Source: Comamonadaceae bacterium | GTDB lineage: Bacteria; Pseudomonadota; Gammaproteobacteria; Burkholderiales; Burkholderiaceae_C | Assembly (NCBI GenBank): GCA_027486555.1 | Contig: JAIXOX010000013.1 | Location: 44,330-108,329, forward strand | DNA length: 64,000 bases | Direction of reading: 5' to 3' | Shown here: in pieces, positions 1-64,000 of the stretch | How positions within the stretch are numbered: the stretch's first letter is position 1 | Layout of the letters: the number at the start of each line of letters is the position of its first letter | Made by a program: the position numbers and the translations under genes | The notes under the pieces: generated by a model | Seen by the model: the letters and a program-made list of their open reading frames with translations, nothing else | Told to the model about the DNA's origin: nothing | The model's database searches: none

Positions 1-102
1 AGAAACGGCGGCCTGACTGACGCTGCGGCATTCCGCCACCTTCAGAAAGGCGGCCAGCATGTCGGTGGAGATGGGGCGTAACTGCCGTTCGGATGTGCTC
101 AT
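1..102 (-). CDS. LysR-family transcriptional regulator, N-terminal fragment
   Basis: Only the first 34 codons lie in the window; the gene continues past base 1. The minus-strand reading starts MSTSERQLRPISTDMLAAFL and continues into KVAECRSVSQAAVS, which is the typical start of a LysR winged helix-turn-helix (a helix of the form LxxFxxVAExxSxxxAA). The gene is divergent from the GST/RuBisCO-like operon, the classic arrangement for a LysR protein that controls its neighbour. Too short for the ORF track. The family is fairly certain from the helix pattern; the effector is unknown. Confidence 0.75.
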   Translation of the reverse strand, partial: MSTSERQLRPISTDMLAAFLKVAECRSVSQAAVS

Positions 103-191
103 TGTTCGTGATTCATAAACAATCGATTTGCATTACAGCAGTTGTTTTGACGCGGGTCAATTTTTAAACTGGCATCGCGATTGTTCATGAA
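101..191. promoter_or_regulatory. Candidate LysR operator in the divergent intergenic region
   Basis: Bases 101-123 read ATTGTT-N11-AACAAT, an interrupted inverted repeat of the T-N11-A type used by LysR proteins; it overlaps the lysR start codon. A second related element, CGATTGTTCATGAA at 178-191, is the reverse complement of TTCATAAACAATCG at 112-125 with one mismatch. Two copies at the two ends of the spacer suggest a recognition site and an activation site. No start site or binding data are available. Confidence 0.4.
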
Positions 192-214
192 ACCATACAA
201 ACCACGGAGACAAC

Positions 215-859
215 ATGAAAATTCACGCAGACCCGATCACCGTCAATTGCAAAAAAGTGCTGGCAGGATTGCAGCTGATGGGTGCCCCCTACGAGTTGGT
301 GCACGTTGACTACTTCAAGGGGGAGCAAAAACTGGAACCCTTTGTCAGTCTGAACCCCAACGCGTCTTTGCCAGCCATGGTCGACGGCGATTTGGAGCTC
401 TGGGAGTCCAACGCCATCTTGCAGTACGCGGCAGACAAAACAGGCCACGCATCATCGTACCCCCAGGATTTGAAAACCCGTGCCGACATCAACCGCTGGT
501 TGCTGTGGGAGTCTTCCAGCTGGTTTCCAAGCTGTTATGTCTTCCTGGTGGAAAACTGCGTCAAGCCACTGCTGGGCGGCGCGCCTGACCCGGAAGTTCT
601 GGCGGCGCAGGAGGCTCAGTTTCACAAGCTGGCGGGTATTTTGGACCAACGCCTGGCATCCAGCCGCTGGGTGTGTGGTGACCAAGTCACCATTGCAGAC
701 ATCGCCTTGGCTGCCCCCTTGCATTTGCACGGTTGGCAAAAGTTGCCTTTGGGCCCCCACAAAAACCTGTCACGCTGGCTGCTGCAAGACATCGAGGCCT
801 TGCCTTGCTGGCAGAACACCATGGTGTACGAAGGCTTCACCACCCAAAAAACGAATTGA
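215..859 (+). CDS. Glutathione S-transferase family protein
   Basis: A 214-residue protein with the two-domain GST layout. The N-terminal thioredoxin-like part carries the signature around NPNASLPAMVDGDLELWES, where the cis-Pro and the following acidic/Ser pair would bind glutathione. The C-terminal helical part holds the GDQVTIADIAL motif (helix-6 N-capping box). The start follows GGAGACAAC with good spacing. It is the first gene of the plus-strand operon divergent from LysR. GSTs in catabolic operons often open epoxides, isomerise or dehalogenate substrates; which applies here cannot be told. The family call is secure. Confidence 0.88.
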   Translation: MKIHADPITVNCKKVLAGLQLMGAPYELVHVDYFKGEQKLEPFVSLNPNASLPAMVDGDLELWESNAILQYAADKTGHASSYPQDLKTRADINRWLLWESSSWFPSCYVFLVENCVKPLLGGAPDPEVLAAQEAQFHKLAGILDQRLASSRWVCGDQVTIADIALAAPLHLHGWQKLPLGPHKNLSRWLLQDIEALPCWQNTMVYEGFTTQKTN

Positions 860-867
860 CATCACCC

Positions 868-1686
868 ATGACCGATTTGCACGCCGTCCGCGCGACTCTG
901 AATTACTCCGAGGACAACGGCCAACCGCCGGATTATTATTTTTACGAACCCGACCCGAGCGTGAAGATCAATCCGCCGGGGACGGACGTGCATGAGGTGG
1001 CCATTCACGATGCTTGGCCTTTGCGACATGACATCCGTCTGGACAAGGAGGGCTTTGAGTTGCATGACTTTGACCCCTCCTTCAAGGACTTTGCCGACGA
1101 AGCGAAGGTCAAGCAGCTGTTCTATCAGCAGGTGGTGGATTTTGTGAAGGCCCACACCGGGGCCAAGCGGGTGGAGGTTTTTGACCACACCATCCGGCAG
1201 CGCTTGCCCGCCGATCTGAAGCAGCAAACCGAGATCCAAAGGCCCGCTGTCTTGTTGGTTCACAGCGATTACACGGTCAAGAGTGGGCCGCAAAGGGTCC
1301 ACGACATACTGCCCGATGACGCCCCGCAGCTGCTGCAAGGCCGGGTGGCTTTTTACAACGTGTGGAAGCCGCTGTACCAACGGGTTGAAGAGTTGCCCTT
1401 GGCCATGTGTGATGCCTCGACACACGACGAGGGCGACATGCTGCGCATGGAGCTCAAGTACCTGGACAGAACGGGTGAAATTTACGTGATGCGGCATTCT
1501 CCCAAACACCGCTGGATGTTTTTTCCATTCATGGAGGCCCACCACGCCTTGTTGCTCAAAACCTATGACTCGGCCACCGATGGTCGCTGCCGGTTCATGG
1601 GGCATTCGGCTTTTGAGCACCCCGATACCGCGCCTGACGCCCTCAAACGCGAAAGCATCGAAGTGCGCACGATGGCGTTTTTCTGA
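868..1686 (+). CDS. CmcJ/NvfI-family oxidoreductase
   Basis: A 272-residue protein. The start at 868 (MTDLHAVRATLNYSEDNG) is chosen over the ORF-track start because it lies 8 bases after the GST stop and the family begins with this kind of 'RATLNY' strand. Recognisable blocks are FDHTIRQR, VHSDYT, FYNVWKPL, RWMFFPFMEAHHALLLKTYD and GHSAFEHPDT. This order is shared with the family of CmcJ (cephamycin methoxylation) and NvfI/AsaB-like fungal enzymes. HSD plus the later GHSAF histidine could form an Fe(II) site as in 2-oxoglutarate oxygenases, but that is inference. The substrate is unknown; co-transcription with GST and the RuBisCO-like protein suggests a role in the same pathway. Confidence 0.72.
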   Translation: MTDLHAVRATLNYSEDNGQPPDYYFYEPDPSVKINPPGTDVHEVAIHDAWPLRHDIRLDKEGFELHDFDPSFKDFADEAKVKQLFYQQVVDFVKAHTGAKRVEVFDHTIRQRLPADLKQQTEIQRPAVLLVHSDYTVKSGPQRVHDILPDDAPQLLQGRVAFYNVWKPLYQRVEELPLAMCDASTHDEGDMLRMELKYLDRTGEIYVMRHSPKHRWMFFPFMEAHHALLLKTYDSATDGRCRFMGHSAFEHPDTAPDALKRESIEVRTMAFF

Positions 1687-1758
1687 ACGGTTTTGCCTTG
1701 TGGCGGGCAAGCAAGCGCCCTACGATGCTGGCTTCTTCCTTTTTAGCAGACTTGACCC

Positions 1759-3027
1759 ATGAGCCAGCCTGGTGCGCGTTCCGAATTCACAGCCCGGTAT
1801 TTCGTTGAAAGCACGGTGCCCTCCGACAAAGTGGCCGAAATCATTGCCGGAGAGCAGTCCAGTGGCACCTTTGTCACCTTGCCGGGCGAAACCGCGCAAT
1901 TGAAAGAGCGCTCGCGTGCCCGGGTCACCCGTGTGCTGCCGATGTCGGCCAGCGCGCAGCCCACGCTGCACAGTGCTGTGCTGCAGCGCCAGGGGCTGAA
2001 CAGGCCTTTTGAGCGGGCCGAAATCGAGATTGCGTTTCCGGTGGACAACGTGGGGGCCAATTTGCCTTCGCTCTTGGCCACGGTGGCGGGCAATTTGTTT
2101 GAGCTCGGTGAGGTCACGGCTTTGCGCTTGCTCGATCTGGATTTGTCGCCTGCTTATGCCGCAGAGTTTCAGGGGCCTGCGTTTGGCATCGAGGGCACGC
2201 GCCAGTTGGCGGGTGTGCACGGGCGACCCTTGGTGGGCACGATCGTCAAACCCAGCATTGGCTTGAGTGCCGAGCAAACGGCGCAGTTGGTGGATTCGCT
2301 GTGCGCTGCGGGGATTGATTTCATCAAGGACGATGAATTGATGGCCAATGCGCCTTACGAGCCGTTTGCTGCGCGGCTGGCGGCGGTGATGCCGGTGCTG
2401 CACCGCCATGCCGATCGTTTGGGGCGCATGCCGATGTATGCCTTCAATGTGTCAGGCTCGATCGATGACATGCTCCGCCAAAGCGATGCTGTGGCGGTTG
2501 CCGGCGGCACCTGTGTCATGGTCAGCGTCAATTGGGTGGGTTTTGCCGGGGTGGAGCATTTGCGCAAGAACACCGCTTTGCCCATTCATGGCCACCGCAA
2601 TGGTTGGGGCGCCTTGACGCGCCACCCCGGCTTGGGGTTTTCTTTTGCGGCCTACCAAAAGTTGTGGCGGCTGGCGGGGGTGGACCATTTGCATGTGAAT
2701 GGCCCCAGCAGCAAATTTTGGGAGCCCGATGCGTCGGTGTTTGCCAATGCGCAGGACTGCTTGCGTCCGTTTGCAGGCTTGCTGCCTTTGATGCCTGTTT
2801 TTTCTTCTGGTCAGTGGGCCGGGTTGGCCCCGGAAATTTACCGACAGCTGGCCTCTTGCGACCTGATGCATTTGGCTGGTGGGGGCATCATTGGCCACCC
2901 CGATGGCACCGCCGCCGGTGTGCAAAGCATGCGCCAGGCTTGGGAGGCGGCCGTTGCGGGTGTGGACCTGCAGCAGGCCGCCGTCAGTCACAGCGCTTTG
3001 GCCCGGGCTTTGTCGCATTTTGGGTGA
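1759..3027 (+). CDS. RuBisCO-like protein (form IV type), possible OiaX-like decarboxylase
   Basis: A 422-residue homologue of the RuBisCO large subunit. By spinach numbering the sequence keeps K175 (K164 in GTIVKPSIGLS), the metal-site K201/D203/E204 (FIKDDE, 190-193), H294-R295 (H279-R280), H327 (H312), K334 (K319) and S379 (S349). It has Ser in place of K177 and FWEPD in place of the loop-6 LEGE region. It is therefore unlikely to fix CO2 but could still perform metal-dependent enolisation or decarboxylation. The next gene, 8 bases downstream, is a DUF1537 kinase. That pair matches the established 3-oxo-isoapionate kinase (OiaK)/3-oxo-isoapionate-4-phosphate decarboxylase (OiaX) pair. The exact substrate is inferred, not shown. 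Confidence 0.88.
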   Translation: MSQPGARSEFTARYFVESTVPSDKVAEIIAGEQSSGTFVTLPGETAQLKERSRARVTRVLPMSASAQPTLHSAVLQRQGLNRPFERAEIEIAFPVDNVGANLPSLLATVAGNLFELGEVTALRLLDLDLSPAYAAEFQGPAFGIEGTRQLAGVHGRPLVGTIVKPSIGLSAEQTAQLVDSLCAAGIDFIKDDELMANAPYEPFAARLAAVMPVLHRHADRLGRMPMYAFNVSGSIDDMLRQSDAVAVAGGTCVMVSVNWVGFAGVEHLRKNTALPIHGHRNGWGALTRHPGLGFSFAAYQKLWRLAGVDHLHVNGPSSKFWEPDASVFANAQDCLRPFAGLLPLMPVFSSGQWAGLAPEIYRQLASCDLMHLAGGGIIGHPDGTAAGVQSMRQAWEAAVAGVDLQQAAVSHSALARALSHFG

Positions 3028-3035
3028 GCTGACGC

Positions 3036-4448
3036 ATGACTGAACCCACACCCACACCAGCCAACGCCATGCGGCTGGCTTTTTATGGCGACGATTTCAC
3101 AGGCTCGACCGATGCGCTGGAGGTACTGAGCTTTGCGGGGCTTCGTTGCGCCTTGTTTTTGCAGGTGCCCAGTGCGGCCTTGCTCGAGGCCTTGGGGCCG
3201 TTTGACGCCGTGGGCGTTGCCGGTCACAGCCGCGCCATGAGCCCGGAAGAAATGGACGAGCAGTTGCCGCCTGTTTTGGCCGCTTTGGCCCGGTTGCCGG
3301 TGCCCTTGGTGCATTACAAGGTGTGCTCGACTTTTGACAGCCATCCCGATGTGGGCAGCATCGGGCATGTGATGGATTTGGCGCGCCAGGCCTTTGGTCC
3401 CGGGGTGATTCCGGTGGTGGCGGCCAACCCGGCCTTGGCCCGTTATTGCGTTTTTGGGCACTTGTTTGCGCGTTCGGCAACAGATGGCCAGGTGCATCGA
3501 ATTGACCGCCATCCCATCATGCGTGTGCATCCTGTGACGCCCATGACCGAGTCTGACCTGGCCAAGCATCTGTCCATGCAAACGCGCCAAACGGTGGCGG
3601 GTGTCACGCTGCCCGTTTTTGAGCGGTCTGAGGCGCAACAAGATGCCGAGGTGGACGCCTTGCTGGCGTCGTCCTGCGAGGCTTTGCTGTTCGATGGCAC
3701 CCGGCCGGAACACCTGACGGCCACCGGGCGGCATTTGTCGCGTTTGTCGGCTTTGAGCCCGGGGCCGATGTTTGCAGTGGGCTCCTCGGGCCTGGAGTAC
3801 GCCCTGACGCAATGGTGGCGTCAAGGTTCCCATACGCCATGGCCTGCGCAGGCCGCGTCTTTTGAAGGGTTTGCGGACGTTCCTCAGGTGTTGGTGGTGT
3901 CGGCCAGTGCTTCGGCCTTGAGCGCGCAGCAGGTCGATGTGGCCGTGCAGGCGGGCTTTGCCGAGGTGGCTTTGGATGTGTGTGCATGGCTCACGCAGCG
4001 CGAGCTGGCCTTGGCGGACATGGCCCAAGTGATCGTGTCGGCTTGGCACAGCGGGCGCAGCGTGGTGGTGCACACGGCGCGCGGCACGGGGGATGCGCGC
4101 TTCGCTCAATTGCGCGAGCGTTTGATGGCCTCGGGGCTGTCTCAGGCGCAGGCTGCGCTGCAAGGCGGGCGTTTGGTGGGCGAGTGCTTGGGTGAGTTGA
4201 CCGAGCGGGTGTTGCAAACCGTGGAGGTGCGACGTTTGCTGCTGTCGGGTGGCGACACATCGAGCGCCATCATGCAGCGGCTGGGCCCGCAGGCTTTGCA
4301 GGTGCTGGCACGCTTGGCGCCGGGTGCGCCTTTGTGCAAGCTCTTGTCCGACAAGCCCCATTTGCGCCAGCTCGAGGTCGCCTTGAAAGGCGGTCAAATG
4401 GGGTCGGCTGATTTTTTTGTCCAGGCTTTAAGGGGGCGCGAGGTTTGA
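3036..4448 (+). CDS. Four-carbon acid sugar kinase family protein (DUF1537), OiaK-like
   Basis: A 470-residue protein with the family hallmarks: the N-terminal substrate-domain motif YGDDFTGSTDA (about residues 17-27), and near the C-terminus the nucleotide-domain motifs LLLSGGDTSSAI and LKGGQMGSADFF. Members phosphorylate 3-oxo or hydroxy sugar acids (DtnK, LtnK, OtnK, OiaK). Its 8-base spacing after the RuBisCO-like gene argues that its phosphorylated product is the substrate of that protein, as in isoapionate catabolism. Full length for the family. A later in-frame Met (MRLAFYGDD) is possible, but the first ATG gives conventional operon spacing. Family certain; substrate inferred. Confidence 0.88.
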   Translation: MTEPTPTPANAMRLAFYGDDFTGSTDALEVLSFAGLRCALFLQVPSAALLEALGPFDAVGVAGHSRAMSPEEMDEQLPPVLAALARLPVPLVHYKVCSTFDSHPDVGSIGHVMDLARQAFGPGVIPVVAANPALARYCVFGHLFARSATDGQVHRIDRHPIMRVHPVTPMTESDLAKHLSMQTRQTVAGVTLPVFERSEAQQDAEVDALLASSCEALLFDGTRPEHLTATGRHLSRLSALSPGPMFAVGSSGLEYALTQWWRQGSHTPWPAQAASFEGFADVPQVLVVSASASALSAQQVDVAVQAGFAEVALDVCAWLTQRELALADMAQVIVSAWHSGRSVVVHTARGTGDARFAQLRERLMASGLSQAQAALQGGRLVGECLGELTERVLQTVEVRRLLLSGGDTSSAIMQRLGPQALQVLARLAPGAPLCKLLSDKPHLRQLEVALKGGQMGSADFFVQALRGREV

Positions 4449-4504
4449 ACGCGGTTGCCGCGGTCGAACTGGGTGTTCTGTTGGCCAATGAATAGAGGGT
4501 GTGT

Positions 4505-5278
4505 ATGACGTTGTCAGCTTCAAATGGGCGTGTGGCCCTGGTGACCGGTGGGGCCAAAGGGATTGGCGCTGAAGTGGGTCATGCTTTGGCCGCCAAGGGG
4601 TTCAAGGTTTGGGTGGCCGACAAAGATGTACAAAGTGCACAGGCTTGGGCGGCAGCGCTGCAACAGCAAGGGGGGCAAGCCCAAGCCGTGTTGCTGGATG
4701 TGGCCGATCCGGCCTCGGTGGCGCAGGTGTTTGCGGCCGTGGAGGCGCAAGATGGGCGCTGTGATGTGCTGGTCAACAGTGCTGGCATCGCCAAGGTTTT
4801 CCCCTTCCTAGATTTCCCTTTGGACAACTTCGTAGCCACCATGGCGGTCAATGTGACGGGGACTTTGCTGTGCGCCCAACACGCCGCCCGGCTGATGTTG
4901 CCTCAGCGTTGGGGTCGCATTGTGAACATCGCTTCGGTGGCGGGTTTGCGGGCGGTGGGCAAGGGGCGAACGGCCTATGGCACCTCCAAAGGGGCGGTGG
5001 TGGCCTTGACCCGGCAAATGGCGGTGGAGTTGGCCGAGCATGGCATCACGGCCAATGCGGTGTGCCCCGGACCGGTGGACACGCCCATGACGCGCGAGTT
5101 GCACTCCGAGCAGTTTCGCGTCGAATACGCCAAGGCCATTCCCATGGCGCGGTATGGCCTGACCAGCGAGATTGCGGCGGCGGTGATGTACCTGGTGTCT
5201 GATGAAGCCAGCTATACCACGGGTGTGGCTTTGCCGGTCGATGGCGGTTTCATGTCGGCCGGTGCGCCAGGCTTGTGA
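4505..5278 (+). CDS. SDR-family NAD(P)-dependent oxidoreductase
   Basis: A 257-residue classical short-chain dehydrogenase. Visible are the cofactor motif TGGAKGIG (14-21), an acidic residue after strand 2 (VADKD, suggesting NAD rather than NADP), NSAG (91-94), and the catalytic S144, Y158 and K162 (YGTSK). PGPVDTPM follows. The ATG at 4505 is preferred to the GTG used by the ORF track because AGAGGG lies 5 bases upstream. It sits 56 bases after the kinase in the same operon, so it probably oxidises or reduces a hydroxyl of the same carbon skeleton. Substrate unknown. Confidence 0.9.
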   Translation: MTLSASNGRVALVTGGAKGIGAEVGHALAAKGFKVWVADKDVQSAQAWAAALQQQGGQAQAVLLDVADPASVAQVFAAVEAQDGRCDVLVNSAGIAKVFPFLDFPLDNFVATMAVNVTGTLLCAQHAARLMLPQRWGRIVNIASVAGLRAVGKGRTAYGTSKGAVVALTRQMAVELAEHGITANAVCPGPVDTPMTRELHSEQFRVEYAKAIPMARYGLTSEIAAAVMYLVSDEASYTTGVALPVDGGFMSAGAPGL

Positions 5279-5318
5279 GTGCGTGTTCATGCAAGGCCAG
5301 AGAGATAAGGAGTGACAG

Positions 5319-6209
5319 ATGCCGCCTGATATGAAGTTTGTGGATACCGATGTGTTGCGCATCGGCTACCAAGAGTGGAACCCGAGCGCCCAGCGCTCGG
5401 TGATTTTGTTGCACGGTTGGCCCGACAGTGTGCGCACTTGGTCGGGGGTGACGCCTTTGCTGGCAGAACAAGGCTGGCGTGTGGTGGTGCCAGCCTTGCG
5501 TGGGTTTTCGCCCACACGGTTTTTGCACCCTGAGACGCCGCGCAGTGGGCAGATTTCTGCCTTGGGTCGCGATGTGCTCGATTTGATCGAGCGGCTGCAC
5601 TTGAATCAACCGGCTTTGGTGGGCCATGACTGGGGTGCCCGTGCGGCCGCCAGCGCTTGTGCTTTGCGGCCGGGCGTGGCCAGCCACTTGGTCATGATGT
5701 CGGTGGCCTATGGCACCAATTTGCCCTCGCAAAATCTGTCGCTGACGCAGGTGCGCAACTATTGGTACCACTGGTTCATGGCCACGCCCCGGGGGCAACG
5801 TGAGGTGCGTGAGCGGGGGACTGCCTTTGCCAAAATCATGTGGGACACCTGGTCGCCAGCCGGTTGGTATGACGATCAGGAATTCGAGGCCACGGCCGAA
5901 GTGTTTGCCAACGAAGACTGGCCAGAGGTGACGCTTCACTCTTACCAGCACCGCTGGGGGCACGCCCCGGGCGATCCGCGTTATGCCGCCGAAGAAGAAG
6001 CTTTGAGCCGTGTCTTGCCCCTGGATGTGCCCACTTTGATGTTGCATGGCGGCGTGGATGGCGTGAACCCTGCGTCAACATCCGAGGGGCAAGCACCGCT
6101 TTTTCTCAACCGGTATGAACGCAAGGTGCTGCCCGCGTGTGGGCATTTTCCGCAGCGTGAAGACCCTCTACAAGTGGCCCAAGAACTGATCCGGTTTTTG
6201 TCTGCCTGA
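5319..6209 (+). CDS. Alpha/beta hydrolase, epoxide hydrolase-like
   Basis: A 296-residue alpha/beta hydrolase with an Asp nucleophile rather than Ser: GHDWGA at 102-107 (D104). The oxyanion-hole motif HGWPDS (32-37) and a C-terminal catalytic His in CGHFPQRED complete the pattern seen in epoxide hydrolases and haloalkane dehalogenases. HGWP favours the epoxide-hydrolase branch. The start follows AAGGAGTGACAG. It is the last gene of the RuBisCO-like operon. Hydrolysis of an epoxide or lactone as an entry step is plausible but not shown. Downstream bases 6210-6325 hold nothing recognisable. Confidence 0.85.
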   Translation: MPPDMKFVDTDVLRIGYQEWNPSAQRSVILLHGWPDSVRTWSGVTPLLAEQGWRVVVPALRGFSPTRFLHPETPRSGQISALGRDVLDLIERLHLNQPALVGHDWGARAAASACALRPGVASHLVMMSVAYGTNLPSQNLSLTQVRNYWYHWFMATPRGQREVRERGTAFAKIMWDTWSPAGWYDDQEFEATAEVFANEDWPEVTLHSYQHRWGHAPGDPRYAAEEEALSRVLPLDVPTLMLHGGVDGVNPASTSEGQAPLFLNRYERKVLPACGHFPQREDPLQVAQELIRFLSA

Positions 6210-6325
6210 ACGTTTGCAAACACCAACCGCAGCCTTTCGGTGGGCATGGCGCAGCGGGGTGTTGACTGGTGCAGGATGGTTTTGGGCGCGCAGGGCGGTA
6301 CGGTCTTGGTGCGCACACTGAGAAA

Positions 6326-7165
6326 TCAGACCCGGTACAACTGGCTCATGCGGGCAATCTCGGCCTGCACCATGGTGCGCAGGGCCAAGGGTTTGACCAC
6401 TTCGACTTCACCACCAAAGCGCAAGATGTCGCCGATCAGTTCACGTTCGTCGGCGTAAGGCAGGCGCAGGGTGAAGCTGCCATCGGCGTTCAGTTGGCCT
6501 TGTTGCTGGGCATGCCAGCTTTCGTGTTTCACCCTCCCCGAGCGGGCTGCGCTGAAGCGCAATTCGGCCCAGTCTTTGGGGCTGCCGGCAAAGATGCCGT
6601 AGCCACCGTCGAGCTGGTGGCGCATGGCTTGCAGGTCGATGTTCTTGGCGTCCTTGTCCAGCACGGTGGCGTTTTCGATGGCGTCGATCGAGAAGCTGCG
6701 GACTTCTTTGCGCAGGTGGCACCAGGCGTCGGCATACCAGTTGTCGCGGTAGTGGATGAGTTGTTGTGGCGAGATGTCGCGCTCGATGGTTTGGCCGCTC
6801 AGCCGGTTGTGGTGCTGGATGCGCACTTGTTTGCGCTCGAAGGTGGCTTTGGCCACATGCTCAAAAGCCGTCAGCGGCAGGTGGCGTTTGCCAGCGTGTA
6901 CGGCTCGCACACGTTGGGTCAGCAGTTGCGGGTCCAGGCCTTGGTGGCTGAGCATGTCATCGAGCCGCTTGCGCAAGGGCTGAAGCTTGGGGCCAAGCAG
7001 GCCGGGGTTGAGCTGCTCGATCATGGTCTGGATGGTCATGAGCGCGAGGATTTCGTCCTGGCTGAACCAAAAACCGGGAAGTTCGGTGGCGTTGTCGGGT
7101 TTTTCAAGCCGGTAGCCGCTCAATTCGCGGTCAAACACAATGGGGGAGTTGAGCCGGTCACGCAT
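6326..7165 (-). CDS. WYL-domain regulator lacking its N-terminal HTH (5'-truncated)
   Basis: A 279-residue WYL-domain protein: the central segment with HYRDNWYADAWCHLR and RSFSIDAIENATVLD is the WYL fold, followed by a WCX-like C-terminus. Full-length relatives are about 310-340 residues and start with a DeoR-type HTH whose recognition-helix tail reads like RDIxYMRDRLNAPIVYD. This ORF starts exactly at MRDRLNSPIVFD, so the DNA-binding helices are missing. The bases directly upstream are REP-like repeat DNA with an in-frame TAG. It is probably a decayed regulator, or a ligand-binding remnant. No HTH coding was found on the far side of the repeats. Confidence 0.75.
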   Translation of the reverse strand: MRDRLNSPIVFDRELSGYRLEKPDNATELPGFWFSQDEILALMTIQTMIEQLNPGLLGPKLQPLRKRLDDMLSHQGLDPQLLTQRVRAVHAGKRHLPLTAFEHVAKATFERKQVRIQHHNRLSGQTIERDISPQQLIHYRDNWYADAWCHLRKEVRSFSIDAIENATVLDKDAKNIDLQAMRHQLDGGYGIFAGSPKDWAELRFSAARSGRVKHESWHAQQQGQLNADGSFTLRLPYADERELIGDILRFGGEVEVVKPLALRTMVQAEIARMSQLYRV

Positions 7166-7174
7166 GTCGTCCGT

Positions 7175-7400
7175 GTGGGAGCCCCGCCCCCGGGGCGATG
7201 CCTGCCTTATCTAGGAGCCCCGCCCTCGGGGCGATGGGTGGTGGTCTGCGAGGCATATCGCGACGAGGGCGTCGCTCCTACAGGGGAAGTGCCGGCCTTT
7301 GTGGCCATGCAGGGGAATGCCTGCCATTTGTAGGAGCCCCGCCCCCGGGGCGATGGGTCGTGGTCTGCGCGCCATATCGCTGCGGCGCGCATCCCAACAA
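7175..7400. repeat. REP/BIME-like repeat cluster, copies 1-3
   Basis: Three units of a GC-rich palindromic repeat. A half unit occupies 7175-7200, a full unit 7211-7286 and a diverged full unit 7330-7397. A full unit consists of an arm of the type TAGGAGC-CCCGCCCTCGGGG-CGAT, a spacer with TGGTCTGCG, then an inverted arm ATCG-CGACGAGGGCGTCG-CTCCTA. Each arm folds on its own, and the two arms also pair with each other. The same family recurs at 58.43-58.60 kb. The arrangement matches REP sequences organised as BIMEs. No RAYT transposase is in the window. Confidence 0.82.
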
Positions 7401-7413
7401 GAAAGGACGCTTG

Positions 7414-7788
7414 ATGCCCAAAACACGAATTAAACCCACCGCGACGGATTGGGATCGCGTCAAGCGAGAGGCTTTGCAGGATGCGCCGATTGCACATGGT
7501 GCAGCCGATGGTCCTTATGACCCCAATGATGCGGCAGCAGTGGCCGCATATTGGCAACAAGCGAACATCAAGCGGGGGCGCGGTCGGCCGACCGGAGCCG
7601 TGAAGCGTCCTGCGCTGAACATGCGGATTGACGCCGATGTCCTCGAAGCTTTCAAGGCGACGGGACAAGGCTGGCAAACCCGCATCAATGCGGCATTGCG
7701 CCAAGCCGTCGCACATGGCTTTTCTAAAGCGCAGTGCCTCTTAAAGATCGTTGCGCAAAAAAAGGGGCAGCAGACCGTGACCTGCTGA
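7414..7788 (+). CDS. BrnA-like antitoxin without adjacent BrnT toxin
   Basis: A 124-residue protein. The ATG at 7414 follows AAGGACGCTTG. The C-terminal half, KRPALNMRIDADVLEAFKAT followed by GQGWQTRINAALRQAV, is the ribbon-helix-helix signature of BrnA antitoxins (RIDADVLEaFKatGkGWQTRiN). The upstream part (WDRVKREALQDAPIA and the GRGRPTG basic stretch) also fits. BrnT normally precedes brnA and overlaps it; here the upstream DNA is repeat sequence and no BrnT-like ORF is visible. About 20 extra residues follow the usual BrnA end. It is either an orphan DNA-binding regulator or a relic. Confidence 0.78.
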   Translation: MPKTRIKPTATDWDRVKREALQDAPIAHGAADGPYDPNDAAAVAAYWQQANIKRGRGRPTGAVKRPALNMRIDADVLEAFKATGQGWQTRINAALRQAVAHGFSKAQCLLKIVAQKKGQQTVTC

Positions 7789-7799
7789 CCTTTCAAAAA

Positions 7800-8804
7800 T
7801 CAAACCTTCGCGTGGTAACTGGTCACGCGCTCAACTTCGTTTTTGGAGCCGAGCATGACGCTCACGCGTTCGTGCAGTTGGCTCGGTTGCAGGTCGAGGA
7901 TGCGGGTCTTGCCGTTGGTGGCGGCACCACCGGCTTGCTCGACCAGCCAGCTCATGGGGTTGGCTTCGTACATCAGGCGCAGCTTGCCGGCTTTGTGCGG
8001 TTCGCGCTTGTCCCAGGGGTACATGAAGACGCCGCCACGGGTCAGGATGCGGTGCACATCGGCCACCATGCTGGCGACCCAGCGCATGTTGAAGTCCTTG
8101 CCGCGTGGGCCTTCTTTGCCTTGCAGGCATTCGTCGATGTAGCGGCGCACGGGCTCGTCCCAGTGGCGCATATTGCTCATGTTGATGGCGAACTCTTTGG
8201 TATCGGCAGGAATTTGCACGTCTTCATGGGTGAGCACAAAAGAGCCTTGCTCGCGGTCCAGGGTGAACATGACCACGCCGTCGCCCACGGTGAGCACCAG
8301 GGTGGTTTGCGGTCCATACACGCAATAGCCTGCGGCCACTTGCTGCTTGCCCGCTTGCAGGAAGTCCTGCTCGGTCACGCCTTGGCTGCCTTCGGGCTTT
8401 TTGAGCACGCTGAAGATGGTGCCGATGCTGACGTTGACGTCGATGTTCGAAGACCCGTCCAGAGGATCAAACAGCAGCAGGTATTCGCCTTGCGGGTAGC
8501 GGTTGGGCACCAGGTAGATGCTGTCCATTTCTTCGGATGCCATGGCCGCGAGGTGTCCGCCCCATTCGTTGGCTTCAAGCAGCACTTCGTTGGCAATAAT
8601 GTCGAGCTTCTTTTGCACCTCGCCTTGCACGTTCTCGCTTTCGGCCGTGCCCAACACGCCGCCCAAAGCACCTTTGTTCACAGCGTGGCTGATGCTCTTG
8701 CAGGCTCGGGCCACCACTTCGAGCAGCAAGCGCAAGTCAGCCGGAATGTGGCCTTTGTCGCGTTGTTGCTCCACCAGGTAGCGGGAGAGGGAAATTTTGC
8801 TCAT
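7800..8804 (-). CDS. fbp: Class 1 fructose-1,6-bisphosphatase
   Basis: A 334-residue enzyme that hydrolyses fructose-1,6-bisphosphate in gluconeogenesis. The metal and phosphate motif [19 protein letters not shown] is intact, as are the N-terminal LSRYLVEQQ segment and the substrate-site region [22 protein letters not shown]. The start [10 protein letters not shown] at 8804 is chosen over the longer ORF because it follows AAGGAAAGTCC and matches the usual N-terminus. It is followed on the other strand by brnA in convergent orientation, and pepN lies 34 bases upstream in the same direction. Confidence 0.96.
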
Positions 8805-8838
8805 GGACTTTCCTTGAATCGGTTTGGGCAGCGTCAGT

Positions 8839-11541
8839 TCAAGCCGCACTCAGCGCACGGCTGATGACTTCGCGCACGTCGTTGGACAGGTCGGCTTTGG
8901 CGGCCACGCGTTCGATGGCCACTTTGGCCGCGCTGCGGTAGGGCTCGGTCAGGCGGCTCCAGCGGTCCATGGCGCGGGCCAGGCGGGCGGCCACTTGCGG
9001 GTTGATCGCATCCAGGGCCAGCACTTGTTCGCTCCAATACACATAGCCTGCGGCGTCGGCGCGGTGGAAGGCGGCCGGATTGGCGCTGCAGTAGCTGAAG
9101 ATCAGGCTGCGGGCGCGGTTGGGGTTGCGCAGGCTGAAGTCGGCATGCTGCATGAGCTGGCGCACGCGGGGCAGCACGTCGCCTGCGCGGTCGGGCGCAC
9201 CGGCTTGCAGGGCAAACCATTTGTCAATGACCAGGGCTTCGTGTTGAAACAGTTTGTGGAACAGCGCCAATGCGTCGTTGGCCAAAACGTGACCACTGAC
9301 GACCAGGGCCGACAAGGCGTTGAAGCGGTCGGTCATGTTGCCCGCGTCCTTGAATTGCTGGTACACGCGACCGGGCGTCACATCGTCACCCGCCTGCACG
9401 GCGGCGATGCACAACATGTTCATGGCCAGGCCCGACAAGGCGCGGCGGCCGCTGGATTGGGCATCGGGCGAGTAAGCGCCATTGTTCTTGTGGGCGTCCC
9501 AGGCCCATTGCCAATCGGCTTGCAAGGCGGTGGCCAGTTGCAAACGCATGGCTTCTCGCAAGGCGTGAACGCTTTGTGGGTCCACCAAGCCCAACTGGTC
9601 GGCGATGTAGTTCTCGGAGGGCAAGGTGAGTGCCAGGTCTTTGAATGCCGCATCCAGACCGGGGTGACGCAGCACATTGCGCAGTGCCTTGACCAGTTCG
9701 TCCGACAGCACGGGGTCTGCGTTGTTGTGCGACAGCGCTTGCACCGCGCTTTGCAGCATCAGGCGCTGACCGGCTTCCCATTGGTTGAAGGGGTCGTTGT
9801 CGTGGGCCAGCAGGCTCAGCAGCTCGGCGGTGCTCAGGCCATCGTCCAGCACCACGGGGGCGCTGAAACCGCGCAACAAAGACGGCACAGGCTCGCTGCC
9901 CAAGTTGACAAAGGTGTAGCTGGCGCTGGCTTCGGTCAAGACCAAAGTTTGCTGGGTCAGGGTTTCGGCGCTGCCGGCCAGTTGCAGGGGCAGGGCTTGG
10001 CCGTCACGCGAGAGCAGGCCCAGCGTGACCGGGATCACGAAGGGTTGTTTGCTGTCCTGGCCGGGTGTGGCGGGGCAGCTTTGGACCAGTGTGAGGGTGT
10101 AGCTGCGTTCGGCCGCGTTGTAGACACCGCGTGCTTGCAGTCGCGGTGTGCCGGCTTGGCTGTACCAGCGCTTGAAGGTGTCAAGGTTTTGTGCCAGGGC
10201 GCTACCGGGGTTGGCGTCGGCAATGGCTTGCGCAAAGTCATCGCAGGTCACGGCTTGGCCGTCATGGCGCTCAAAGTAAAGCTTCATGCCCTTGGCAAAG
10301 CCGTCACGGCCTTGCAGGTCAGCGGGGCTGGCCACCAAGGTCTGCATCATGCGAACGACTTCGGAGCCTTTTTCGTAGATGGTGACGGTGTAGAAGTTGT
10401 TGATTTCCACATAGCTGTCGGGGCGGACCGGGTGGGCCATGGGGCCGGCGTCTTCGGCAAACTGCACCGTGCGCAGCACGCGCACGTCTTCGATGCGTTT
10501 GACGGCGCGTGCGCTGGCCTCGCCCGCCATGTCCTGGCTGAACTCCTGGTCACGAAAGACCGTGAGGCCTTCTTTGAGCGAGAGCTGGAACCAGTCGCGG
10601 CAGGTGATGCGGTTGCCTGTCCAGTTGTGGAAGTACTCGTGGCCAACCACGCTTTCAATGTTGCCGAAATCCATGTCGGTGGCGGTGTTCGGGTTGGCCA
10701 GCACAAACTTGGTGTTGAAGATGTTCAAGCCCTTGTTTTCCATCGCGCCCATGTTGAAGTCGCTGGTGGCGACGATCATGAAGCGTTCCAGGTCCAGCGG
10801 CAGGCCAAAGCGTGCTTCGTCCCAGGCCACGCTGGCCATGAGGGAGTTCATCGCGTGTTCGGTCTTGTCCAGGTCGCCTGGGCGCACAAACACTTGCAGC
10901 AAGTGATCTTTGCCGCTGCGGCTGCGGATGCGTTGCTCGCGTGCGACCAGCTGACCGGCCACCAGGGCAAACAGGTAACAAGGTTTTTTGTGCGGGTCGA
11001 CCCACTTGGCAAAATGACGCCCGTCGTCCAGTGCGCCTTGCTCCACCAGGTTGCCGTTACTCAGCAGCACCGGGTATTTGGTTTTGTCAGCACGCAGCGT
11101 GACGGTGTAGCTGGCCATCACGTCCGGGCGGTCCAGGAAATAGGTGATGCGTCTAAAACCCTCGGCCTCGCATTGCGTGAAGAAGGTGCCCTGGCTGACG
11201 TACAGGCCCATCAGCTGGGTGTTCTTTTCGGGGTTGCAGGTGGTGAAGATTTCCAGATCGAAAGACTCAATGCCTTCGGGCAAGTTCTCCAGCACCAGCT
11301 GATGGCCGTCCATCTTGAACGAGGTGCCACCGCCGTTGACCAGCACACGCGCCAGGTTCAGGTCTTCGCCATCCAGACGCAGCGGCTGGGCCGCCACGTC
11401 GGGGTTGCGGCGCAGGCGCATCTTGTTCAAGACGCGGGTTTTGGCCGGGTCCAGATCAAAGGTCAGATCGACGGTATCGATCCAAAAAGCCGGGGCGGTG
11501 TACGCCTCGCGCAAGATCGCGGTGGGTTGTCCTTCACGCAT
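8839..11541 (-). CDS. pepN: Aminopeptidase N (M1 family)
   Basis: A 900-residue zinc aminopeptidase of the bacterial PepN type. It carries the exopeptidase motif GAMEN (265-269) and the zinc site HEYFH (301-305) with the third ligand E324 in KEGLTVF. The C-terminal helical superhelix ends RALSAA. The length equals that of the family. ATG 11541 follows GGAGTTAGTG; the ORF-track GTG one codon earlier is less likely. The enzyme trims N-terminal residues from peptides in the cytoplasm. It lies between prfB (33 bases upstream) and fbp, all on the minus strand. Confidence 0.97.
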
Positions 11542-11574
11542 CACTAACTCCGTTTTCGTTGAGGTCTGAGCAGC

Positions 11575-12679
11575 TCAGAGGCCTTGTTTCAGTGAGGCTT
11601 CGATGAACGCATCGAGGTCGCCATCAAGCACTTTTTGGGTGGCCGAAATTTCGACGTTGGTGCGCAAGTCCTTGATGCGGCTGTTGTCCAGCACATAGCT
11701 GCGGATCTGGTGACCCCAGCCCACATCGGTCTTGGTGTCTTCCAGCTTTTGCTGCTCTTCCATGCGTTTTCGCATTTCAAAGTCGTACAGGCGTGAGCGC
11801 AGGCGTTGCCAGGCGACATCGCGGTTGCTGTGCTGGCTTCGGCCGTCTTGGCACTGCACCACGATGCCTGTGGGGATGTGCGTCAGTCGCACGGCCGAGT
11901 CGGTTTTGTTGATGTGCTGACCGCCCGCGCCGCTGGCCCGGAAGGTGTCGGTGCGCACGTCAGACGGGTTGATGTTGATCTCGATCGAGTCGTCGATCTC
12001 GGGGTACACAAACAAGGAGGCAAAAGACGTGTGACGGCCGCCCGACGAGTCAAACGGGCTCTTGCGCACCAAGCGGTGCACGCCGGTTTCGGTCCGCAGC
12101 AAACCAAACGCGTATTCGCCTTCGATCTTGATGGTGGCACCCTTGATGCCTGCGGTGTCGCCCGGGGTTTCATCTTCAACGGTGGCCTTGAAGCCCTTGC
12201 GTTCGGCGTATTTGATGTACTGGCGCAGCAGCATGCTGGCCCAGTCGCAAGCTTCGGTGCCACCTGCACCGGCCTGAATGTCAACAAAGCAATTGAGCGG
12301 ATCGGCCTCATGGCGGAACATGCGGCGGAATTCAAGGTCTTGCACCAGCGCGGTCAGTTTGGCGGCTTCGGTTTCGATGGTCAGCAGGCCATCGTCGTCG
12401 CCTTCTTCCTTGCTCATTTCAAAGAGTTCAAGGTTGTCGGCCAACTCGCTGGTCAGGTTGGTGATGGTGACCACCACGCCGTCGAGGGCTTTTTTTTCTT
12501 TGCCCAGTTCCTGGGCTTTTTTGGGGTCATTCCAGACCGTGGGATCTTCGAGGGATGCGTTGACGGTTCTCAGCCGTTCAGATTTGGCATCGTAGTCAAA
12601 GATACCCCCGTAACTCTTGGGTCCGGGCGCTCAGGTCGGTGAGGGTGGTGCCAATCTGGTTGATGCGTTCTGCGTCCAT
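11575..12679 (-). CDS. prfB: Peptide chain release factor 2, with programmed +1 frameshift
   Basis: RF2 is read in two frames. Codons 1-27 ([10 protein letters not shown] ... QELRGYL) run from 12679 to an in-frame UGA at 12598-12596; after a +1 shift the protein continues [10 protein letters not shown] to give about 367 residues. The stop-codon recognition tripeptide SPF (about 207-209) and the catalytic GGQ (about 252-254) are present at the positions expected for RF2. RF2 terminates at UGA and UAA, and low RF2 raises frameshifting, so synthesis is autoregulated. The ORF track lists only the second frame from an internal GTG. Confidence 0.96.
12595..12611 (-). promoter_or_regulatory. prfB programmed +1 ribosomal frameshift site
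   Basis: On the minus strand the sequence is TTACGGGGGTATCTTTGAC. It has a Shine-Dalgarno-like GGGGG placed just upstream of the slippery CUU-UGA-C, the same layout as the E. coli site (AGGGGGUAUCUUUGAC). The ribosome pauses at UGA when RF2 is scarce, slips forward one base and reads GAC. Both the upstream 27-codon frame and the downstream frame encode recognisable RF2 sequence, so this is not a sequencing error. Confidence 0.95.
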
Positions 12680-12797
12680 GGGGAAATGCTCCGGTTCGGT
12701 AAACCGGGCATTTTCTCATGACTTCGACCTTGTGCCTGTCGCAAGTTCTTGTGGGTCTGGGCAGGCCAGGTATCCCCTTTTTTGGGGACTGGTTTTG

Positions 12798-13328
12798 TTA
12801 AAAAAGTCTGCCGTAAGAAAACATCAAACCAGCAGTTCCCAACACTTTCATTTGTACGGAATCGTGCGCATTCAATTTGTAGCCCAATGCAGGAATCACA
12901 GCAGGCGAGAAACCGTTCCGGTTCAGCGGAACTTTGTTTTGGTAAGGTGCCACATAACCGTACATCAAGCCTGCTGTCAATTTGACAAAAAGGTCTTGCA
13001 CGCCAAAGACATTGTTGATTTGACGGCCGCCATAAAGGTAGACCGTAGGCTGTCCAAATGAGTTGCTGAAAAAGCTGACGCCGCAAAAGCGATCACCTGG
13101 CAATTGTTCATCCATTGCAAACAGCGCCACATTTTTATGTTCCGGGCTTCGACTCCAATGGTGGGTATAAGGTGAAAAGGTGAATTCACCCTGCTGAGTC
13201 GGCTCTGGTGCTCCTTGCACACTCAAGAAAGAGGGGCAATGGTATTCTTTTGCGACGGCTTGACTTGTGATGGAGAAAAAAAATGGTGAAGTTATTAAAA
13301 CAAAAAATTTTCTTAATTTAATTTTCAT
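12798..13328 (-). CDS. Secreted/outer-membrane protein of unknown function, PagP-like fold possible
   Basis: A 176-residue protein with an N-terminal signal peptide (hydrophobic FFVLITSPFFFSITSQAVA, cleavage near AVA-KE). The mature part has alternating aromatic strands: THHWSRSPEHKNVALFAMD, GVSFFSNSFGQPTVYLYGG, FVKLTAGLMYGY, FSPAVIPALGYK and VLGTAGLMFSYG. This looks like a small beta-barrel. Relatives in betaproteobacteria are often called sn-glycerol-3-phosphate transporter without good reason, and a PagP-like lipid A acyltransferase fold is conceivable. It lies 32 bases downstream of the Wzy-like gene in a more AT-rich stretch, so it may belong to the polysaccharide locus. Confidence 0.55.
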   Translation of the reverse strand: MKIKLRKFFVLITSPFFFSITSQAVAKEYHCPSFLSVQGAPEPTQQGEFTFSPYTHHWSRSPEHKNVALFAMDEQLPGDRFCGVSFFSNSFGQPTVYLYGGRQINNVFGVQDLFVKLTAGLMYGYVAPYQNKVPLNRNGFSPAVIPALGYKLNAHDSVQMKVLGTAGLMFSYGRLF

Positions 13329-13360
13329 GCGTATCCCTGAACTTTGTTAATTGAATAATT

Positions 13361-14695
13361 TTATTTCGATGTTTTTATGGCCTCCGTTTCATGAAATAAA
13401 TACCGAACGGCCATGCCTGCAGCGATGGCAAAAAAACCACTCTCAACCACATTGGCCGTGATCCCATAGACCAGAGTGGCCAGCAAAAGACAATAAGCGA
13501 CGGCTTCAACCGGGTCTCGCCAAGGATTGAGTCTGAGAGATCTCAACAATAAAAGTAAAAAACCAGGAAGTGCGATCCATCCAAAAATAACGAACCAATA
13601 AACAAATATATTGTCTGCAGCGTTGAATCGGTTGAATTCGAAATAAGTTTGAGGGGTGCCTATGCCGCCTAATCCACGACCCCAAAATAAATTGCCTTGG
13701 TTTTCCAGTAATTTCCAAGCGTTTGGCCACATGTCATTCAGGCGGTCCCAAAACGAAAACGTCAAATTGGCCAATTCTTGGTCTCTGATGTAAAAATTGA
13801 CATCCATGAACAAGGGTGTCATGGGCAAAAGCAAAGCTACCAAACCCAGCGCCAAAGGCCACCACCGAATGGCGGAGGACGGTATTTTTTGACCCAAAAT
13901 AAGCACGGGTGTCAATATTGCAAATATGTTGTAAACCCCTTTGCTGGTGGTCATGTAAATGGTCAAAAATGTGATGCTCCAAAATAAAAGACGCAGCCAA
14001 ACTGAGCGTGTACCCAGCACCACAATGACGCCTAACAACAAGGCCTGCAAGGCGGCATCAAATGAAGCTCTTGAAAATCCTGCCAAGCGTTTACCTCCGC
14101 CAACGTTTTCCCATTCGCGGGAGCTGACGACATCGAGGTCTCCCACCGAATAGCCAAAACCCTCCCAAGGGTAAGCAACCCAGTAGTTCAAAATAACACC
14201 ACTGACAACCACCAACCAAAGCCAAACAGACATTTTCAAAACAAGATGCCAGTGTCTGAAAATAATTTCAGAGCACGACAATCCAAACCAAAATGGCAGC
14301 AAGGTGTAAATACCGAAAAGGACCTGATAAACCGGTGTATGAAAAAAACCAACCAAAATAGAATATGCAATGACCAACAGTGTCATGGCTCGAAGCGGTT
14401 GTAAACCATGGCGTGATTCCCACACCACCACGGCCAAGGTGGAGGCCAGCATCAAGACTTGTGGAAAGTAAATGATGGGCGTCAACCCGACAAGTCCAGC
14501 TGCCCATCTGAATGGCCCGGTGATGGCAGCTGTTGCGCAATAACTCAACAGTGAAATCAGGGCCAAGGCCTGAACGCCATCGTTGGTAGACCCGTGGTGC
14601 CTGTTCATGTCTTGAACGGGCGAGGCAAAGGCCGTGTTTTTCATCACAGGGTCAAGCTTGGCTTTGCGAGCCAGCATGCGGTCAGCCGAAGTCAT
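13361..14695 (-). CDS. O-antigen/polysaccharide polymerase-like membrane protein (Wzy/ligase type)
   Basis: A 444-residue polytopic protein with about ten hydrophobic segments and a larger loop (WRSVGDLDVVSSREWEN-like region, then GGKRLAGFSRASFDAA). This is the topology of Wzy polymerases and WaaL ligases. Sequence motifs are weak, as is normal for Wzy. ATG 14695 lies 3 bases after the flippase stop, pointing to translational coupling; a clear Shine-Dalgarno is not visible, and later Mets (MLARKAK, MKNTAF) are possible. Position next to Wzx, Wzz and Wza supports a role in polymerising lipid-linked repeat units. Confidence 0.72.
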   Translation of the reverse strand: MTSADRMLARKAKLDPVMKNTAFASPVQDMNRHHGSTNDGVQALALISLLSYCATAAITGPFRWAAGLVGLTPIIYFPQVLMLASTLAVVVWESRHGLQPLRAMTLLVIAYSILVGFFHTPVYQVLFGIYTLLPFWFGLSCSEIIFRHWHLVLKMSVWLWLVVVSGVILNYWVAYPWEGFGYSVGDLDVVSSREWENVGGGKRLAGFSRASFDAALQALLLGVIVVLGTRSVWLRLLFWSITFLTIYMTTSKGVYNIFAILTPVLILGQKIPSSAIRWWPLALGLVALLLPMTPLFMDVNFYIRDQELANLTFSFWDRLNDMWPNAWKLLENQGNLFWGRGLGGIGTPQTYFEFNRFNAADNIFVYWFVIFGWIALPGFLLLLLRSLRLNPWRDPVEAVAYCLLLATLVYGITANVVESGFFAIAAGMAVRYLFHETEAIKTSK

Positions 14696-14698
14696 GGC

Positions 14699-15955
14699 TT
14701 ACCAGTGATGTCTGGACAGCAGACCACTGCGATGGGCCAGCAACAAGGTCATGAATGCTTCGCAAATGACCCAGGCCCACAAGGCTGATTCTGTGTTGAC
14801 GGTATTGAGTGCCAATACAAAAATACTGGCTTGAATCACAGCACCGGGCAACACCCTTTTGACCAGTTTTTTTTCTCTGCCTGAGGCCACCCACCACCAC
14901 GCGCTGAGCATGGCGTTTGCAACGTTAAAGGGCAACCAAAATGACAAAATTTTCGCCCAATCAGCGTGCAGGGCAGTCGCCTCATTGAACAACAGGGCCA
15001 AACCCCATTCGGCCAAAGTATGCGCACTCAATGCGCCCAATAACGCCAGTGAAAAAAATACCAGAGTCCATGTGTGCAATCGCCGAGGCTGAAAGACTTG
15101 TTCTTGTCGATGCCAAGCTTGAACCCAACGCGGTTGCGCAGCTTGAATCAAGGGGGAAAACATATTGGCTGCAGCGCGTATTGTTTTTTCTATGGCGGCA
15201 TACATGCCCACCACTTCTTTTGAATACACCGTACCCATTAAAAAAACAGTGCTGTTGGCCAAAGCCGTCAAGGTGTAATCGGTGATGGCCATGTGGCGAC
15301 TTTTTCGTGCCACTTCACAGATGCCTGTCCAATGGGGCCTGGACCATGCCAGGCAAGGGAGGGTCACAATCGTGGGCAAGGCTAGGAGGCCTGACATGAA
15401 GGTGGCACTGCTTTGCAGTGCAGCGGCCCACAGCAGGTCTTGGGGCCCATCCACGAACATAAAAATGCCCCAAGTTGCCAACACACGACCCGCCAGACCA
15501 AAAATCAGGGTGTTGTGCATGATTTGCAAACCCTGAAAAAGCCATGTGGGAAAAACGGCAGAACCCACCACGGTCATGAAGCACCAGGCAAACAGGGGCC
15601 ACTGGGCATGCCAGGAAGTGATCAAGTTGGTGCAGGTCAGCATGACCAAGGCGCTTGCAAAAAGCAAAAGCCATTTCAGGGCTGTGACATGAACCACCAA
15701 GGCACCGGCAGCTTGTCTGTTTTCTGTTTTGCGTTGAGGGTCCAGTTTGGCAAGTTCTTTCGCGGCATGGGTGTTCATGCCCGCATCAATCAACAAAACA
15801 AAGTAAAAATTGACAGCGGCACTCCAGGCGAGCCAACCAAATGACTCGGCCCCTAAAGACCGAACCAAAAAAGGCAGCGTCAGCAGTGGAATGATGTAAT
15901 TGGCCAGCTGAAGGGCATATAAAGCATAAGCATTGCGCAGCAAAGTGGAGGGCAT
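14699..15955 (-). CDS. Oligosaccharide flippase, Wzx/MATE-like
   Basis: A 418-residue protein with 12 or so membrane segments. It begins LLRNAYALYALQLANYIIPL followed by LTLPFLVRSLGAESFG, the typical opening of RfbX/Wzx polysaccharide transporters, and has an IDAGMNTHAAKELAK loop. ATG 15955 (MPSTLL) is preferred to the TTG of the ORF track: GAGGA overlapping the stop of the upstream Wzz gene lies 8 bases before it. The protein would flip undecaprenyl-linked repeat units across the inner membrane. It lies between Wzz and the Wzy-like gene in one minus-strand operon. Confidence 0.82.
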   Translation of the reverse strand: MPSTLLRNAYALYALQLANYIIPLLTLPFLVRSLGAESFGWLAWSAAVNFYFVLLIDAGMNTHAAKELAKLDPQRKTENRQAAGALVVHVTALKWLLLFASALVMLTCTNLITSWHAQWPLFAWCFMTVVGSAVFPTWLFQGLQIMHNTLIFGLAGRVLATWGIFMFVDGPQDLLWAAALQSSATFMSGLLALPTIVTLPCLAWSRPHWTGICEVARKSRHMAITDYTLTALANSTVFLMGTVYSKEVVGMYAAIEKTIRAAANMFSPLIQAAQPRWVQAWHRQEQVFQPRRLHTWTLVFFSLALLGALSAHTLAEWGLALLFNEATALHADWAKILSFWLPFNVANAMLSAWWWVASGREKKLVKRVLPGAVIQASIFVLALNTVNTESALWAWVICEAFMTLLLAHRSGLLSRHHW

Positions 15956-15966
15956 GGACGATGTCC

Positions 15967-17229
15967 TCAATGGGGGCGCTTCAAGGGGTTTTTCAAGAGT
16001 TCATTTTTTAGGATGAACAGTTGTTCGGCGAATTTGGAGCTCGCCGTTCTGCGTTGTCTGACGTAGGCGCGAGCCCAAATGAACATGATCGTCAGCATGG
16101 TGGAGCCCACCCCGGAAAGGATGACGTTGACTTTGATGCGCGGTCGCGATTTGTTTTGGGGGCTGATGGCGATGTCGAGGATCTGAAACAGTGAAAAATC
16201 CCTGGTTTCATCCATCTTGCCCAGCTCGGTGTATTGCCCCAGGATGGTCACTATATTTTCCCAATATTCGACATCGCGCTTGCGTTGACTGTGCTCCATC
16301 AAGGCATCGGGGGCCTTGGACAGTGGGACAAACGCCCCTTGGTTGTTGGCTTTAGATCCTGAGCCTGGTATTTCACTGGTGGCTTCTTGGACTTTTTGTT
16401 TCAGGTTGCTCAATTCACTGCGCAAGAGTCGCACGTCGGGGTTGTCGTCAGTGGCATAACTGAGCAAGGTTCTCAGTTGAACTTCTTTGTTGGCAATTTG
16501 ATTTTTCAAATCTCGTGCGGTGCTCAAGATGGCTTCATCTTGGCCCCGAAGACGCGTAAAGCCTGTTCGCTTTTCGGTTCTTCGCAGTTGTTCATCCGCT
16601 TCGTTGAGGCTTTGTCGGGCTTTGCTCAGTGCGTTGTTGAAAAAGTCACTTCGCCTGCCGCCCTCTTTTTTGGCCAGATCACTGGAAAAGGTTTGAAGTT
16701 CCTGGACGTAGGCATTGGCCAGTTGGGCTGCGCGAACCGGGTCTGAATCTTCCACCGAAATTTCAACAATGCCATCTTTGCCGGAATTGATGTCGGTGCG
16801 TGACTCAAGCAATTGCCGGGCCGTGTCCATGTCCTTGGCATCGTAGTGTTTGAGCAAGTCATGGTTTTGAATCACACCATCGAGGATGGTTCGACTGCGC
16901 AAAATGCCCACAAAAAGATCGGTTGGGTTTTTCAGGTTGAGCGCTGAATTGCCCAAGGCACTCTCCCCACCCATGGCAATCAGGCCGCGACTGATGGTGT
17001 TTTGGTTGTATTGAGGTGGCAGAACCCGGGTCGATGCTTTGAAATACGGGGTCGAAAAAATGCCGTGCAACAGGACGAGTACCGAGACCACCAAGGGCAC
17101 CCCAATCACCCACCATTTCGCTTGGACCAGCGGCAAGAGCACGGGCATGAGGCTGTAGGTGTCCGAGCTTGCAGAGGGCGATCTTGAAGAGATATCTCTG
17201 TGTTTGGGCAGGGGGCGGCTGGGTTTCAT
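15967..17229 (-). CDS. Wzz-type polysaccharide chain-length regulator
   Basis: A 420-residue inner-membrane protein. It has an N-terminal Wzz domain with a first membrane segment (WWVIGVPLVVSVLVLLHGIF), a long periplasmic helical region rich in coiled-coil heptads (LANAYVQELQTFSSDLAKKE through DEQLRRTEKRTG), and a second membrane helix near the C-terminus (VILSGVGSTMLTIMFIWA). No Walker kinase domain follows, so it is the Wzz/KpsE-like form rather than a Wzc tyrosine kinase. It starts directly after the stop of the Wza-like gene, indicating coupled translation. It would set polymer length with Wzy. Confidence 0.85.
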   Translation of the reverse strand: MKPSRPLPKHRDISSRSPSASSDTYSLMPVLLPLVQAKWWVIGVPLVVSVLVLLHGIFSTPYFKASTRVLPPQYNQNTISRGLIAMGGESALGNSALNLKNPTDLFVGILRSRTILDGVIQNHDLLKHYDAKDMDTARQLLESRTDINSGKDGIVEISVEDSDPVRAAQLANAYVQELQTFSSDLAKKEGGRRSDFFNNALSKARQSLNEADEQLRRTEKRTGFTRLRGQDEAILSTARDLKNQIANKEVQLRTLLSYATDDNPDVRLLRSELSNLKQKVQEATSEIPGSGSKANNQGAFVPLSKAPDALMEHSQRKRDVEYWENIVTILGQYTELGKMDETRDFSLFQILDIAISPQNKSRPRIKVNVILSGVGSTMLTIMFIWARAYVRQRRTASSKFAEQLFILKNELLKNPLKRPH

Positions 17230-19596
17230 TTACAGCCCTTTGACAATGCGTATGCCTGCAATGCCCATGCCCAGTTGGTAGACGATTTGTGAGATGTCCT
17301 TGACGCGCCGAATCCAGCTGACTGCTTCGGTGTTTTCTTCGACCCAAATCGTGTCACCCGGGGCAATGTCTTCAGCCCCGAGCTGATCGGCGGCAATCAG
17401 GGTGCCATCTGGACGAATCACGATGGCGGTTGTGCTTCTGGCTGAACTGCGACGACCACCGGCCATTTGGATGTAGTCTTCGGCGTCTCTGTTTTTTTGC
17501 CAAAGGAAGGAACGCTCCGCCATGACGGAGCCCATGACTTCCACGGTTTCAGGAACGGCCGGGATGTAAAAACTGTCGTTGTTTTCGAGCCGAATTTTTG
17601 GCAACTGATCAGGATGTCGCGTTTGGCTGTTGAGCTCCAGAATCATCCGGCCTTCGGGTTTGAGTTTGCGCAGGTTATCCAAGAAGGACTGCACCGCATT
17701 TTTTTCTGCCGAAACGGTTTCGGCTTCACCTGTTGCGACTGTTTCGCGGCTGCGTTCAATCAGGAATTTGGCAAAATCACGCTCCATGGCGTTGAGGGCA
17801 TCATCCGTGCGGCGTTGCTGTTGTTGTCGCACAGATTCTCGAAACAACTGTGCGCCATAAAGATAAGCTAGGCGTGTCACGCCGCCTGCTTTTTCCAACA
17901 GCGATGACAGCGTGTCACCCGCTTGGACGGTGTACATGCCAGGCCTGCGAACTTCACCTTCGATCTTCACAACGCGAGTGCTTTGTTCGATGGGGCCGCG
18001 AAAGTCGTTGCGAGAGAACACGGTGATGGTGTCACCCGGTTGCAGCACCCAATTGTGTTGAGGGTCTCGGTTAAAGACGACCTTGCCCAGTTCAAAGGGA
18101 ATCAGCGTCATTTGCAGTGACGGGTTCATCACCCTTTCAATGACGGCATATTCCCAATTGATCTCGGGAAATCTGGGTTCAATTTTGATGTTGGCGGGAT
18201 CTGTTAAAAAAGATGCAATTTTGTTTTGGCTGTTCTTTTCTATCCAATAGGCGGGGGAAATCAGCGCGTTCACATCCGGGAGAATGTCCGAGATGCGCAA
18301 GCCCTCTTTCCATGCATATCGCAAAGGCAGGGCCACTTGTCCTTTGAGGGTCACGGCATTGTTGAATTGTGGTGAGATCGGCACCAGCACCACCAAATCA
18401 CCATCACGCAAAACAGTCTGCATGGCCTCTTTGCCAAAGTTCAATTCTTCAATCAAGCGGCTGGCCTTTTGTGTCGGGGTCTTCTTGTCTGCAGGTTTGG
18501 CAATGCGTTCGAGTTTGATGCGCAAACCATCTGCTGTTGATGTTGTTCCCCCACTGATGCTGAGCAGCTGAGCCAGCGTCATCCCCGCTTGGTATTGGTA
18601 AATGGCCGAATTGCGCACGCTGCCTGCAATCGCCACTTGTCCCTGCATGGGGGGGATGTGGATGACGTCTTCGTTTTGCAGGCGCATGTCGGCACTGCGG
18701 TTGCCGTTGAGTAAAAAATCATACAAATCAATTTCGGCAATTTTTTCATTGCCACGGCGCAGCTCGATGTTTCGCAGGTTGCCGTTGGCTGCAGGTCCGC
18801 CGGTGATGAACAGTGCACTGATGAGCGAGGACAGTGAATTGACTTGGTAGGTGCCAGGTTTGCGTGCAAATCCGGTCACGTAAAGACGGATGCTGCGCAA
18901 GCTGCCCATGGTCACAGACAATTCAAAGCTTTTGTAAACCCGCGCCATCGCTTGATTCAAGACGGGTTGCAGTTCTTTGTATGTCAGACCAGACAACTGA
19001 ATGCTGCCCACTTTGGGAATGAAGACGCTGCCCCTGCGATCGACAGTGACGGCGTATTCCAGTTCAACCGAGCCCCAGGCCCGAACGATGATGTCATCGC
19101 CTGGACCGATCACAAAGTCAGCGGGGACATTCACCTGGTCGCCGATGTTGAAAGAAGCGTTTGGGCCTTGAAAAAGATGGTCTGCAAAGACAGGCAGAGC
19201 AATGCCCAGACTTTGTTGAACGAGTATTTCAAAATCGGACATGTCCGATTTCAGGGGGGGTGTTTTTTCTGGGGGGCGTGATTGGGTGGGGGATTCGACC
19301 ACCACCCTTGTGGACAGGTTGTTGGCACGCAAACTCGGATAAAGACTGTTGGGCCTTTCTTGCCGTTGCGTGGTGTTGTCCTGCGGGGCTTCGGTGCTTG
19401 TATTGGCGTTTTGTGGCTTGGGGCTGCCATAAAGCTCAGTGATGGAAGGGGCCTTGTATTCCTGGGCAAAAGAATTCAGAACACACAGCAGCATGCATAA
19501 AAAAAAGCAGACAAGGATCGACTTGCGCCATCGCTTGTGAACTTTATTTTCAGCGCTTGATGGATGGGCCATTGGGTTTAAAAAAAACGGTGTCAT
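17230..19596 (-). CDS. SLBB-domain polysaccharide export protein (Wza-like)
   Basis: About 788 residues. After a hydrophobic export segment (ILVCFFLCMLLCVLNSFAQ) comes the poly-export domain (FVIGPGDDIIVRAWG ... GSIQLSGLTYKELQ), then several SLBB repeats (LYVTGFARKPGTYQVNSLSS; VKIEGEVRRPGMYTVQAGDT; AIAGSVRNSAIYQYQAGMT; VEVMGSVMAERSFLWQKN). It is longer than classical Wza (about 380) and resembles multi-SLBB exporters. No lipobox Cys is evident. ATG 19596 (MTPFFLN) overlaps the upstream stop as ATGA, which is why it is preferred to the earlier in-frame codon. It forms the outer-membrane exit channel. Confidence 0.9.
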   Translation of the reverse strand: MTPFFLNPMAHPSSAENKVHKRWRKSILVCFFLCMLLCVLNSFAQEYKAPSITELYGSPKPQNANTSTEAPQDNTTQRQERPNSLYPSLRANNLSTRVVVESPTQSRPPEKTPPLKSDMSDFEILVQQSLGIALPVFADHLFQGPNASFNIGDQVNVPADFVIGPGDDIIVRAWGSVELEYAVTVDRRGSVFIPKVGSIQLSGLTYKELQPVLNQAMARVYKSFELSVTMGSLRSIRLYVTGFARKPGTYQVNSLSSLISALFITGGPAANGNLRNIELRRGNEKIAEIDLYDFLLNGNRSADMRLQNEDVIHIPPMQGQVAIAGSVRNSAIYQYQAGMTLAQLLSISGGTTSTADGLRIKLERIAKPADKKTPTQKASRLIEELNFGKEAMQTVLRDGDLVVLVPISPQFNNAVTLKGQVALPLRYAWKEGLRISDILPDVNALISPAYWIEKNSQNKIASFLTDPANIKIEPRFPEINWEYAVIERVMNPSLQMTLIPFELGKVVFNRDPQHNWVLQPGDTITVFSRNDFRGPIEQSTRVVKIEGEVRRPGMYTVQAGDTLSSLLEKAGGVTRLAYLYGAQLFRESVRQQQQRRTDDALNAMERDFAKFLIERSRETVATGEAETVSAEKNAVQSFLDNLRKLKPEGRMILELNSQTRHPDQLPKIRLENNDSFYIPAVPETVEVMGSVMAERSFLWQKNRDAEDYIQMAGGRRSSARSTTAIVIRPDGTLIAADQLGAEDIAPGDTIWVEENTEAVSWIRRVKDISQIVYQLGMGIAGIRIVKGL

Positions 19597-21266
19597 GTGC
19601 TCACCCCTGTGGGATGAAGGGGATTGGATTTTTCCAAGGGCCAAGGTTTGTAGGTCACTATGGATTGGCCGTGAGGGATGCTGGTGAAATAGTGGACGTG
19701 TTCAAAAACCGCATCAATGATGGACAGTCCATAACCCGATTGCGCCAGCAAGTCGGGTTCTGGCGGCGTGCGCGATGCGCGTTCGGGTGGTTTGAATGCC
19801 TTGCCCTGGTAATGCCACTCAAGCCACAGCCCATTGCGGTCCAAGATGACCAGCAATCGGATGGGCTCGGCGTTGGTCTGTGTTGCCAGACAGGCATGTC
19901 CGATGACATTGCTGGCTGTCTCTGACAGTCCCAATGTCATGTGCTGTTTCCAGTGCACGCGGCTTGTTTCTTCGGCTTGGGTCAGGCATGGGGAAACGAT
20001 GTTTTCAACCCAGGCGCGGATGTCCGGTAAAACCTGAATTTGTGCTTGAAATTGCTTTGAATGGACGACTCTTGAAGGTGGGTTGGGGGCGGTGTAGTGC
20101 AAGGCAATGCATGAGCGGTCGTCAGCGACCCCTGTTGATGCACAGAGTTGCTTGACCAGAGCATTGACCAATGGGGCTTCTTGACCCCGTGGATGAAGGG
20201 CCATGATGTGGGCTATTTTTTGGTAGGCCTCTTGGGCCAAGGGCAGTCCCCAAGCGTCAAGAATGCCATCTGAGACCAGCAGCAAGCGGTCTTCTTGCAA
20301 CAAGGGCACCAAGCAACTGGTGATGGTTTCTGTCTCAATGCCCAGTGGCATCATGTGGCCCGAAATGAACAAAATGTGCCCATCGCAGGCTCTTTGCAGC
20401 AACAGATGAGGTGCGCCGCAATCGACCCATTCGACCATGCCTTGCTGGGTATCAATGTCCGCCAAGCTCAAAGTCAACAGACTTTCACTTTCCTTGAGCA
20501 TGGGCGTGACTTTTTCCCTGAGCTGTTTGAGCACCTGCCTGGGGTTGGCCATGTATTGCAGGGGCCTTAATTGAGAAAGGCTGATTTTGATTCCAGCAGA
20601 AACAATGGCTGCACCCAAACCTTTGCCCATCACATCACCGCTGACCAGACAAACACCGCGCTGTGTTGCCACCACATCGACCAAGTCGCCACTGGCGCCG
20701 TCTTGCGCTTGCGATGCTGCGTGAATCTTTAGCCCTGGAAAATTTTCTTGGGGCAAAGGAAAAAGAAGGTATTTTTGGGCCAGTGTGGCCAGTTTTTGCT
20801 CGTGTAAACGGCGTGTTTGCAATTCTTCGTTTTGCTGCTCCAACAAAATGCGAGCGGCCTTCAAAGCTTCCCGCGTTTGTTGAATGTCCTGCAGTCTTTT
20901 CAGCGTGGCGAAGAAATTTTGTTTCAAAAAGGGTTTGATCAGGATTTGATCGACACCGAGATTGACGGCGCTTGAAAACTCTTCTTGTTTTCCGTGTGCG
21001 GTCATCAAGACACAAGCAACTTGAGGGTGCAGGCGGTGAGCGACCTCAACCAAACTCAATCCCCCCCCATCCGGATGGTGGCTGCCTAAATTCAGGTCTA
21101 CAAAAAAAATATCCCAGTGCGTGTTGTGCAGGGCTTCAAGGGCCAAGTTGGGGGTGCTCACTGCCAGGCAGTGCGCACGGCCCTTGAGCCATGTCTTGAC
21201 CAGATGACGCATGACAGCGTCATCGTCAACCATCAGCACATTCACGGGCGATAACGTTTCTGTCAC
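19593..21266 (-). CDS. Response regulator with PP2C phosphatase and HATPase domains (HsbR-like)
   Basis: 557 residues in three parts. The receiver domain spans 8-125 (DDD at 14-16, phospho-acceptor D57 in FFVDLNLG, LMTAHGK, and the LIKPF lysine). A helical linker leads to a SpoIIE/PP2C serine phosphatase (GDLVDVV ... SGDVMGKGLGAA ... LVSDGILDAW ... DDRSCIAL). The C-terminus is an RsbW-type HATPase (GLSETASNVIGHA ... SGYGLSIIDAVFEHV). This is the architecture of HsbR in the HptB-HsbR-HsbA pathway. It would dephosphorylate and phosphorylate a STAS protein, and a candidate is encoded 4 kb away. Its stop overlaps the start of the Wza-like gene. Confidence 0.9.
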   Translation of the reverse strand: MTETLSPVNVLMVDDDAVMRHLVKTWLKGRAHCLAVSTPNLALEALHNTHWDIFFVDLNLGSHHPDGGGLSLVEVAHRLHPQVACVLMTAHGKQEEFSSAVNLGVDQILIKPFLKQNFFATLKRLQDIQQTREALKAARILLEQQNEELQTRRLHEQKLATLAQKYLLFPLPQENFPGLKIHAASQAQDGASGDLVDVVATQRGVCLVSGDVMGKGLGAAIVSAGIKISLSQLRPLQYMANPRQVLKQLREKVTPMLKESESLLTLSLADIDTQQGMVEWVDCGAPHLLLQRACDGHILFISGHMMPLGIETETITSCLVPLLQEDRLLLVSDGILDAWGLPLAQEAYQKIAHIMALHPRGQEAPLVNALVKQLCASTGVADDRSCIALHYTAPNPPSRVVHSKQFQAQIQVLPDIRAWVENIVSPCLTQAEETSRVHWKQHMTLGLSETASNVIGHACLATQTNAEPIRLLVILDRNGLWLEWHYQGKAFKPPERASRTPPEPDLLAQSGYGLSIIDAVFEHVHYFTSIPHGQSIVTYKPWPLEKSNPLHPTGVST

Positions 21267-21338
21267 TTTGATGGGCTTTTGAATTTAGATATGATTAATT
21301 TATTCTTTATTATCCACATTTAAACTAAAAGATTTGAA
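21267..21338. promoter_or_regulatory. AT-rich divergent promoter region
   Basis: A 72-base spacer between the PP2C regulator (minus) and a glycosyltransferase (plus). It is strikingly AT-rich, with runs such as GATTAATTTATTCTTTATTA, in an otherwise GC-rich window. Both genes must be transcribed from here unless they are read from further upstream. I could not assign a convincing -35/-10 pair, so only the region is claimed. Confidence 0.4.
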
Positions 21339-22472
21339 ATGAATGGAGAAATGTTATCGGCTGAGAAGGCTGTCTGGATCAACGCGCGTTTTCTGACACG
21401 GCCTGTGACGGGGGTCGAACGCGTGGCTCGCGAAGTCATTTCTGCTTGGGTGCGCCATCATCTGGACTCACAGGGATGCTGGCGGGGTTCGGGGCAGGTG
21501 GTTCGTTTTGGCTTGATTGCCCCATGTACGGCAGAAGCACTGCCCAACCCTTGGCCAGAACTGCGTTTGTGGCAAACCGGTGTTTTTCAGGGGCATGCTT
21601 GGGAGCAGTGGGATTTGCCACGGTGCACTGCGGGTCATCTTTTGCTCAATCTTTGCAATACCGCCCCACTGTTCAAGCGGCGTCAATGGACGTTTTTGCA
21701 CGATGCACAGACATTTGCTATTCCGCAAAATTTCACGTTTGCGCTGCGTCTTTGGTATCGCTTGATGTTTCGGACGGTGGCCCGTTTGGGCTTGGGGGTG
21801 TTGACCAATTCAGCGTTTTCAGCAAACGAGTTGGTCAAATTTCTGGGTGTGAACCGATCTCGATTGACTGTGGCCCATTTGGGGGCTGATCACATGGCGC
21901 GTGTGACGCCCGATTTGACCCCAAGACTCAAAACCTTGATGGACGCGTTGGCCGATCGACCCTTTGTGCTGGCAGTGTCGAGTGACAACCCGAATAAGAA
22001 TTTTTTGAGCGTGATCAAGGCCTTGGAGTTGATGGGGTCGAACGCGCCCGCTTGCGTCATTGTGGGAAAAGAAAATAACCGGGTTTTCTCTCGCAGCACG
22101 CTCAGCACCGAAAAAATTCACCATTTGGGATATGTCAGTGATGCGGAATTGGTGACCCTTTACCGACGCGCCACTGCCATGGCCTACCCCTCTTTTTATG
22201 AAGGTTTTGGCTTGCCACCCTTGGAGGCCATGTGGAACGGTTGCCCTGTTGTGGTCTCTCACACATCGGCATTGCCCGAGATCAATGCAGATTCGGCGCT
22301 TTACTGTGATCCGGATGACCCCGCCTCCTTGGCAAAGGCTCTGATTTCCTTGGTGAACGACCCTGTTCTTCGTCGGCTAATGAGTCAGCGCGGCCAAGAC
22401 AGGGCAAGGACTTTTGTCTGGCGACAGACGGCCAAAGTCATTTTGGAGGCCGTCACCGCGCCATGCCGATGA
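21339..22472 (+). CDS. Glycosyltransferase family 4 protein
   Basis: A 377-residue GT-B glycosyltransferase. The C-terminal donor-binding half has the family pattern: FVLAVSSDNPNKNFLSVIKA, VSDAELVTLYRRATAMAYPS then FYEGFGLPPLEAM (the E-x7-E motif), and GCPVVVSHTSALPEI. The N-terminal acceptor half begins VWINARFLTRPVTGVERVAR. It is the only polysaccharide gene on the plus strand here, divergent from the PP2C regulator and ending 10 bases before a convergent glycosyltransferase. The sugar specificity cannot be read from the sequence. Confidence 0.88.
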   Translation: MNGEMLSAEKAVWINARFLTRPVTGVERVAREVISAWVRHHLDSQGCWRGSGQVVRFGLIAPCTAEALPNPWPELRLWQTGVFQGHAWEQWDLPRCTAGHLLLNLCNTAPLFKRRQWTFLHDAQTFAIPQNFTFALRLWYRLMFRTVARLGLGVLTNSAFSANELVKFLGVNRSRLTVAHLGADHMARVTPDLTPRLKTLMDALADRPFVLAVSSDNPNKNFLSVIKALELMGSNAPACVIVGKENNRVFSRSTLSTEKIHHLGYVSDAELVTLYRRATAMAYPSFYEGFGLPPLEAMWNGCPVVVSHTSALPEINADSALYCDPDDPASLAKALISLVNDPVLRRLMSQRGQDRARTFVWRQTAKVILEAVTAPCR

Positions 22473-22482
22473 CCCTTTGAAT

Positions 22483-23694
22483 TCATGTGGTTCTGTTTGA
22501 GATTTCAAAGGCGGGTGTTTGGCTTGCCTTGAGGGCCTCATTGACGGCCCGTGCAAAGCTGGCTTTGAAGGCGGGGACAGAAAAAATTTGGGCATGCTGA
22601 CAAATTTTTTCCGGATCAAGTTCCGCGCTAATCCTTTCAAATTGCCACACTGCATCTGACAAACTGTCTGGCGTTTGTTCATGAAAAAAAACACCCGTGG
22701 GGTAAATACCTTGTTGTGGGTTGCCAGGCCAAGGAATGACGGTTTCCAGCGCGCCACCCCGACCGTATGCAATCACTGGCGTCCCACAAGCCTGGGCCTC
22801 GACGGGGACGATGCCAAAGTCTTCTTCGGAGGGGAAAATAAATGCCCGCGCCTTGGACAAATAGGCCCGAACTTGTTCGGGCGGCAAAAAGCCTGTGAAG
22901 GTGACATTGGGTCCCGCTTTGCTCCGAATTTTGGCCATTTCAGGACCATCACCCATGAGGATCAGCCGCTTGTCAGGCATGCTGGTGAACGCTTGGGCAA
23001 CCAGATCAATGCGTTTGAAGGGCACAAATCGGCCTGCACAAACGTAAAAATCTTCGCGTTCAGTCTCCAAACAGAACAAGTCGGTGTCCACAGGCGGTGG
23101 GATCACGATGGGGGTGCGTCGGTAGTATTTGGCAATGCGCTTGGCCACAAATTTGGAGTTGGCGATGAACTGGTCAACGCCATTGGCACTTTGTATGTCC
23201 CAGCCTCGGATGCGGTGAAGTTGCCAGCGGGCAAACCAAGATTTCAGCCCCCGCTCCAGGTTCATCTCGCGCAGGTATTCGTGGTAGTGGTCCCATGCAT
23301 AACGCATGGGGGAATGACAATAACAGACATGGGTTTGATTGGGGCCTGTCAACACACCTTTGGCAACGCTGTAGTGGCTGGAGATGATCAAGTCATAACT
23401 GCTGAGGTCAAGTTGTTCAATGGCCAGTGGCATCAGAGGCAACATTTTTCGGTAATGGATGCGGGCACCTGGAATTTTTTGCAGAAAACTGGTGATGGGT
23501 GTTTTGCCGCGCAAAAAATGCCGCTGGTCGTCTTTTACAAAATCAATCAACGAAAAGACATCGGCATCAGGGTAAAGGTCAATGATGTGCTCGAGCACAC
23601 GCTCGGCCCCACCGTAGATCACCAACCAGTCATGAACGATGGCCACTTTAAGGGGCGGTGCACTCAGCGTTTTCAATTCATGAGCGGTGTGCAT
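22483..23694 (-). CDS. Glycosyltransferase family 4 protein
   Basis: A 403-residue GT-B enzyme. The N-terminal half has KVAIVHDWLVIYGGAERVLE and YCHSPMRYAWDHYHEYL, as in mannosyl- and rhamnosyltransferases of the WbaZ/WcaI type. The C-terminal half has FYVCAGRFVPFKRIDLVAQA, GPNVTFTGFLPPEQ and FIFPSEEDFGIVPVEAQACG with the two glutamates of the E-x7-E motif, then TPVIAYGRGGALETV. The start overlaps the end of the upstream glycosyltransferase by 17 bases. It would add one sugar to the lipid-linked repeat unit. Confidence 0.9.
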   Translation of the reverse strand: MHTAHELKTLSAPPLKVAIVHDWLVIYGGAERVLEHIIDLYPDADVFSLIDFVKDDQRHFLRGKTPITSFLQKIPGARIHYRKMLPLMPLAIEQLDLSSYDLIISSHYSVAKGVLTGPNQTHVCYCHSPMRYAWDHYHEYLREMNLERGLKSWFARWQLHRIRGWDIQSANGVDQFIANSKFVAKRIAKYYRRTPIVIPPPVDTDLFCLETEREDFYVCAGRFVPFKRIDLVAQAFTSMPDKRLILMGDGPEMAKIRSKAGPNVTFTGFLPPEQVRAYLSKARAFIFPSEEDFGIVPVEAQACGTPVIAYGRGGALETVIPWPGNPQQGIYPTGVFFHEQTPDSLSDAVWQFERISAELDPEKICQHAQIFSVPAFKASFARAVNEALKASQTPAFEISNRTT

Positions 23695-24889
23695 GCACAG
23701 CCTCGAATAAATCGGTGAATTGCTTCAAACGGCGTTGTGCTGTGAAGGCTTGTGCTTTTTGACGTGCTTGCAGACCCATGGCGTGCCAGCGACCGTGTTC
23801 TTGATCCAGCTCAAAGATGACGCGGGCCAAGTCGTGTGCATTGCCTGGCTCGAAGAAGGCACCACTGACACCCTCTTCAATCAATTCAACACTGCCGCCA
23901 TGTCGACTGGCAACGCAAGCTTTGGCTGCAGATGCGGCCTCCAAGATGACGTTGCCAAGTGCTTCGTATGAATTGCTTGGAAATACCAAGGCATCCACGT
24001 CTGGCCACAAGGTGTCAGGCTCAATGTATCCACGCCATTGAAGGTCGAGCATGGGGTATTGCGTTTGCCAACGTTCAATGTCTTGGCTTGGTCCTTTGCC
24101 AGCCAGCACCCATTGAACAGGGAAGCCTTTCAAGCGCAAAATATCTGCGGCTGCCAGCAGCACATCCAAGCCTTTGGCTTGGTCGAGTCTGCCCAAAAAT
24201 CCCAATGTGAGCGGGCCGGTGCGTTCCCATTTTGTCGTGTGTGGAGGGTTTTTTTGCGGGTTGAGGGCGTTGTAGATGACTTGCCCGCGGGCTTGCCTGA
24301 ACAAGCCGTGTTCAAGGTGAAGTTGCAAAATGAATTGGCTGACCCCCACCACGGCGCAGACCGAGTCGGTGTGCTTGGCGCGTGGTGCGGTCAGCCAACG
24401 GCATTCGCTGCACCTGCGTTCATGCTGGCCACAAACGCGCCCGTTCTTGTAGAGCACAGTACGGGGGCATAAAAGTGAAAAATCATGCAAAACATGCACG
24501 ATGGGCAAATTCAATGTCTGCAATGCAGGCCAAATACCGGAGGAAAACCCCTGCAGGTTGTGCGTGTTGATGATGTCCAGATTTTTTTCGCGTGCCCATT
24601 GCCCAACCTGTTGAACCATCCAGGGATTGGACGTGTCCAAAGCATGCCAAACCAGCCGTCGAAGTAAAGAGGGTGGTTTTTGGCCACGCTCATAAGGCCA
24701 GTACATGTTTTGAAGGGGAACGCGATGGATGTGGGCTTCATCGGCCACGGGCGCTTGAGGTGCCCGCAGTGTCAAAACAAAGACATCCAAGCCTTGATCG
24801 CGCAAACCATCCACCAATTGTTTTGCCATGGTCTCTGCGCCACCGATGGCCGTTGGCGGATAAAGGGCTGAGATCACTCCTATGCGCAC
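23678..24889 (-). CDS. Glycosyltransferase family 4 protein
   Basis: A 403-residue GT-B glycosyltransferase that begins MRIGVISALYPPTAIGGAET, the common GT4 start (YPPxxGGxE). The C-terminal domain contains LTLGFLGRLDQAKGLDVLLA, WVLAGKGPSQDIE and VFPSNSYEALGNVILEAASA, then ACVASRHGGSVELIEEGVSG. A cysteine cluster (CGQHERRCSECRWL) in the N-terminal half is a known variant in this family. It starts 2 bases after the Hpt gene stop, so regulator and transferase are co-translated. Confidence 0.9.
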   Translation of the reverse strand: MRIGVISALYPPTAIGGAETMAKQLVDGLRDQGLDVFVLTLRAPQAPVADEAHIHRVPLQNMYWPYERGQKPPSLLRRLVWHALDTSNPWMVQQVGQWAREKNLDIINTHNLQGFSSGIWPALQTLNLPIVHVLHDFSLLCPRTVLYKNGRVCGQHERRCSECRWLTAPRAKHTDSVCAVVGVSQFILQLHLEHGLFRQARGQVIYNALNPQKNPPHTTKWERTGPLTLGFLGRLDQAKGLDVLLAAADILRLKGFPVQWVLAGKGPSQDIERWQTQYPMLDLQWRGYIEPDTLWPDVDALVFPSNSYEALGNVILEAASAAKACVASRHGGSVELIEEGVSGAFFEPGNAHDLARVIFELDQEHGRWHAMGLQARQKAQAFTAQRRLKQFTDLFEAVHAHRS

Positions 24890-24891
24890 GG

Positions 24892-25278
24892 TCAGGGGGC
24901 CACTGTTCGCTGGTGCCGTGACAGAGATTCAAGGGTAGTCATCCAAATTTTCTGGACCATCGGGCTCAATCGCCTGCACGCCAATTCGTCCGACATGACA
25001 ACAGCTGATTCAAAAGCTTCGAACACTTTGGCTTGTTGATCAAAACCCAGAATTTTCAAACTGGGCAGTTGCGAGTGAGTCAGTCGCCTCAGGCTGTTGA
25101 AGTCATTTGAATTGGCTCGCATGTTCACATCAGAGACGTGTTCACGCAAAGCAGTTTCAAGCAATGCAATGATTTCGCCCATGAGGACTTCATCGTGATC
25201 CAGTCTTGACAGGCCCAAGGCCGGCTGCCAGGCCATGGTGTCATGCACCTTGGAGCTTGCGTTGAATGAAAGGATCAT
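24892..25278 (-). CDS. Histidine phosphotransfer (Hpt) domain protein, HptB-like
   Basis: About 128 residues, a stand-alone Hpt domain. The helix pattern LGLSRLDHDEVLMGEIIALL ... FNSLRRLTHSQLPSLKILGF aligns with the usual L-x-R-x-D-xx-ELL ... ALRRLAHTLKGSAANLGA, placing the candidate phospho-histidine at about residue 68. The Lys and Gly normally following the His are replaced (QLP instead of LKG). The start overlaps the STAS stop as ATGA and has GGGA upstream; a Met three codons earlier (25287) is the alternative. Position beside STAS suggests phosphorelay to the REC-PP2C protein. Confidence 0.7.
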   Translation of the reverse strand: MILSFNASSKVHDTMAWQPALGLSRLDHDEVLMGEIIALLETALREHVSDVNMRANSNDFNSLRRLTHSQLPSLKILGFDQQAKVFEAFESAVVMSDELACRRLSPMVQKIWMTTLESLSRHQRTVAP

Positions 25279-25616
25279 TTTTCCCATGATTTCAAGGCCT
25301 CAGATTTGTCGTTGTAAATGTCAAAGACGCGGTGCATGCGCACCACCTCTAAAAGCATGACCACTGGCTTTTGAAGGTTGCAGAGCTTGATTTGTCCTGC
25401 TTGCCCTTCCATTTCACGCAGCATCCAGACCAATGCCCCCAGGCCCGAACTGTCTAGGAATTCGATGTGCTCAAGATTCATCAAAAGACAAGGGCTGTCT
25501 TTGATGCGTTCGCGCAGCATGTCTTTGAATACCGCCACGTTGGATGCATCCAGCGACTTGATTCTGGGGGTCAGTTCATTGATGCCATCGTGCAGGACTT
25601 GGCTAAATTCGATCAT
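25275..25616 (-). CDS. STAS-domain anti-sigma factor antagonist (HsbA/SpoIIAA-like)
   Basis: A 113-residue single STAS domain. The phosphorylation loop reads EFLDSSGLGAL with the target Ser in DSSG at about residue 56, preceded by SLDASNVAVFKDML and LLMNLEHI. The protein would be switched by the kinase and phosphatase domains of the REC-PP2C-HATPase protein encoded 4 kb downstream. It is located one base after the stop of the fusion gene and overlaps the Hpt gene, so it is clearly part of the polysaccharide operon. Family call is firm; its binding partner (anti-sigma factor, cyclase or other) is unknown. Confidence 0.9.
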   Translation of the reverse strand: MIEFSQVLHDGINELTPRIKSLDASNVAVFKDMLRERIKDSPCLLMNLEHIEFLDSSGLGALVWMLREMEGQAGQIKLCNLQKPVVMLLEVVRMHRVFDIYNDKSEALKSWEK

Positions 25617-25617
25617 G

Positions 25618-27117
25618 TCAGGTCTTTATGGCTTGAAGTTTGACGGGGTTGGAAGGGGCAAGGATTTTGTTTAAATACCGCCAGATCAATCCCCATTGGT
25701 AGGTCCATTCATGGGAGCGGGTTTCCTGGTATCGATCAAGAACCATGCTTTGAAGTGGATCGTTTTCTTGGATACCCACAACCCATTCTTCTTGCAGCAA
25801 TCCGCAGTTTTTTTGAGCCAACCACCGTTGGTGTGCATGGGGCAACTGCGACCATTGGTCAAGGCTTCTAGGTCGGGGCCCGATGAGCTGGCATTTGCCC
25901 ATCAAGACGCCCGGTAAATTGGGCAGTACAAAACCCACCAAGTGTTTCCAGCCAAGGGTGCAAGGGTGTGCCCCTAGCCAGCTGATGAATGCCACCGTCG
26001 GTATGGCCATGTGGCTGATGTCTGGCCCAACCAAAAGAATGATTTTTGGGCCTGCTCGAACCGTGGCCGACGCGGTGGCCGCCAACAGAAAAATGGGGGC
26101 GAGCAGGAGCACCACCATGAGCGCCAATGTGCGTTCAGTGAAGGTGTTGACGACGCTGCGCCATTTCAAAGTGGCGTTGCCGTGCGCCAAAATGAGCGCA
26201 TCGAAGATGGTCATGCGCGCTTGGTGTTTGCGGCTCCAGATCACGCCTCTGAACACCACGCATTCATGCAAGTCCAGTGAATCACCAATCCAGCTGTCAG
26301 GTCCAATTTGGGTTTCAGACATGCGGCAACTGTGACCAACGTAGGTGCGCCCACTGAGGGCAACAGCCGGTCCGATTTGGCAATTTTTTTCGATTTCAAC
26401 ATCGGGCCCGGCGTAGAACGGGGCGATGATTTCAGCTGTTGGGTGAATGATGACGTTTCTGGACACGAAAATGCCAGGCTCTACTTCGCTGGCATCCAAA
26501 ACCACTGGAAATGACCTGTTGAGCATGCGCGGTATGGCGTTCAAGATGGCATGGCCATCCATCAGGCTGAGCGCTTGCACGGGCAATCGTGAATTGCAAG
26601 TCGCCGCCAAAGCTTGGGACCAGTCATACCATTGGTGTGCTGCACTCATGTGTTGGCAAAGTCGGCGGTCCAGCCAAGCCCAGCACCAAAGATCGTTGAA
26701 ATCGGAGGTGTTTGTCTCTCGTGGTTCCAGCAGTGTGCCCGGCTGTGCCGTGTGCGTTGAAGGCATCCGCATCAAGGAGCAAGTGGTGGCCAACAAAAAA
26801 GGCTCATGTGGCGGTGCAAGGTCCACCAAACGAGCAAAGGCTTGGTGCGGTCCAGACAAGGAGTGCCATGTGATGTGGCATCCCCACTGAAGTCCCGATT
26901 GCAGTTGTGCTTTGCATTGTTCGGGCTCATCCCAACCTATGCAGGTGATGTGTGTGATGCCCGCCTCGACCAAAGCTTGTACAGCAAAGACGAGCGGTGT
27001 TTTGCCCAGTAAGGGGGTCAGGTGCAGCGGGAATTCCTGGGCCAGTGGTGTTCGCTCTGTGTCATCTGCAGGGGAACCAGCGATCAAGATGGCGCACAGT
27101 TTGTGTGCGGCGCTCAT
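25618..27117 (-). CDS. Fusion protein: nucleotidyltransferase-like, hexapeptide-repeat and degenerate sugar-transferase-like regions
   Basis: About 499 residues. Part 1 (1-230) resembles a sugar-nucleotidyltransferase (CAILIAGSPADDTERTPLAQ; LTPLLGKTPLVFAVQALVEA) but lacks the G-x-G-T-R loop. Part 2 (about 230-320) has hexapeptide turns of a left-handed beta-helix (GIFVSRNVIIHPTAEIIAPF; IEKNCQIGPAVALSGRTYVG). Part 3 has a hydrophobic helix (LALMVVLLLAPIFLLAATAS) and a late GKCQLIGPRPRSLDQW, like the end of polyprenyl-phosphate sugar transferases, without the KFRSM and DELPQ motifs. The start overlaps the upstream stop as TGATG. Function unclear; acyl- or nucleotidyl-transfer to repeat units, or a scaffold for the initiating transferase, is possible. 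Confidence 0.65.
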   Translation of the reverse strand: MSAAHKLCAILIAGSPADDTERTPLAQEFPLHLTPLLGKTPLVFAVQALVEAGITHITCIGWDEPEQCKAQLQSGLQWGCHITWHSLSGPHQAFARLVDLAPPHEPFLLATTCSLMRMPSTHTAQPGTLLEPRETNTSDFNDLWCWAWLDRRLCQHMSAAHQWYDWSQALAATCNSRLPVQALSLMDGHAILNAIPRMLNRSFPVVLDASEVEPGIFVSRNVIIHPTAEIIAPFYAGPDVEIEKNCQIGPAVALSGRTYVGHSCRMSETQIGPDSWIGDSLDLHECVVFRGVIWSRKHQARMTIFDALILAHGNATLKWRSVVNTFTERTLALMVVLLLAPIFLLAATASATVRAGPKIILLVGPDISHMAIPTVAFISWLGAHPCTLGWKHLVGFVLPNLPGVLMGKCQLIGPRPRSLDQWSQLPHAHQRWLAQKNCGLLQEEWVVGIQENDPLQSMVLDRYQETRSHEWTYQWGLIWRYLNKILAPSNPVKLQAIKT

Positions 27118-27866
27118 CAATAGGCCCCTTTGCCTTGAATGACCGCAGGAATGGTTTTGATCAGCAGCCAAATGTCGACCCAGACGCTTTGGCTGTCCAC
27201 GTAATGGATGTCCATTTCGACCTGTTTTGCAAATGGAATGTCGCCACGCCCTTCAACCTGCCAATAGCAGGTGAGACCAGGTTTGACGTCCAGTCGTCTG
27301 CGATCAGCGAGCTTGTATTTCAGGACTTCTTCGGGAATGGGTGGTCTCGGTCCCACCAGTGACATATCCCCCTTGAGAACGGACCACAACTGTGGCAATT
27401 CGTCGATGCTTGTTTTTCGCAACCAGCGCCCGATCGGGGTGATGCGTGGATCACCATTGATTTTGAAGGTGACACCATCCTTGTGGTGGTTTTGTGAACG
27501 CAATCGTTCTTTCAGCGCTTCTGCGTTGCAAACCATGGATCGGAACTTGGGAAAGTCAAATTCTCGACCCCATTGGCCCACGCGTTTTTGTACAAAAAAG
27601 ATGGGGCCACGATCATGCCATCCAATGGCGCAGGCCACCATTAAAAAAACCGGTGACAAAACCAAGAGGCCAGCGGATGCTCCTGAAATATCAATGGAAC
27701 GCTTAAGTATTCTCGCCAGAGCCATCGTGCCATACCAGGCATTTCGTTTCCACAGGCCACGCCAATGAAGCCAACTCCTTGGACCTGCGGCAGAGTAACG
27801 GTCTTCAAGGGCCTTGAGTAAATGGGGTCTGTTGACTGCAACGGTTGATTTCATCGTGCGATGCAT
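27117..27866 (-). CDS. Undecaprenyl-phosphate sugar phosphotransferase (initiating transferase)
   Basis: A 249-residue bacterial sugar transferase of the small WbaP/ExoY type. It has one membrane helix (about 61-82, ISGASAGLLVLSPVFLMVAC), then KRVGQWGREFDFPKFRSM, RWLRKTSIDELPQLWSVLKG, DMSLVGPRPPIPEEV and a C-terminal LDVKPGLTCYWQVEGRGD. All catalytic motifs are intact. It starts the repeat unit by transferring sugar-1-phosphate to the lipid carrier and is the first gene of the minus-strand half of the locus. Neither the first ATG nor the second (MKSTVA) has a good ribosome site. Confidence 0.92.
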   Translation of the reverse strand: MHRTMKSTVAVNRPHLLKALEDRYSAAGPRSWLHWRGLWKRNAWYGTMALARILKRSIDISGASAGLLVLSPVFLMVACAIGWHDRGPIFFVQKRVGQWGREFDFPKFRSMVCNAEALKERLRSQNHHKDGVTFKINGDPRITPIGRWLRKTSIDELPQLWSVLKGDMSLVGPRPPIPEEVLKYKLADRRRLDVKPGLTCYWQVEGRGDIPFAKQVEMDIHYVDSQSVWVDIWLLIKTIPAVIQGKGAY

Positions 27867-28019
27867 TTAAATTTTGGTATTAGTGTCCTTTTAATAATAC
27901 TACAAAAGAGAGTTTTTTTGAAAATTTTGATACCGGATTCCGGGGGTGTTCAACCCGATCTGAGCACCCACGACGGGCGAGTCAAGGCCGTTAGATAAGA
28001 CGGGTGCGTCTTGTCCTTG
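27867..28019. promoter_or_regulatory. Upstream region of the polysaccharide operon
   Basis: A 153-base spacer that shifts from AT-rich (27870-27935, runs such as TTTTAATAATACTACAAAAG) next to the sugar transferase to GC-rich towards the alpha/beta hydrolase stop. It must hold the promoter of the minus-strand polysaccharide operon. No confident hexamer pair, operator or terminator hairpin was identified. Confidence 0.35.
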
Positions 28020-28946
28020 TCAGCTCGTCGGCTGGTTCAGATGGTTTTCAATGTGACGGGCCAAAATTTCAGGCTGGTCGTGGTGGAGCATGTGGCCTGC
28101 ATCTTCAATAACAGCCATTTGAAATTTCGGCACAGACTGCAATCTTTCGTGGTACTCGGCCAATGTGTATTTGCCTTTCCACCATTGTTCAAGCGAGTTG
28201 TCGCTGGCTTCAACAGCGAGCAGCGGTGCTGAAATTTTTTTGTAAAGTTCCAGTGATTCTTGCTTTTGAAAAAGATAAGGATTGACCACTTTGTGAGCTG
28301 AATCGCCCAGAATGTGCCAATGACCCTCTTGGTCGGGTCGTGCCCAGTGATGGGCCAACCAGAGTGCTTTGTCCATCGGCAAACGTCGGTTGGTTTTGAC
28401 CAAGCGCGCGGCGACACCTTCGGCGTTGGGATAGGGTTTGAGCTTTTTTTCAATCAAGCTGGCGGGTTGAATGTCGTCCAACCACTGCGCCAGACGGCCG
28501 GGTGCTTGCGAGGGTTGGGTCTGGGCCATGCCAAAACCCTCAAGGTTGACCAATTTTCGGATGCGATGTGGTCGTGCGCCTGCGTACATCATCACCACAT
28601 TGCCGCCCATGCTGTGCCCCACCAGATCCACCTGCTGTCCGGGGTAGAGGGCATCGAGAAGGGCATCAAGGTCGGCCAGGTAGTCGGGAAACCAATAGCT
28701 GTCGGTGACTGGCGATTCGGTCAGGCCATAGCCCCGCCAATCCATGGCGATGATGGGACGTTGGCTGACAAAATCCTCGCTGAATGCGTCGACCATGAAT
28801 TGGTAGGAAGCGGCCACGTCCATCCACCCGTGTGCCAGTACCAGCGGGGTGGCTTGGGGTGTCAAACTGCCCCAATGACGGACGTGATAGCGGCAGCCGC
28901 GCAGCGGCACCCACTGACTTTGTGATGGTCGTTGAACTTGGTACAT
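28020..28946 (-). CDS. Alpha/beta hydrolase
   Basis: About 308 residues from ATG 28946 (MYQVQRPSQ). The nucleophile elbow GHSMGGN places Ser at about 112; HGWMD provides the oxyanion hole, RGYGLTESP follows, and the catalytic His is in DAGHMLHHDQPE. It is a serine hydrolase, unlike the Asp-type enzyme at 5.3 kb. The ORF track extends 32 codons upstream through the divergent acyl-CoA synthetase start, which is unlikely. Relatives are generic esterases or lipases. Only 25 bases separate it from the divergent synthetase, so they may share a promoter region. Confidence 0.85.
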   Translation of the reverse strand: MYQVQRPSQSQWVPLRGCRYHVRHWGSLTPQATPLVLAHGWMDVAASYQFMVDAFSEDFVSQRPIIAMDWRGYGLTESPVTDSYWFPDYLADLDALLDALYPGQQVDLVGHSMGGNVVMMYAGARPHRIRKLVNLEGFGMAQTQPSQAPGRLAQWLDDIQPASLIEKKLKPYPNAEGVAARLVKTNRRLPMDKALWLAHHWARPDQEGHWHILGDSAHKVVNPYLFQKQESLELYKKISAPLLAVEASDNSLEQWWKGKYTLAEYHERLQSVPKFQMAVIEDAGHMLHHDQPEILARHIENHLNQPTS

Positions 28947-28971
28947 ACTTTGAATCATAAGGAGACACACG

Positions 28972-30819
28972 ATGAGCGTCAGTCGCAGCCAAGACCGTTC
29001 AGGGTCAACATTGGGCCTGAAGGCCATCACCAAGGCCCGCAATCCAGCAAACCCCCCAGCTCATGTCAAGCCGAAGGCCCATCCCGAGCCGACGGACCGC
29101 TATGAAGCCATTCACCTGGGTTTTGGCTGGAAAGTGCCCAAGCGTTTCAATATGGCCCATGCTTGCTGCGGTCAATGGGCAGCCCAAGCCACTGCGGCCC
29201 GGCGCGTGGCCATTCGCGAGCATGTCGCGGGGGCGGGTTTGGGTCAAAGCTGGACCTTCAAGCAACTGCAAACGGCGGCCAATCGTTTGAGTGGGGCACT
29301 TCAGCGTCAAGGCGTCAAGCGGGGCGACCGGGTTGCGATCGTGTTGCCCCAGCGCTACGAGACAGCCGTGGCTTACATCGCGGTGCTGCAAATGGGCGCG
29401 GTGGCCATGCCATTGTCCATGTTGTTTGGCCCTGAGGCGCTGTCGTTTCGCATCAGCGACAGTCAAGCGAAAGTGGCGGTTTGTGATGAGTCCACCGTGC
29501 AAGCGCTGCTGCAGGCCAGGTCAGATTGCCCTGGGCTGCAAACCTTGATGGGCATGGGGCCTGCGGGCCCCTTGTCAGACCTTGATTTTGCGCAGGCCAT
29601 GGCCACTGAGGCCGATTCATTCAAACCTGTGAGCACGCTGGCCGAAGACCCGGCTGTGTTGATCTACACCAGCGGCACCACCGGCAATCCCAAGGGGGCT
29701 TTGATCCCGCACCGCGCTTTGATCGGCAACCTCACGGGCTTTGTTTGCAGCCAGAACTGGTTTGGCTTTGACCCTTTCAAGGCGGATCGCCCCTCCAAAG
29801 CGGTGTTCTGGTCGCCCGCCGATTGGGCCTGGACCGGGGGGCTGATGGACGCCCTGCTGCCCAGCTTGTACTTTGGCCGGCCCATCGTGGCGTTCAATGG
29901 GCGGTTTTCGCCCGAGGTAGCTTTCGAGATTTTGCACAGCCACGGGGTGACGCACACCTTTTTGTTCCCCACTGCGCTCAAGGCCATGATGAAGGCCGTG
30001 CCCGACGCGAAATCGCGTTACCGCCTCAAGTTACAAGCCATCATGAGTGCGGGCGAGGCGGTGGGCGATGCGGTGTTTGCCTACTGCCAGCAGCAGATGG
30101 GTGTGACGGTGAACGAGATGTTTGGCCAGACCGAGATCAACTACGTGGTGGGCAACTGCACGCGCCTGTGGCCCGCCAAACCCGGCAGCATGGGCAAGGG
30201 TTACCCCGGTCACCGCGTGGCATTGATCGACGAGGCGGGCCAGCTGTGCCCTGCAGGCGCCCCAGGCGAGGTGGCGGTTAATCGTTTCGATGTGCACGGC
30301 CATCCCGACCCGGTGTTTTTTCTGGGTTACTGGAACAACGACAAAGCCACCACCGCCAAATACACGGGCGACTGGTGCCGCACGGGCGACATGGCCGTGG
30401 CCGATGCGGACGGCTACCTTTGGTACCAGGGCCGCACCGACGACATGTTCAAGGCAGCGGGTTACCGCATTGGGCCGGGCGAGATTGAAAACTGCTTGGT
30501 CAAGCACCCGGCCGTGGCCAACGCCGCCGTCGTGCCCATGCCCGACAAAGACCGGGGGGCGCTGGTCAAGGCCTACGTGGTGCTGTCGCCCGACGCGCTG
30601 GTGCAGCGGGCCAACGCGGCCAGCAGCGCGGGGTTCGAGGGCGAGGTTCGCCTGTCGCTGCAGGCCCATGTGCGCGGACTGCTGGCGCCCTACGAGTACC
30701 CCAAAGAGATCGAGTTCATAGACCAGCTGCCCATGACCACCACCGGCAAGGTGCAGCGTCGCGTGCTGCGTCTGCAGGAAGAAGCAAGGGCAAGAGGTGA
30801 ATTGGAGCCAAGCGCATGA
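28972..30819 (+). CDS. AMP-forming acyl-CoA synthetase (acetyl-CoA synthetase-like)
   Basis: A 615-residue member of the ANL superfamily. It has the P-loop YTSGTTGNPKGAL, the SPADWAWTGGLMDALLPSLY aromatic stretch, MFGQTEINYVVGNC (adenine site), TGDWCRTGDMAVADADGYLW, the hinge GRTDDMFKAAGYRIGPGEIE and the catalytic lysine in TTTGKVQRR. It activates a carboxylic acid to its CoA thioester through an acyl-adenylate. SPADWAW and NEMFGQTE are typical of medium-chain or acetyl-CoA-synthetase-like members, so a short to medium acid is likely. A strong AAGGAG precedes the start. Confidence 0.9.
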   Translation: MSVSRSQDRSGSTLGLKAITKARNPANPPAHVKPKAHPEPTDRYEAIHLGFGWKVPKRFNMAHACCGQWAAQATAARRVAIREHVAGAGLGQSWTFKQLQTAANRLSGALQRQGVKRGDRVAIVLPQRYETAVAYIAVLQMGAVAMPLSMLFGPEALSFRISDSQAKVAVCDESTVQALLQARSDCPGLQTLMGMGPAGPLSDLDFAQAMATEADSFKPVSTLAEDPAVLIYTSGTTGNPKGALIPHRALIGNLTGFVCSQNWFGFDPFKADRPSKAVFWSPADWAWTGGLMDALLPSLYFGRPIVAFNGRFSPEVAFEILHSHGVTHTFLFPTALKAMMKAVPDAKSRYRLKLQAIMSAGEAVGDAVFAYCQQQMGVTVNEMFGQTEINYVVGNCTRLWPAKPGSMGKGYPGHRVALIDEAGQLCPAGAPGEVAVNRFDVHGHPDPVFFLGYWNNDKATTAKYTGDWCRTGDMAVADADGYLWYQGRTDDMFKAAGYRIGPGEIENCLVKHPAVANAAVVPMPDKDRGALVKAYVVLSPDALVQRANAASSAGFEGEVRLSLQAHVRGLLAPYEYPKEIEFIDQLPMTTTGKVQRRVLRLQEEARARGELEPSA

Positions 30820-31031
30820 TGTGTGACAGCCCTTGCCATATCCATTCGACCCTCTCGTAGTGATTGACCCTGGCAGACCCCCACCGTTTGTCTCTGTGCC
30901 ATGGCTGACGTCGGGCGTGACAAAATACAGTGCGCCGCATCAGGGCCCACCCGATGCGCCTGGCCGCCAGACAGCTCGACCGGGCAAACCATGTGCCCGC
31001 ATTAACCGTCCCCAACTTCACAGGAAACACC

Positions 31032-32093
31032 ATGAAACTGGTCCAACTTGGCCAAACCGATTTGCAGGTAACCCCCATTTGTTTGGGCACCATGACCTTT
31101 GGCCAGCAAGTGAGCGAAGACCTGGCCCATGCCATCCTTGACCGTTCCTTGGCTGCTGGCATCAATTTCATTGACACCGCCGAGATGTACGCCGTGCCCG
31201 CCTCAGCCGACACTTGTGGGTTGACCGAAACCTACATCGGCAACTGGTTTGCCAAAAACCCCGGCGCCCGCCAGAAACTGGTGCTGGCCACCAAGGTGGC
31301 GGGCCCCTCGCGTGGCATGCCCTGGATCCGCGAGGGTTCAGGCATGACCGGGCAAGACATCCACAACGCCTGTGACGCCAGCCTGCGCCGCCTGCAAACC
31401 GACGTGATTGACCTGTACCAAATCCACTGGCCCGAGCGCCATGTGCCGGTGTTTGGCATGACCTACTTTGACCCGGCCAAGGACAAGTCCACCACCTCCA
31501 TCCATGAGCAGCTCGAAGCCTTGTCCAAGCTGGTGCAGGCGGGCAAGGTGCGTTACATCGGCTTGTCCAATGAAACGCCGTATGGTGTGCACGAATTTGT
31601 GCGCCTGGCCGAGCAGCACGGCTTGCCCCGTGTGGCCACCGTGCAAAACCCCTATGCGCTGGTGAGCCGCACCTACGACAACGGGCTGGACGAAACCTGT
31701 TACCGCTTGAACGTGTCGATGTTGGCTTATTCGCCACTGGGCTTTGGACTGCTCACGGGCAAGTACGACCACGACGATTTGCAAGGCCCGCTGGTGCCCG
31801 ATGGCGGCCGCATTGCCCGCTTTGAATCGATGCGCAAACAGCGCTGGGGCCGCCCCGAGGCGCTGGCCGCCGCCCGCCGCTACAACCAGTTGGCACGCGA
31901 CAACTGCATGACGCCGACCCAGATGGCACTGGCGTTTTGTTATCACCGTTGGAGCGTGACCAGCACCATCATCGGCGTCACATCGCTGGCGCAGCTGGAC
32001 GAAGACTTGGCGGCTTGGAGCACCCAGCTGACGCCCGAAGTGCTCAAGGCGATTGACGAGATTCGTTGGGAAATGCGCGACCCGGCTTTGTGA
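31032..32093 (+). CDS. NADP(H)-dependent aldo-keto reductase (Tas-like)
   Basis: A 353-residue (beta/alpha)8 reductase. The start at MKLVQLGQTDLQVTPI follows CACAGGAAACACC, so the ORF-track extension is ignored. Present are LGTMTFGQQVSED, FIDTAEMYAVPAS with the catalytic Tyr, LATKVAG with the Lys, IHWPERHVP with the His, and RYIGLSNETPYGV. The insert and length match E. coli Tas and YakC-type reductases. The physiological substrate is unknown. The 212 bases upstream contain no ORF or hairpin that I can recognise; ybaK follows 9 bases downstream. Confidence 0.92.
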   Translation: MKLVQLGQTDLQVTPICLGTMTFGQQVSEDLAHAILDRSLAAGINFIDTAEMYAVPASADTCGLTETYIGNWFAKNPGARQKLVLATKVAGPSRGMPWIREGSGMTGQDIHNACDASLRRLQTDVIDLYQIHWPERHVPVFGMTYFDPAKDKSTTSIHEQLEALSKLVQAGKVRYIGLSNETPYGVHEFVRLAEQHGLPRVATVQNPYALVSRTYDNGLDETCYRLNVSMLAYSPLGFGLLTGKYDHDDLQGPLVPDGGRIARFESMRKQRWGRPEALAAARRYNQLARDNCMTPTQMALAFCYHRWSVTSTIIGVTSLAQLDEDLAAWSTQLTPEVLKAIDEIRWEMRDPAL

Positions 32094-32102
32094 TCTGAGG
32101 CG

Positions 32103-32594
32103 ATGGCCAAGAAAGACAAGGTCAGTGAAACCCCAGCCACGGCGCTCTTGCGCCAGCACGGGGTGAGCTTCACAGAGCACCCCTACGAGTACCTGGAGCA
32201 CGGCGGGGCCCAGCACAGCGCGCAGGTGTTGGGCATGGACCCCTTCAGCGTGGTCAAGACCTTGATCATGCAAGACCAGGACGCCAAGCCGCTGGTGGTG
32301 CTGATGCACGGCAACCGCAAGGTCTCGACCAAGAACTTGGCGCGGCAAGTGGGCCTCAAATCCATTGAGCCGTGTGCGCCCGAGGTGGCCAACCGGCACA
32401 GCGGTTATTTGGTGGGCGGTACCTCGCCCTTTGCCACGCGCAGGCAGATGCCGGTGTTCATCGAGGAAACCGTCCTGGCTTTGCCGCGCATCTGCATCAA
32501 TGGCGGCAGGCGGGGTTATCTGGTGGGCATCGACCCACAGGTGTGTGTGCGGTTGCTCGGTGCCCAGCCGGTGAACTGCGCACTGGCAGAGTGA
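32103..32594 (+). CDS. ybaK: Cys-tRNA(Pro) deacylase, YbaK/EbsC family
   Basis: A 163-residue trans-editing enzyme that hydrolyses Cys-tRNA(Pro) mischarged by prolyl-tRNA synthetase. The conserved lysine region (MDPFSVVKTLIM), HGNRKVSTKNLAR and the GGTSPFATRRQMPVFIEE loop are intact. The length matches the family (about 155-165). It lies in a same-strand run with the aldo-keto reductase upstream and plsY 24 bases downstream. Confidence 0.93.
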   Translation: MAKKDKVSETPATALLRQHGVSFTEHPYEYLEHGGAQHSAQVLGMDPFSVVKTLIMQDQDAKPLVVLMHGNRKVSTKNLARQVGLKSIEPCAPEVANRHSGYLVGGTSPFATRRQMPVFIEETVLALPRICINGGRRGYLVGIDPQVCVRLLGAQPVNCALAE

Positions 32595-32618
32595 TGTCCG
32601 AGCAAAAAGGAGATGTTG

Positions 32619-33248
32619 ATGGATGTTTTGATTTTGATGGCGGTGGTGATGGCCAGTTATGTGTTGGGCTCGCTCAGCTTCGCGGTCATTGTGAGCCGCC
32701 TCATGGGCCTGAATGACCCGCGCAGTTACGGCAGCAAAAACCCGGGTGCCACCAATGTGCTGCGTTCGGGCAGCAAGAAAGCCGCCATTTTGACCCTGTT
32801 GCTGGACGCGCTGAAGGGCTGGCTGCCCGTGGCCATGGTGCTGGCGTATGGCCCCGAATTCGGTTTGGGTCCGCAGGTCGCGGCTTTGGCGGGGCTGGCG
32901 GCTTTTCTGGGGCACCTGTACCCGGTGTTTTTCGGTTTTGCAGGCGGCAAAGGTGTGGCCACCGCCGTGGGCGTGGTCATGGGCGTGCATGGCCTGCTGG
33001 CGCTGGCCACGGTGCTGACTTTTGCCATCGTGGTCTTTTTCAGCCGCTACGTGTCCCTGGCCTCCATGGTCGCCGCCGTGTTTGCGCCCGTGTTTTATCT
33101 TTTTGGCGATGGCGTGGCCTGGCAGGCCTCTGCAACCGAGGTTTTGAGTTTGGCCATCATGGCCTTGCTTTTGGTCTGGCGGCATCGCGAGAACATCAAC
33201 CGCCTGTTGGCTGGGACCGAGTCCCAACTGGGAAAGAAAAAAGCATGA
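32619..33248 (+). CDS. plsY: Glycerol-3-phosphate acyltransferase PlsY
   Basis: A 209-residue integral membrane enzyme that transfers an acyl group from acyl-phosphate to glycerol-3-phosphate, the first step of phospholipid synthesis. Family motifs are visible: GSLSFAVIVSR, DPRSYGSKNPGATNVLR and GHLYPVFFGFAGGKGVATA, and five hydrophobic segments are predicted by eye. ATG 32619 (MDVLILM) is preferred to the ORF-track Met because AAGGAG lies 6 bases before it, while it abuts the earlier codon. The stop overlaps the RidA-like gene as ATGA. Confidence 0.95.
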   Translation: MDVLILMAVVMASYVLGSLSFAVIVSRLMGLNDPRSYGSKNPGATNVLRSGSKKAAILTLLLDALKGWLPVAMVLAYGPEFGLGPQVAALAGLAAFLGHLYPVFFGFAGGKGVATAVGVVMGVHGLLALATVLTFAIVVFFSRYVSLASMVAAVFAPVFYLFGDGVAWQASATEVLSLAIMALLLVWRHRENINRLLAGTESQLGKKKA

Positions 33249-33604
33249 GCCAGGACATTCAACGACTGCATGTGGCAGCCCGATACAGCGAAGCCGCCGT
33301 CTTCAAGGGTGTGGTTTATTTGGCGGGCATGGTGCCCGAATGCGAAGCCAAAGACATCCGCAGCCAGACGGCCGATGTCCTGCGCCAGATCGACTTGCGC
33401 CTGATGGAGGCGGGCAGTGACAAAACCCGCATCCTGCGCACCCAAATTTACCTTCAAGAGATCGGCGACATTGTGGCCATGAACGAGGTTTGGGACGCCT
33501 GGGTGGTGGCGGGCAGCGCACCACCCCGTGCCACGGTGCAGGCCGCTTTGGCCAACCCGGATTACAAGATTGAAGTGGTGGTGACGGCGGCCGTCAGAGG
33601 GTAA
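33245..33604 (+). CDS. RidA/YjgF/UK114-family protein
   Basis: A 119-residue member of the RidA superfamily, likely trimeric. The pattern VYLAGMVPE, TADVLRQIDLRLMEAGSDKT, ILRTQIYLQEIGDIVAMNEV and PPRATVQAAL (with the substrate-binding Arg) is retained. RidA itself deaminates reactive enamine/imine intermediates; other branches are less well known, and this short form (usual length 125-130) is not the classical RidA subgroup. It overlaps plsY by four bases and is convergent with yajQ. Confidence 0.87.
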   Translation: MSQDIQRLHVAARYSEAAVFKGVVYLAGMVPECEAKDIRSQTADVLRQIDLRLMEAGSDKTRILRTQIYLQEIGDIVAMNEVWDAWVVAGSAPPRATVQAALANPDYKIEVVVTAAVRG

Positions 33605-33630
33605 GGCGCGGGGGCAGGCCCTCGCTGCAA

Positions 33631-34116
33631 TCAATCGCGGAAATTGTCGAAGGACAGCGGCAACTCGGTCATGTCTTTGCGCAAAAGCGCCATGGCCTCT
33701 TGCAGATCGTCGCGCTTGGCACCGGTCACACGCACCGCGTCGCCCTGGATGGACGCTTGCACCTTGATCTTGCTGTCTTTGATGAGGCGGGTGATCTTCT
33801 TGGCGTCTTCGGTCTCGATGCCGTTTTTGACCTTGATGACTTGCTTGACCTTGTCGCCACCGATTTTTTCGACTTTGCCAATGTCCAAAAAGCGCACGTC
33901 CACACTGCGCTTGGTCAGCTTGTTGCGCAAGATGTCTTCGACCTGCGTGAGTTGAAACTCGGCATCGCCGAACATCGTGATCTCTTTGTCTTTGAGTTCG
34001 ATCTTGGCCGATGTGCCTTTGAAGTCAAAGCGGGTACCGATTTCTTTGGCGGAAGTGTCAACGGCGTTGCGCACTTCGGCCATATTGGGTTCACAAACGG
34101 TATCAAACGAGGGCAT
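33631..34116 (-). CDS. yajQ: YajQ-family nucleotide-binding protein
   Basis: 161 residues, two similar ferredoxin-like halves. It begins [20 protein letters not shown] and contains [20 protein letters not shown] and [20 protein letters not shown] with [14 protein letters not shown], all characteristic of YajQ. Members bind nucleotides, and some bind cyclic di-GMP to control gene expression. The start at 34116 is chosen over the longer ORF because the family begins with MPSFDxV. The gene is divergent from murB with only 40 bases between starts. Confidence 0.95.
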
Positions 34117-34156
34117 GGTGGGAAAAATCCGAGGTTGAGAATGCGACAATTCTCCC

Positions 34157-35209
34157 ATGAACTTGGAGAAAAACGTCCCTTTGCAGCCCTACAACACCTT
34201 TGGCATCGCAGCCAAGGCGTTGGCGATGGTGCGTGTGCGCTCCGAAGCCGACCTGCTGGACGTGCTGGCCGATCCCGCTTTGGCCACTTTGCCCCGTCAA
34301 GTGCTGGGCGGCGGCAGCAACATTGTGCTCACTGGCGACGTCAAGGCGCTGGTGCTCAAGATGGAGGTGCCTGGCATTCGCTTGTCGGTTGAGACCGACA
34401 AGCACTGGGTGATCGAAGCAGGAGCGGGCGTCGACTGGCATGCGCTGGTGGCTTGGACCCTGGACAACCATTACCCGGGTCTTGAGAACATGGCCCTGAT
34501 TCCCGGCACGGTGGGCGCATCGCCCGTGCAAAACATCGGGGCTTATGGGGTGGAGTTGCAAGACCGCTTTGAGTCTTTGGACGCCATGGACCTGTTCACC
34601 GGCGAGCTGTTCAGCCTGAATGCCGCGCAGTGCGGTTTCAGCTACCGCGACTCGGTGTTCAAGCACGCATCGGGCGGACCCGAAGGCTTGGGCCTAGCGG
34701 GCCGTGCGGTCATCCTCAGGGTGCGCTTTGCGCTGCCCAAACGCTGGAAGCCCGAGCTGGGTTATCTGGACTTGGAGCGCAAGATGGCCGAGACTGGCAT
34801 CCATAACCCCGATGCACGGCAGATTTTTGACTGGGTGGTGGCCATTCGCCGCGCCAAACTGCCCGACCCGGCGGTGATCGGCAATGCGGGAAGCTTCTTC
34901 AAGAACCCGACGGTCACCCCCGAGCAATGCGCCGACATCATCGCCCGTGACCCGAAAGTGGTGCACTATCCCATGCCCGACGGCAGCATCAAGCTGGCTG
35001 CGGGCTGGCTGATCGACGCATGTGGTTGGAAAGGCAAGACCGTCGGCCACGCCGGGGTTTACGAAAAGCAGGCGCTGGTGCTGGTCAACCGCGGCGGACG
35101 CGAGAACCCCTGCACAGGTGGTGAGGTGATGACGCTGGCCAAGGCCATTCAGACCAGTGTGTACGAGCGGTTTGGGATTCGGCTGGAACCTGAGCCTGTG
35201 GTTATTTGA
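34157..35209 (+). CDS. murB: UDP-N-acetylenolpyruvoylglucosamine reductase
   Basis: A 350-residue FAD enzyme that reduces UDP-GlcNAc-enolpyruvate to UDP-MurNAc in peptidoglycan synthesis. The FAD motif [12 protein letters not shown], the [20 protein letters not shown] segment, SYRDSVFK, the catalytic serine region [10 protein letters not shown] and the C-terminal glutamate (RLEPEPVVI) are all present. It is a type I MurB, as in E. coli. It follows the divergent yajQ start closely, so its promoter probably lies within the yajQ coding region. The downstream spacer contains two large hairpins. Confidence 0.96.
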
Positions 35210-35234
35210 GGCTTTCTGTTCCTGGCTTTGTTCC

Positions 35235-35319
35235 GCACCGGGATGGGGCCTGAGCGGTCGGCCTCATAACTCGCTTCGCTCGCCAAATCGGCAGATCCGC
35301 TCAGGCCCCAACCCGGTGC
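35235..35319. repeat. Large hairpin A with conserved core
   Basis: A 23-nt stem, GCACCGGGATGGGGCCTGAG CGG at 35235-35257, pairs with 35297-35319 with one mismatch. The 39-nt loop contains a 32-nt core (35261-35292) that starts GCCTCATAACTCGC and ends CCAAATCGGC. The exact reverse complement of this core is the loop of hairpin B at 35403-35434. It lies just after murB and could stop or protect its transcript, but no T-run follows, so it is not a canonical intrinsic terminator. Confidence 0.85.
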
Positions 35320-35375
35320 TGCGTTGCCAAAGACCCCCAAAGACCTCAATACCCGCTTGTGTTTCAACGGACGTA

Positions 35376-35460
35376 GCCTTGGTGAGGGTGCCTGTCGGAC
35401 CCGCCGATTTGGCGAGCGAAGCGAGTTATGAGGCGGGCCGGCAGGCACCCTCACCAAGGC
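35376..35460. repeat. Large hairpin B, same core inverted, different stem
   Basis: The stem GCCTTGGTGAGGGTGCCTG (from 35376) pairs with CAGGCACCCTCACCAAGGC (to 35460), and pairing continues inward with a mismatch and a bulge. The loop holds the 32-nt core at 35403-35434, identical to that of hairpin A but in the opposite orientation. The stems of A and B share no sequence. The 325-base gap between murB and argG thus contains these two elements plus the argG terminator and no gene. Confidence 0.85.
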
Positions 35461-35490
35461 GGAAAACACCCACAAAACCAAGCACACAAC

Positions 35491-35513
35491 AAAAAACGGC
35501 CCGAAGGCCGTTG
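35491..35513 (-). terminator. Intrinsic terminator of argG
   Basis: On the minus strand the sequence is AACGGCCTTCGGGCCGTT followed by TTTTG. It is a short perfect GC-rich stem closed by a stable TTCG tetraloop with a T-run, 22 bases after the argG stop. Confidence 0.9.
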
Positions 35514-35534
35514 TTCATTGAAGCATTGCAAAAA

Positions 35535-37212
<1,678 letters not shown>

Positions 37213-37255
37213 GGTGGGTGCTTCAAGAGGGCGGGGCAGTCCCGCATCAATGGAA

Positions 37256-37277
37256 AAGGGCGTCTTTGGACGCCCTT
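37256..37277 (-). terminator. Intrinsic terminator-like hairpin after the glycine-zipper gene
   Basis: On the minus strand AAGGGCGTC-CAAA-GACGCCCTT forms a 9-bp perfect stem, followed by TTCC. It lies between the glycine-zipper gene and ppnP, both on the minus strand, and would separate their transcripts. The T-run is short, so termination may be weak. Confidence 0.6.
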
Positions 37278-37343
37278 GACGGTCAATCGAATCAACATTT
37301 TAGGCGCTTTGGTGGGCGGCCCGATCATGTTTGCTCGGGTCTT

Positions 37344-38039
37344 TCAACGCCAGCGGCCATCTCTTCGGCTGTAGCCGTGGCCATGGCCAGATCGCCAACC
37401 CCAGCCCAGATCAACATGGGTGTAAATCGGGGCATAGCTTCTGTAAACAGGTGTCGGGACATACACCACGCGTGACTCCTGGATCACGGTCGGTGTTGTG
37501 CTGGTCACCATGGGCACGCTGGGCATTGTGGCCAAGGCTGTCGGATTCAATTCAGCATTGCTGGGCGCTTCTGAACGTGGGGCCATCAAGGGCGTGACCT
37601 GCAGTTGCAGCGTTGGCCCGGGGTCCTGGGGCAAGACCACGTTGTATTGTTTGCCGGCAAATTCGTAGACAACGTTGAAACCCGTCAGCCGGTTTTCATA
37701 AATGTTTTGCGTGGTGCAAGTGGTCTGATTTTGTATTTGGGAACCGGGGTTTTCGATTTTGTCCCCCATGATGGCCCCGCCCATCACGCCTGCGATGGTG
37801 GCCAAGGCGCGTCCCGATCCGCCGCCTATTTGGTTGCCAACCACTCCCCCTGCAATGGCCCCCATCACCGCGCCAGCGCCCGAGCTGGGGTTGGAGACGG
37901 CCACAGGGGACTGGCTGCAGGTTTGACGGGGCACAAGCACTTGTTGGTATACCGCTGTGCGTGAAATCACTTGGCCAACTTCTTGGGCATGCGCTGCGCA
38001 TGTGGCCGACATCAAGAGGGCAATTGCCAAATTTTTCAT
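37344..38039 (-). CDS. Glycine-zipper 2TM-domain outer-membrane/periplasmic protein
   Basis: About 231 residues from ATG 38039 (AAAGGTG upstream). It has a signal peptide MKNLAIALLMSATCAAHAQ, then a glycine zipper AVMGAIAGGVVGNQIGGGSG followed by RALATIAGVMGGAIMGDKIE, as in SlyB/Pcp-like proteins. There is no lipobox Cys at the cleavage site, so it is probably not a lipoprotein. The middle has CTTQNIYENRLTGFNVVYEF (a 'YxVxYxYxG'-type strand) and the C-terminus is Gly/His/Arg/Tyr-rich (GWGWRSGHGHGYSRRDGRWR). Likely an envelope protein; function unknown. Confidence 0.82.
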   Translation of the reverse strand: MKNLAIALLMSATCAAHAQEVGQVISRTAVYQQVLVPRQTCSQSPVAVSNPSSGAGAVMGAIAGGVVGNQIGGGSGRALATIAGVMGGAIMGDKIENPGSQIQNQTTCTTQNIYENRLTGFNVVYEFAGKQYNVVLPQDPGPTLQLQVTPLMAPRSEAPSNAELNPTALATMPSVPMVTSTTPTVIQESRVVYVPTPVYRSYAPIYTHVDLGWGWRSGHGHGYSRRDGRWR

Positions 38040-38152
38040 GTGGTTTTCACCTTTCAATTGAATTTATCAAGTGTAGCGCGGGCAAGCCCCGATGCCTATG
38101 AAGGGCAGGTAAAGTTGCGTTCAACTTGTTGCAGCGGGTTCTCGAATGCGCT

Positions 38153-38497
38153 TCAAGCGGGCCAATTGTCAGGTGAAAAGCCGACCGTCCATCGTCCAGA
38201 AGGCCAGGCGATCACGGGGCGTTTGATCGTGCTGGCGTGCTCCAGCATGACGGCCTTGGCACCTGCACGGTCGGTCACGCCCGCTTGTGTGGCGGGATCA
38301 AGCTTTCGCCAAGTGCTGCCTTTGCGGTTCAGCACTGTTTCCCAGCCCAATGCATCGATCCATTGGTCGATTTCTGCAACGGGCACGCCTTGTTTTTTGA
38401 AGTCGTGAAATGTGGCGCTCAAGTTTTGGGCGGCCAGCCAGGTGCGGGCTTTTTTCACGCTGTCGCAGTTGGGAATGCCATAAACGATCAGGTCCAT
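38153..38497 (-). CDS. ArsC/Spx-family reductase-like protein
   Basis: A 114-residue thioredoxin-fold protein of the ArsC/YffB type. It starts MDLIVYGIPNCDSVKKARTW with a single active-site Cys (about 11) and no CxxC; later blocks are FHDFKKQGVPVAEIDQWIDA, WETVLNRKGSTWRKL and KRPVIAWPSGRWTVGFSPD. YffB-type proteins bind glutathione and lack established arsenate reductase activity, so the common name arsenate reductase is doubtful. It is divergent from folC with 49 bases between starts. Confidence 0.88.
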   Translation of the reverse strand: MDLIVYGIPNCDSVKKARTWLAAQNLSATFHDFKKQGVPVAEIDQWIDALGWETVLNRKGSTWRKLDPATQAGVTDRAGAKAVMLEHASTIKRPVIAWPSGRWTVGFSPDNWPA

Positions 38498-38546
38498 GCT
38501 GTTTTTCTCTCATGAAAGCGGATGGGAGTCGGCGACAATCGCGCCC

Positions 38547-39836
38547 ATGAAGACTCTACAACAATGGCTCGACTGGTGCGAGCAGTTACACCCCGTGGCC
38601 ATTGACATGGGGCTCGACCGTGTCAAAACCGTTGCCGACCGCATGGCACTGCATTTTGACTGTCCGGTGATCACCGTGGCCGGCACCAATGGCAAGGGTT
38701 CTACCTGCGCCATGCTCGAGGCCGTTTTGTTGCAAGCGGGTTACAAAACCGGGGTTTATACCTCGCCCCATTTGGTTCATTTTGAAGAGCGTTGCCGTTT
38801 GCACGGCGAGTCCGCTTCGTCAGCAGCCTTTGCGCAAGCCTTTGCTTTTGTCGAGTCTGTTCGGGGTGATGTCAGCCTCACTTACTTTGAATTCAGCACA
38901 CTGGCCATTCTTCACCTGATGTCCAGCGCCCATCTGGATGTGGCTATTTTGGAGGTGGGTTTGGGTGGCCGCTTGGATGCGGTCAACATCATCGACACCG
39001 ATTGCGCAGTGATCACCAGCATCGATATCGACCACACGGCCATCTTGGGCCTGGACCGTGAAAGCATCGGATTTGAGAAGGCCGGCATCATGCGCGCGGC
39101 ACGGCCGGTGATCGTGAGCGATCCGGTGCCGCCGCAAAGCGTGATCGACCATGCGCATGCCTTGGGTGCCCAGCTTTGGCAATTTGGGCGGGATTTCAAT
39201 TTTTCGGGTGATCCCCAGCAGTGGGCCTGGGCCGGGCGTGATCGACGGTACAGCGGAATGGCCTACCCCGCGTTGCGTGGGGCCAATCAATTGATCAACG
39301 CATCGGGGGTGTTGGCGGCCTTGGAGGCTTTGCGCCAACGGATACCCGTGACGGCTCAGGCTATCCGCAATGGTTTGGCCATGGTGGAGTTGCCCGGACG
39401 GTTCCAGATCGTGCCCGGTCAACCCGTGTTGGTGTTGGACGTTGCGCACAACCCCCATTCTGTGGCCGCCCTGGCGGTCAATCTCGATGCCATGGGTTTC
39501 TACCCGACCACCCATGCGGTGTTGGGGGCCATGGCTGACAAAGACCTTTTGCCCATGTTCAAGCATGTCAATCCCATGGTGGACAAGTGGTATTTCACGG
39601 ATTTGCCCCTGAGCCGGGCAGCGACAGCTGCACAACTTCAATTGCTTTGGCAGTCGCAAAACACCCGCAAAGATGTGTCAAGCAGCGTTCACGTCAGCCC
39701 CATGGATGCTTTCCAAGCGGCCATCAAGAGCGCAGACCCGGCTGATAGAATCGTCGCCTTTGGTTCCTTCCATACAGTGGGTGGTGTTTTGCAAGAGGGC
39801 ATTCCTCGTCTTCAGGCCAAACACCTCAGCCCCTGA
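38547..39836 (+). CDS. folC: Bifunctional folylpolyglutamate/dihydrofolate synthase
   Basis: A 429-residue Mur-ligase-like enzyme that adds glutamate to dihydropteroate and to folates. It has the P-loop ITVAGTNGKGSTCAML (43-58), SPHLVHFEERCRL, LEVGLGGRLDAVNII, IDIDHTAILG, and the C-terminal DVAHNPHSVAALAVNL and GAMADKDLLPM. The start MKTLQQWLDWCEQ (38547) is chosen over the ORF-track extension. It begins the conserved betaproteobacterial string folC, SPOR protein, cvpA, purF, metZ. Confidence 0.96.
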   Translation: MKTLQQWLDWCEQLHPVAIDMGLDRVKTVADRMALHFDCPVITVAGTNGKGSTCAMLEAVLLQAGYKTGVYTSPHLVHFEERCRLHGESASSAAFAQAFAFVESVRGDVSLTYFEFSTLAILHLMSSAHLDVAILEVGLGGRLDAVNIIDTDCAVITSIDIDHTAILGLDRESIGFEKAGIMRAARPVIVSDPVPPQSVIDHAHALGAQLWQFGRDFNFSGDPQQWAWAGRDRRYSGMAYPALRGANQLINASGVLAALEALRQRIPVTAQAIRNGLAMVELPGRFQIVPGQPVLVLDVAHNPHSVAALAVNLDAMGFYPTTHAVLGAMADKDLLPMFKHVNPMVDKWYFTDLPLSRAATAAQLQLLWQSQNTRKDVSSSVHVSPMDAFQAAIKSADPADRIVAFGSFHTVGGVLQEGIPRLQAKHLSP

Positions 39837-39844
39837 ACATCGCC

Positions 39845-40636
39845 ATGGCGTTTTTCAAGTTCCGTGTTCCCGGTCAGGCTGACCCCGATGCCCCCGTTTC
39901 AGAAGTGGCCGTGCTGAGTGCGAGTGAAAACATCGACGTCGTCAGAAGGCGTGCCAGGCACCGCTTGATTGGCTCTGTGGTGTTGGTTCTGCTGGCCGTG
40001 CTCGGTTTTCCCTTGTTGTTTGACACCCAGCCGCGTCCTGTCGCGGTGGACACGCCGATTGTCATTCCCGACAGACATGCAACGCCTGCCCTTGTTCCGG
40101 CAGTTCCCTCGCCTGTATCGGCTGTGGCGCCAACGGCCTCGGTGCCCGTCAAACCTTTGGTCAATGCGGCCAAACCTCTGCCTGTTCAGTCTGGACTCGA
40201 TGAGGGCGAAGAAGTGGTGGTTCGATCAGCGCCTGTGCTGAGCCCCAAACCGAATCCAGCGCCTGTCCCTGCGCAAGCCAAGCCTGCGGAGCCCAGGTCA
40301 ACACCCGACAAAGCCGAACTGGCTCCACCCATCAAGCCCAAGTCAATAGACGATGGAAGCAAAGCCAAGTCTTTGCTTGATGGCAGGGACAATGATGCAG
40401 TTGTGGAGCGCCATGTCATCCAAGTGGGCGCATTTGCTGATGCAACCAGGGTTCGAGAAGTCCGAAAAAAACTGGAACAAGGGGGGCTGTCCACTTACAC
40501 CCAATCGGTGGAAGACAAAGAGGGCAAAACGTCCACCCGTGTCCGGGTGGGGCCATTTGGTTCGCGAGAGGAGGCAGACAAAGTTGCCGCGCGGATCCGC
40601 GCCCTGGGTTTTTCTCCTGCTGTGCTGAGGATATGA
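39845..40636 (+). CDS. SPOR-domain cell-division protein (DedD-like)
   Basis: A 263-residue single-pass membrane protein. It has a short cytoplasmic N-terminus, a membrane helix at about 41-59 (IGSVVLVLLAVLGFPLLF), a long Pro/Ala/Val-rich linker, then a C-terminal SPOR domain (HVIQVGAFADATRVREVRKK ... TRVRVGPFGSREEADKVAAR). SPOR domains bind denuded glycan strands at the septum. The position between folC and cvpA is where DedD is found in E. coli, so DedD-like is a fair description. Confidence 0.92.
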   Translation: MAFFKFRVPGQADPDAPVSEVAVLSASENIDVVRRRARHRLIGSVVLVLLAVLGFPLLFDTQPRPVAVDTPIVIPDRHATPALVPAVPSPVSAVAPTASVPVKPLVNAAKPLPVQSGLDEGEEVVVRSAPVLSPKPNPAPVPAQAKPAEPRSTPDKAELAPPIKPKSIDDGSKAKSLLDGRDNDAVVERHVIQVGAFADATRVREVRKKLEQGGLSTYTQSVEDKEGKTSTRVRVGPFGSREEADKVAARIRALGFSPAVLRI

Positions 40637-40637
40637 C

Positions 40638-41132
40638 GTGGCCGTGTCCCTGACAGACTGGATTTTGCTGGGTGTCCTGTTCGTCTCCATGGTGGTCGGT
40701 TTTTGGCGAGGACTGGTCTACGAAGTGCTGTCTTTGGCGGGTTGGGTGGCTGCATTCATCTTGGCACAGTGGTTCGCTTCCGATGTCATCGTTTGGCTCC
40801 CATTTCTGAAAGGTGCCGCTGAGCCTGTGCAGTACGCCGTGGCTTTTGTTGTGGTGTTTATCGCCTCCTTGTTTGCAGCGGGCATGGTTTCTTGGCTGAT
40901 CAAAATGCTGGTGGAAACCGTGGGCTTGCGTCCCGTTGACCGCAGCTTGGGGGCTTTGTTTGGCTTGGCCCGTGGCCTGGTGTTGTTGCTCGCCCTCACG
41001 GTGGTCGTCCAGTTGACTGGGTTTTCCACCGAGGTCTGGTGGAAAAACGCCCATGGACCCATCTGGTTGAATGCAAGTTTGGACCGGTTGAAGCCCTTGT
41101 TGCCAGAGAGTTTTGCAGAGGTATTGCCCTGA
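40638..41132 (+). CDS. cvpA: CvpA family membrane protein
   Basis: A 164-residue protein with four hydrophobic segments, beginning MAVSLTDWILLGVLFVSMVV, then GFWRGLVYEVLSLAGWVAAF, IASLFAAGMVSWLIKMLV and LGALFGLARGLVLLLALTVV. It uses a GTG start 1 base after the SPOR gene stop, with GAGG upstream. CvpA has been linked to colicin V export and to envelope stress; its mechanism is not settled. It lies directly upstream of purF, as in E. coli. Confidence 0.93.
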   Translation: MAVSLTDWILLGVLFVSMVVGFWRGLVYEVLSLAGWVAAFILAQWFASDVIVWLPFLKGAAEPVQYAVAFVVVFIASLFAAGMVSWLIKMLVETVGLRPVDRSLGALFGLARGLVLLLALTVVVQLTGFSTEVWWKNAHGPIWLNASLDRLKPLLPESFAEVLP

Positions 41133-41170
41133 TATTTTGGTGCGTATCGCTTTTTGAACGGATTAAAAGT

Positions 41171-42685
41171 ATGTGTGGAATTGTTGGCGTTGTCAGTAAC
41201 GCGCCGGTCAACCAATTGATTTATGACGCCTTGTTGCTGTTGCAACACCGGGGCCAAGACGCGGCAGGCATCGTCACGCAGCTGGACCGAAAATTTTTCA
41301 TGCACAAGGCCAAAGGCATGGTGCGTGATGTGTTTCGCACCCGCAACATGCGCAGTTTGCCGGGCAACTGCGGATTGGGACAAGTGCGTTACCCCACGGC
41401 GGGTAACGCATTCAGCGAAGAAGAGGCCCAGCCCTTTTATGTGAACGCACCTTTTGGCTTGGTGCTCGTGCACAACGGCAACCTGACCAATGCCCATGCT
41501 TTGAAATCGGAGTTGTTTTCAGTGGACCACCGCCACATCAACACCGACAGTGACTCCGAGGTCTTGCTCAATGTGTTGGCCCACGAGCTGGAAAAAACCA
41601 CGCGCGGCTTGCCACTCAAACCCATGGACGTGTTCGAGGCCGTGCGCGGTGTGAATCGCCGTGTCAAAGGCTCTTACGCGGTGATTGCCTTGATCGCAGG
41701 GCATGGCCTGGTTGCCTTTCGTGACCCGCATGGCATTCGGCCTTTGTGCATGGGCCGCAGCGAAGATGGCTCCATCATGTTGGCCAGCGAGTCGGTGGCT
41801 TTGGATGGCACATCACACCAATTTGAGCGCGACGTGGCTCCTGGAGAAGCCATCTTTGTGGACCTGGAGGGCAAGATGCACACGCAGGCATGCGCCGACA
41901 AAACGCAATTGAGCCCGTGTATCTTTGAATACGTGTACTTGGCCCGCCCCGACTCGACCATGGACGGCATTTCGGTGTACCAAGCCCGTTTGAATTTGGG
42001 CGAGACATTGGCCAAGCGGGTTGTTTCCAATGTGCCGCCCAGTGACATCGATGTGGTGATCCCGATCCCCGAGTCCAGCCGTCCCAGTGCCACCCAATTG
42101 GCCCATTTGCTGGGCATTCCTTACCGTGAAGGTTTTGTCAAAAACCGCTACGTGGGCCGCACCTTCATCATGCCCGGACAAGCGGTGCGCAAAAAGTCGG
42201 TGCGCCAAAAACTCAACACCATCGTGAGCGAATTCAAGGGCCGCAATGTGTTGTTGGTGGATGACTCCATCGTGCGCGGCACCACCAGCCGCGAGATCGT
42301 GCAAATGGCGCGAGACGCCGGGGCCCGCAAGGTGTACATGGCCAGCGCTGCGCCACCGGTGCGCTTTCCCAATGTTTACGGCATCGACATGCCGACCAAA
42401 GAAGAGCTGGTGGCCCATGGCCGCAGCATCGAAGAAATTCGCCAAATCATTGGCTGCGATGCCCTGATTTACCAAGACGTGGATGCCATGAAGTCGGCCG
42501 TGGCCCAAGCGCGTGTCAACGCAGCGGGCGCGCTGTCTGATTTTGACGCGTCTTGCTTTGATGGCGTGTACGTGACGGGCGATATTTCTGCCGACGACAT
42601 CAGCCGTTTGAACCAAACCCGCCCTCAAACCGAAGAGGGCGATGACGACAATTCGCGTTTGGCTTTGCCCAACGCCAGCGAGTGA
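41171..42685 (+). CDS. purF: Amidophosphoribosyltransferase
   Basis: A 504-residue enzyme that makes 5-phosphoribosylamine from PRPP and glutamine, the first step of purine synthesis. The catalytic Cys is exposed after Met removal (MCGIVGVVSNAPVNQLIYDA); glutaminase blocks LLLQHRGQDAAGI and VRYPTAGNA are present, and the PRPP loop is VLLVDDSIVRGTTSREIVQM. The start at 41171 is fixed by the MCG motif; the ORF-track extension runs back into cvpA. It is followed by metZ after 9 bases. Confidence 0.97.
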   Translation: MCGIVGVVSNAPVNQLIYDALLLLQHRGQDAAGIVTQLDRKFFMHKAKGMVRDVFRTRNMRSLPGNCGLGQVRYPTAGNAFSEEEAQPFYVNAPFGLVLVHNGNLTNAHALKSELFSVDHRHINTDSDSEVLLNVLAHELEKTTRGLPLKPMDVFEAVRGVNRRVKGSYAVIALIAGHGLVAFRDPHGIRPLCMGRSEDGSIMLASESVALDGTSHQFERDVAPGEAIFVDLEGKMHTQACADKTQLSPCIFEYVYLARPDSTMDGISVYQARLNLGETLAKRVVSNVPPSDIDVVIPIPESSRPSATQLAHLLGIPYREGFVKNRYVGRTFIMPGQAVRKKSVRQKLNTIVSEFKGRNVLLVDDSIVRGTTSREIVQMARDAGARKVYMASAAPPVRFPNVYGIDMPTKEELVAHGRSIEEIRQIIGCDALIYQDVDAMKSAVAQARVNAAGALSDFDASCFDGVYVTGDISADDISRLNQTRPQTEEGDDDNSRLALPNASE

Positions 42686-42694
42686 GCCCACAGC

Positions 42695-43906
42695 ATGACA
42701 GCATCTTCACGATTTGACGATTTGCACATTGAAACCTTGGCCGTGCGTGCAGCCGTTGAGCGCAGCCAGTACGGCGAAAACTCTGAAGCCTTGTACCTGA
42801 CCAGCGGCTACGTGCAGCCCACAGCCGAATCTGCCGCTAGGCGTTTCGCAGGCGACGAAGAAGGCTTCACCTATGGCCGCTACGGCAACCCCACGGTCAG
42901 CAGCATGGAAATGCGCTTGGCGGCCTTGGAGGGCACAGAAGCCGCCATGGGAACATCCTCTGGCATGTCCGCCATCTTGATGATGTGCATGGGTCTGCTC
43001 AAATCGGGCGACCATGTGGTGTGCTCGCGCTCCATGTTTGGCTCCACCATCAAACTCATCGGTTCAGACTTGGCCAAGTTCGGCGTTGAATCGAGTTTTG
43101 TCTCGCAAACCGATTTGCAAGAGTGGCAAGCGGCCGTCCGTCCAAACACGCGCTTGTTGTTTGCCGAAACCCCCACCAACCCCCTGACCGAGGTGTGCGA
43201 CATTCAGGCGCTGGCCGACATCGCACACAACGCAGGTGCTTTGTTTGCCGTGGACAACTGCTTTGCCACGCCATCCTTGCAGCGCCCTGTGGCCATGGGT
43301 GCCGACATCATCATGCATTCGGGCACCAAGTACCTGGACGGCCAGGGCCGCGTGATGGCGGGTGCCTTGTGCGCGCCGCAGCAGATGGTCACCGAAAAGT
43401 TTTTGCCGGTGCTCAAAAGCGGGGGCATGACGCTCGCGCCCTTCAACGCATGGGTTGTGCTCAAGGGTCTGGAAACCCTGGACCTTCGCATGCGTGCGCA
43501 GAGCGCCCGTGCGCAAATTTTGGCCGAATGGCTGGAAAAGCACCCCGCCGTAGCGCGGGTGCATTACCCCGCTTTGGCCAGTCACCCGCAGCACGAATTG
43601 GCCATGCGCCAGATGTCGGGCCTGGGCGGCGCGGTCTTGTCATTTGATGTGAAAGCCGACGGTCCCGAGCAATCGCGTCAACGTGCATTCCATGTGATGG
43701 ACCAGATGAAAATGTTGTCCTTGGCGACCAACTTGGGCGACACCAAAACCATGGTGGCGCACCCCGCCAGCACCTCGCACGGTCGACTGACCGAGGTGCA
43801 GCGCCAAGCCGCAGGCATTGGCCAAGGTTTGATTCGTGTCGCCGTTGGCCTCGAATACCCACAAGATGTTCAAAACGACCTGTCCCGTGGTCTCGATACC
43901 CTCTGA
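42695..43906 (+). CDS. metZ: O-succinylhomoserine sulfhydrylase
   Basis: A 403-residue PLP enzyme of the Cys/Met metabolism family that makes homocysteine from O-succinylhomoserine and sulfide. It has [53 protein letters not shown], the PLP-lysine motif [13 protein letters not shown] and [20 protein letters not shown]. The position after purF and the length support MetZ rather than cystathionine gamma-synthase, though the two are similar. gltX starts 1 base after its stop. Confidence 0.93.
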
Positions 43907-43907
43907 T

Positions 43908-45293
43908 ATGACCAAAACACGCACCCGCTTTGCCCCATCGCCCACCGGCTTCATCCATTTGGGCAACATCCGCTCGGCTTTGTACCCTTGGGCGTTTGCC
44001 CGTGCGACTGGTGGTGATTTCATTTTGCGCATCGAAGATACAGACCTCGATCGCTCCACCCAAGCCTCTGTCGATGTGATCATCGAAGGCATGGCCTGGT
44101 TAGAGCTCAACCATGACGAGGGCCCTTTCTACCAAATGCAGCGCATGGAGCGGTACAAAGCCGTGCTGGCCGAGTTGATCGCTGCAGGGCATGTTTACCC
44201 CTGTTACATGAGCATGCAAGATTTGGATGCTCTGCGTGAGCGCCAAATGGCCAACAAGGAAAAACCACGTTACGACGGCACATGGCGTCCCGCAGAAGGC
44301 AAAACCCTCCCTGACATCCCGGAGGGTGTGAAGCCTGTGCTGCGTTTCAAGAACCCCATCGGTGGTCTGGTGGCTTGGGATGACAAGGTCAAAGGCCTGA
44401 TTGAAATCAGCAATGACGAGTTGGATGACCTGGTCATTGCTCGCCCTGATGGCACGCCCACTTATAACTTTTGCGTGGTGGTGGATGACATCGAGATGCA
44501 GATCACCCACGTTATCCGTGGCGATGACCATGTGAACAACACGCCACGCCAGATCAACATCTTCAAAGCCCTTGGCAAAGAGCCACCGGTTTACGCCCAT
44601 CTGCCCACCGTGCTCAACGAACAAGGCGAGAAGATGAGCAAACGCAATGGCGCCAAAGCCGTGACGGCCTACCGCGATGAAGGCTATCTGCCCGATGCCA
44701 TGGTCAATTACTTGGCACGACTGGGCTGGAGTCATGGCGATGACGAAATTTTCAGCCGCGCGCAGTTCTTGGAGTGGTTCAGTTTGGATCACTTGGGTCG
44801 AAGCGCGGCGCAATTCGACGAAGCCAAGCTCAAGTGGGTCAACGCGCAGCACCTCAAGGCCATGAGCGATGACGCCCTGGCTGAGTGCGTGCAACCCTTC
44901 TTGGCCAAACTGGGTGTGTCGGCTGACGTGCGCTTGGCCAACATTTGCGGCTTGTTCAAAGACCGATGCGACACTTTGGTTGCTTTAGCGCAATGGATTT
45001 CAGCTTTTTACCTGGATGTGGTGCCCAATCCGCAAGAGAAAGCCTTGCATGTGACCGATGCCGTTAAGCCAGCGCTGAGTGTGTTGGCTGACAAGTTGGC
45101 GATATGCGCTTGGGACAAGATTTCGATTGCTGCGGCCATCAAAGAAACCTTGGGCGAAGTTGGGCTGAAAATGCCTCAGCTGGCCATGCCCGTACGTGTA
45201 TTGGTCATGGGCACCGCGCAGACGCCATCACTGGATGCCGTTCTTTTTTTGAGTAAAAGAGAAAAAATTGTTGGCACCCTAAAAAACGCCTAG
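43908..45293 (+). CDS. gltX: Glutamate-tRNA ligase
   Basis: A 461-residue class I aminoacyl-tRNA synthetase. It has [19 protein letters not shown] (the HIGH-type motif as HLGN), [32 protein letters not shown] and the catalytic loop [12 protein letters not shown] (KMSKS-type). The start at 43908 ([12 protein letters not shown]) is used; the ORF-track start lies within metZ. A tRNA-Glu gene is encoded 204 bases downstream, though there is no sign of functional coupling. Confidence 0.96.
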
Positions 45294-45302
45294 AAACCTG
45301 TC

Positions 45303-45308
45303 TATAAT
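45303..45308 (+). promoter_or_regulatory. Candidate -10 box of the Ala-Glu-Asp tRNA operon
   Basis: A consensus TATAAT lies 75 bases before the tRNA-Ala gene and about 10 bases after the gltX stop. The bases 17 upstream (TAAAAA) are a poor -35, so strength is uncertain. The three tRNAs follow on one strand with a single terminator after them. Confidence 0.45.
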
Positions 45309-45382
45309 TCAAGTCTCGACACCATCGAGGCATAACAAGAAAGCTAACAGCGGCAACGATGTTTGTATCAGAAGATGCCAAA

Positions 45383-45458
<76 letters not shown>

Positions 45459-45496
45459 AAGTGTCGAGATGATTCGCAAGAATCCGTCCAGGTTAT

Positions 45497-45572
45497 GACC
45501 CTATCGTCTAGAGGCCTAGGACATCACCCTTTCACGGTGAGTACCGGGGTTCGAATCCCCGTAGGGTCGCCA
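45497..45572 (+). tRNA. tRNA-Glu (TTC)
   Basis: A 76-nt cloverleaf. The acceptor is GACCCTA/TAGGGTC with GCCA end, the anticodon stem TCACC-CTTTCAC-GGTGA (anticodon TTC), and the T arm CCGGGGTTCGAATCCCCG. It is the second gene of the three-tRNA array. Confidence 0.95.
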
Positions 45573-45628
45573 AGTTTTGTAGCACTTGTTGAGTTGCCAA
45601 GTCAACCTGTTAAAAGCTACAGCTATCA

Positions 45629-45705
45629 GGAGTGGTAGTTCAGTTGGTTAGAATACCGGCCTGTCACGCCGGGGGTCGCGGGTTCGAGTCCCGTCCACTC
45701 CGCCA
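45629..45705 (+). tRNA. tRNA-Asp (GTC)
   Basis: A 77-nt cloverleaf. The acceptor is GGAGTGG/CCACTCC with GCCA end, the anticodon stem CCGGC-CTGTCAC-GCCGG (anticodon GTC), and the T arm GCGGGTTCGAGTCCCGT. It is the third gene of the array. Confidence 0.95.
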
Positions 45706-45710
45706 GATCA

Positions 45711-45742
45711 AAGCCTAAGTAGTCATCTACTTGGGCTTTTTT
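45711..45742 (+). terminator. Intrinsic terminator of the tRNA array
   Basis: AAGCC-T-AAGTAG, a TCAT loop, then CTACTT-G-GGCTT followed by a T-run. The stem is imperfect in the middle but strong, and it directly follows tRNA-Asp. Confidence 0.88.
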
Positions 45743-45946
45743 CATTTGTGGATCAAATGTTCAGTGGATGGGGTTTCGGTGTCCGCCATTGTGGACACCA
45801 TGCCGTCTTGATCGCCCGGTGATCAATTTGTTGAATTCATCGGGTCTTGTTGGGCTTTTGCAGGCAAACCGCTGCTCAACACGGCTGGACGAAGGTTGCA
45901 CAGTTGCAGTAAGCTACTAGGTTTTCCAAGTAAATCGTTGTCAAAC

Positions 45947-46405
45947 ATGGACAGTTTGCTCCCACCCATTCCGGCCAAGCGCTACTTCACCATTGGTGAA
46001 GTCGGCGAGCTGTGTGGTGTCAAACCCCATGTTCTTCGTTACTGGGAGCAAGAATTTACCCAACTTCGCCCCGTCAAGCGCAGAGGCAATAGACGCTACT
46101 ACCAGCGTCACGAAGTGATGATGATCCGGCGCATCCGTGGTCTTCTGTACGACCAAGGGTTCACGATCAGCGGCGCTCGCAACAAGTTGCAAGAGCTGGT
46201 CCAAACTGAACGCCAACTTTCTCGTTTGTCGCAAAACGAAGTCGACACCGCTGAAGAAGATTTTTTGGTGGACCTGCAAGAGGACATCAACGCAGACATG
46301 GGTGCATGGCCGACTTCATCGACCTCTGCTTTGCCTTTGCCCTTGATGGCCCCTGTGTCTATTCATGAAGAGCTTTTGCAAATCAGAGCCCTTTTGACAC
46401 TTTAA
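45947..46405 (+). CDS. MerR-family transcriptional regulator
   Basis: 152 residues. The N-terminal MerR HTH is clear: KRYFTIGEVGELCGVKPHVL followed by RYWEQEFTQLRPVKRRGNRR and YYQRHEVMMIRRIRGLLYDQ. A dimerisation helix (ARNKLQELVQTERQLSRLSQ) and a short acidic tail follow; no metal-binding Cys are present. This type usually sits after ihfA in betaproteobacteria; here the 204 bases upstream, after the tRNA terminator, show no gene. ATG 45947 is used instead of the upstream TTG. The regulated genes are unknown. Confidence 0.88.
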   Translation: MDSLLPPIPAKRYFTIGEVGELCGVKPHVLRYWEQEFTQLRPVKRRGNRRYYQRHEVMMIRRIRGLLYDQGFTISGARNKLQELVQTERQLSRLSQNEVDTAEEDFLVDLQEDINADMGAWPTSSTSALPLPLMAPVSIHEELLQIRALLTL

Positions 46406-46437
46406 GGCCATGGAACAGGCTATAATTTAAAGCTTGT

Positions 46438-46514
46438 CGGCGTGTAGCGCAGCCTGGTAGCGCACTTGCATGGGGTGCAAGGGGTCGCGAGTTCGAATCC
46501 CGCCACGCCGACCA
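46438..46514 (+). tRNA. tRNA-Pro (GGG)
   Basis: A 77-nt cloverleaf. The acceptor is CGGCGTG/CACGCCG with ACCA end, the anticodon stem CTTGC-ATGGGGT-GCAAG (anticodon GGG), and the T arm holds GAGTTCGAATCCC. A TATAAT lies at 46421-46426, 12 bases upstream. Confidence 0.95.
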
Positions 46515-46531
46515 ATTATTCCTAATAAAAT

Positions 46532-46568
46532 CAACGGGTTACAGCTCACAAGGCTGTGACCCGTTTTT
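46532..46568 (+). terminator. Intrinsic terminator after tRNA-Pro
   Basis: ACGGGTTACAGC and GCTGTGACCCGT form a 12-base stem with one T-G pair around a TCACAAG loop, followed by TTTTTC. It directly follows the tRNA and precedes the Bug receptor gene. Confidence 0.9.
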
Positions 46569-46688
46569 CTTTGCGGGTCTGGCCTCTCAAATGGCTCCTC
46601 CACCCGTTGAAGGTCGAGGGTTTTCACCCGTTACAGAGCGTGTTTTGCAGACAAAAATCGGTGCATTCAAGCACACACGGAACATCAC

Positions 46689-47654
46689 ATGCGCAAAACC
46701 ATCGCCTTGGCTCTGGCCTTCAGTTTTTCAATTTGGGGCAGCGTGTTGGCCCAAGACAAATACCCCAACAAGCCGGTGACCATCATCGTCCCTCAGGCTG
46801 CAGGTGGGGCCAATGACGCCATTGCGCGCGTGGTGGCCCAAAAACTGACCGAGCAGACAGGGCAGTCTTTTGTGGTCGAAAACAGGGCGGGTGCAGGCGG
46901 TAACGTCGGCACTGCAGCTGCGGCCAAGGCCAAGCCCGATGGCTACACGCTCATGATCACGGCCGACAGTGCGCAGGTCATCAACCCGTTTTTGTACCAG
47001 CGCACAGGTTTTGACCCGGTCAAGGACTTTGAACCGGTGGCCCCTTTGGCCCGTGCAGGTTATGTGCTGGTGGCCAACCCCACGTTTCCGGCCAACAACA
47101 TGTCCGAGTTCATTGCGCTGGCCAAGGCCAATCCCGGCAAATTTTCCATCGCCTCCGCCGGCAATGGCACGCTCAACCACCTGATTGGTGAAATGCTGCA
47201 AAAAGCCACCGACATCAAGCTCCAGCACATTCCCTACAAAGGCGCTGCTGCGGCGGCCACCGATGTGGTCAGTGGGCAAGTGCCTTTGTCGGTCCAAAGC
47301 ATGCCGTCGTCCATCGCTTTTGTGCGCGCAGGCAAACTCAAGGTCTTGGGTGTGGTGAACGAAAAACGGGTTGCTGCGTTGCCCGATGCGCCCACCATCG
47401 GCGAAACGGTCAAGGGCTTCGGTGCCACCCCCTGGTATGGCATGTTTGCGCCTGCTGGCACACCCAAAGAACTCTTGCAGTTTGTGCAAAACGAAGTTTC
47501 CAAAGCCCTGGACAGTGCCGATGCCCGTGAGCGCTTGGCCACCTTGGGTTGTGAGCCCTTCAAAGGCACTTCTGAGCAATTGGCTGCGATCGTGCGCGAT
47601 GATCTGGTGCGCTGGTCACGCATCGTCAAGGAATCGGGTGCCAAGGTGGATTGA
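46689..47654 (+). CDS. Bug/TctC-family tripartite tricarboxylate transporter receptor
   Basis: A 321-residue periplasmic solute-binding protein. It has a signal peptide ending VLAQ, then YPNKPVTIIVPQAAGGANDA, VVENRAGAGGNVGTAAAAKA, PDGYTLMI, IPYKGAAAAATDVVSGQVPL and PDAPTIGETVKGFGATPWYG, all family hallmarks. The ligand loop (QAAGGANDAIAR) lacks a charged discriminator I can interpret. Such receptors bind carboxylates or amides and work with TctA/TctB membrane partners, none of which are encoded here. It is a single gene after the tRNA-Pro terminator. Confidence 0.92.
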   Translation: MRKTIALALAFSFSIWGSVLAQDKYPNKPVTIIVPQAAGGANDAIARVVAQKLTEQTGQSFVVENRAGAGGNVGTAAAAKAKPDGYTLMITADSAQVINPFLYQRTGFDPVKDFEPVAPLARAGYVLVANPTFPANNMSEFIALAKANPGKFSIASAGNGTLNHLIGEMLQKATDIKLQHIPYKGAAAAATDVVSGQVPLSVQSMPSSIAFVRAGKLKVLGVVNEKRVAALPDAPTIGETVKGFGATPWYGMFAPAGTPKELLQFVQNEVSKALDSADARERLATLGCEPFKGTSEQLAAIVRDDLVRWSRIVKESGAKVD

Positions 47655-47740
47655 TCCGCAGTCTTCTTTGATAAAAAGAGAACTTGGCCACGGCAGTTGT
47701 GGCCTGGAATGACTATGATGGCACTCCACTAAGGACCTTC

Positions 47741-48109
47741 ATGACCCGACCTTTCCTCAATGAATCGGCCATTCACCCGGCCATTCGCCAACACATTGCA
47801 GAACTCCACCTGCCCGTGATTCAGCGGGTTCAAACCGCCATGTCTCTGCATCCTGTGGTGGTGGTTGGCTTGTCAGGCAACCCCTTTGTGGGCAAAGCCC
47901 GCAAGGCCTTACAAGCCGCGGGACTGGCCCACGAGTACATCGAGTTCGGCAGCTACTTTTCGCATTGGCGCATGCGTAATGCCTTGAAGATGTGGACCGG
48001 TTGGCCCACTTTCCCGATGGTTTTTGTGCGTGGAACCTTGGTTGGCGGGGCCGATGACCTGCGCCGCCTGATCGACAGTGGCGAAATGCAAACCTTGCTC
48101 AAAGCCTGA
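47741..48109 (+). CDS. Glutaredoxin-like protein lacking the active-site cysteine
   Basis: A 122-residue protein of monothiol-glutaredoxin shape: VVVVGLSGNPFVGKARKALQ aligns with the KGxPxxPxCGFSxxAVxxL element, and WTGWPTFPMVFVRGTLVGGA matches the WPTIPQLFVxGxxxGGxDD element including the cis-Pro. The CGFS cysteine position holds Val-Gly-Lys, and the protein has no Cys at all, so thiol chemistry and [2Fe-2S] binding of the usual type are not possible. ATG 47741 with AAGGA upstream is used. The following gene is 5 bases away. Confidence 0.75.
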   Translation: MTRPFLNESAIHPAIRQHIAELHLPVIQRVQTAMSLHPVVVVGLSGNPFVGKARKALQAAGLAHEYIEFGSYFSHWRMRNALKMWTGWPTFPMVFVRGTLVGGADDLRRLIDSGEMQTLLKA

Positions 48110-48114
48110 AACCC

Positions 48115-48471
48115 ATGGCGTCCCCTGCTCAACCCGAGTTGTGGCGTACCGAGGTGGGCGATGCGGTGGCTGTGCTGCACATTCCCGGCGCACTCCAACG
48201 TGCACGTACTTTTGACATCGATGTGAGCTTGATGGTGCGTGTGCCCGAGGACAACGCTGAGGCTTGGCATGCCTTGACGCTGGACATTGACGGCAAGCAG
48301 CAATGGAGTCGGCGCATTGCCAGCAGTTGCCCGGGACAGACCGATGGTCTGGATTACCACTGCCGCGTGGCGCTCGAAGCCGGTCCGGCGCTGCGTATCC
48401 GTGCAGTGGCAGGCACCCGCGGTGCCGTGGTCCAGCGCTTGCAAATCGAGGCCCGTGAAGACAAGCCTTGA
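48115..48471 (+). CDS. Hypothetical protein, probably all-beta
   Basis: 118 residues with no motif I recognise. The sequence reads as alternating strands (WRTEVGDAVAVLHIPGAL; TFDIDVSLMVRVP; WHALTLDIDGKQQWSRRI; GLDYHCRVALEAGPALRIRA; VVQRLQIEAR), suggesting a small beta-sandwich without signal peptide. It follows the Cys-less glutaredoxin by 5 bases and is probably co-expressed with it. It is coding rather than a shadow, because spacing is tight and no competing ORF on the other strand is credible. Confidence 0.6.
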   Translation: MASPAQPELWRTEVGDAVAVLHIPGALQRARTFDIDVSLMVRVPEDNAEAWHALTLDIDGKQQWSRRIASSCPGQTDGLDYHCRVALEAGPALRIRAVAGTRGAVVQRLQIEAREDKP

Positions 48472-48590
48472 TGAAGGCTCAGTGCCTGTGCATGGACGCG
48501 CCTTGTTGGGGTGGCGTCCTTGCGCGATGAAAGGCCGTTGACCACCACCGCCCCGCGGCGGGTTTCCCGCAAATACAGCAGCAGGCCTGC

Positions 48591-49760
48591 TTAGCCAATC
48601 ACCTGCAACTCGCGCAGCGGTCTGTTGTGAAGCAGGCGCTCAAAACCCAGTTCATCCACCGCGATGGTTTGCGCTTGTCCGTGCAGCATCCACTCGGCCA
48701 GCGCCAGACCAGCCCCCGCAGCGTGTTGCATGCCGTGGCCAGAAAAACCATTGATGAAATACAGGTTGCGCAAATCTGGGTGCGGGCCGATCACGGCGTT
48801 GTGATCGAAGGTGTTCATCTCGTAATAACCCGCCCACGCCCGCTCGACCCGCAGCTCAGACAGCGCCGGTATGCGGTGGGCCAGCGAAGCCCATTGCTCG
48901 TCGTTCCATTCGGACCAGTCGGGCTCCAGCGGCAAGTTGGGTTCGGTGTGCAGGGGCTCTGAGCCGCTGATCAAAAACCGTCCTTCCGGGCGCAGCCACC
49001 AACCCGTGGGGTCGATCAACAAAGGGCACAGCGGCAAGGGCTTGGGGCAAGACAGCACAAACACCGTGCGCCTGGCCCCCACCACCGGCAGCTGCACCCC
49101 GGCCATGGCCGCCACTTCGCCGCCCCAAGCACCCGCAGCGTTGACCAGCTGAGCGCAGTCCAACGTGCCACCACTGGCCAGGCGTACCCCCGTGATGTGT
49201 GTGGCCGTGTGGTCCATGCCCACCACGCGGTCGTGCAGCCGCTGCACACCTTGCGCCATGGCTTTTTTCAAGAACGCTTGGTGCAGGGCAGGGCCGTCAA
49301 ACCAGCCCTCGCCACTCAGGCCCAAGCTGCCCAGCGCCACATCGTCCACATTCAGCCAGGGGTAGCGTTGGCGAAGGGCTTCGGGCGACAGCAAAGCCAC
49401 ATCGGCACCGGCTTGCTTTTGAATCTGGTGCGCGGTTTGCAAGGTGTCCACTTGTTCCGGCTGGGCCAGGTACAGGTAACCGGGTTCTTGCAAACCCAGC
49501 GCCACCGGGTGATCGGGCAAGCCCAAGTGCTGTTCGGCCTCGCGCAAAAACGCAATGCCGTATTGGCTCAGGCGGATGTTGACGGGGCAGGTGAACTGCT
49601 GGCGGATGGAGCTGGCCGAGAGCGATGACGACGCTTTTTCGTAGCGCGTGTCTGACTCGACCAGCGTCACCTTCAAACCCGGTTGCAAGCGCGTCAACCA
49701 ATAGGCCGTGGCCGCGCCCATCACGCCACTGCCCACCACCACCACATCGGCGTTGCTCAT
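48591..49760 (-). CDS. FAD-dependent oxidoreductase (DAO family, glycine/sarcosine oxidase-like)
   Basis: A 389-residue flavoprotein. The Rossmann dinucleotide motif VVVVGSGVMGAATAYWLTRL lies at the N-terminus, SSSLSASSIRQQFTCP corresponds to the FAD-covering segment, and the C-terminus has YYEMNTFDHNAVIGPHPDLR and GFSGHGMQHAAGAGLALAEW, as in sarcosine, glycine and other D-amino-acid oxidoreductases. It oxidises an amine or alpha-amino acid. The ORF-track start is much too early; ATG 49760 overlaps the stop of the next gene upstream as ATGA. It is last in the catabolic operon. Confidence 0.88.
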   Translation of the reverse strand: MSNADVVVVGSGVMGAATAYWLTRLQPGLKVTLVESDTRYEKASSSLSASSIRQQFTCPVNIRLSQYGIAFLREAEQHLGLPDHPVALGLQEPGYLYLAQPEQVDTLQTAHQIQKQAGADVALLSPEALRQRYPWLNVDDVALGSLGLSGEGWFDGPALHQAFLKKAMAQGVQRLHDRVVGMDHTATHITGVRLASGGTLDCAQLVNAAGAWGGEVAAMAGVQLPVVGARRTVFVLSCPKPLPLCPLLIDPTGWWLRPEGRFLISGSEPLHTEPNLPLEPDWSEWNDEQWASLAHRIPALSELRVERAWAGYYEMNTFDHNAVIGPHPDLRNLYFINGFSGHGMQHAAGAGLALAEWMLHGQAQTIAVDELGFERLLHNRPLRELQVIG

Positions 49761-50680
49761 GCTGACTTTTCCTCGGCCAAGGCCGCTCGGTACACCAGCC
49801 GCGCCGCCACCGTGTCCTCGACCGCCTGGCCCAGCGATTTGAAAATCACTGTGGTGCCTGCAGGCGGCGCGGGCACACGACCGCACAAAATCTCGCCAAT
49901 TTCCGCCGCCACTTTTGCACCCGACAGCAGCACATCGCCGGATTCTTTTTCGGCGGCTTCGCGTTGATCGGCCACCACCCAGTGGCGCATGGCCACATCG
50001 TCCAGCTCGCGCCAGGTGGGGCGGGGTGCGCCCACAGCCGCGACAAAAGCGCCGGGCTTGAGCCAAGCGCCTTGCAGCACCGGCTCGCTGGCATTGGTCA
50101 CAGTGCACACGATGTCGGCGCCGCGCACCGCTGCTTCGGCGCTGGTACAGGCCACACCGCCAATGTCGCGTGCGCACTGCTGCGCGTTGGCGGCCGTGGG
50201 GCTCCACACACGGATTTCGGACACTTGGCGCACGGCCCGCAGCATTTGCGCGTGGCTGCGCGCCAGCACGCCGCTGCCCAGCATGGCCACCACCTGGGGC
50301 GTGCGCGGCACCAGCGCATCGGCCGCCACGGCAGACGCGGCTGCCGTGCGCATGGCGGTGATGGTGTTGCCCTCCATCACGGCCAGCGTTTGGCCTGTGG
50401 CCGGGTCCATCAACACAATGGTGCTGAGCAGCGTGGGCAAGCCCTTTTGCGCGTTGCCGGGCACCAGCGTGATGAGCTTGGTGCTCAGCGCATCGCCCAG
50501 CTGGGCGGGCTTCAAAAACAGCAGGCCATCTGCAGAAGCCTCGCCAATCGGCATGACCATGCGCAGCGGCTGCACCACTTGGCCCAGCGTCAGCGCCACC
50601 AAGGCTTCGCGCACGCCTTGCAGCAAATCGGGCACGCTCAGCAGTTGCTGAACACGGGCTTCGTCAAAGTAATGGACCAT
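49757..50680 (-). CDS. Ornithine cyclodeaminase/mu-crystallin family protein
   Basis: A 307-residue NAD(P)-binding protein. The family motifs are VQPLRMVMPIGEASADGLLF, LSTKLITLVPGNAQKGLPT, GNTITAMRTAAASAVAADAL and the dinucleotide site AMLGSGVLARSHAQMLRAVR. Known members are cyclodeaminases, ketimine reductases and alanine or opine-type dehydrogenases. Co-translation (ATGA overlap) with an FAD amine oxidase suggests the two act on the same amino or imino acid. The exact activity cannot be read from the sequence. Confidence 0.9.
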   Translation of the reverse strand: MVHYFDEARVQQLLSVPDLLQGVREALVALTLGQVVQPLRMVMPIGEASADGLLFLKPAQLGDALSTKLITLVPGNAQKGLPTLLSTIVLMDPATGQTLAVMEGNTITAMRTAAASAVAADALVPRTPQVVAMLGSGVLARSHAQMLRAVRQVSEIRVWSPTAANAQQCARDIGGVACTSAEAAVRGADIVCTVTNASEPVLQGAWLKPGAFVAAVGAPRPTWRELDDVAMRHWVVADQREAAEKESGDVLLSGAKVAAEIGEILCGRVPAPPAGTTVIFKSLGQAVEDTVAARLVYRAALAEEKSA

Positions 50681-50702
50681 GTCGATTTTCTTGTGGAGTT
50701 AT

Positions 50703-51350
50703 TTACAGAGGGGGCATTTCCTGAGGCGGCAGCACCCAAGGGTTGGCCTGCAAATACCGGGTTTCAAAGGCGTGGATGTCCGGCGCATGGGTCAAGCTCA
50801 TGCCCACCGCATCCAGGCCGCGCAACAGCATTTCTTGGTGCAGCGGGTCGATGTCAAAGCGCAAGGTCTGGCCATCGGCCGGGGTGTGCAGCGTTTGGGC
50901 TGCCAAGTCCAGCGCCATTTGGCAGCGCTGCGGGTCTTGGGCCAGGGCCATCAGGCGGTCCACTTCAAATGCAGGCAACACCAGCGCAGGCACGCCGTTG
51001 CGCATGCAGTTGTCGCTGAAAATGCCACCAAAGCTGGTGCCCAGCACGCAGCGGATGCCCAGCTCGCGCATGCCCCACACCGCGTGTTCGCGGCTGGAGC
51101 CACAACCAAAATTGGCACCTGTGATCAAAAACTTTGCCTCATTCCAAGGGGCCTGGTTCAGCACAAAATCGCGGCGCGCTTGGCCCAATGCGTCAAAACG
51201 CATGTCGTGTAAAAAGCCTTGTGCCAAGCCTTGTCGGTCGATGCCCTTGAGGAACTGCTTGGGCATGATCTGGTCGGTGTCCACATGCGGCAAGGGCAGG
51301 GCACAGGCGGTGCCCGAGAGGGTGGTGATGGCTTGGAATGCGGCAGTCAT
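50703..51350 (-). CDS. leuD: LeuD-type small subunit of an aconitase-family hydro-lyase
   Basis: 215 residues. It has HVDTDQIMPKQFLKGIDRQG, FLITGANFGCGSSREHAVWG (the swivel-domain catalytic serine loop) and LGTSFGGIFSDNCMRNGVPA, all as in 3-isopropylmalate dehydratase small subunits. ATG 51350 is taken over the adjacent GTG. It pairs with the LeuC-type gene 10 bases upstream. Its location in a catabolic cluster with an oxidase and an aldolase-like gene, and not with leuB, suggests hydration of another methylene or unsaturated diacid; the leu name refers to homology. Confidence 0.85.
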   Translation of the reverse strand: MTAAFQAITTLSGTACALPLPHVDTDQIMPKQFLKGIDRQGLAQGFLHDMRFDALGQARRDFVLNQAPWNEAKFLITGANFGCGSSREHAVWGMRELGIRCVLGTSFGGIFSDNCMRNGVPALVLPAFEVDRLMALAQDPQRCQMALDLAAQTLHTPADGQTLRFDIDPLHQEMLLRGLDAVGMSLTHAPDIHAFETRYLQANPWVLPPQEMPPL

Positions 51351-51360
51351 CACTTCGCTT

Positions 51361-52785
51361 TTAATGACAGGGCAGGGTGCGCAAGTCGGTCAGCGCGCCT
51401 GTGACCGCCGCCGCCGCCACCATGGCGGGGCTCATCAGGTGGGTGCGTGCGCCCAGGCCCTGGCGGCCTTCAAAATTGCGGTTGGTGCTGGAGGCGCAGC
51501 GGTCCCCGGCGTTCAGGTGGTCTTCGTTCATGGCCACGCACATCGAGCAACCCGCTTGCCGCCATTCAAAACCCGCTTCTTCAAAAATGCGTCCCAGGCC
51601 TTCCGCCTCGGCCTGCGCACGCACCATCGACGAGCCGGGCACCACCAAGGCGCGCACACCGGTTGCAACACGTCGGCCTTTCAAAAAACGCGCCGCATCG
51701 CGCAGGTCGTCAATGCGGCTGTTGGTGCACGAGCCAATGAAGGCGTGGCTGATGGGCAAGCCTTGCAAGGCCTGACCGGATTGCAGGTCCATGTAGGCCA
51801 AGGCGCGTTCCATGCCACGTCGGCGCTCTGGGTCGCTTTCATGGGCTGGGTCAGGCACCACGCCGTCGATGGGCACGCCTTGGTCCGGGCTGGTGCCCCA
51901 GGTCACGCGCGGGGCCAGCGTGCTGGCGTTCAGGCTGATCTCGCGGTCAAACACGGCGTCGTCGTCGCTGCGCAGCCAGCGCCACTGCGCCACGGCCGCG
52001 TCCCACTGTGCGCCTTGTGGCACGCGCGGGCGACCGTGCAAATAATCAAACAGCCGGTCATCGGGCGCTACGATGGCGCCCCGCGCCGCAGCTTCCACGC
52101 TCATGTTGCACAGCGTCAAGCGGCCCTCTACGCCCATGGCCCGAATCGCTTCTCCGGCGTACTCGATCACATGGCCCGAGGCCCCGTCGGCCCCGATCTG
52201 CGCGATCAGGCTCAGCACCAGGTCTTTGGCCGTCACCCCGGCAGGCATCTGGCCGTGCACCGTGACGCGCATGTTTTTTTGAGGGCGGTAAATCAGCGTT
52301 TGGGTGGCCAGCAGGTGTTCGATCTCGCTGCTGCCAATGCCAAAACCCAAAGCCCCCATGGCCCCGTGGGTGGTGGTGTGGCTGTCGCCCGCCGCCATCA
52401 CCATACCCGGCAGCACCCAGCCTTGTTCACTGGCCACCACATGCTCAATGCCCTGGCGCGTGTCCAGCATGTCAAACAGCTCAATGCCGTGCCGCGCGCA
52501 GTTCTCGGCCAGCGTGCTGACTTGCCGCGCCCGGTCGGCATCGACCAGCACCATGGTGCGTGCATTGCGCACGGGTGTGGTGGCGTTCACATGGTCTACC
52601 ACCGCAAAAGTGGAGGAGGGTCGCCACACCTTGCGCCCTTGCGCGTGCAAGGCGGCAAAGGCCTGTGGGCTGGTGTATTCGTTCAGCACCTGGCGGTCCA
52701 CGTACAGCAAAATTTGCCCGCTGTTGCCCAGCGGCCTGACCGTGTGCGCATCCACGATGCGCTGGTACAGGGTGCGAGGGCTCAT
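51361..52785 (-). CDS. leuC: LeuC-type large subunit of an aconitase-family hydro-lyase
   Basis: 474 residues. Fe-S ligands are visible in IGSCTNSRIDDLRDAA and AGCSMCVAMN, and the substrate segment is AGDSHTTTHGAMGALGFGIG with SSEIEHLLATQTL. Length and motifs match bacterial LeuC. The N-terminus MSPRTLYQRIVDAHTVR is the usual LeuC start (TLYDKIWDAHVV). It overlaps the RraA-like gene by four bases and precedes the LeuD-type gene. Whether it serves leucine synthesis or a catabolic hydration is not decided by the sequence; the context favours catabolism. Confidence 0.88.
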   Translation of the reverse strand: MSPRTLYQRIVDAHTVRPLGNSGQILLYVDRQVLNEYTSPQAFAALHAQGRKVWRPSSTFAVVDHVNATTPVRNARTMVLVDADRARQVSTLAENCARHGIELFDMLDTRQGIEHVVASEQGWVLPGMVMAAGDSHTTTHGAMGALGFGIGSSEIEHLLATQTLIYRPQKNMRVTVHGQMPAGVTAKDLVLSLIAQIGADGASGHVIEYAGEAIRAMGVEGRLTLCNMSVEAAARGAIVAPDDRLFDYLHGRPRVPQGAQWDAAVAQWRWLRSDDDAVFDREISLNASTLAPRVTWGTSPDQGVPIDGVVPDPAHESDPERRRGMERALAYMDLQSGQALQGLPISHAFIGSCTNSRIDDLRDAARFLKGRRVATGVRALVVPGSSMVRAQAEAEGLGRIFEEAGFEWRQAGCSMCVAMNEDHLNAGDRCASSTNRNFEGRQGLGARTHLMSPAMVAAAAVTGALTDLRTLPCH

Positions 52786-53342
52786 GGCTTGGGTGTTGCC
52801 GCCGGGCCTGCTGCATAGGCCGCGGTGGCCGCCACCACATCCTGAACGGCAATGTCGGCCGCTGTCAAACCCGTGGGCAGCACGATCACACCATCGGCAT
52901 CGACCACCACATGGTCACCGGGCATGAAGGTCACGCCGCCAAAGTGCACAGGCACATCGCGCTCGCCCGCACCGGTGCGGCTGCCGCGCTTGGGCACCGT
53001 GCCCAAGGCCTTCACGCCAATGTCGATGGTGTTCAGCTCATCGGCATCGCGAACCACACCGTGAATGACCAAGCCCGCCCAGCCATTGCGCGAGGCCAGC
53101 TCGGCCATCACGTCGCCAAACAAGGCCCGCGAAATCGAGCCACCGCCGTCAATCACCAGCACTTGGCCAAGGCCTGGCTGGCTCACGGTGTCGCGCATCA
53201 GGGCAATGTCTTCGTGGATGCGCAGGGTGCGAATGGGGCCGGTGAAGGCCCGTCGCAAGCCGAAACTTTGAAACAACACAGCGCAGGCCTGCGCGTCATC
53301 GCAGGCGTCGCACAGGTCAGTGGTTTTGGGTATGGCTTTCAC
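52782..53342 (-). CDS. RraA-like / HMG-aldolase-type protein
   Basis: 186 residues of the RraA fold. GQVLVIDGGGSISRALFGDV followed by GLVIHGVVRDADEL gives an exact D-X20-R-D spacing, the metal/substrate signature of class II pyruvate aldolases that cleave 4-hydroxy-4-methyl-2-oxoglutarate (HMG). E. coli RraA, the RNase E inhibitor, has R-Q at that position. The rest (GVTFMPGDHVVVDADGVIVL) resembles RraA. An aldolase or oxaloacetate decarboxylase role fits the catabolic operon better than RNase control. Confidence 0.85.
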   Translation of the reverse strand: MKAIPKTTDLCDACDDAQACAVLFQSFGLRRAFTGPIRTLRIHEDIALMRDTVSQPGLGQVLVIDGGGSISRALFGDVMAELASRNGWAGLVIHGVVRDADELNTIDIGVKALGTVPKRGSRTGAGERDVPVHFGGVTFMPGDHVVVDADGVIVLPTGLTAADIAVQDVVAATAAYAAGPAATPKP

Positions 53343-53345
53343 ACA

Positions 53346-54320
53346 TCAGTCCATGCGCACATTGGCGTCCTTGACCAGCTTGGCCCAGGACGCGCTGTCT
53401 TCGGGGATGAAGGCCGCAAACGACTCGGGCGTGCCGCCAATGATTTCACCGCCTTGCGAAGCGATTTTTTCGGCCACATCGGGCAGCTTCAAAATCGCGG
53501 CAATCTCGGTGTTCAAGCGCCGGGTGATGTCGGCGGGCAACTTGGCGGGTCCCAGCACGGCAAACCACTGCAGCATCTCGGCATTGGGCACGCCGGCTTC
53601 GGCCAGGGTGGGCACATTGGGCATCAAGGGCGAGCGTTTTTCGCTGGTGATGGCCAGCACCCTCAGCTTGCCCGCCTGGTAATGCGGCAGCACATTGGGT
53701 GGGCTTTCAAAGTTCAGGTTCACTTGGCCCGACAACAAATCCACAATCGCCTGGCCGCTGCCCTTGTAAGGAATGTGGTTCATCTGCGTCTGGGTGGCCA
53801 GCATGAAGCGGGCTGCTGCCAGGTGTTGTGCGCTGCCGCTGCCCGAGGACGCAAAGCTCAGGCCCATGGGCTTTTGTTTGGCCAGTGCCACAAACGATTT
53901 CACATCGGTGGCGGGCACGCCAGGGTTGACCGTCAACAGCAAAGGCGTGGACGCCACACGGATGATGGGCGTGAAATCCTTCACCACGTCGTAGGGCAGC
54001 TTGGGGTAAAGCGCCGGGGCCACCGAGTTGGAGTTGCTGTGGCCCAGCAGCAGCGTGTAGCCGTCAGGCCGGGCCTTGGCCACGATGTCAGCGCCCACGG
54101 TGCCCGCAGCACCGGCCTTGTTGTCCACCACCACCGACTGCCCCAGCCGCTCTTGCAGCTTTTGGCCAATGGTGCGGGCCAGCACATCGGTGAAACCACC
54201 GGGCGCAAAACCCACCACAATGCGGATGGGTTTGTCAGGCCAGTTCTGTGCAAAAGCGCCGGTGCTCAGGCACAGCGCCAAGGCCACAGCGGTGCGGCGA
54301 GAAATTTTGATCAAGTTCAT
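53346..54320 (-). CDS. Bug/TctC-family substrate-binding receptor
   Basis: A 324-residue periplasmic receptor with a signal peptide ending GAFAQ, then WPDKPIRIVVGFAPGGFTDV, VVVDNKAGAAGTVGADIVAK, PDGYTLLLGHSN, IPYKGSGQAIVDLLSGQVNL and MPNVPTLAEAGVPNAEM. The ligand loop (APGGFTDVLART) differs from that of its neighbours, so it probably binds a different substrate. It lies 3 bases upstream of the RraA-like gene and probably delivers the substrate used by the operon. Confidence 0.92.
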   Translation of the reverse strand: MNLIKISRRTAVALALCLSTGAFAQNWPDKPIRIVVGFAPGGFTDVLARTIGQKLQERLGQSVVVDNKAGAAGTVGADIVAKARPDGYTLLLGHSNSNSVAPALYPKLPYDVVKDFTPIIRVASTPLLLTVNPGVPATDVKSFVALAKQKPMGLSFASSGSGSAQHLAAARFMLATQTQMNHIPYKGSGQAIVDLLSGQVNLNFESPPNVLPHYQAGKLRVLAITSEKRSPLMPNVPTLAEAGVPNAEMLQWFAVLGPAKLPADITRRLNTEIAAILKLPDVAEKIASQGGEIIGGTPESFAAFIPEDSASWAKLVKDANVRMD

Positions 54321-54343
54321 GGGTTTTCTCTTTGTTGTCGCGG

Positions 54344-55312
54344 TCAGTCAATCTGTGCGCCAGAAGCTTTGACCACCACGGCCCACTTGGCCAGGTCTTT
54401 TTTCAGCATGCCGGCAAACTCAGCAGGTTGGGTAATCAGCACATCAGCGCCTTGCGCATTGAAGCGCTCGATCACGTCCTTGTTTTTCAGCACTTCTTGC
54501 ACATCCTGGTTGATGCGGCGAATCACGGCAGCCGGGGTTTTGGCGGGGGCAAACAAACCAAACCAGGGCGACACATCAAACTCTTTGAAGCCCCCCTCGG
54601 CGATGGTGGGGATGTTCGGGAAGTTGCCCGAACGCGCGCCGCTGGTCACCGCCACCGGGCGCAAGGTGCCGCTCTTGATGGCCCCGGACACCGAAGGCAA
54701 GCTGGTGAACACCATATTGATCTGGCCGCCCATCAGGTCCTGCATGGCGGGCGCTGCGCCACGGTAGGGAATGTGTTCGAGCTTGGTGTTGGCGGCGGCA
54801 TTGAACATGACGCCCAGCAAATGGTTCACCGAACCGTTGCCTGCCGAGCCAAACGTCAAAGGCGAGCGCTGACCTTGGTCTACCAGGTCCTTGATGCTTT
54901 TGACGGGGGAGTCGGGGCGCACCACCAACACAAAGGGCAGGGTTGCCAGCGTGGCCACTGGCTCAAAGTCTTTTTCGGGATCGAAAGGCAGTTTCTTGTA
55001 CAAAGCCGCGTTGATGGCGTGTGAACCGGCATAGCTCATTAGCAAGGTGTGGCCATCGCCTGTGGCCTGCGCCACATGCTCCATGCCCACGTTGCCACCC
55101 GCGCCTGCGCGGTTTTCGATCACCACCGCCTGGCCCCATTTCTCGCTCAGTTTTTGGCCCACGATGCGGGCCAGCGCATCCGACGCACCGCCAGGGGTTT
55201 GCGGCACCACAATGCGCACCGGTTTGGACAAAAATTCTTGCGCCAGCACAGCGCTTTGGCCCATGCACAGACCCAAAGCCAAGGCCAGTAAATTCAATCG
55301 ACGGTTCAGCAT
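54344..55312 (-). CDS. Bug/TctC-family substrate-binding receptor
   Basis: A 322-residue receptor. The start is ATG 55312 (MLNRRLNLLALALGLCMGQS); the longer ORF in the track runs back through antisense DNA of the dioxygenase gene. It shows SKPVRIVVPQTPGGASDALA, VVIENRAGAGGNVGMEHVAQ, IPYRGAAPAMQDLMGGQINM and FPNIPTIAEGGFKEFDVSPW. It is the second receptor in the operon, 23 bases from the first, and is divergent from the dioxygenase gene. Confidence 0.92.
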   Translation of the reverse strand: MLNRRLNLLALALGLCMGQSAVLAQEFLSKPVRIVVPQTPGGASDALARIVGQKLSEKWGQAVVIENRAGAGGNVGMEHVAQATGDGHTLLMSYAGSHAINAALYKKLPFDPEKDFEPVATLATLPFVLVVRPDSPVKSIKDLVDQGQRSPLTFGSAGNGSVNHLLGVMFNAAANTKLEHIPYRGAAPAMQDLMGGQINMVFTSLPSVSGAIKSGTLRPVAVTSGARSGNFPNIPTIAEGGFKEFDVSPWFGLFAPAKTPAAVIRRINQDVQEVLKNKDVIERFNAQGADVLITQPAEFAGMLKKDLAKWAVVVKASGAQID

Positions 55313-55423
55313 GTCTGCTCCAGAAAATGATCTGACAAGAATGACACGAAGCCCCTCCCGCGCTTGTCTCGCGGCGGACAAAATCGATGGGGGTTTACCC
55401 AAGGCCCGTGACACAATCAAAAA

Positions 55424-56248
55424 ATGATCATTCGCCAAATTGCAGGTGCCATGGGCGCCGAGCTGCACGGGGTCGATTTGACCCAGCCCCTGTCTGCCGA
55501 TCTGCAACATGGCATCCGCGACGCCTTGCTGCAGCACCAGGTCATTTTTTTCCGCGACCAGGACCTCGCGCCCGATCAATTCATGCGCTTTGCCCACACC
55601 TTGGGTCAGCCGGTCGAATACCCTTTTGTCAAAGGCCTTGACGGCTTTCCCTGCGTCATCGAAGTCAAAAAGCTCGAACACGAAAAAGTGAACTTTGGTG
55701 GCATTTGGCATTCGGACACCACCTACCTGGAGCAGCCGCCCATGGGCTCGATGCTGCTGGCCAAAGAGGTGCCGCCTTATGGGGGTGACACCTTGTTTGC
55801 CAACCAGTACACGGCCTGGGACACGCTGTCTGACACCATGAAATCGTTGCTTGATGGCCTGGTGGGCATCAGCAGTTCGGCCAAAGCCGATGTGTCCAAA
55901 ACCCGCGAAGACCGCATCAAAAGTGATGGCAAAGACAACGCCCCACAAGCGTATTTGGCCCACCACCCACTGGTGCGCACCCACCCCGAAACCGGGCGCA
56001 AAGCCCTTTATGTGAATGTGGCCCACACTTCGGGCATCGTCGGCATGACCGAGGCCGAAAGCACGCCTATCCTGAACTTTCTGTTTCAGCACCAAGTCAA
56101 GCCCGAGTTCACCTGCCGCTTTGTGTGGCAGCCCCACTCGCTGGCCGTGTGGGACAACCGTTGCACCCAGCACAACCCCGTCAACGATTACCACGGTTTT
56201 CGCCGGGTGATGCACCGCATCACCTTGGCTGGTGACACACCCGTTTGA
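55424..56248 (+). CDS. TauD/TfdA-family Fe(II)/2-oxoglutarate dioxygenase
   Basis: A 274-residue enzyme. Iron ligands are H96 and D98 in IWHSDTTY and the distal His at about 264 in VMHRITL; the 2-oxoglutarate Arg follows in the C-terminal region. VKGLDGFPCVIEVKK and NQYTAWDTLSDTMKSLLDGL are typical of the taurine/2,4-D dioxygenase family. It hydroxylates an unknown substrate, possibly the acid that the neighbouring receptors bind. Divergent from the receptor operon with a 111-base spacer. Confidence 0.92.
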   Translation: MIIRQIAGAMGAELHGVDLTQPLSADLQHGIRDALLQHQVIFFRDQDLAPDQFMRFAHTLGQPVEYPFVKGLDGFPCVIEVKKLEHEKVNFGGIWHSDTTYLEQPPMGSMLLAKEVPPYGGDTLFANQYTAWDTLSDTMKSLLDGLVGISSSAKADVSKTREDRIKSDGKDNAPQAYLAHHPLVRTHPETGRKALYVNVAHTSGIVGMTEAESTPILNFLFQHQVKPEFTCRFVWQPHSLAVWDNRCTQHNPVNDYHGFRRVMHRITLAGDTPV

Positions 56249-56300
56249 TAATGTTCGCCACGGCCATGCAGGCTACTTTTTTGATCGACAGGGAGCGTGT

Positions 56301-56879
56301 GTGAAATTCAAGATGTCCGAGAAATCGCTGTTCGCGGTGCTGCTGCGCTCGCCATGGTGGATCAGTTTTGTGTTGGTGGCTGTGATCGCCTTGGTGGCCG
56401 GGGCCTTGTTGCCCCCGCAGTACGCGGGTGTGGGCATGTTGGGGGGATTTCCCTTCTTTGTGATCGGTTGCATGGCCCTTTGGCGTCAGCGCAATTTGCC
56501 CAGCGCAGCCAAGACCGAACAGGTTTTGCAAACCCTGGCGACCATGAATTGGCGCGACTTTTCTGCCCTGCTGGAGACTGCATTCACCCGACAGGGCTAC
56601 AGCGTGATGCTGCTGAAAGGCAACGCCGACATGCAGCTCGAAAAAAAGGGCGTGCTCACCGTGGTCAGCGCCAAACGTTGGAAGGCCGCAGCCTTGGGCA
56701 TTGAGCCCTTGCGCGAACTGGTGGCTGAGCGCGACCGCCTGCAAGCGCCCAACAGCGTGTGCATCACCCTCGGGCAAGTCAGTGCCAAAGCCAGTGACTT
56801 TGCAGCGCAAAACCGCATCACGCTCATCTCGGATGCCGATTTGGTGGTCTTGACCGCAGGCGCCTTCAAAACCTTGTGA
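56301..56879 (+). CDS. Membrane-anchored Mrr-like restriction-endonuclease-fold protein
   Basis: About 192 residues, GTG start (GGAG 5 bases upstream). Two membrane helices come first (WWISFVLVAVIALVAGALL and VGMLGGFPFFVIGCMALW). A domain similar to Mrr_cat follows: WRDFSALLETAFTRQGYSVM, then NADMQLEKKGVLTVVSAKRW. The D-xx-L ... AKRW spacing matches the D-(Q/A)-x-K nuclease core, with Ala in place of the usual Gln. No partner restriction genes are nearby. Many such small membrane proteins exist in betaproteobacteria; their role is unproven. Confidence 0.7.
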   Translation: MKFKMSEKSLFAVLLRSPWWISFVLVAVIALVAGALLPPQYAGVGMLGGFPFFVIGCMALWRQRNLPSAAKTEQVLQTLATMNWRDFSALLETAFTRQGYSVMLLKGNADMQLEKKGVLTVVSAKRWKAAALGIEPLRELVAERDRLQAPNSVCITLGQVSAKASDFAAQNRITLISDADLVVLTAGAFKTL

Positions 56880-56883
56880 AGCC

Positions 56884-57303
56884 ATGACCGCTGAACATCC
56901 AATCTTCGATGCCCGAGCCCTCAAGGCTTTGGGCGAAGCTTCAGCCCCCAGGGCCTGCACCTGCGCTGTGGGGGCCTGCACCGGATGGGAAAGCGTCACC
57001 GAAGACCGCTGGCCTGCAGCGCAAATGAACCGCCTGGGCACTTTGCGTGCAGCGCCTGCCGACCCCTATGCGGGGGCAGACGCGGAGCCCACCTTTGAAG
57101 AATTTCACCCAAATGGCACGCGCTACGAGTCTCCCAACGCACCGATTGCGCCACGGTTTTTTCCGTACAACCGCTGCGACGTGCTGGCCTGCAGCCAATG
57201 CCAACAGGTGTTGCTCAGGTACACCGAATTTGGCGGCTACTACGTGGACCACCGCGTGCGTGCGCTGCAGCCCCAACTGGTGGTCGAGACCCCCAAGTTG
57301 TAG
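56884..57303 (+). CDS. Hypothetical protein with paired cysteine motifs
   Basis: 139 residues. The sequence carries RACTCAVGACTGW and, 75 residues later, NRCDVLACSQCQQVLLRYTE, so six cysteines could form one or two zinc sites. The middle region PYAGADAEPTFEEFHPNGTR and APRFFPYNRCDV is rich in aromatics. No signal peptide or enzyme motif was seen. It starts 4 bases after the Mrr-like gene and is convergent with a Bug receptor. Function not recognised. Confidence 0.65.
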   Translation: MTAEHPIFDARALKALGEASAPRACTCAVGACTGWESVTEDRWPAAQMNRLGTLRAAPADPYAGADAEPTFEEFHPNGTRYESPNAPIAPRFFPYNRCDVLACSQCQQVLLRYTEFGGYYVDHRVRALQPQLVVETPKL

Positions 57304-57313
57304 GCCGGGCAAT

Positions 57314-58282
57314 TCAATCGGCCTTGATGCCGTTGTCGCGCACCACCTTGGCCCAGGTGTCGATCTGCCCGTCGATGAAAGTTTTGGCTTTTTCAACGCT
57401 GCCGCCTGAAATTTCAATGCCTTGCGCCACCAGGCGTTTGGACACATCGGGGTTGGCCAAGGCCTTGTTGAGCTCTTCGTTCATGCGCTTGACAATCTCG
57501 GGCGGTGTTTTGGCCGAGGCCAACACAGCCCACCAAGCCGGTGCCTCAAAGCCGGCAAAGCCCGCCTCGGCAATGGTGGGCACATCCGGAAAATCAGCCA
57601 CCCGCTTGGCCGAAGTGACAGCCAGCGGCCGCAAGCGCTTGCTGTCGATGTGCGGCTTGTTCAGGAAAACCGTGCTCATGGTCAGGGGAATGTGCCCGGC
57701 AATGGCATCGTTCATCAAGGGGCCGCCGCCTTTGAACGGCACATGGTTGAACTCCATGCCCCCGTTTTTGGCCATCAAAGCCATGGCCAGGTGGCCCAGG
57801 CTGCCGTTGCCAATGGTGCCAAACGAAACGTTCTTTTTGGCCTTGGCGGCGGCCACCACATCGGCAAATGTTTTGTATTCGGTGCCCACATGGGTCGACA
57901 GCATCATGGCCGAAGTGCCCACCAGCACCAGCGGCACCAAGTCTTTTTTGCTGTCATAGGGCATGCTGGCCATCAAGCTCTGGTTGACGCCGTGCGTGTC
58001 AAACACCACAGCAAAGGTGTAGCCATCGGCCGGTGCACTGAGCACGCTGGCCGTGCCAATCACGCCCGAGGCACCGCCCTTGTTTTCCACCACCACGCTT
58101 TGGCCCAACTGCTGGGAAAGCGGACCCGACAAAATGCGCGCCACCTGGTCCACCGAGCCACCCGGTGGAAACACCGCCACCAGTTTGATGGGCTGCTTGC
58201 CAGGCCAAGCCTGTGCCCACGATGCCAGTGGCAAGCAAGCCAACAGGGCCGCGCAGGCCCAACGTGAGATCTTTGTTTTCAT
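57314..58282 (-). CDS. Bug/TctC-family substrate-binding receptor
   Basis: A 322-residue periplasmic receptor starting MKTKISRWACAALLACLPLA (signal peptide ending SWAQA). Hallmarks are QPIKLVAVFPPGGSVDQVAR, VVVENKGGASGVIGTASVLS, PADGYTFAVVF, VPFKGGGPLMNDAIAGHIPL and FPDVPTIAEAGFAGFEAPAW. ATG 58282 has GAAGGTG upstream. It is the fourth receptor in the window. Upstream lie REP-like repeats and the cyclase-family gene, on the same strand. Confidence 0.92.
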   Translation of the reverse strand: MKTKISRWACAALLACLPLASWAQAWPGKQPIKLVAVFPPGGSVDQVARILSGPLSQQLGQSVVVENKGGASGVIGTASVLSAPADGYTFAVVFDTHGVNQSLMASMPYDSKKDLVPLVLVGTSAMMLSTHVGTEYKTFADVVAAAKAKKNVSFGTIGNGSLGHLAMALMAKNGGMEFNHVPFKGGGPLMNDAIAGHIPLTMSTVFLNKPHIDSKRLRPLAVTSAKRVADFPDVPTIAEAGFAGFEAPAWWAVLASAKTPPEIVKRMNEELNKALANPDVSKRLVAQGIEISGGSVEKAKTFIDGQIDTWAKVVRDNGIKAD

Positions 58283-58430
58283 GAGCAACACCTTCAAAAA
58301 TTCAACAACAAACAGTATCGGCGCTGAAGCTGTTTTGGCCTTGAGCGTATTCCCTTATGGATCCTGCTCTGCGAGAGTTTGACGTGAAAGGTTTGTTTTG
58401 GGTTGAGCGATCAGTCATGCCCTCGCTTTG

Positions 58431-58602
58431 TGGTGGCCCCGCCCTCGGGGCGATTGTGTGTGGTCTGCGAGGGTTTTCGCGACGGGGGCGTCGCTCCTAC
58501 AGGGGGGATGTCCTGTCTTTGTGGGAGCCCCGCCCCCGGGGCGATTGTGGGTGGTCTGCGGGGGGTTTCGCGACGGGGGCGTCGCTCCTACAGGGGGGGC
58601 TC
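58431..58602. repeat. REP/BIME-like repeat cluster, copies 4-5
   Basis: Two full units, 58431-58505 and 58521-58599, of the same family as 7175-7400. Each has an arm of the type CCCCGCCC(T/C)CGGGGCGAT, a spacer with GTGGTCTGCG, and an inverted arm CGCGACGGGGGCGTCGCTCC followed by TAC. The 339-base gap between the Bug receptor and the cyclase gene consists mainly of these repeats; the rest holds no gene that I can support. Confidence 0.82.
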
Positions 58603-58621
58603 ACAGACTTGGCTTGGGCGT

Positions 58622-59683
58622 TTAAACCGTGGCAATCGGGGTGGCGGGTGAGCCGATGGCACCCGGCAGCCGCAGGGGCGGCGCTGTCAATAAAAAGCGC
58701 GAACGGCCAGCCTGGCGCAAGTGTTCTGCCAAGGGTGTCAGGTGCCAAATTTCACCCAAATGAACCCCCAGCTTGAACAAACAATGCTCGTGCAAAGGCA
58801 AAGAAGCGCAGCTGCCCGCCTGGGGTGTCGAGGGCAAGCCTTCGACCGCGTAGTTGTCCGCAATCAATGCCACCAAACCCGAATCGGTGATCCATTGCAA
58901 CAACTTCTCGTCGCGTCCCTCCAGCACCGCGCACGAATGCTCCACGGCGTGCGGGTCGGGGTTCTTGTTCATCTCGAGCAGCATCTGCGCAAAGCCCGTG
59001 TGCAGGCACACCATGTCGCCGTGCTCCACCACCACCTGGTCTTTGCGCATGATGTCCATCAACATGTCGTAACCCACACACACCCGCTCGCGCCCCAAGT
59101 GGGCGTGCAGGTCAATCATCACGGCACGCCCCTGCACACAGCGCTCGGACATTTTTTCGATGCCCAGCGCCTTGGCCTGTGAGGTCGATTCGCGGGCAAT
59201 GTCGGGAAAGCCAAAAATACCCGCCCCTTCGGCGCTGCGCGGTCCCACCACATCGGTGCCCGCCCGAAACCCGTTGTAATAAACCGGCTCGGGCACACCA
59301 TCGCCATTGGCGTCAAACATCGAACCCACATGGGCCAAACCATCCCACTGGGTGCTGTATTGCAAATGCATGATCACCAAATCATCACAAATCACATCGG
59401 TGCAATCGGGGCTGTTGCACCACAGCTGGTAGTTCATGTTCGGCTGGCCCTCGCGCAAAGTAGGGCGCAAGACGGGAGGCTGGCGGCGTGGGTTCAGCAC
59501 ATTGCCCCCCGGAAAATCCAGCGGCAGGCTCAGGTTGAAACTTTGACCCGTGCGCACCTCGGCCATGCCCTGCAGCACCTTTTCAGGCGTCAGCCAATTC
59601 ATGCGACCGCATTGGTCATCGGGGCCAAAGTCGCCCCAATTGGAGCCGGGTGGGCGTTGTTTCCAGCGAGGTGAAGTGGACAT
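58622..59683 (-). CDS. Cyclase-family metal-dependent hydrolase (kynurenine formamidase-like fold)
   Basis: 353 residues from ATG 59683 (AAGGAG upstream). The metal-binding segment is MHLQYSTQWDGLAHVGSMFD, the variant of the HxGTHxDxxxH cyclase motif seen in longer members of the family; GRAVMIDLHAHLGRERV, VCLHTGFAQMLLEMNK and DNYAVEGLPS follow. Family members hydrolyse amides or cyclic compounds (kynurenine formamidase, isatin hydrolase). The substrate is unknown. It is a possible partner of the adjacent Bug receptor. Confidence 0.85.
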   Translation of the reverse strand: MSTSPRWKQRPPGSNWGDFGPDDQCGRMNWLTPEKVLQGMAEVRTGQSFNLSLPLDFPGGNVLNPRRQPPVLRPTLREGQPNMNYQLWCNSPDCTDVICDDLVIMHLQYSTQWDGLAHVGSMFDANGDGVPEPVYYNGFRAGTDVVGPRSAEGAGIFGFPDIARESTSQAKALGIEKMSERCVQGRAVMIDLHAHLGRERVCVGYDMLMDIMRKDQVVVEHGDMVCLHTGFAQMLLEMNKNPDPHAVEHSCAVLEGRDEKLLQWITDSGLVALIADNYAVEGLPSTPQAGSCASLPLHEHCLFKLGVHLGEIWHLTPLAEHLRQAGRSRFLLTAPPLRLPGAIGSPATPIATV

Positions 59684-59749
59684 GGCGGTCTCCTTGAAAT
59701 GGGGTTGAGTTTCCATCATCGCAAAATCCAGCACCAACCGTTGTCCGGC

Positions 59750-61123
59750 TCATGACCCGGCAGTGCTTGAGGCAAGCGGTCCAAAACCGTCGCCGACCTG
59801 GCCCTGCCGACCGACCTCTTTCCACTGTTTGCCATCCATCACCCAATAACTGTGCAGGCGTTTAGGCGCTCGACCTGTGGCCTGCAGTTCGTGACTCAAT
59901 ACCGCCACATTGTGTTGCTTGTCCGTCCACTCAAAGGCCGACACCAGTTGCCAGTCGCCGGGTGTTTTGCGAATGTGTTTGGGTTTGGGCCAGGCTTTGC
60001 TGCGGGCATTCAGGTACGGGGCATTGGCCGCATCGTGCCAGCTCAGTTGCTCGGCAATGATGACGGGGGTGTCCGCCTTGAGCCCCAGCTTGACGAGGCG
60101 CGTCATGTCGTCGTTGGCTAGCACCACGCAGCCGTCGGTGGAGGTGGGCGCACGCGCATATTGCTCACTGGGCGAACCATGCAGCCAAATGCCCGAGCCG
60201 GTTCTTCTTTGCTCTTTGTCGAGGGGGCTGGGGTAGTCCAAGGTCAAGGCCCCCGAGCCATACAGGTCGGGCAGCATCGGATCGGTCAAGTGTTTTTGAA
60301 CAAAGTACACCCCTGCAGGCGTTTTGCCATCGCCCTCGCGCCATTTGCCCATGCCATTGTTGCCAATGGACACATAGGCATCAAAGACCACATTGAAGGA
60401 CCTTTTTCCCGCCTCATCCCAATGGTTGGCCAACACATAAAGGCGCGATTTTTGGGCATCCACCACCACCACCTGTGCCACGTTGGGAGACAAAAAACGC
60501 ACAGGTTCGGGGTATTTGCCTGCAAAAAATGCCTTGTCCTGGTGTTGTGTGCGCTGCAATGCCTCGGCTTTGAGTTGGCTCAGACGGCGGCGCACGTCCG
60601 GGTGCTGCAACAAAGACGCGCGTTCTGGGATGCCGCCAGCAAGGCCAGCCATCAAGTCCGCATACAGCAGCTGGCCGAGTTGAAAGTTCGGGAACCGTTC
60701 CACCATGCTTTGCGCCACCTGCAAGGCTTGCACATGCTCACCCGCATTCAACAGTTGGTAAGTTTGCAAAAACAGTGTTTCGCCGTTTTCGCTGGGTTTT
60801 TCGCGGGCTGGCTTGCTCGGGATTTTGACGCCTGCGTTGGTCTTCGACCTCGGGCTCACACTGAGCGGCTTGTCCATGACCGGGCTGTTGGGTTCGTACA
60901 CCGTGTGCCACGGGACGCTGGGCGCAGTGGGGCCATGGCTTGTCGGCTGAGAAGCCACTTCATTGTTGGATTTGGCAAGCGCATCCACGCTGATCATGCG
61001 AAAAAAAACCCACAGCACAAGCAAGGTCAGCAGCACCATCCACAAGACCCGCAAGCCCGTCTTGCCCCATGTCCGTCTTAAAAAAGTCCAATGAACCTGT
61101 TGCCACATGGCCATGTCACTCAT
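59750..61123 (-). CDS. YkuD-family L,D-transpeptidase, membrane-anchored
   Basis: 457 residues. The start at 61123 overlaps the upstream stop as ATGA. The layout is a membrane anchor (22-43, VLWMVLLTLLVLWVFFRMIS), a Pro-rich linker, a helical region (115-200, possible TPR), then the catalytic domain (215-355) with LHGSPSEQ (H315) and STDGCVVLAND (catalytic C332). The C-terminal 90 residues (DWQLVSAFEWTDKQHNVAVL; HSYWVMDGKQWKEVGRQG) look like the last strands of an NTF2-like fold. It cross-links or trims peptidoglycan; the helical and NTF2-like parts recall Csd6/Pgp2-type L,D-carboxypeptidases. Confidence 0.87.
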   Translation of the reverse strand: MSDMAMWQQVHWTFLRRTWGKTGLRVLWMVLLTLLVLWVFFRMISVDALAKSNNEVASQPTSHGPTAPSVPWHTVYEPNSPVMDKPLSVSPRSKTNAGVKIPSKPAREKPSENGETLFLQTYQLLNAGEHVQALQVAQSMVERFPNFQLGQLLYADLMAGLAGGIPERASLLQHPDVRRRLSQLKAEALQRTQHQDKAFFAGKYPEPVRFLSPNVAQVVVVDAQKSRLYVLANHWDEAGKRSFNVVFDAYVSIGNNGMGKWREGDGKTPAGVYFVQKHLTDPMLPDLYGSGALTLDYPSPLDKEQRRTGSGIWLHGSPSEQYARAPTSTDGCVVLANDDMTRLVKLGLKADTPVIIAEQLSWHDAANAPYLNARSKAWPKPKHIRKTPGDWQLVSAFEWTDKQHNVAVLSHELQATGRAPKRLHSYWVMDGKQWKEVGRQGQVGDGFGPLASSTAGS

Positions 61124-61680
61124 TCCGTGGTTTCGCTTTGAATCAACCATTGACCCCCACGTTTTTGCCACACCATGGTTTTTTGGTCGTGTCTGCGCAA
61201 GCGCTCGTCCTGATAAACCTGTGTGAACTTGACGGTGGCCCATGTGCCGTTGATCTGCAGCCTGAGTTTTTCAAACGAAATATCGATGCGCTGCTTGCTC
61301 GAAATTCGCTCACCGCGCAACCTGGCCCAAGTCTTTTTGCTCAGACCTCTGGGCGGCACAAAATCTGGACTGTAAAAACCGAGATAGGCCGCCACATCCT
61401 TGGCACTCCAAGTCTCAATCCAGCTGCTCAAGGCTGAATGCAGCGCACGCTCGTCATTGACTGGCGTGACATTGGCATTGGGCATGTCGACTGTTGACGT
61501 GCTGGGCGTAACCTGGACGTTTTCGCTCAGCTCAATGGGCGGCAACCAAGCGCTTGGCGTGGGGTTTTCGGGACCTTTTGGATCAGACCAAAACGTCAGC
61601 ATCAGCCACAAAGGCATGCCCAGGAAGACCAGCCGACGAGGCCACAGGGTGCTTGCTCTGAAAAGAGGTCTCAAACGCAT
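61120..61680 (-). CDS. NTF2-like (Cds6-type) envelope protein
   Basis: 186 residues with an N-terminal anchor or signal (LWPRRLVFLGMPLWLMLTFW), a linker, and a C-terminal NTF2-like domain: LSSWIETWSAKDVAAYLGFY, SPDFVPPRGLSKKTWARLRG, QINGTWATVKFTQVYQDERL and MVWQKRGGQWLIQSE. This is the pattern of the domain appended to L,D-transpeptidases such as Csd6. The ATG at 61680 or the GTG at 61686 could be the start. It overlaps the L,D-transpeptidase start and follows the TPR gene directly, so the three are co-translated. Confidence 0.8.
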   Translation of the reverse strand: MRLRPLFRASTLWPRRLVFLGMPLWLMLTFWSDPKGPENPTPSAWLPPIELSENVQVTPSTSTVDMPNANVTPVNDERALHSALSSWIETWSAKDVAAYLGFYSPDFVPPRGLSKKTWARLRGERISSKQRIDISFEKLRLQINGTWATVKFTQVYQDERLRRHDQKTMVWQKRGGQWLIQSETTE

Positions 61681-61682
61681 GC

Positions 61683-62756
61683 TCACTTGGCGATGACGTT
61701 TTCTCGCTCAATCCTCCAGTCGCCCTCGTGGCGCACCAAATCCAGGCGTTTGCGGTGGGTTGAAGAAATGTTGTCAGACTCGTAAAACTGGCTGAAACGG
61801 GCCACCACCTTGGCGCCTACTTTCTCAAAGCTCAATTGACGCACTGACACACGAACAAACCGTCGGCCCGCAATGCGCGAGGTGCGCTCGGCTTCCCACG
61901 CGGCCCGTCCAAGCCCTTTGGGCGATGAAAAATCAGGGGTGTAAGCCGCAAAATACGCCGGCATGTTTTGTGCGCTCCAGGCCCCTGCCCAAGCTTCGAT
62001 GGCCGCTTGCACCTGCAGGCGCGTTTCCTCGTCCAAGGGCGCTTGCTCCGCCATCTCGGCAGTTGCAGGCTTTGGCTTCAAGGCCTGGACAGGGGGGGCA
62101 GGCGCAGCGCTGGCCACCGCTTCAACCTTGTCTGCAGCGGTGGGCGGAACCTTGTCTTGAGCAGTGGGCGGAACCTTATCTTCAGTAGTGGGCGGAAAAG
62201 TGATGTTCGCCATGTTGCTCAACGAAGTCGAGGCCAACAAAGTCAGCTTGGGTGCGGCAGCCTTCAAGGGCAATTCGGACTGCAGTGCACCGGCATAGGC
62301 CTTGAGTGAGACCTCGACCTGCAGGTTTTGTATGTTTTGGTGCACCGTCCACAAGACTGGCACACGTTGCAAGGCCAGATTCAGCCATCGCCTGGCTTCG
62401 TCGTGTTGTCCCAAACTGGCGTACAGCACACCCAGATTGTTGTAGGCCTCCAGCATGTAAGGCTGGGCTTTGACCAAGGCGTTCAGACAAGTGATGGCTT
62501 TGGCCGTTTGGTTTTGGTTGGCCAGGACCACGCATTGCAGCAATTGAAATTGCGGGTCCGGTGAAGGCTTTTGCAACTGGAGTGCAATTTCCTGTCCCGC
62601 CTCGGCCAGGCGACCAGCTTGCATCAAATCGCGCACCAGCAACAAGGATGCGGGCTCACCCAAGAGTGAAGTGGGGGTCGAAGAGGAATTGGGTGTGCCG
62701 GTCAAAGGCCACAGCAACAGCCCCATACAAAGCCAGCCACGCGGCAAAAAATTCAT
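61683..62756 (-). CDS. TPR and NTF2-like periplasmic protein
   Basis: About 357 residues. It has a signal peptide (WLCMGLLLWPLTGTPNSSS), then TPR-like helices (DLMQAGRLAEAGQEIALQLQ; AYNNLGVLYASLGQHDEARR; WLNLALQRVP), a low-complexity linker with three PPTxxDKV repeats, and a C-terminal NTF2-like domain (IEAWAGAWSAQNMPAYFAAY; TPDFSSPKGLGRAAWEAERT; RFSQFYESDNISSTHRKRLD). That domain is clearly related to the one in the next gene. ATG 62756 is used, but GTG 62762 has better spacing from AAGGTG. It is probably a scaffold for the transpeptidase. Confidence 0.82.
   Translation of the reverse strand: MNFLPRGWLCMGLLLWPLTGTPNSSSTPTSLLGEPASLLLVRDLMQAGRLAEAGQEIALQLQKPSPDPQFQLLQCVVLANQNQTAKAITCLNALVKAQPYMLEAYNNLGVLYASLGQHDEARRWLNLALQRVPVLWTVHQNIQNLQVEVSLKAYAGALQSELPLKAAAPKLTLLASTSLSNMANITFPPTTEDKVPPTAQDKVPPTAADKVEAVASAAPAPPVQALKPKPATAEMAEQAPLDEETRLQVQAAIEAWAGAWSAQNMPAYFAAYTPDFSSPKGLGRAAWEAERTSRIAGRRFVRVSVRQLSFEKVGAKVVARFSQFYESDNISSTHRKRLDLVRHEGDWRIERENVIAK
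62124..62195 (-). repeat. Three 24-bp tandem repeats inside the TPR/NTF2 gene
   Basis: The unit AACCTTGTCTGCAGCGGTGG GCGG recurs three times with a few changes, encoding PPTxxDKV three times in the linker between the TPR and NTF2-like domains. In-frame copy-number change would alter linker length without breaking the gene. Confidence 0.85.
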
Positions 62757-62772
62757 GTTCACAAAAATCACC

Positions 62773-63807
62773 TTAACTAAATAATTTGGCAGGGTCATTC
62801 AAGCGCTCCAAACTCATGCCGCAACCGCGTGCGACACAGGACAGAGGCTCGGGTGCAATGAACACCGGCACCCCGGTCTCATCGCTCAACAATTTGTCCA
62901 AATCACGCAGCAATGCGCCTCCACCGACCAGCACCATGCCCTTGTTGGCAATGTCTGCGCCCAGCTCCGGGGGCGTGCTTTCCAGGGCGTTTCTGACCGC
63001 TTCAATGATTTGCCCAAGCGGATCCGTCAGGGCTTCCATCACTTCATTGCTGTTGATGGTGAAGCTGTGGGGCACACCCATGGCCATGTGGCGGCCATTG
63101 ACCTCCATTTGCAGGACTTGCTTGGACGGCAAAGCCGAGCCCACCGTGATCTTGATGTTTTCGGCCGTGTGTTCACCAATCAACACGCCTTGGTTGCGGC
63201 GCACATGGGCAATGATGGCGTCGTCAAATTTGTCACCCCCCACTCGGATGCTGGATTTGTGAACCATGCCCCCCAAAGAGATCACGCCCACCTCGGTGCT
63301 GCCACCGCCAATGACCACCACCATCGAGCCAGTGGCCTCGGTCACCGGCAGGCCCGCGCCAAAGGCCGCAGCCATGGGCTCTTCGAGCAAAAAAACCTCT
63401 TGGATGCCCGTGGCCATGGCCGATTCCCGAATGGCACGCCTTTCAACCTGAGTAGACCCGCAAGGCACACAAATCACCATGCGAGGCGGCGACCTGAAAA
63501 ACCCCTTTTTGGGCTGCACCCTGCGAATGAACTCTTTCAACATGAGTTCGGTCAAGGCGAAATCAGCGATCACGCCCCCGCGCATCGGGCGAATGGCCAG
63601 TAAATTGCCAGGCACCCTGCCGAGCATGGCCTTGGCGTCGCGCCCCACGGCCTGAAGTGATTTTTTCCCCAAAGGGCCACCCTCAGACCGAATGGCCACC
63701 ACCGAAGGCTCATCCAAAACAATGCCTTGTCCGCGGATGTAGACCAAAGTGTTGCAGGTGCCCAGATCAATGGCAATGTCTTTGGGTTTAAAAAGTCCGG
63801 AAAACAT
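62773..63807 (-). CDS. mreB: MreB-family rod shape-determining actin homologue
   Basis: 344 residues. Actin-fold motifs are phosphate-1 [20 protein letters not shown], phosphate-2 [17 protein letters not shown], adenosine [13 protein letters not shown], and [20 protein letters not shown] followed by [22 protein letters not shown] (usual DLGTANT) and [11 protein letters not shown] (usual ARGGGRALE) deviate from housekeeping MreB. The gene is followed after 16 bases by the TPR/NTF2 gene and not by mreC, so it may be a second MreB tied to the transpeptidase operon. It would form membrane filaments that guide wall synthesis. Confidence 0.9.
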
Positions 63808-64000
63808 TGAGTGAAGCAGCTAAATTGATTAATTTGATAAAAATCACAACTTTATTGTATCCCTAACGGCGTGGACAGCAAACCAATGGTGTGAAGTGCA
63901 GGTGTCTCTGTGTGCTTTCCAAGCTGGGGTCCGTGCACAAGTGGGTTCAAACGGCGTCAAAAGCAATGGTTAGTCAAGCAAATCGGGCGTGATCTGCCCC
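63808..64000. other. Right-end region without recognised gene
   Basis: 193 bases upstream of the mreB-like gene. The first 55 bases are AT-rich (TTGATTAATTTGATAAAAAT) and probably contain the operon promoter. Near the end a minus-strand frame reads QITPDLLD then TAA at 63972-63970; it could be the tail of a gene beyond the window but is too short to support. Confidence 0.4.

Follow-up and report, generated by a model that had tools for sequence, protein, structure and literature searches.

Which compound is degraded by an operon that combines a RuBisCO-like protein (RLP) and an acid-sugar kinase with a GST and an oxygenase, and what does the RLP do in it? To our knowledge, few RLPs have a proven metabolic role, and we know of no assayed member of the clade considered here. 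The reading we prefer, with a probability of about 0.58, is that the operon belongs to a mobile cassette built of two older units, in which an isoapionate-type acid would be converted to 3-phosphoglycerate and glycolate by an SDR dehydrogenase, the kinase and an XacX-like RLP. The gene content, the limits of the cassette, its composite origin and the clade and residues of the RLP follow from the sequence comparisons, while all substrates and products of this route are inferred.

Gene content of the locus

The window, i.e. the whole stretch of 64,000 bp that was analysed, corresponds to bases 44330–108329 of contig C37 in a genome of 3.83 Mb that is 92% complete. The organism is a freshwater, Limnohabitans-type bacterium, and its nearest named relatives are the Limnohabitans sp. 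Rim8 MAGs. The first-pass annotation described a six-gene operon with a divergent LysR gene, and both features were recovered. Six intact ORFs lie on the plus strand at window positions 215–6209, with intergenic gaps of 2, 72, 8, 50 and 40 bp, and domain and profile searches agree with the families assigned to them. They encode a GST (215–859; GST_N and GST_C domains), a CmcJ/NvfI-family Fe(II)/2-oxoglutarate-dependent oxygenase (862–1686; CmcJ_NvfI_EfuI profile), the RLP (1759–3027; RuBisCO_large, 236 bits), a DUF1537 acid-sugar kinase resembling OiaK (3036–4448), an SDR-family dehydrogenase (4499–5278) and an epoxide-hydrolase-like alpha/beta hydrolase (5319–6209; Abhydrolase_1). The gene of the LysR-type regulator begins at position 102 on the minus strand and extends beyond the window, which contains its 5' part (1–102); the whole gene occupies positions 9154–10101 of locus L002 (window −845 to 102). 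Downstream of it on the same strand, the source genome has genes of an HpcH/HpaI lyase and a second SDR.

Phylogenetic position and conserved residues of the RLP

The best NCBIfam match of the RLP is the OiaX model NF042437, with 457 bits against a cut-off of 700, while true OiaX loci score 772–786 bits on the same model. In a tree of 96 RLPs, built by a quick method with SH-aLRT support only, five OiaX sequences are set apart from the cassette RLP by a branch of length 1.29 with support 100. The clade in which the cassette RLP nests comprises 34 sequences of Burkholderiales type, and ApnO accompanies its basal members. Members of the wider group around this clade carry ApnO, ApnL and ApsD, and apiose loci certified by ApnL hold RLPs of this wider group; ApnL of the Microvirga anchor locus scores 899 bits against a curated cut-off of 750. 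The closest solved structure, PDB 3nwr (445 bits), is likewise an RLP and represents a sister lineage, but it falls outside the Burkholderiales SDR/ApnO clade, and its PDB name states no function.

The RLP keeps E32, T37, N112, K164, K190-D-D-E, H279-R280, H312, K319 and S350 in its own numbering. At the catalytic positions of RuBisCO, it retains E60, T65, N123, K175, K201-D203-E204, H294, R295, H327, K334, S379 and G403-G404. The equivalent of RuBisCO K177 is S166, and the pair of K175 and K177 by which a genuine RuBisCO was recognized is incomplete. The catalytic residues are the same in the cassette RLP and in apiose-linked RLPs.

Hamamelonate (2-carboxyarabinitol) is the precursor of a plant Rubisco inhibitor. 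An RLP of the same chemistry could be imagined to act on another branched acid, either a six-carbon one such as this or a 2-methyl analogue, and isoapionate would then have no part in the route. 2-Carboxyarabinitol is a leaf metabolite (PMC9833046) and resembles the six-carbon intermediate of RuBisCO; furthermore, TRAP transporters, which suit acids, are present in 27 of the 34 loci of the RLP clade, and most of these loci contain no apiose genes. However, four clade members (L050, L054, L060 and L063) adjoin ApnO and thereby connect the clade with 3-oxo-isoapionate, and the agreement of catalytic residues with those of apiose-linked RLPs points the same way. We regard a substrate other than an isoapionate-type acid as rather unlikely.

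Predicted activity of the RLP

Two activities of RLPs on 3-oxo-isoapionate-4-phosphate are described in the work of Carter et al. (2018), as far as it is reported in PMC6302742: decarboxylation in Agrobacterium and transcarboxylation/hydrolysis in Xanthobacter. Genes of pyruvate kinase and/or enolase are located within approximately 10 kb of the RLP gene in 9 of the 34 clade loci, examples being L140 and L168 from Cupriavidus and L142 from Bradyrhizobium; by our own estimate, the chance of such a neighbor is well under 1% per locus. These neighbors suggest 3-phosphoglycerate as the product of the RLP. Transcarboxylation/hydrolysis in Xanthobacter reportedly yields 3-phosphoglycerate and glycolate. 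The RLP groups with RLPs linked to ApnL, ApnO and ApsD apart from OiaX, Xanthobacter XacX itself not being placed by name in this grouping, and the residues for carboxyl transfer and hydrolysis, namely the lysine of the carbamate, N123, K175, H294, H327 and K334, are kept. Since residues, clade and neighbors all fit the Xanthobacter-type activity, the RLP is best read as an XacX-like 3-oxo-isoapionate-4-phosphate transcarboxylase/hydrolase, with 3-phosphoglycerate and glycolate as the products predicted from its neighbors and residues. Its clade is common in Burkholderiales, retains nearly the whole RuBisCO active site and seemingly uses the carboxyl-transfer and hydrolysis half-reactions in catabolism.

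Another possible route is that of OiaX and OiaK, known from isoapionate catabolism in Rhizobiaceae, where the RLP would do no more than decarboxylate a 3-oxo acid phosphate, with a tetrulose phosphate as the product. The two systems have the RLP and kinase superfamilies in common, as well as the KDDE lysine-carbamate/Mg motif, and OiaX and OiaK are the models that match the cassette RLP and kinase best (457 and 393 bits, respectively). Yet both scores are far below the 700-bit cut-offs, OiaX forms its separate long branch, and all five OiaX sequences have lost the equivalents of E60, N123 and H327, with D, G and Q in their place. The pyruvate kinase and enolase neighbors fit 3-phosphoglycerate, and around the RLP gene the loci that were inspected revealed no gene for processing a tetrulose phosphate. 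We consider this route unlikely. The identification of the RLP as OiaX itself was rejected because of the score, the separate clade and the residue differences, in line with the first-pass annotation; the decarboxylation proposed there is not supported, as the residues and the ApnO-linked, XacX-like relatives indicate that the RLP is probably not a decarboxylase.

Kinase, dehydrogenase and genes of the apiose pathway

Both domains of the kinase, SBD_N (176 bits) and NBD_C (107 bits), score above the Pfam gathering thresholds, which places it among the DUF1537 acid-sugar kinases. Its 393 bits are obtained with the OiaK model NF042436; the models of OtnK (3-oxo-tetronate kinase) and threonate kinase yield 181 and 98 bits. 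A second DUF1537 kinase, encoded on contig C19, was considered as a partner of the RLP and rejected, since it adjoins an OtnC-like gene and looks like an ordinary 3-oxo-tetronate kinase.

The cassette SDR is 60–71% identical to SDRs encoded beside RLP and kinase in other Burkholderiales and in Pseudomonas. An orthologous SDR was found in 17 of the 34 clade loci and ApnO in five, and the two never occur together, although the weight of this pattern is limited because the loci are not phylogenetically independent. More distant SDRs are present in eight further loci and zinc-type alcohol dehydrogenases in three; L140 contains both ApnO and a distant SDR (207 bits). The mutual exclusion of orthologous SDR and ApnO is most simply explained if a dehydrogenase takes the place of the oxidoisomerase: its substrate would be an isoapionate-type acid that has already undergone rearrangement, and its product the 3-oxo acid. 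This swap defines a concrete, testable class of substrates.

The absence of the usual apiose and apionate genes, noted earlier for the window, extends to the whole 92%-complete genome in the case of ApnO: it was not found there by a search that detects it in three members of the genus. For ApsD, the genome contains distant Gfo/Idh homologs only (71 bits at best), and ApnL is represented by a partial match of 110 bits on contig C126. A complete apiose pathway encoded elsewhere in the genome was rejected on these grounds. Compared with the D-apiose/D-apionate pathway with an XacX-type RLP in Xanthobacter, as cited from Carter et al. (2018) in PMC6302742, the cassette has an RLP, with residues and clade matching the ApnO-linked RLPs, and an OiaK-like kinase in common; it differs in that no ApsD, ApnL or ApnO adjoins these genes, an SDR is present instead, and a hydrolase, a GST and an oxygenase are added.

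Hydrolase, GST and oxygenase

The hydrolase contains the motif HGWP (the HGxP of epoxide hydrolases), an Asp nucleophile in GHDWGA, two lid tyrosines (in YWYH and SYQHRW) and the catalytic histidine in GHFPQRE, all conserved in its orthologs. Its best solved relative is 5bov, a putative epoxide hydrolase (193 bits). We predict an epoxide-hydrolase-type activity from these motifs; the enzyme may instead be a dehalogenase. Opening of a 2,3-epoxide would yield a 2,3-diol acid that the SDR, the kinase and the RLP could use.

Known NvfI/CmcJ oxygenases take part in natural-product biosynthesis. The cassette oxygenase scores 274.7 bits on NF041278 (cut-off 80) and is 30% identical to NvfI (structures 7emz and 7de2, E=3e-21), with a conserved HSD...H motif aligned to the iron-ligand triad of NvfI (PMC8292354). 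Unlike the biosynthetic members, it is encoded in a catabolic operon, so that an enzyme type otherwise from secondary metabolism is placed in the catabolism of freshwater bacteria. The GST has a T-x-N motif near the N-terminus (T9, N11) that is conserved in four CmcJ-linked orthologs, and is 60–74% identical to CmcJ-paired GSTs in other genera. The neighbors of GST and CmcJ in those genera have nothing in common, being an FAD oxidase, an MR/MLE enzyme, a shikimate-DH-like protein and ABC and MFS transporters, and the plasmid-borne CmcJ homologs gave no clue to the substrate of this pair.

Proposed pathway

LysR, the GST and the Fe/2-oxoglutarate oxygenase would sense a precursor compound and start its breakdown. 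The hydrolase would open an epoxide (a lactone or ester being less likely) to a diol acid. The substrate of the downstream unit, consisting of RLP, kinase, SDR and hydrolase, would be an isoapionate-type branched sugar acid. Its C3 hydroxyl would be oxidized by the SDR, giving the 3-oxo acid that ApnO makes in apiose pathways, and the OiaK-like kinase would phosphorylate C4. At a RuBisCO-type site with a carbamylated lysine and Mg2+, the RLP would then perform XacX-like transcarboxylation/hydrolysis.

An entry route different from that of the apiose pathway, as suggested by the first-pass annotation, is likely; entry through an epoxide or lactone opened by the hydrolase or GST is an inference, and the hydrolase does have residues of the epoxide-hydrolase type. 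A broader form of the proposal is that the oxygenase, the GST and the epoxide-hydrolase-like enzyme turn a natural or pollutant compound into the isoapionate-type acid, which the RLP step would then bring to 3-phosphoglycerate and glycolate, making up an undescribed O2-dependent pathway. We put this forward tentatively, as somewhat short of an even chance. The two units could also serve different substrates under one regulator.

Mobility and composite origin of the cassette

Together with the LysR gene, the six-gene operon forms a cassette of about 7.08 kb (L002 9130–16211; window about −869 to 6212). Comparison by blastn with four relatives (L029, L031, L033 and L155) shows this segment as the sole homologous block, with 89–94% identity; it ends at the end of LysR and at the stop codon of the hydrolase gene, and both flanks are unrelated. 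Hence the seven genes move as one unit and occupy different chromosomal sites, that is, they constitute a mobile, transferable catabolic cassette. Gene order and content are kept in five Limnohabitans-type assemblies and two contig-end fragments, so the six genes are indeed co-conserved in related genomes. A contig-end fragment, L030, has the lyase side of the source genome in common. Purifying selection acts on each of the seven genes, with omega values of 0.04–0.18. Among 36 genomes of the genus (the source genome and 35 others), the cassette is present in four (G000, G007, G023 and G029), and three others (G004, G014 and G035) encode a different, ApnO-linked RLP. No transporter gene lies inside the cassette, and no pyruvate kinase or enolase gene adjoins it in any Limnohabitans cassette.

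Each half of the cassette also exists on its own. G078, from another genus of the same family, has LysR-GST-CmcJ without RLP or kinase. The DNA common to it and the cassette (L002 9221–11686, 70% nucleotide identity) stops at the CmcJ stop codon; CmcJ is 80% and GST 74% identical, and LysR is orthologous (387 bits). The best match to the OiaX model in G078 is a RuBisCO-superfamily protein with 121 bits, which means that no RLP of the cassette type is encoded there. GST and CmcJ pairs without RLP were found in further Burkholderiales families. RLP and kinase are missing from these units, and some of them contain another SDR.

Conversely, RLP-kinase-SDR loci without GST and CmcJ are widespread across Burkholderiales. 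In the LysR/RLP-kinase-TRAP-SDR(-pyk-eno) loci of Cupriavidus, Variovorax, Delftia, Paraburkholderia and Caballeronia, the RLP is 65–75% identical to that of the cassette and kinase and SDR are orthologous, whereas LysR is a different one (30–45 bits versus the cassette LysR), a TRAP transporter is present, and there is no GST or CmcJ. A hydrolase of the cassette type adjoins the RLP unit only in L041 (73% identical, same order) and L047 (64%, nearby).

Since each unit is found alone elsewhere, the Limnohabitans cassette is a composite, a fusion of LysR-GST-CmcJ with RLP-kinase-SDR-hydrolase, in which the downstream unit came under the regulator of the upstream one. The suggestion that the operon represents a new pathway thus holds in part: the core of RLP, DUF1537 kinase and SDR is widespread, usually with TRAP, and only the addition of GST and oxygenase is special; two units that also exist apart were fused, and no single pathway arose de novo. 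The RLP-kinase chemistry is of a known kind and the entry module is new, which suggests an undescribed way into a largely known route. Mere co-regulation would mean that GST and CmcJ detoxify or modify some unrelated compound, and that the RLP unit landed behind their promoter by chance. This agrees with the existence of both units alone but is improbable, as at least five assemblies keep the seven genes as one block, at chromosomal sites that differ and under the purifying selection noted above, which is unlikely without a joint function.

Regulatory region

The LysR/GST intergenic region (window 103–214, 112 bp) is the probable operator and promoter of the cassette. Generic promoter and terminator scans of the locus gave no score above that of shuffled sequence. 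The region contains the element TTGAC-N4-GTCAA. Blocks in it are conserved between G078 and the cassettes, among them CATT..AGCAG.TG, which is found in the alignment with G078.

Flanks of the cassette

On the LysR side of the cassette, the next two genes after LysR share its strand and encode a CitE-like HpcH/HpaI lyase and a second SDR; they lie a short way upstream of the window (positions 7337-9117 of L002, the cassette locus on contig C37 of genome G000). The lyase is also found at the edge of L030, a cassette fragment at a contig end, and in other cassette carriers a class C beta-lactamase-like hydrolase replaces the lyase and SDR beside LysR. A DRL/SAF-type NAD dehydrogenase adjoins an amidohydrolase 6 kb upstream of LysR (L002 125-2588), and the two possibly form a separate catabolic pair.

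Directly after the hydrolase end of the cassette lies a minus-strand gene for a WYL/WCX-domain regulator (window 6326-7165), which the other carriers do not share. REP-like direct and palindromic repeats, with GTAGGAGCCCCGCCCCCGGGGCGATG in three copies, are located just downstream of it (window 7174-7380).

Related genes at other loci

Four loci combining RLP, kinase and the apionate oxidoisomerase-like ApnO (L050, L054, L060 and L063) are basal within the Burkholderiales RLP clade. The SDR orthologous to that of the cassette is missing from them, and TRAP genes are present in two. A second, divergent RLP is encoded in a Rhizobiaceae genome that also has true OiaX (L152, G114:C1:68000-86000); one ApnO-like gene directly adjoins it, another lies about 6 kb off, and no kinase match was found within that region.

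In G000 itself, the second DUF1537 kinase, an OtnK homologue next to an OtnC-like gene (L161 8794-10923, contig C19), looks like part of the ordinary 3-oxo-tetronate pathway. On contig C126 (L215), a 651-aa frame matches ApnL in part, with 110 bits (hit at 104326-105852), and is a distant relative of apionate lactonase; ApnO was not found in this genome.

A different member of the CmcJ-type oxygenase family, on Variovorax PBL-E5 plasmid 3 (L199), possibly has a sulfur-related role, given its neighbours: an aminotransferase, a rhodanese-like protein, a serine acetyltransferase and an encapsulin/cysteine-desulfurase compartment.

Follow-up and report, generated by a model that had tools for sequence, protein, structure and literature searches.

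The window, by which is meant the whole stretch of 64,000 nucleotides analysed here, carries a gene for a RuBisCO-like protein (RLP) within a run of genes on the same strand (Table 1). The RLP reading frame is complete, with an ATG start and a stop at 3025-3027, and the 422-residue product matches the Pfam families RuBisCO_large (E=5e-70) and RuBisCO_large_N (E=1e-8). The gene of an acid-sugar kinase starts 9 bases past the RLP gene. The nearest curated family to this kinase is NCBIfam OiaK, on which it scores 393 bits, below the cut-off of 700.

Table 1. Genes at the RLP locus, in window coordinates
Feature	Position	Strand	Evidence or remark
LysR-type regulator, divergent, 5' part	1..102	-	runs past window start; full gene L111:9155-10102
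Glutathione S-transferase-like (GST) protein	215..859	+	first of same-strand run; Pfam GST_N/GST_C
CmcJ/NvfI-family oxidoreductase	868..1686	+	NF041278, 273.7 bits, over cut-off
RuBisCO-like protein, 422 aa	1759..3027	+	Ser at K177 position; loop 6 KFWEPD
DUF1537 (SBD_N + NBD_C) acid-sugar kinase, OiaK-like	3036..4448	+	Pfam PF07005, PF17042
SDR dehydrogenase	4499..5278	+	PRK07231, 219.8 bits, above cut-off 215
Alpha/beta hydrolase, possible lactonase	5319..6209	+	Pfam Abhydrolase_1

Among 42 close loci, whose RLPs are at least 63% identical, the kinase gene lies beside the RLP gene in 40, and one of the two others (L037) ends within the RLP gene. Orthologues of the window SDR (65-97%) are found near most of the RLPs of this close clade, and the alpha/beta hydrolase gene lies near the SDR gene in six close loci. 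Besides the SDR, the recurrent genes at close loci are those of a TRAP transporter (about two thirds of the loci) and a LysR regulator; a zinc-type alcohol dehydrogenase and an aldehyde dehydrogenase are added at some Paraburkholderia/Caballeronia loci. This gene content suggests that the locus serves the catabolism of a carboxylate or sugar taken up from outside, and not CO2 fixation. The GST and CmcJ/NvfI genes upstream of the RLP gene are confined to the Limnohabitans lineage (L002-L004, L006 and the window genome), and their part in the module is uncertain. Further upstream, outside the window, a homoserine-dehydrogenase-related oxidoreductase and an amidohydrolase related to L-fucono-1,5-lactonase are encoded at L111:126-2589, a gene pair that is found near the RLP only in the window genome.

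Active site and predicted fold of the RLP

The residues of the RLP were numbered after Rubisco by a HMMER alignment to solved structures and a MAFFT alignment with the genuine Rubiscos L143, L148 and L149. The carbamate/Mg triad is retained as K190, D192 and E193 (K201, D203 and E204 in Rubisco), and so are K164 (K175), H279 (H294), R280 (R295), H312 (H327), K319 (K334) and S350 (S379). In the N-domain, E32, T37 and N112 correspond to E60, T65 and N123. Two positions are changed: S166 stands at K177 and W283 at H298. The Rubisco numbers are used below.

A preceding sequence-only reading had assigned the triad, K175, H294, H327, K334 and S379, together with a Ser at K177 and FWEPD after K334. 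The alignments agree with every one of these assignments; E60, T65, N123 and R295, which are kept as well, were absent from its list. That reading had named a Lys at 177 as one of the observations that would speak against it, and none aligns there. The alignment is free of gaps around K175-x-K177, so that Ser177 is assigned in a part of it that is not in doubt. From H327 to K334 the alignment is likewise gap-free, and the HxGTVVGKLEG of Rubisco loop 6 is replaced by HVNGPSSKFWEPD, with K334 itself retained. The loop-6 motif had been described as lost; more aptly, the protein has KFWEPD, the loop-6 motif of its own family. A true Rubisco is ruled out by Ser177 and the lack of a GxxGKLEG loop 6. 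With its carbamate/Mg site intact, the protein is expected to be an activated metal enzyme, as had been proposed.

An AlphaFold model of the RLP, calculated from 41 aligned family sequences, has a mean pLDDT of 93 and a pTM of 0.91, and loop 6 is predicted well. This is the structure prediction that the earlier reading had asked for, and the fold, predicted with high confidence, can be laid over that of a solved RLP: the top match in the PDB is 3nwr, a Burkholderia RLP (TM 0.92, rmsd 1.4 A), followed by an archaeal Rubisco, the Chlorobium RLP and MtnW.

The kinase-linked family and its accompanying enzymes

RLP loci were sampled from 84,980 species genomes (80 loci) and from the host family (about 30), with further loci from plasmids and Pseudomonadota genomes, and 99 RLPs were read for residues. 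Ser177 and a K-F-x-E loop are common to nearly all of about 85 relatives in many phyla; among the 99 RLPs they are the rule in Burkholderiales, Rhizobiales, Acidobacteria, Verrucomicrobia, Gemmatimonadota, Bacteroidota and Bacillota. Being shared across the surveyed relatives, Ser177 and KFWEPD are a trait of the family and not peculiar to the window gene. As far as the aligned sequences tell, the entire family of kinase-linked RLPs lacks the Lys at 177 and has a loop-6 motif of its own. Asn177 and GKFxQxD mark a sister group, which includes 3nwr, an Azospirillum RLP (L117) and several members from the host family. Asn177 also occurs in a Paenibacillus RLP (L070) and in that of the haloarchaeal Natronosalvus plasmid L116, where the RLP-kinase pair lies beside VOC, cupin, SDR and racemase-family genes. 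A literature search on K177 and loop 6 in form IV RLPs gave no matches.

The window RLP has the fold, the carbamate/Mg triad, the non-Lys residue at 177 and the kinase neighbour of a form IV, DUF1537-kinase-linked RLP. The nearest characterised members of this family act in apiose breakdown. OiaX- and OiaT-type activities, decarboxylation and transcarboxylation/hydrolysis of 3-oxo-isoapionate-4-phosphate, are cited for RLPs of Xanthobacter and Agrobacterium (PMC6302742). OiaX (NF042437, 3-oxo-isoapionate-4-phosphate decarboxylase; Carter et al. 2018) is the best-scoring curated family for the window RLP, which reaches 457 bits where the cut-off is 700; true OiaX proteins reach 772-786 bits on the same model. 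True OiaX proteins also have Asp60, Gly123, Ala177, Gln327 and the loop KYWEPD, where the window RLP has E60, N123, S177, H327 and KFWEPD. Membership in OiaX is ruled out by the score and by the lack of D60, G123, A177 and Q327.

In a tree with Rubisco as the root, OiaX falls within the Ser177 family as a long branch, adjoining ApnO-linked members of Acidobacteria, Verrucomicrobia and Gemmatimonadota. If this placement is not a long-branch artefact, OiaX would have arisen by simplification, with loss of E60, N123 and H327, and the more complete, Rubisco-like active site would be the older state in the Ser177 group. One genome holds both kinds of protein: a second RLP, of the Ser177 type (L151:1673-2968, minus strand), is encoded about 16 kb from an OiaX and is followed by a second ApnO-like gene (L151:782-1642, minus strand), 51% identical to the first, and by a sugar-isomerase-like gene.

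Enzymes of three kinds are encoded with the RLP-kinase pair, often by the gene directly adjoining it: the SDR (30 close-clade loci), ApnO (21 loci, 5 of them in the close clade) and a protein of the Asp/Glu-racemase family (22 distant loci). The name ApnO is presumed from the place of the gene in OiaX loci and from the apiose pathway; RLPs with the same active site as that of the window adjoin an orthologue, 46-72% identical, of this ApnO-type gene from OiaX loci. Within the close clade, SDR and ApnO tend to be mutually exclusive (SDR only 30, ApnO only 4, both 1, neither 5; Fisher p=0.006, uncorrected for relatedness), and four of the ApnO loci form one subclade of the tree. No position of the RLP separates the ApnO-linked from the SDR-linked members of this clade. 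Judging from these sequences, the two kinds of RLP therefore probably act on identical or closely similar substrates.

The Asp/Glu-racemase-family gene follows the RLP-kinase pairs of Bacteroidota and of some Verrucomicrobiota/Planctomycetota (L046, L049, L050, L063, L067, L069, L074, L119 and others). In Rufibacter (L119) these three genes lie among pectin-degradation genes. A solved relative of the racemase-family protein was not found by sequence, and the protein may represent a third way to make the substrate of the RLP-kinase pair.

A search of the window genome, which is 92% complete, for ApnO gave only one match of 22 bits over 74 residues; the positive controls scored 350-512 bits. ApnO was not found either in the genomes holding three Limnohabitans-type relatives, searched in the same way with the same controls. 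The query was an ApnO homologue, as the PGDH_C profile matched none of the controls. Because ApnO is absent, the apiose route itself is ruled out in the window genome, and for the same reason the window RLP is proposed to be fed by the SDR. This SDR-fed version is a variant for which no described function was found, within a family that is widespread and partly known.

Possible reactions of the RLP

The partner of the RLP is a kinase of four-carbon or branched acid sugars, and the nearest curated family to the RLP itself is OiaX; a substrate other than RuBP, as earlier supposed, is therefore indicated. The further supposition, that the protein simply enolises this substrate, is not supported. 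The term enolase is too narrow for a protein that lies in an acid-sugar catabolism neighbourhood and whose nearest relatives of known activity are decarboxylases or transcarboxylases/hydrolases of a 3-oxo sugar-acid phosphate.

Rubisco uses E60, N123, H327 and K334 after enolisation, and all four are kept here. As to the products, 3-phosphoglycerate would need pyruvate kinase and enolase, and erythrulose phosphate would need the enzymes of the OiaX locus. About seven lineages have pyruvate kinase and/or enolase genes in the vicinity of the RLP (Bradyrhizobium, Microvirga, Azohydromonas, Noviherbaspirillum, Paraburkholderia/Caballeronia, Pseudomonas and Cupriavidus). The OiaX locus L150 encodes TIM-like, RpiB-like and EryB-like enzymes, and these are absent near the RLPs of the family, save for one RpiB-like match (L077). 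Taken together, these neighbourhoods fit 3-phosphoglycerate better than erythrulose phosphate. In the window locus neither pyruvate kinase nor enolase is encoded beside the RLP, and a glycolate oxidase profile found FAD-oxidase relatives in the window genome, none above the cut-off. The four retained residues and the pyruvate kinase and enolase genes of the relatives suggest that a C-C bond is broken once the enediolate has formed, perhaps with a transfer of CO2 within the active site, and for these reasons a reaction of the OiaT type is favoured. The RLP would then be a transcarboxylase/hydrolase that turns a phosphorylated branched 3-oxo sugar acid into 3-phosphoglycerate and glycolate, a reading to which, by analogy with OiaT, a probability of about 0.45 is given.

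By combining what the sequences give directly, namely the fold, the active-site residues, the kinase partnership, the position in the family and the absence of ApnO, it is possible to propose a substrate, a role for the SDR and a course of the reaction. The alpha/beta hydrolase would perhaps open a lactone first. The SDR would oxidise the branched sugar acid to a 2-hydroxy-3-oxo acid, and the DUF1537 kinase would phosphorylate the terminal hydroxyl of the latter. The carbamylated, Mg-bound RLP would act last, on a substrate that resembles the six-carbon intermediate of Rubisco. It would decarboxylate this substrate to an enediolate, return the CO2 at the neighbouring carbon, and then hydrate and cleave the product to 3-phosphoglycerate and glycolate, as OiaT is reported to do with 3-oxo-isoapionate-4-phosphate. 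This sketch and the identity of ApnO follow the work of Carter et al. 2018, in which OiaT of Xanthobacter is reported to turn 3-oxo-isoapionate-4-phosphate into 3-phosphoglycerate and glycolate.

A simpler, OiaX-like reaction would only remove CO2 from the phosphorylated 3-oxo acid and leave a ketose phosphate. It would need fewer residues, OiaX is the top curated family, and KFWEPD is nearly the KYWEPD of OiaX. However, the score on the OiaX model is far below its cut-off, OiaX differs at E60, N123, K177 (Ala) and H327 and forms a separate long branch inside the family, and the isomerases that use its product almost never lie near the family RLPs, which together make simple decarboxylation rather unlikely. 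Oxygenation is also conceivable, as in the D-hamamelose pathway of Ochrobactrum, where a pentulose phosphate and O2 would give 3-phosphoglycerate and glycolate. An RLP oxygenase in D-hamamelose breakdown is cited in PMC10176493, and its products, 3-phosphoglycerate and glycolate, are cited in PMC8914248 (from Kim et al. 2018). The SDR would then be the sugar dehydrogenase and the alpha/beta hydrolase the lactonase, so that with the kinase and the RLP the set would fit, and the pyruvate kinase and enolase genes of the relatives match the product. Against this, ApnO, the maker of a 3-oxo acid, is the neighbour of RLPs that share this active site, and an oxygenase is judged improbable.

A pure enolase or isomerase of the MtnW or Rhodospirillum RLP kind would agree with the retained carbamate/Mg site and the loss of K177, and other RLPs do enolise only. 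The constant partner of the RLP, however, is an acid-sugar kinase, and the MtnW families score 165-197 bits against cut-offs of 513.6 and 409, which rules out the methionine-salvage enolase itself and leaves enolisation alone very improbable. No methionine-salvage genes were found among the scanned RLP neighbours.

The transcarboxylase/hydrolase reading can be extended, more tentatively, to the family. The RLP, although it lacks K177, would run the whole carboxylation-hydration-cleavage sequence on CO2 that it recycles internally, as part of an SDR-fed pathway not described before; the RLP-kinase core would be fed interchangeably by the SDR, ApnO or the Asp/Glu-racemase-family protein, and OiaX would have arisen within this family by losing E60, N123 and H327.

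The host is a Limnohabitans-type freshwater bacterium, and most likely its RLP and kinase break down a branched sugar acid by the chemistry of RuBisCO. Numerous RLPs whose only annotation is 'ribulose-bisphosphate carboxylase large subunit family protein' are thereby tied to a testable pathway, and such genes should not be counted as CO2 fixation genes. Set against OiaX, these RLPs provide a natural experiment that separates those of the Rubisco residues E60, N123, H327, K334 and K177 on which carboxylation and cleavage depend from those required for decarboxylation alone.

Comparison with known systems

The RLP shares with Rubisco forms I-III the fold, the carbamate/Mg site, K175, E60, T65, N123, H294, R295, H327, K334 and S379, but it is only about 30% identical to them and has Ser177, Trp298 and its own loop 6. 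The solved Burkholderia fungorum RLP 3nwr, whose function is not stated, is the best match by both structure and sequence (48% identity), yet with Asn at 177 and the loop GKFAQSD it belongs to the sister group. OiaX resembles the window RLP in the carbamate/Mg triad, the non-Lys residue at 177 and the K-[FY]-W-E-P-D loop 6. An OiaK-type kinase adjoins OiaX, and the kinase that adjoins the window RLP is OiaK-like but scores below the OiaK cut-off. The two RLPs are 42-44% identical, and OiaX loci carry ApnO/ApnL or erythrulose-phosphate enzymes where the window locus carries an SDR.

Two further systems are likened by description and not by sequence. The D-hamamelose RLP oxygenase has in common with the proposed pathway the catabolism of a branched sugar and the products 3-phosphoglycerate and glycolate. 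OiaT likewise combines an RLP with a kinase, and it is expected to need the Rubisco residues that are kept here. Its probable relatives sit with ApnO; the OiaT pathway differs in this from the window genome, in which the SDR would take that place.
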